The notes beneath the pieces were generated by a model. The model did not search any database. It saw only the letters and a list, made by a program, of their open reading frames with translations, and was not told where the DNA came from. From Bacteroidales bacterium (lineage in GTDB: Bacteria; Bacteroidota; Bacteroidia; Bacteroidales; Muribaculaceae), in contig JAAVGQ010000009.1 of the NCBI GenBank assembly GCA_014800105.1, positions 1 through 12,752 of the forward strand: a stretch of DNA of 12,752 nt, in the 5' to 3' direction. The first letter of the stretch is position 1. Every line of letters begins with the position of its first letter. The position numbers and the translations under genes are program-made. Shown here piece after piece: positions 1 through 12,752 of this stretch.

Positions 1-1005
1 CTTCTCGAAGACCCTGAAGTAGAGGCGGTCCTCGTAGCCACTCCTTTACACACTCATCATGGTATCGTGATGGACGCTTTCGACGCAGGAAAGCATGTCT
101 ACTGCGAGAAAACCATAGGATACACAATGGAGCAGTGTCATGAAATGTATAATCGCCACCTGTCATCAGGCAAACTTTTCTTTACAGGACAACAACGCCT
201 GTTTGATCCGAGGTATATCAAGGTAATGGAGATGGTTCACAACGGTACATTCGGTAAAATCTCAGCAGTGAATGCCTACTGGAACCGCAACGGCGACTGG
301 CGCAGATCTGTACCTTCTCCCGAACTTGAAAAATTCATTAACTGGCGATTATACAATGAATCATCGCGCGGCTTAATGTCAGAATTAGGTTGCCACCAGC
401 TACAGATAGGAACATGGGCGATAGGTAAACTACCTGACCGCGTAATGGGACACGGCGGTATAACCTTCTGGAAAGACGGCCGTGAAGTTCATGACAACAT
501 AAACTGTATCTACAGCTATGATTCGGGCGAATCGCTGACCTATGGCTCCGTAATATCCAATAAATTCTATGGCCTGGAGGAGAAGATTATGGGTAATTTA
601 GGTACTGTGGAGCCTGAAAGTGGAAAATATTACTTTGAAGAGACATCACCGGCGCCGGCATTTCTCCAGATGATCAATTCGTGGGAAAACACTCTCTTTG
701 AGGAGATACCTTTTGCAGGCACCAGCTGGGCACCCGAGTCAGCCAACACTAACAAAGGAGAGTACATTCTGGGCAAACGGCCCAAAACCGACGGGTCATC
801 ACTACTTGTTGACGCTTTCGTTGAGGCTGTTATTACCAGTCGTCAACCCAAACGCATTGCCGAGGAAGGATATTATGCAAGCCTCTTGTGCCTGTGGGGA
901 CACAAGGCGATCGAAACCGGAGAAATTCTAAATTTCCCCAAGGAATTTAGCATCGACTATGAGCCATACGGCACTAAAGTGTATCAACCCGAGATTATTT
1001 CATAA
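1..1005 (+). CDS. Gfo/Idh/MocA-family oxidoreductase (5' end outside window)
   Basis: Reading frame 1 is open from the first base, so the gene starts upstream of the window; 334 residues are visible. The internal ATG at 67 is not the start, because family-typical sequence lies before it. The visible part begins late in the Rossmann domain (residues 1-38, LLEDPEVEAVLVATPLHTHH then KHVYCEKT); the GxGxxG nucleotide loop would lie upstream. The family usually has EKP at the hinge after the Rossmann fold, but here it is EKT (36-38). The substrate domain carries GLMSELGCHQLQ (125-136), which matches the catalytic-histidine region, with His132 as candidate. Family members use NAD(P) to oxidise or reduce sugars and related compounds. 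It heads a run with a second oxidoreductase and a DUF1080 protein, so a role in 3-keto-glycoside chemistry is inferred. Whether it has a Tat or Sec signal cannot be seen. Confidence 0.9.
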   Translation, partial: LLEDPEVEAVLVATPLHTHHGIVMDAFDAGKHVYCEKTIGYTMEQCHEMYNRHLSSGKLFFTGQQRLFDPRYIKVMEMVHNGTFGKISAVNAYWNRNGDWRRSVPSPELEKFINWRLYNESSRGLMSELGCHQLQIGTWAIGKLPDRVMGHGGITFWKDGREVHDNINCIYSYDSGESLTYGSVISNKFYGLEEKIMGNLGTVEPESGKYYFEETSPAPAFLQMINSWENTLFEEIPFAGTSWAPESANTNKGEYILGKRPKTDGSSLLVDAFVEAVITSRQPKRIAEEGYYASLLCLWGHKAIETGEILNFPKEFSIDYEPYGTKVYQPEIIS

Positions 1006-1022
1006 ACCGGCCCTGAACAATC

Positions 1023-1274
1023 ATGAAAAATATAGTTTTAACGGCTAAACGCCAGAAACAGGAACTATGGTGGTTTCTAAGCGCATTTATCGTTGCTAAC
1101 ATCTGTAACGGATGGGCAATATATAAATATAATGCTCCGGCATCAGAGATGTTTACGTCAATTTTCTATGTTCTTATATTCACCGTTGTGCTATACGGGC
1201 TCAGCGTTGCGATAAGAATTCTCATTTATTATATAACTACGATTTTTTCAAAAAAACCGAATCATAACACATGA
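1023..1274 (+). CDS. Small two-helix membrane protein in the oxidoreductase operon
   Basis: An 83-residue protein of unknown family. A basic, tryptophan-containing N-terminus (KRQKQELWW) is followed by two hydrophobic stretches, about residues 18-36 and 46-75, separated by a short loop (NAPASEMFT), and then a basic tail (SKKPNHNT). The positive charges at both ends suggest both termini are cytoplasmic with a hairpin in the inner membrane. It starts 17 bases after the first oxidoreductase and its stop overlaps the start of the next gene in an ATGA (1271-1274), which implies translational coupling. By position it could anchor or assist the flanking oxidoreductases, but the sequence holds no catalytic or cofactor motif, so this is inference only. 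No usual flavinylation motif is seen in it despite the ApbE-like gene downstream. Confidence 0.8.
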   Translation: MKNIVLTAKRQKQELWWFLSAFIVANICNGWAIYKYNAPASEMFTSIFYVLIFTVVLYGLSVAIRILIYYITTIFSKKPNHNT

Positions 1275-2701
1275 CTACACGACGTCAATTCCTTAAAACA
1301 CTGGGAGCCTCAGCTGCCGGACTGGCATTGGGCAACCTGGGCAGGGCATTTGCCTCACCCTTGACATCGGGCGAATGGAGCTCGGTAAAAAACGATAAAG
1401 TCAGAATTGCATACATAGGTATTGGAAACCGAGGTGAACAGAATATCGACGAGTTTGCCAAAACCGGCATGGTGGAAGTAACAGCACTATGTGACATTGA
1501 TATGGGTGCCAACCACACCCAGAAAGTGATGAACATGTATCCAAATGCCAAGCGCTACACTGATTTCAGGGAACTGTTTGAAAAAGGGAGCAACGACTTT
1601 GACGCAGTGTGTGCATCAGTTCCTGATCACATGCACTTTCCCATCGCAATGCTGGCCATGAGCAATGGTAAACACATTTATCTTGAAAAACCCATGTGCC
1701 GTACCTTCCTTGAGGCTGAACTCATGATGGAGATGGCACGCAAACATCCCGAGATCGTCACTCAGGTGGGCAATCAGGGGCACTCGGAAGGGAACTATTT
1801 CCAGTTCAAAGCATGGAAAGATGCCGGAATCATCAGTGACGTGACTGCGATAGCTGCCCACATGAACAACTCCCGCCGCTGGCACAATTACGACGACAAA
1901 ATGCAGCAAATGCCCGGTGGAGAACCTATGCCTACATCCATGGACTGGGATGCCTGGACTGGACCATGCGCCTACCACGGATATTCTGATCGCTATCATC
2001 AGGGAAACTGGCGCTGTTGGTATGACTACGGCATGGGAGCTCTGGGAGACTGGGGTGCCCACCTGCTTGACACAGCACACGAATTCCTAAATCTGGGCCT
2101 GCCTTACGAAATCAATATGAAATATGCCAAGGGGCATAACAATTATTTCTTTCCCTACTCTTCCACCATTCTCTTCAGGTTTGCAGCACGTGACGGCATG
2201 CCACCATGCGATGTGACCTGGTATGACGGTCTGGATAATCAGCCGCCACTTCCTGCCGGCTACGGTGACTCGGAATATAATCCCGATGTACCGGCAACCA
2301 ATCAGGGTAATACTCCGGTTGCCAACCTGAATCCCGGTAAAATAATATACGGACGTGACCTCACCTTCAAAGGCGGTAGCCATGGAAGCACTCTAAAGAT
2401 TATTCCTTCGGCCAATTCAGCTGATATTGTCAATAAGCTGCCTGAAGTGCCCAAGAGCCCGTCAAATCACTACGTCAACTTCCTGCGGGCCTGCAAGGGT
2501 GAGGAGAAGACGCGCTCACCGTTTGAGATCAATGGAGTGCTGAGCCAGGTGTTCTGCCTGGGTGTAATTGCCCAGAGGCTGAATGACCGCCTGTTCTTCG
2601 ATACACGCACCAAGCAGTTCACCAACAATGCGTTTGCCAATGCAATGCTTTCAGGCATGCCTCCGCGCAAAGGCTGGGAGGATTTCTATAAACTCTCTTA
2701 G
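1271..2701 (+). CDS. Tat-exported Gfo/Idh/MocA-family oxidoreductase
   Basis: A 476-residue protein. The N-terminus has a twin-arginine signal (TTRRQFLKTLGASAAG, residues 2-17) ending near AFA-SP at about 28, so the protein is probably exported folded with its cofactor bound. The Rossmann domain follows: VRIAYIGIGNRG holds the nucleotide loop (GIGNRG 50-55), CDID (74-77) is the acidic strand end, and EKP (139-141) is the family hinge. GALGDWGAHLLD (256-267) is the typical catalytic-histidine block, with His264. The length fits the long Bacteroidetes members that sit beside DUF1080 genes. The predicted reaction is oxidation of a glycoside to a 3-keto-glycoside, or the reverse, with NAD(P) or a tightly bound cofactor; the substrate cannot be read from the sequence. 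The start is fixed by the Tat motif and the 4-base overlap with the upstream membrane protein. The next gene starts 57 bases later. Confidence 0.92.
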   Translation: MTTRRQFLKTLGASAAGLALGNLGRAFASPLTSGEWSSVKNDKVRIAYIGIGNRGEQNIDEFAKTGMVEVTALCDIDMGANHTQKVMNMYPNAKRYTDFRELFEKGSNDFDAVCASVPDHMHFPIAMLAMSNGKHIYLEKPMCRTFLEAELMMEMARKHPEIVTQVGNQGHSEGNYFQFKAWKDAGIISDVTAIAAHMNNSRRWHNYDDKMQQMPGGEPMPTSMDWDAWTGPCAYHGYSDRYHQGNWRCWYDYGMGALGDWGAHLLDTAHEFLNLGLPYEINMKYAKGHNNYFFPYSSTILFRFAARDGMPPCDVTWYDGLDNQPPLPAGYGDSEYNPDVPATNQGNTPVANLNPGKIIYGRDLTFKGGSHGSTLKIIPSANSADIVNKLPEVPKSPSNHYVNFLRACKGEEKTRSPFEINGVLSQVFCLGVIAQRLNDRLFFDTRTKQFTNNAFANAMLSGMPPRKGWEDFYKLS

Positions 2702-2758
2702 AGTGTGTTTGGGGCTTATTAAATGTGAAAACTTATTTGACATAAAAAAACATATCTG

Positions 2759-3490
2759 ATGAAAAAGACTCTATTCGTTTTAATCGCGACTATTCTTGCA
2801 TTTGGCAGCAACGCTAATGCCGAAGACAATACCCTCACCCACAAGGAAAAGAAAGACGGCTGGGTGCTTCTTTTCAACGGCAAGGACACCAAAGGCTGGC
2901 GTGGTGCCAAACTTAAGGATTTCCCTGAAAAGGGATGGGTCGTCGAGGATGGCATGCTGAAGGTGCTTCCGGGGAACGGTGGTGAATCGACCAACGGAGG
3001 CGATATCGTAACCAGAGAGTCCTATAAAGACTTTATCTTATCTGTTGACTTTAAGATTACAGAAGGGGCAAACAGCGGAATAAAATATTTTGTTGATCCT
3101 GAGCTCAACAAGGGTGAGGGGTCGGCCATAGGATGCGAATTCCAGATTCTCGATGACCTGCGCCACCCCGACGCTAAGCTGGGAGTCAAAGGAAACCGTA
3201 AACTGGGATCTCTGTATGACCTGATCCCCGCTCCCGAAGACAAACCCTTCAACATCGACGATTTCAATACAGCCGTGATCATTGTGAGAGGTAATCATGT
3301 TGAGCACTGGCTCAACGGAGTAAAACTGTTGGAATATACCCGTAACAATGGAATGTGGAACGCGCTTGTGGCTTACAGCAAGTACCGTGACTGGCCCAAC
3401 TTCGGAAATCTCGAAGAAGGTAATATCCTACTTCAGGATCATGGTGACGAGGTTTGGTTCAAGAACATTAAAATAAAGGAACTTAAATAA
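2759..3490 (+). CDS. Secreted DUF1080 protein (3-keto-disaccharide hydrolase family)
   Basis: A 243-residue protein with a Sec signal peptide ([21 protein letters not shown], likely cut after residue 21). The rest is one DUF1080 domain, a concanavalin-like beta sandwich. Family blocks seen are [16 protein letters not shown] (34-49), [19 protein letters not shown] (80-98) then [17 protein letters not shown] (125-133), [11 protein letters not shown] (183-193) and the terminal strand [13 protein letters not shown]. Members of this family cleave the glycosidic bond of 3-keto-disaccharides or 3-keto-glycosides made by neighbouring Gfo/Idh/MocA enzymes. Its place after a Tat-exported oxidoreductase suggests both work outside the cytoplasm on the same glycoside. 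B. thetaiotaomicron has a comparable cluster, around BT2156-BT2160, reported in glucosinolate and glycoside metabolism. No lipobox cysteine is present, so a soluble periplasmic protein is likely. The sequence before the start is A-rich without a Shine-Dalgarno. Confidence 0.9.
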
Positions 3491-3495
3491 CACCG

Positions 3496-4293
3496 GTGAT
3501 TAAAGAAATCCCCCGTATCGTAAGGCAACTCCCCGACGGCGCGACAGCCATGTATGCGTGGTTCCAAGCTATGCATACCCGCGTGGATATCTTACTTAGG
3601 CATACAGGACCCGCTGCTTGTGATCTCATGCAGCGGGCTATTGATGAAATGCGGGAGGTAATCGCGTCACTCGAGCAGGCTGGTAACTGTTTCTCGCCGG
3701 GGAGCGAGCTTTTTCGTCTCAATCACCTTAATGTGGGCGAGCGCATGGAACTATCTCCGGCTCTCTTTGATATTCTGTCAGAATGCATCAGGTATCAGCG
3801 GCTGACCGAGGGACTTTTTGACGTCAGCGTAGACGCCGCGTGCCATCGCGGCGGAATGCTACCGTATCTTGACCTTCGAGATGACCACACTGCCTCCAGA
3901 TTGATAGCGGATATCACTCTCAATCTTTCAGGCTTTCTCAAAGGCTATGCTCTCGACAGGATGAGAGAGGTAGTGAAACAACATGGAATTCACGACGCCC
4001 TGCTCAACATGGGGAACAGTTCCATCATGTCATTAGGTGACGTACCTTTCCACTTGAAAAACGGCTGTCTTACTACATCAGGAAACACAACGGGTCACCC
4101 AAGCCACATCATTAATCCTCGTTCCGGTCAATATGTACAGGGAGAGCGGAGTGTAACGGTGGTGACTGATGACGGTACCGACGGCGAGGTAGCCTCAACC
4201 GTTATGTTCATTTGCCAGCCGGAGGAAAAAGAGCGACTGATGTCGGTTTTAAACGTAAGGAGTTTTACAGAAAACTTGCCGGAAAAGCTATAG
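3496..4293 (+). CDS. Diverged ApbE-like FAD:protein FMN transferase
   Basis: 265 residues from a GTG start, only 5 bases after the DUF1080 stop; an ATG at 3550 would give 248 residues and still keep the first motif. ApbE-family landmarks occur in order: FQAMHT (23-28, in place of the usual AMGT), SELFRLN (70-76), GLFDVSV (106-112), GFLKGYALD (146-154, matching the GxxKGYAxD loop), CLTTSGN (191-197) and HIINPRSG (204-211). Two positions differ from the family. The glycine pair after the third strand is GN (173-174). The metal-binding Asp of the ADAxxT motif appears to be Glu231 in GEVAST. There is no signal peptide or lipobox, although many ApbE proteins are exported. The family transfers FMN from FAD onto Thr or Ser of target proteins. 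No clear target is visible in the window, so activity is uncertain. Co-transcription with the glycoside operon is likely from spacing. Confidence 0.75.
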   Translation: MIKEIPRIVRQLPDGATAMYAWFQAMHTRVDILLRHTGPAACDLMQRAIDEMREVIASLEQAGNCFSPGSELFRLNHLNVGERMELSPALFDILSECIRYQRLTEGLFDVSVDAACHRGGMLPYLDLRDDHTASRLIADITLNLSGFLKGYALDRMREVVKQHGIHDALLNMGNSSIMSLGDVPFHLKNGCLTTSGNTTGHPSHIINPRSGQYVQGERSVTVVTDDGTDGEVASTVMFICQPEEKERLMSVLNVRSFTENLPEKL

Positions 4294-4310
4294 ATTTCAC
4301 TCCATTTTTG

Positions 4311-4318
4311 TAACTTCG
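4311..4318 (+). promoter_or_regulatory. Possible -7 promoter box for the 5'-nucleotidase gene
   Basis: TAACTTCG differs by one base from the Bacteroidales -7 consensus TAnnTTTG. It lies 53 bases before the start at 4372, in the only gap of note (78 bases) between the glycoside operon and the next unit. No convincing TTTG -33 box is seen at the usual distance. The box overlaps a small hairpin, CTTCG/CGAAG (4314-4328). Confidence 0.3.
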
Positions 4319-4371
4319 TGAACCGAAGAGGGTGCCACGCAGGCATCTCACCATAAACACTATCAGTCATT

Positions 4372-5877
4372 ATGTTTAAGCTTAATATCTCAGCCTTGGG
4401 GGTGTGTGCTGTTCTGTTCACAACCTCCCCCCGTGTTCACGGTGAACATATCGTGATTATGCACACTAACGATACTCACAGCCAGATTGACCCGGCGGCC
4501 GACGGCAAGGGGGGCGTTGCCCGCCGCAAGGTGCTCATTGACAGCATTCGTGCTGCCGAGCCTCACACGTTGCTGATTGATGCGGGCGATGCTGTGCAGG
4601 GTTCCAACTATTTCACGCTCTACGGTGGCGAGGTCGAGGCGCTGATGCTTAATGAGCTTGGCTACGAATATGCCATTCTGGGCAACCACGAGTTTGATAA
4701 CGGCATGGAGAGCCTGGGCAAGTACATTTCAAGCGTCAACGCTCCTTACATTGCTACCAACTATATCGTTACCGGCACTCCGCTCGAGGGGAAACTGACG
4801 CGTTACAGGATTGTACCTATTGCCGGTAAGCGCATAGGGCTCATAGGCATCAACATTGACCCCAAGGGCATGATTGCTGACGAAAAGAGCGTGGGGGTTG
4901 TCTATCAGGACCCGTTCAAGGCCGCTAACGCCACGGCATGGCACCTCAAGAACAACGAGGGGGTCGATTACGTGGTAGCTATCACTCACATTGGCTATGA
5001 GGTCAATCCACTTCCTGACGATATCAAACTGGTCGAGAACTCGGAGGATATTGACATCATCATAGGGGGTCACAGCCACACTGTCGTGGAGCCGGGTTCA
5101 GAGAAATCACATCGCAGGAATGCTGCGGGCAAGGATGTTCTCATTGCCCAGACGGGTAGCACCGGTGCTAACCTGGGGGTGATAACCATTGACACTGACA
5201 ACAATACTTTCTCATCACAGCTCATCCCGGTTGACAGCCGCCTTGACGGCCGTGTTGATGATAGTATTCTCGCTAAGCTCGAGCCTTACCGCCACGGGGT
5301 TGACTCGCTGAAGAGTATCGTGGTGGGAAAATCACGCATCGAGGCTCCTCGCGGTGACGAGCGTATTCTCAACTTCGTTACTGATTTTATTGAATGGGAG
5401 GGTAAGAGACTCAACGGCAATAAGGCTGTTGACCTGGGCATTGCCAACCGTGGCGGCATACGCACGCCGATGAATAGCGGCCCCATCACGCGCGGCGGCA
5501 TCATGGAGATGCTCCCGTTTGACAATCGAGTGGTAGTTCTTGAACTCACCGGGCAGCAACTGCTTGACGTTTTTGATACCAACGTTAAGGCTCCCCGCGT
5601 GGGATTTAGCCGCCCGGTTGCGGTTGTGGTTGAAAACGGTCATGTCACCCGTGCTACCCTCAACGGCGTTGCTGTTGACCCTGAGAAGACTTACGTTGTT
5701 TCAACTGTCGATTACCTTGCCAACGGTGGTGACTACATGACTCCGCTCACCCTGGGTAAGGTACTGAACTCGAGCGACCGCATCATGAACCTTGACGTCA
5801 TTGATTACATAGGCTCGCTGAAGGGCAAGACGGTTAAGGAGAACAAGACGCGCCGATTCTCGGCTGCCGACAATTAA
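4372..5877 (+). CDS. Exported 5'-nucleotidase (metallophosphatase plus C-terminal domain)
   Basis: A 501-residue UshA-type protein. A signal peptide (about residues 1-24) precedes a calcineurin-like metallophosphatase domain with all its metal-binding blocks: HTNDTHSQ (31-38), DAGDAVQG (70-77), GNHEFDNG (104-111), THIG (205-208) and GGHSHT (232-237). The 5_nucleotid_C domain follows, with NRGGIR (359-364), the MLPFDN loop (380-385) and DYLANGGD (447-454), which shape the nucleotide pocket in this family. The enzyme should dephosphorylate nucleotides outside the cytoplasm with two divalent metal ions. Bacteroidetes often encode these two domains as separate neighbouring genes; here they are one chain. 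The signal-peptide coding region contains short palindromic GTTCAC/GTGAAC sequence (4417-4446) faintly like the repeats at 11241 and 12547. The next gene starts 36 bases later on the same strand. Confidence 0.93.
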   Translation: MFKLNISALGVCAVLFTTSPRVHGEHIVIMHTNDTHSQIDPAADGKGGVARRKVLIDSIRAAEPHTLLIDAGDAVQGSNYFTLYGGEVEALMLNELGYEYAILGNHEFDNGMESLGKYISSVNAPYIATNYIVTGTPLEGKLTRYRIVPIAGKRIGLIGINIDPKGMIADEKSVGVVYQDPFKAANATAWHLKNNEGVDYVVAITHIGYEVNPLPDDIKLVENSEDIDIIIGGHSHTVVEPGSEKSHRRNAAGKDVLIAQTGSTGANLGVITIDTDNNTFSSQLIPVDSRLDGRVDDSILAKLEPYRHGVDSLKSIVVGKSRIEAPRGDERILNFVTDFIEWEGKRLNGNKAVDLGIANRGGIRTPMNSGPITRGGIMEMLPFDNRVVVLELTGQQLLDVFDTNVKAPRVGFSRPVAVVVENGHVTRATLNGVAVDPEKTYVVSTVDYLANGGDYMTPLTLGKVLNSSDRIMNLDVIDYIGSLKGKTVKENKTRRFSAADN

Positions 5878-5913
5878 TCGATACTTTAACTCGCGTTTAG
5901 TAACCTGACAATT

Positions 5914-8895
5914 ATGACCTATCTATATAAGAAGCTTTTCATCGCGATTGCAGTGCTGGCTGCCTGTGTGTTCGTTCACGAACGGGTGCCCGCCCAGACG
6001 TTGCTCGAGCGTTCACAATCTCCCGAGTGTGATGAGTGGGTTGACTCGGTTTTCAGTACTCTCACTCCCCGCCAGCGTATCGCCCAGCTGTTCTGTCCCG
6101 TTGTTGACCCTACGAAGGGGGAAACCTCAAGCGCTGTAATCAGGCGCTATGCCGGTGACCTCGGTTTCGGCGGGTTGCTGTTCAGGCGCGGTTCAGTCAG
6201 CGATTATGCGTCTATGATTAACCTCGCCCAGTCTCGTGCCAAAGTGCCGGTGATGATTACGCTCGACGGCGAGTGGGGCCTGGCAATGCGTGTGGGCAAC
6301 ACTCCCAAGTTTCCCTACAACATGGCTCTGGGTGCCATAAGCGACATGCGCCTGCTTGAGGAGTTTGGTGCTGAGGTTGCGCGCGAGTGCAAGGAGATGG
6401 GCATTCAGGTTAACTTTGCCCCGGTGGCTGACGTCAATATCAATCCGGCCAACCCGGTGATAGGATTCCGCTCGTTCGGCGAAGATCCTGAGCGTGTGGC
6501 TGCTGCGGTGGTTGCCTACAGCCGCGGTATGGACCGTAACGGCGTGCTCACTACGGCCAAGCATTTCCCCGGTCACGGCGACACGTCGACTGACTCTCAC
6601 AAGACTCTCCCCGTGGTTGATCATGATGTTCACGAACTCCGCGCGGGTGACCTTGTCCCGTTTGAACGCTACATCAATGCCGGCATGCCGGGCATCATGG
6701 TGGGTCACCTCTCAGTTCCCGCCCTCGACGCTACAGGGACTGCCGCCTCAATGTCTCATGCTATTTCAACTGACCTGCTCCAGGACAAGATGGGTTTCAA
6801 CGGCCTGATATTCACTGATGCCCTCGAGATGAAGGGTGCCAATAACACGGGGTTGAACAATTGCGTGGCGGCTTTCAAGGCTGGCGCTGACATGCTGCTG
6901 AGCTCAGCCAACCCTCCCGTTGACCTCCAGGCTATGGAGAAAGCTATTGAGGACGGGACTATCTCGATGGATGATGTTAACCGCCGTTGCCGCAAGGTGC
7001 TGGCCCTCAAATGGGCTGCCGGTCTTGACCGCAAGCCTGCCAAGGTTGATATAAACGGTATCGACAGCCGTCTTAACTCGCATGATGCCAAGGGGCTCAT
7101 AGAGCGGCTCATAGCTGCCTCAGTCACCGTTACAGGTAATCAGGGTAACATCCTCCCTGCCAAGCCGGGCAAGAAGATTGCCGTGGTGAGCCTCGGCGCG
7201 CCTGAGGGTAACAGCCTTGCCACCACGATGAAGCGTCACGCTGATGTTGACGTGTTCCCTGCCGGTGAGGGCACTGCCATTCCCGCCAGCACCCTGAGCA
7301 AGCTTAAGGAATATGACATGGTGGTAGTGGGCGTGTTCAAGAATGATGCCGCTTACGTGTCAAAGCTTGAATCGCTGGCCGGCTGTCCCGGTTTCACCCC
7401 CGTCCTGTTCATGAACCCCTACAAGGCGATGAAGTTCAAGGGCTCTCTTGCCAGGGCTGCCGCCATGGTGATGATGTATGATGACAGCGAGACTGCCCGC
7501 CACGCTGCTGCCGACGCTATCTTTGCCGGGAATGCAGTTTCAGGCCGCTTGCCGGTATCGATGCCGGGGGTTGCCGCTGCCGGGGAGGGTGTCTCCTACC
7601 CCGCTACCCGCCTGAGCTTCTCGATGCCTCACACCGTGGGTATCCATGACTGGCTGGAGGATTCAATTGATGCTATCGTCAAGCCCGCCATACGCCAGGG
7701 TGCGTTCCCCGGGATGCAGGTCATGATAATCAAGGACGGCAAGGTGGTGGCTGACAAGTGCTATGGAAAGCTCAGTAACCAGCCCGCTGCCGGGGATGTT
7801 ACTCCGCAGTCACTCTACGACCTGGCTTCAGTGAGCAAGGCCACGGGCACGCTGCCGGGTGTCATGCTGGCACGCGACAAGGGATTGCTTGATATCGATG
7901 CTCCCATCAGCAACTATATTAACGAATTGAACGGCACTGACAAGGCTGACCTCACAGGCCGCCAGTTGCTGTTTCACGAGAGCGGAATGCCCGCTGCGCT
8001 CAACATGTATTCAGTAATGATTGACCCTGACAGCTATACGGGGGCGCTGACGCGCAGGAAGGCTGTCGCCCCTCACACTATCAAGATTTCACGCGGGGTA
8101 TATGGTCACAACGGTGCCCGCCTGCGCCGCGATATTACCTCAGGCACGCGCTCTGAGGATAAACCGGTCGAGATGGCGCGGGGCATATGGGTGGGTCAAA
8201 GCGCTATGGATACTATAATGCACCGCATCTATGACGCTGACCTGCGCTCGAAGACAATGCGCTACAGCTGCCTCAACTTCTGCCTGCTGATGGATATCGA
8301 GCAGCGTCTCACGGGGGTGCCTCATGACCGCTATGTGGGCGAGAATATCTTTGACCGCATTGGAGCCTACACTACCGGCTATCGACCGCTGGAGAGGTTC
8401 AGCGCTGATAATATCGCTGCTACCGAGAATGATACTTTCCTGAGGAAGCAGACCCTCCGCGGCCACGTGCATGACGAGCTTGCGGCCTTCTCAGGCGGCG
8501 TTCAGGGCAATGCGGGGCTGTTCAGCTCGGCCACTGACCTTGCCAAGGTGTGCATGATGTACCGCAACGGGGGCACATATGGCGGGGAGCGTGTCCTGTC
8601 CGAGAAGGTGGTGCGGGAATTCACTGACACCCAGTCACCCACTTGCCGCCGCGGCCTCGGTTTTGACCGTCCTGACGTGACGAATCCTGACAAGTCGCCG
8701 GTGCCTGAGGAGGTTCCCGGGGCTGCTTACGGCCACACGGGGTTCACGGGCACGTGCTTCTGGGTTGACCCCGTCAATGACCTCATCTACGTGTTCCTGA
8801 GCAATCGCGTCAACCCGTCCCGTGACAATGGCGCGTGGAATCGCAACAAGGCTCGCTCGCGCATTCATTCACTCATGTACAAAGCTCTGATTTAA
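5914..8895 (+). CDS. GH3 NagZ-like glycosidase fused to a beta-lactamase-like serine hydrolase
   Basis: A 993-residue two-enzyme fusion. The signal sequence contains LAAC (15-18), a plausible lipobox, so the protein may be a lipoprotein cleaved before Cys18; cleavage after residue 27 is the alternative. Residues about 40-370 form a GH3 domain of the beta-N-acetylhexosaminidase type: KHFPGHGDTSTDSH (216-229) is the NagZ His/Asp acid-base loop and Asp302 in FTDALEMKG is the expected nucleophile. Residues about 390-570 are a GH3 C-terminal-like domain. From about 580 a class-C-type serine hydrolase domain follows, with SVSK (639-642, SxxK), RYSCLN (Tyr784) and HTG (941-943). The middle motif is YSC where an Asn or Asp would be usual at the third place. 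Such fusions are common in Bacteroidetes and are thought to act on peptidoglycan-derived muropeptides in the envelope; the exact substrate is inference. The PAP2 gene starts 14 bases downstream. Confidence 0.92.
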   Translation: MTYLYKKLFIAIAVLAACVFVHERVPAQTLLERSQSPECDEWVDSVFSTLTPRQRIAQLFCPVVDPTKGETSSAVIRRYAGDLGFGGLLFRRGSVSDYASMINLAQSRAKVPVMITLDGEWGLAMRVGNTPKFPYNMALGAISDMRLLEEFGAEVARECKEMGIQVNFAPVADVNINPANPVIGFRSFGEDPERVAAAVVAYSRGMDRNGVLTTAKHFPGHGDTSTDSHKTLPVVDHDVHELRAGDLVPFERYINAGMPGIMVGHLSVPALDATGTAASMSHAISTDLLQDKMGFNGLIFTDALEMKGANNTGLNNCVAAFKAGADMLLSSANPPVDLQAMEKAIEDGTISMDDVNRRCRKVLALKWAAGLDRKPAKVDINGIDSRLNSHDAKGLIERLIAASVTVTGNQGNILPAKPGKKIAVVSLGAPEGNSLATTMKRHADVDVFPAGEGTAIPASTLSKLKEYDMVVVGVFKNDAAYVSKLESLAGCPGFTPVLFMNPYKAMKFKGSLARAAAMVMMYDDSETARHAAADAIFAGNAVSGRLPVSMPGVAAAGEGVSYPATRLSFSMPHTVGIHDWLEDSIDAIVKPAIRQGAFPGMQVMIIKDGKVVADKCYGKLSNQPAAGDVTPQSLYDLASVSKATGTLPGVMLARDKGLLDIDAPISNYINELNGTDKADLTGRQLLFHESGMPAALNMYSVMIDPDSYTGALTRRKAVAPHTIKISRGVYGHNGARLRRDITSGTRSEDKPVEMARGIWVGQSAMDTIMHRIYDADLRSKTMRYSCLNFCLLMDIEQRLTGVPHDRYVGENIFDRIGAYTTGYRPLERFSADNIAATENDTFLRKQTLRGHVHDELAAFSGGVQGNAGLFSSATDLAKVCMMYRNGGTYGGERVLSEKVVREFTDTQSPTCRRGLGFDRPDVTNPDKSPVPEEVPGAAYGHTGFTGTCFWVDPVNDLIYVFLSNRVNPSRDNGAWNRNKARSRIHSLMYKALI
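5969..5979 (+). repeat. TGTTCGTTCAC 11-mer inside the GH3 signal-peptide codons
   Basis: This is an exact copy of the terminal 11-mer of the long repeats at 11241 and 12547. With one base on the left and two on the right, 14 bases match the left end of the first long repeat. It lies in the codons for residues 19-22 (VFVH), directly after the candidate lipobox Cys codon, and the local bases CGTTCACGAACG form a small palindrome. It may be a coding-region remnant of the repeat family or a chance match. Confidence 0.45.
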
Positions 8896-8909
8896 TCCTT
8901 TTTAATGCC

Positions 8910-9608
8910 ATGCTTGACACTCTCACTGCACTTGATGACCGCGTAATGGTCGCCCTCAACAGTCACTTCACCGAGTGGACTGACGCTTTCATGTGGTATT
9001 TCTCAGGCAAGCTCACGTGGGTGGGTTTCTACCTGTGCCTGCTGTGGGCCATAAAGTTGCGCTACGGCTGGAGGCGCTCGCTGGGCATCCTCGTGGTTAT
9101 TGCGCTCGTTATCACGCTCTGTGACCAGGCTTGCGGCCACTGGGTGCGTGATGCTGTCGCACGCCTCAGGCCCAGTAATCCCGCTAACCCCATTAGCCCG
9201 CTGATTCACACCGTCAACGGCTATCGTGCGGGCGCCTACGGGTTTCCCTCGTGTCACGCCGCCAACTCATTCGGGCTGGCTGTATTCGTCTCTTTGCTCT
9301 TCAAGTATCGCCCGGTGACGCTGCTGATGTTTGCATGGGCTGTGGTGACGGCCTATTCCCGCATCGTGCTGGGTGTACACTATCCCGGCGACCTGATGGT
9401 GGGTGCCTGTGCGGGCTCGATTATCGCCGCGGTGGTCTATTTTATAGCCAAGAAGGTATATTACCACTATCGCGAGAATTGCGCTCCCTGGGCTTCACGC
9501 GGGCATGACTGCTCGCGGGCCGAATCGTTGCGCTGGATTTGCGGCGGATTGCTCCTCACCGTTGTGGGCATCGTATTGATGGCCACTGTCACCGTGTCGA
9601 TGAGCTGA
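8910..9608 (+). CDS. PAP2-family membrane phosphatase
   Basis: A 232-residue integral membrane protein. The start at 8910 lies 14 bases after the previous stop; an in-frame ATG at 8835 would overlap that gene by 61 bases and adds non-family residues. All three acid-phosphatase signatures are present: Arg80-x6-Arg-Pro (80-88), PSCH (113-116, the PSGH motif with the His general acid) and SRIVLGVHYPGD (150-161, holding the nucleophile His157). About five to six hydrophobic segments are seen, including around 35-50, 58-72, 120-147, 165-182 and 210-229. Members remove phosphate from lipid carriers such as undecaprenyl diphosphate, from lipid A or from phosphatidylglycerol phosphate, with the active site facing the periplasm; the substrate here cannot be decided. 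Being in a run with the 5'-nucleotidase and GH3 fusion suggests an envelope-linked role. It ends flush against the convergent VanZ-like gene. Confidence 0.9.
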   Translation: MLDTLTALDDRVMVALNSHFTEWTDAFMWYFSGKLTWVGFYLCLLWAIKLRYGWRRSLGILVVIALVITLCDQACGHWVRDAVARLRPSNPANPISPLIHTVNGYRAGAYGFPSCHAANSFGLAVFVSLLFKYRPVTLLMFAWAVVTAYSRIVLGVHYPGDLMVGACAGSIIAAVVYFIAKKVYYHYRENCAPWASRGHDCSRAESLRWICGGLLLTVVGIVLMATVTVSMS

Positions 9609-10004
9609 CTACAGGAACCATCGCTTTATGACGGGGCGAGCCATGCAGGCGGCGAGGATAGCCCCGAGGGTGTCGGCTACGAAGTCCCACACGTCAGCTG
9701 ACCGTCCTGCTCCCATCCAACCCTGCAGCAGCTCGATGACTCCACCGGCAAGGGAGCCAATGATTGCATAAATCACCAAGCTTTTAGCACCCAATGCCTT
9801 AATGCCATTCTTAAGGGCCCGGTCGAGCGCAATGGCACCCGTGAGGGCTCCGAACATTATGGCATGTACCACCTGATCAGCTCCCGGGAAAAGCTCCATG
9901 TCATTGTCGGGGAGCGGATGTGGCACCAATGTGAGATAGGCGATAACAGCCACGATGATGACCGTGAAGGTATAGGGGGGCAACTTGTGGAGCAATTGTT
10001 TCAT
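9609..10004 (-). CDS. VanZ-like family membrane protein
   Basis: 131 residues from the ATG at 10004 (MKQLLHKLPP). The frame stays open to an upstream ATG at 10079, but that extension has no family-like sequence and runs through a repeat fragment, so the shorter start is chosen. Hydrophobic segments lie near 13-30, 47-62, 76-92 and 106-122. VanZ-like landmarks are present: PGADQVVHAIMFG (40-52), GGVIELLQ (87-94) and RSADVWDFVADTLGA (101-115). The family is named for a teicoplanin-resistance protein, but the molecular role of these small chromosomal members is unknown and resistance should not be assumed. Its stop codon abuts the PAP2 stop with no bases between them, so any termination signal for one gene lies inside the other. 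Confidence 0.85.
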   Translation of the reverse strand: MKQLLHKLPPYTFTVIIVAVIAYLTLVPHPLPDNDMELFPGADQVVHAIMFGALTGAIALDRALKNGIKALGAKSLVIYAIIGSLAGGVIELLQGWMGAGRSADVWDFVADTLGAILAACMARPVIKRWFL

Positions 10005-10041
10005 ATTTAAGGGGGGACAAGGATAGTTGACGGGGGAGAAG

Positions 10042-10062
10042 TGTTCGTTCACAATCTCCGTG
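10042..10062 (+). repeat. Fragment of the palindromic repeat family
   Basis: Twenty of 21 bases match 12554-12574, the inner end of the second long repeat, starting with the same TGTTCGTTCAC 11-mer. Only one arm is present; no GTGAACGAACA partner follows. It lies 38-58 bases upstream of the VanZ-like gene start and about 90 bases upstream of the DUF4421 start. It could be a decayed repeat copy or a protein-binding site. Confidence 0.65.
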
Positions 10063-10093
10063 TACATTATAACGTTCATAAACTCAAAAGTAA

Positions 10094-10124
10094 TGTGTCA
10101 TTAAGCAAATTTTAATTAACTTTG
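10094..10124 (+). promoter_or_regulatory. Bacteroidales-type promoter for the DUF4421 gene
   Basis: A perfect -7 box, TAACTTTG (10117-10124), is preceded at a 19-base spacer by TGTG (10094-10097), one mismatch from the -33 consensus TTTG. The start would lie near 10131, leaving a leader of about 20 bases before the ATG at 10150. The region is AT-rich against its neighbours. Confidence 0.65.
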
Positions 10125-10149
10125 CATTGACTAACCACCACCGGCCCTG

Positions 10150-11211
10150 ATGAAGAAAATACTCTATACGCTCTTACTGTCACTCAGTGTCGCGCTCACG
10201 GCTGCCCCCGGGGCTCATGCCGAGCTGCTGTCACTCGACACCATCGCATCATGGGGAAAATTCCCGAAATTCTGTATCGATACTTACCGCTGGGGTGATA
10301 AATTCTTCAACTCTTATGACTCGACCTATGTCGTGGGCACCGGCAAGCGCTTCAACATCAAGCTGCGCACTGACAGCTGGTCAGATGTCTTCAACTTCTA
10401 CTTTGACGAGGAACCTTACACCCGCATGAACATGATGTCGACCCCGACTACGAGCGCCGGCTTCTGGCTCACGTACATGGCCGTGTCAGTGGGTTATGAC
10501 ATGAACGTGGGAAAATACTTCGGTGGCGGCGAGGCGCGGCGACGGTGGTCGTTCCAGTTCAACTGCAGCCTCTTTGCCGCTGACGCTTACTTCTCAAACA
10601 ACGACGTTGCCACCAACATACACAGCGTGGGGCCACGCGGGGCCATAGAGAAAACTGACATTCCTTTTGACGGCATCCACAACGAGTCATGGGGTCTCGA
10701 CCTCTACTACTTTTTCAACCACAAGCACTACTCCCAGGCGGCCGCCTTTGCCTTCAGCAAGGTGCAGGTCAAGAGTTCCGGTTCATTCTATGCCGGGCTG
10801 TCATTCTGGGGGCTGGACTACGACTTCAACTTCAACCTCCTCCCTGAGGATATAAAGACGCAGCTGCCACTGGAGAAATACGACTACTACTATCGCACGC
10901 GAAGCACCAACTATGCCCTGCGCCTGGGCTACGGCTACAACTGGGTGTTCCATAAAGGCTGGACGCTGGCCGTGAGCGAATCGCCCATCATAGGCTTGCG
11001 TCGCGGATGGCTCCTTGACCTTGAGAGCAAGAAATCAAGCCTCTCATTATACAACCGCTTCAAGGCATCGATAGTCTACAACAGGGGGAAATGGTTTGCC
11101 GGAGCAATCTTCCGCATGGAGAACGCCCTCTTCTACGACAAGTCTCACACGATGCTCGGCTCCACCGTGAGTTTCGAGACCTCCCTGGGCTACCGCTTCA
11201 ACCTCTGGTAA
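10150..11211 (+). CDS. DUF4421 outer-membrane beta-barrel protein
   Basis: A 353-residue protein with a Sec signal peptide ending in AHA (residue 24). The mature part is rich in alternating aromatic strands with many Tyr, Phe and Trp residues (for example DLYYFFNHKHYSQAAAFAFS and SFYAGLSFWGLDYDFNFN). It ends in YRFNLW, where a terminal aromatic residue is the usual signal for insertion by the Bam machinery. Motifs such as FNSYDSTYVVGTGKRFNIKLRTDSW near residues 53-77 and the overall length fit the DUF4421 family of Bacteroidetes. The function of the family is unknown; it could be a small porin or envelope structural protein. It is probably a single-gene unit with its own promoter (10094-10124). 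The first long palindromic repeat begins 29 bases after its stop and may serve as a transcription barrier. Confidence 0.85.
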   Translation: MKKILYTLLLSLSVALTAAPGAHAELLSLDTIASWGKFPKFCIDTYRWGDKFFNSYDSTYVVGTGKRFNIKLRTDSWSDVFNFYFDEEPYTRMNMMSTPTTSAGFWLTYMAVSVGYDMNVGKYFGGGEARRRWSFQFNCSLFAADAYFSNNDVATNIHSVGPRGAIEKTDIPFDGIHNESWGLDLYYFFNHKHYSQAAAFAFSKVQVKSSGSFYAGLSFWGLDYDFNFNLLPEDIKTQLPLEKYDYYYRTRSTNYALRLGYGYNWVFHKGWTLAVSESPIIGLRRGWLLDLESKKSSLSLYNRFKASIVYNRGKWFAGAIFRMENALFYDKSHTMLGSTVSFETSLGYRFNLW

Positions 11212-11240
11212 CCACGCGCCCCCCTTCCCCCTCCTTGCGC

Positions 11241-11324
11241 GTGTTCGTTCACGACCTCCCCGCGGGGGAGCGTGAACGGTGTTCACGGGGAGAGGGCACG
11301 GGGATTGTGAACGAACAGTACATC
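11241..11324 (+). repeat. Long inverted repeat, left copy
   Basis: The reverse complement of 12547-12630 matches this stretch at 81 of 84 positions, with mismatches at 11254, 11269 and 11292. Bases 11241-11317 are the core, and the identity runs 7 bases further inward. The copy is itself palindromic. End sequences TGTTCGTTCAC (11242-11252) and GTGAACGAACA (11307-11317) are exact complements. Inside are CTCCCC-GCG-GGGGAG (11256-11270) and CGTGAAC-GGT-GTTCACG (11271-11287). It sits between the convergent 3' ends of the DUF4421 and ATPase genes, and its inner end touches the ATPase stop codon (11323-11325). No T-tract follows the hairpins, so it is not a standard terminator, though it may still block transcription. 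Confidence 0.93.
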
Positions 11325-12270
11325 AACAGCTCTGCGTTACCTTGTGAACTACACCCACTGACAATCCCATGCTGGAGGCAATCTGCCTGATTGACTTGCC
11401 TTCCTGACGCTGAGCCACTATCTCCTGGCGCTGCTCATCAGTGAGACGGCTGTTGGGTCCCGAAGAAGTCTTCAGATGCTCTCGCTCCTGGCAAGGATGC
11501 AGATGCTGGAAGTGCAGGAAACCTTCATTCTTTACAATGCGGGATGTAAGCACATTGCTATCGCCCATGGTGATAGGGCACACTCGCGACTTAAGTTGCT
11601 TGATGTAGCGCACGTCGTCACCCTGCGTGCTGCGCCCAATGGCAAAGACGCTGTCAAAGAAGTTGAACAGACGCTTGGAGCCGGCAAGGTCATTCTGCGT
11701 GATAGGAGTATTGTTCTCACGCTTGGGAGTGTGGGCAAGAATCAGTATCGAAAGGTCCCAAGCTTTCTTGTACTCTATCATCTTAACCATGAAATCATGT
11801 GCGGCAAGACCGTTTTCACTGTCAGCACACATAAAAGTGAGGTTATCGATGATGATAATGTCAGCACCGGCACGGTCAGCTGCTGATATCATATTGTCGA
11901 CAAAGTCAGTAGCCTTTACGCTTTGTACAATGCTGGTATTGTCGATTTCGCAACGCAGGAAATTCTCGTGAAACGGGTAAATGTCACCCTTCTCAGTACT
12001 ATAGCGCAGCTGGAACTGCTTGGCGCTCTGCTCAAAGTCAAAATAGATTACGCGCTTACCTTTACGGGCAATGTGGTCAGCAATCTGCACGGCATATATA
12101 CTCTTGCCAGCATTGGAATCAGAGAACAGGCAAGCAGCCTCCCCTTCATGCCACAGGTTCTGCCACAATGGCTCGGGGTTAGCAATGACCGCAGCCTGCT
12201 TGCACCAGGCACGAGCGCTATCAACACGGAGGCAATCCTCATTAAACGTACTCATTGGTTCGATAATCAT
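11323..12270 (-). CDS. RepA/KaiC-like P-loop ATPase with C-terminal helix-turn-helix
   Basis: A 315-residue protein. A RecA-type AAA ATPase core spans about residues 30-255. Its Walker A is SDSNAGKS (50-57), with Ser in place of the first Gly. Walker B is DIIIIDN (137-143) and ILILAHTPKR (175-184) is the strand-and-sensor region typical of RepA-like hexameric helicases. A linker around 255-275 leads to RLTDEQRQEIVAQRQEGKSI (275-294) and RQIASSMGLSVGVVHKVTQ (295-313), a helix-turn-helix like the C-terminal tail of serine resolvases and invertases. Bacteroidetes plasmids, phages and integrative elements often carry such ATPases beside a primase or DUF3987 gene; here it stands alone. A role in DNA replication, mobilisation or regulation is inferred. 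The start at 12270 follows an A-rich leader; ATG at 12255 (residue 6) is the alternative. It is convergent with the DUF4421 gene, and both its ends lie within the inverted repeats. Confidence 0.85.
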   Translation of the reverse strand: MIIEPMSTFNEDCLRVDSARAWCKQAAVIANPEPLWQNLWHEGEAACLFSDSNAGKSIYAVQIADHIARKGKRVIYFDFEQSAKQFQLRYSTEKGDIYPFHENFLRCEIDNTSIVQSVKATDFVDNMISAADRAGADIIIIDNLTFMCADSENGLAAHDFMVKMIEYKKAWDLSILILAHTPKRENNTPITQNDLAGSKRLFNFFDSVFAIGRSTQGDDVRYIKQLKSRVCPITMGDSNVLTSRIVKNEGFLHFQHLHPCQEREHLKTSSGPNSRLTDEQRQEIVAQRQEGKSIRQIASSMGLSVGVVHKVTQSC

Positions 12271-12364
12271 AGTAGATCAAGTTTTTAGAATGATTAATAA
12301 TTAAGAATGTATGTAACACCTCGGTCAAGAGGTTTAGATATACTCCTCCCCCTTCCACTCCTTC

Positions 12365-12381
12365 CTATATATTATATATAG
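12365..12381. repeat. 17-base AT palindrome
   Basis: CTATATATTATATATAG is a perfect palindrome around a single central base, about 95 bases upstream of the ATPase start and inside the repeat-bounded block. It follows a C/T-rich run (12343-12364). It could be an easily melted site, a regulator-binding site or a weak hairpin in the mRNA leader; nothing in the sequence decides between these. Confidence 0.6.
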
Positions 12382-12476
12382 TGGAGAGCGGATTATCGAA
12401 AGGTTGCTTGCAAGCGAGATTGAAAGCCGGTTGAGGAATCAGGGGATAGAGTGTCGTTATGACCTCATCGGCGATA

Positions 12477-12484
12477 CAAAGATA
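12477..12484 (-). promoter_or_regulatory. Possible -7 promoter box for the ATPase gene
   Basis: On the minus strand the bases read TATCTTTG, a full match to TAnnTTTG. The nearest TTTG upstream (12513-12510) gives a 25-base spacer, longer than usual. It would produce a leader of about 200 bases that includes the AT palindrome. It lies inside the inverted repeats, so it would move or flip with the gene. Confidence 0.3.
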
Positions 12485-12546
12485 CGACCACCGCTGAGGC
12501 AGCCGTATGCAAAAAACATACTATGCCCGGGGAAAACTCACCCTGA

Positions 12547-12630
12547 GATGTACTGTTCGTTCACAATCCCCGTGCCCTTTCCCCGTGAACACCGTTCACG
12601 CACCCCCGCGGGGAGGGCGTGAACGAACAC
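12547..12630 (-). repeat. Long inverted repeat, right copy
   Basis: This is the partner of 11241-11324 in opposite orientation, 81 of 84 positions identical. Its ends are TGTTCGTTCAC (12554-12564) and GTGAACGAACA (12619-12629), and it keeps the internal palindrome around CGTGAACACCGTTCACG (12584-12600). One of the three differences falls in the GC-rich hairpin and leaves a T-T mismatch there. It lies between the ATPase leader and surE, 71 bases before the surE start. Confidence 0.93.
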
Positions 12631-12668
12631 CCCGCTGCTACCGGCACGGTCGTTATCGAAATTATTTG

Positions 12669-12676
12669 TATATTTG
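12669..12676 (+). promoter_or_regulatory. -7 promoter box for surE
   Basis: TATATTTG matches TAnnTTTG exactly, 25 bases before the surE ATG, in an AT-rich stretch. No good TTTG -33 box lies 19-21 bases upstream, because that interval is taken by GC-rich sequence just outside the right repeat. Confidence 0.45.
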
Positions 12677-12701
12677 TGGTTACAATAATTATTACCGACT
12701 C

Positions 12702-12752
12702 ATGAAACCACTCATTCTCATAAGCAACGATGACGGGGTTATGGCTCCCGGC
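12702..12752 (+). CDS. surE: 5'/3'-nucleotidase SurE (3' end outside window)
   Basis: Only the first 17 residues are visible: MKPLILISNDDGVMAPG. This is the highly conserved SurE N-terminus, in which the Asp pair (residues 10-11) binds the catalytic divalent metal and SNDDG-x-x-APG forms the active-site loop. SurE is a cytoplasmic phosphatase acting on nucleoside monophosphates and, in some bacteria, short polyphosphate, linked to stationary-phase survival. The start is set by the family N-terminus and by a promoter box 25 bases upstream. The gene is divergent from the ATPase gene and lies just outside the right inverted repeat. Confidence 0.93.
   Translation, partial: MKPLILISNDDGVMAPG

Follow-up and report, generated by a model that had tools for sequence, protein, structure and literature searches.

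IncQ (RSF1010) replication combines the RecA-fold ring helicase RepA with an iteron origin, the iterons of which are read by a separate protein, RepC. The alpha protein of phage P4 is an initiator-helicase associated with two distant iteron arrays (ori and crr). In the sections of PMC7581432 considered here, SaPI Rep-ori and SCCmec Cch/Cch2 are described as self-loading initiator helicases. According to one section of a 2017 review, the replication of excised integrative and mobilizable elements (IMEs) has never been studied (PMC5704250). PINSR, a dispersed non-coding repeat of 188 bp, has been reported in Prevotella and is described, in the relevant part of that paper, as being without terminal inverted repeats (PMC4755523). 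In the present study, we analyzed a 12,752-nucleotide stretch of Muribaculaceae DNA (the window, meaning the whole stretch), in which an ATPase gene stands between two repeat arrays. The results indicated that the window ATPase belongs to a family of proteins with cognate arrays, which are best explained as initiator-helicases with iteron origins. The Muribaculaceae variant, in which arrays bracket the gene, is real and goes beyond a mere inverted-repeat cassette.

The inverted repeats and the enclosed ATPase gene

An earlier note on this DNA had described 84-base inverted repeats around the ATPase gene. The coordinates (Table 1) were confirmed: the two arms were identical at 81 of 84 positions, with sharp edges, and the pair gave a blastn E value of 2.4e-34 within the window. 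Twelve other inverted repeats were listed for the window (20-25 nt, 72-95% identity), and the one at 95% was a fragment of the 84-base repeat. Each arm is an array of the short unit GTGAAC/GTTCAC in nested palindromes, in which about 19 bases separate TGTTCGTTCAC from GTGAACGGTGTTCAC and about 20 bases separate the latter from GTGAACGAACA, followed by GTACATC. Folded as RNA, the arm forms a GC-rich hairpin of -38 kcal/mol, and no known RNA family reached the gathering threshold in 11200-12752. As the note had observed, the left arm reaches the ATPase stop codon with its inner edge, and in fact overlaps it. The ATPase had also been named as the sole gene between the arms; it was the only credible one, with about 275 bases of upstream region, and three other ORFs (114-136 aa) overlapped it on the opposite strand.

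Table 1. Positions of the element and its neighbors in the window
Feature	Position	Strand	Remark
Solo half copy of the array	10042..10062	+	at the start of a VanZ-like gene
Left neighbor, DUF4421 gene	10150..11211	+	host gene
Left arm	11241..11324	.	iteron array of family A
Left arm, outer unit	11242-11252		TGTTCGTTCAC
Left arm, inner palindrome	11272-11286		GTGAACGGTGTTCAC
Left arm, second outer unit	11307-11317		GTGAACGAACA, then GTACATC
ATPase gene	11323..12270	-	315 aa; RecA-fold core and C-terminal HTH; recognition helix SVGVV
Leader	12335..12387	-	AT-rich stretch and polypurine tract GGAAGGAGTGGAAGGGGGA
Promoter-like sequence	12470..12484	-	TATCTTTGTATCGCC; from the alignment of element copies
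17-bp palindrome	12505..12521	.	GTATG-N7-CATAC; between right arm and promoter; operator-like
Right arm	12547..12630	.	inverted copy of the left-arm array (81/84)
Right arm, outer units	12554-12564, 12619-12629
Right arm, inner palindrome	12585-12599
Right neighbor, 5' end of surE	12702..12752	+	broken off by the contig end

The upstream region of the ATPase gene was compared with three further copies in the same genome, on contigs C7, C75, and C148. The promoter-like sequence, which we take to be a promoter of the Bacteroidales -7 type, was present in the window, C7, and C75, with three positions changed in C148. The 17-bp palindrome upstream of it, a putative operator-like site, was identical in three of the four copies (window, C7, and C75) and carried two changes in C148. 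The leader was conserved in C7 and C148, and a remnant of it was found on contig C16.

A Pfam search of the ATPase detected AAA_25 and HTH_38. Beyond AAA_25, the Pfam matches consisted of weak DnaB_C and HTH families only, and the structure matches were of the KaiC, DnaB, and T7 gp4 types. DUF927 and D5, the families of SaPI Rep, Cch, and Cch2, were absent from the Pfam and structure matches listed, which are not exhaustive. The core was placed with the ring helicases of the KaiC/DnaB/T7 gp4 kind, and the protein would act as a RecA-fold (DnaB/KaiC-type) helicase. No transposase catalytic domain was detected by Pfam in the window ATPase. An anti-phage defence system was considered and rejected, as none of the PADLOC families matched the four proteins searched.

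Arrays in the same genome and at ATPase relatives

The 84-base repeat was present in one of the 61 genomes searched, namely the window's own genome (G000), a MAG of 1.47 Mb that is 56% complete. In addition to the two arms, this genome held three copies on C16, partial copies on C102 and C34, and the half copy at window position 10042. The earlier note had reasoned that a repeat occurring mostly as solo copies would speak against paired ends. Solo arrays do exist in this genome, some of them away from any ATPase, but linked pairs recur as well. The note had further read the GTACATC shared by the inner sides of both arms as a sign of paired ends, and this argument failed. In one of the three C16 copies and in the C34 half copy, the core is likewise followed by GTACA, another C16 copy reads GTANA (one unread base), and the related C148 array has GTAC; these bases are thus part of the repeat.

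Four copies of the 5' part of the element were found in this genome, together with three array types. C7 carries a second ATPase gene, 71-72% identical to that of the window and followed by a 251-aa DUF6371 gene, and direct repeats of 119 bases (96% identical) stand on either side of this two-gene unit. The C7 array differs from that of the window and reads TTGTCCCGTCCC ... GGGACAACTGTCCC ... GGGACGGGACAA. Between the two ATPases, the core was 75% identical and the HTH tail 50%. Upstream module parts (17-bp palindrome, promoter, AT-rich and polypurine leader) were found on C75, where the copy is broken off by the contig end, and on C148, where it adjoins the third array type, with GGAC units. 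The arrays of types A, B, and C could be aligned to a common layout, A and C also sharing part of the spacer text, but their units have changed in concert.

Further observations were made on arrays of this genome. On C16 (L041, 8658-11168), 185-base direct repeats (93.5%), each made of a B and an A array, enclose 2.1 kb with an AAA_14/DUF4143-type ATPase gene, a third A array, and the leader remnant. An integron attC origin was considered for the three direct C16 copies around a single gene and rejected: related arrays with other letters exist, and the copies presumably lack the integron attC core. A toxin or cargo cassette was considered for C102, where the repeat copies surround a small gene, with a 123-aa stretch that has no Pfam match. 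On C75 (L146, 608-1051), the gene of an IS200-type Y1 transposase lies directly beside a type C array, with short hairpins nearby; with regard to a REP/RAYT system, such a Y1_Tnp gene was observed at this one array, and dispersed short palindromic arrays are present in the genome.

To place the window ATPase among its relatives, a genome collection was scanned with an alignment of five ATPases. The scan yielded 399 relatives, of which the best 80 were kept and reduced to 45 distinct 3' regions; 28 new loci, of 30 supplied by a search of family genomes, were examined in addition. ATPases with E<=1e-30 were found in 55 of the 397 genomes of the window's family. The homologues in G010 were weak and were left out of the analysis. 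In most examined Bacteroidota relatives, an array follows directly after the ATPase stop codon or lies inside the 3' end of the ORF, with units in both orientations. The commonest unit was GGGACA, and others were GTGAACA, GTGGACA, CGGACA, GGTAACA, GAAAC, and GAGAA. Of 50 representatives, 34 had an array that passed a dinucleotide-shuffle test (p<=0.02, within 150 bases), and in several others it lies within the end of the ORF; the 16 that did not pass at this threshold include the window (p 0.03). In C7 and L173, the array sits beyond the second gene of the unit. DUF6371, a primase-like (toprim-like) gene, often follows the array of the relatives. It was the next gene at four loci and one plasmid scanned, fell below the curated cut-off at L002, and its start at other loci of the 45-region set was recognized by eye only. 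In most examined relatives, the array is on one side only, as part of an ATPase-primase module.

The letters of the array were then compared with the recognition helix of the HTH. A helix of the form S[VLI]GxV accompanied GTTCAC arrays in 13 of 13 proteins and all other arrays in 0 of 53 (Fisher 4.9e-14), a count that covers 66 of 69 distinct proteins (three rows without a scorable array being omitted), includes several weak "other" arrays, and uses a pattern, S[VLI]G, picked after viewing set 1. In set 2, 8 of the 28 loci had a GTTCAC array and all 8 had the helix pattern; three of these loci (L152, L161, and L154) are copies or near-copies of others, so that five rows are new, and L178 is closely related to L179. 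SKS or GKS helices occurred mostly with GGGAC or GGAC, and VPDKT and VPEKT with GAGAA. On a core-only tree, the helix and array traits change six times each, and three independent pairs on strong branches agree in both traits, which is too few for a phylogeny-corrected sign test to reach 0.05. Because helix and array letters covary, and because the HTH tails of the window and C7 ATPases diverge more than their cores, the simplest reading is that the ATPase itself very likely binds the array through its HTH, as had been suggested for the window repeats.

Bracketed units and their probable role

Under one test applied to both groups, a repeat pair bracketed 15 of the 71 distinct ATPases, vs. 2 of the 164 control ORFs. 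All 15 could be placed in the window's family, where they make up half of the 30 ATPases placed (vs. 0 of 41 others), and which is identified as Muribaculaceae by two of its loci that are copies or near-copies of loci in records carrying this name; 13 loci of the multi-copy genome G033 were left out of this count and of the helix/array count. The recurrence of repeat pairs around ATPase homologues at other loci, which the earlier note had proposed to look for, was thus observed, with other arrays and in other genomes. On a tree of 69 rows, 17 of which were called bracketed, strong branches require at least 7 changes of this state, and the best tree has 9, vs. a shuffled mean of 15. The repeat pair was inverted in 10 and direct in 7 of these 17 cases, an orientation of limited meaning given the palindromic nature of the individual arrays, and in three of them (L110, L166, and L169) the pair shares few or no units. 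DUF6371 was found near 10 of the 17 units. At L110 (4646-5933), a primase-like gene and an ATPase lie in reversed order inside one inverted-repeat pair (95 bases, 77%).

In G033, which also belongs to the window's family, we observed 14 ATPase homologues, which form several subgroups of near-identical units (88-94%), each about 1.26 kb or longer. The units lie in differing contexts, and several are surrounded by dispersed repeats of another kind. The homologues look like a recent spread. Among the 13 loci fetched (L004, L009, L011, L013, L015, L017, L019, L021, L023, L025, L027, L029, and L030), a repeat pair spanned the gene in one, L025.

We consider it probable that the element is a mini-replicon bounded by its own iteron origin, with the ATPase as a self-loading initiator helicase. 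We infer origin function and movement of the unit in the following form. The window would hold one chromosomal copy of the element, arranged as array, promoter, ATPase, and array. The ring helicase ATPase would bind the short units through its C-terminal HTH and initiate replication, with the array as its origin. In most examined relatives, a single array lies at the 3' end of the gene, often followed by the DUF6371 primase within larger mobile elements; in Muribaculaceae, arrays often flank the unit on either side, and such a unit, which may or may not include the primase, stands alone between host genes. The unit would spread as a mini-replicon, its arrays doubling as recombination sites through their repetition, and recombination between arrays would leave solo arrays and inversions. 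In a bolder version, which we put forward only tentatively, Muribaculaceae would possess minimal elements in which a single initiator-helicase is bracketed by the iterons read by its HTH, the ends being the element's own replication origin, and which replicate and spread without integrase, transposase, or relaxase; HTH and array would diversify together, and the incompatible types A, B, and C would coexist in one genome.

It is unlikely, in our judgment, that the arrays serve as operators and/or terminators and that the ATPase is an autoregulator that binds through its HTH beside its own promoter and at its 3' end, with no replication or movement. The start codon is preceded at a distance of about 100-400 bp by the upstream array in most bracketed cases (farther in L002, L162, and L110), and the other array is at the stop codon, positions that would suit such a role, as would the GC-rich hairpin of the arm; the covariation of HTH and array fits an autoregulator as well as an initiator. 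However, the array is at the 3' end only in most examined relatives, it lies beyond the second gene in C7 and L173, arrays also occur away from any ATPase, and the ATPase-DUF6371 pair is a replication-type operon.

The initial view of the locus as a small transposable cassette was upheld in that the bracketed unit recurs at other loci and in other genomes, but the arms are not plain transposon ends, because most examined relatives have a one-sided array within an ATPase-primase module. A conventional transposon, with the 84-bp repeats as ends, the ATPase as a target-selection or helper protein, and a transposase in trans, appears rather improbable. Its sharp-edged inverted repeats, its multi-copy state, and the Y1 (IS200-type) transposase gene on C75 would agree with it, and small units stand between unrelated host genes in several genomes, e.g., L133 (beside dxs and mazG), L173 (beside luxS), and L175 (beside a galactokinase gene), identities that we take from translations read by eye. 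On the other hand, a Y1 gene was observed beside just one array, the fold is KaiC/DnaB-like, the repeat pair is direct in 7 of the 17 bracketed cases, and larger elements, one with its own integrase, have a one-sided array. A target duplication above chance was found in 0 of 6 bracketed units (words of 4-12 bases, 6 bases slack); L129 gave one 4-base word, which was matched by 46% of random placings. No recombinase gene was found in the bracketed unit either. A DDE transposon or insertion sequence was likewise rejected, with no transposase domain in the one credible gene of the element and no target duplication above chance in the six units.

The insertion sites were compared with those of relatives. 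The ATPase had no match in any of seven same-genus relatives. An empty site, with DUF4421 directly followed by surE, had been anticipated in such relatives, and the absence of the ATPase agreed with this, but the gene order did not. In five of the seven, the two genes are convergent with their 3' ends close (judged from ORFs in four and by eye in L047), so that surE in the window is reversed relative to them, and the other two have another neighbor. The remainder of surE had no match in the window's own incomplete MAG. Because this MAG is 56% complete and the contig ends 122 bp past the right arm, an assembly join may account for the surE junction. Among 19 relatives compared at the L133 site, 15 have mazG adjoining a DHH-type gene (by eye; four from clipped translation), two others having flanks that are too short and two differing; dxs, the L133 neighbor beyond the unit, was found beside mazG in none. 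The ATPase was absent within the flanks of 19 of 19 relatives at the L129 site and 19 of 19 at the L133 site, which were drawn from 26 and 35 matching relatives, respectively. The L129 site is informative on ATPase absence only, because the upstream neighbor of its right-hand gene varies among relatives. At C7, two genes that lie to the left of the unit, on the far side of a MATE gene, form a block that is reversed relative to ribH in comparison with one relative, and most other relatives show yet another order. The flanks of L187, L210, and L214 were short. Wherever it could be judged, the units sit where gene order is altered, and synteny is loose in Muribaculaceae.

It is highly improbable that REP- or MITE-like solo repeats came to lie twice beside an immobile ATPase by chance, or that an assembly join ran through a dispersed repeat: the solo and partial copies (C16, C102, C34, and window 10042), the reversed surE, the near contig end, and the incomplete MAG would allow it, but other genomes also have bracketed ATPases, with different arrays and on contigs of 49-152 kb (L129, L133, and L079), far more ATPases than control ORFs are bracketed, and the array type fits the HTH of the enclosed ATPase.

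Comparison with known systems

If the mini-replicon reading is correct, the bracketed units would rank with the smallest mini-replicons of chromosomes, and the ATPase family would be a candidate replicator for excised mobilizable elements, with a visible recognition code. Because the array next to each gene would name its binding site, specificity and incompatibility should be predictable from sequence. We found no paper on bracketed ATPase-array units in the open-licence literature, which does not imply their absence from print; a single mention of DUF6371 was found there, in the excerpted text of one paper.

In Bacteroides integrative and mobilizable elements of the cfxA type, which we take to be Tn4555-like, the ORF of a homologous ATPase contains a GGGAC array in its 3' end. 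One of them, the 10 kb circular record CP103138.1, has genes for an integrase, an excisionase, and mobilization, a DUF6371 gene with a zinc ribbon, and an array on one side only. The likeness to the window unit thus consists in the homologous ATPase and the array, whereas the integrase-bearing circle and the one-sided array set these elements apart. Three Bacteroides plasmid records (L228, L229, and L230) are circular cfxA elements with the array inside the 3' end of the ATPase ORF. Such circular records, the genes of which are incompletely tabulated, may represent intermediates of excision and not replicons.

In IncQ (RSF1010), the iterons are read by RepC, whereas the HTH of the window ATPase is within the same protein. 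The alpha protein of phage P4 belongs to another helicase superfamily, carries a fused primase, and is part of a phage satellite, unlike the window ATPase. PINSR and the window array are both dispersed non-coding repeats of Bacteroidales, and the part of the PINSR paper considered here mentions no linked ATPase (PMC4755523).

The SaPI and SCC systems, as far as they are described in the sections considered here, resemble the proposed arrangement in that the C-terminal domain of the helicase reads iterons, the origin lies directly downstream of the gene, and a primase gene belongs to the same module (PMC7581432). Their helicases are of the DUF927 and Primase_Cterm/D5 families according to the same sections (PMC7581432), whereas the core of the window ATPase is RecA/KaiC/DnaB-like. 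The window-type units further differ in that the array is often on both sides and the unit is without an integrase. Collectively, the SaPI/SCC-type features found for the window ATPase are a predicted ring helicase fold, a downstream array that abuts the stop codon, and a C-terminal domain that appears to read the iterons.
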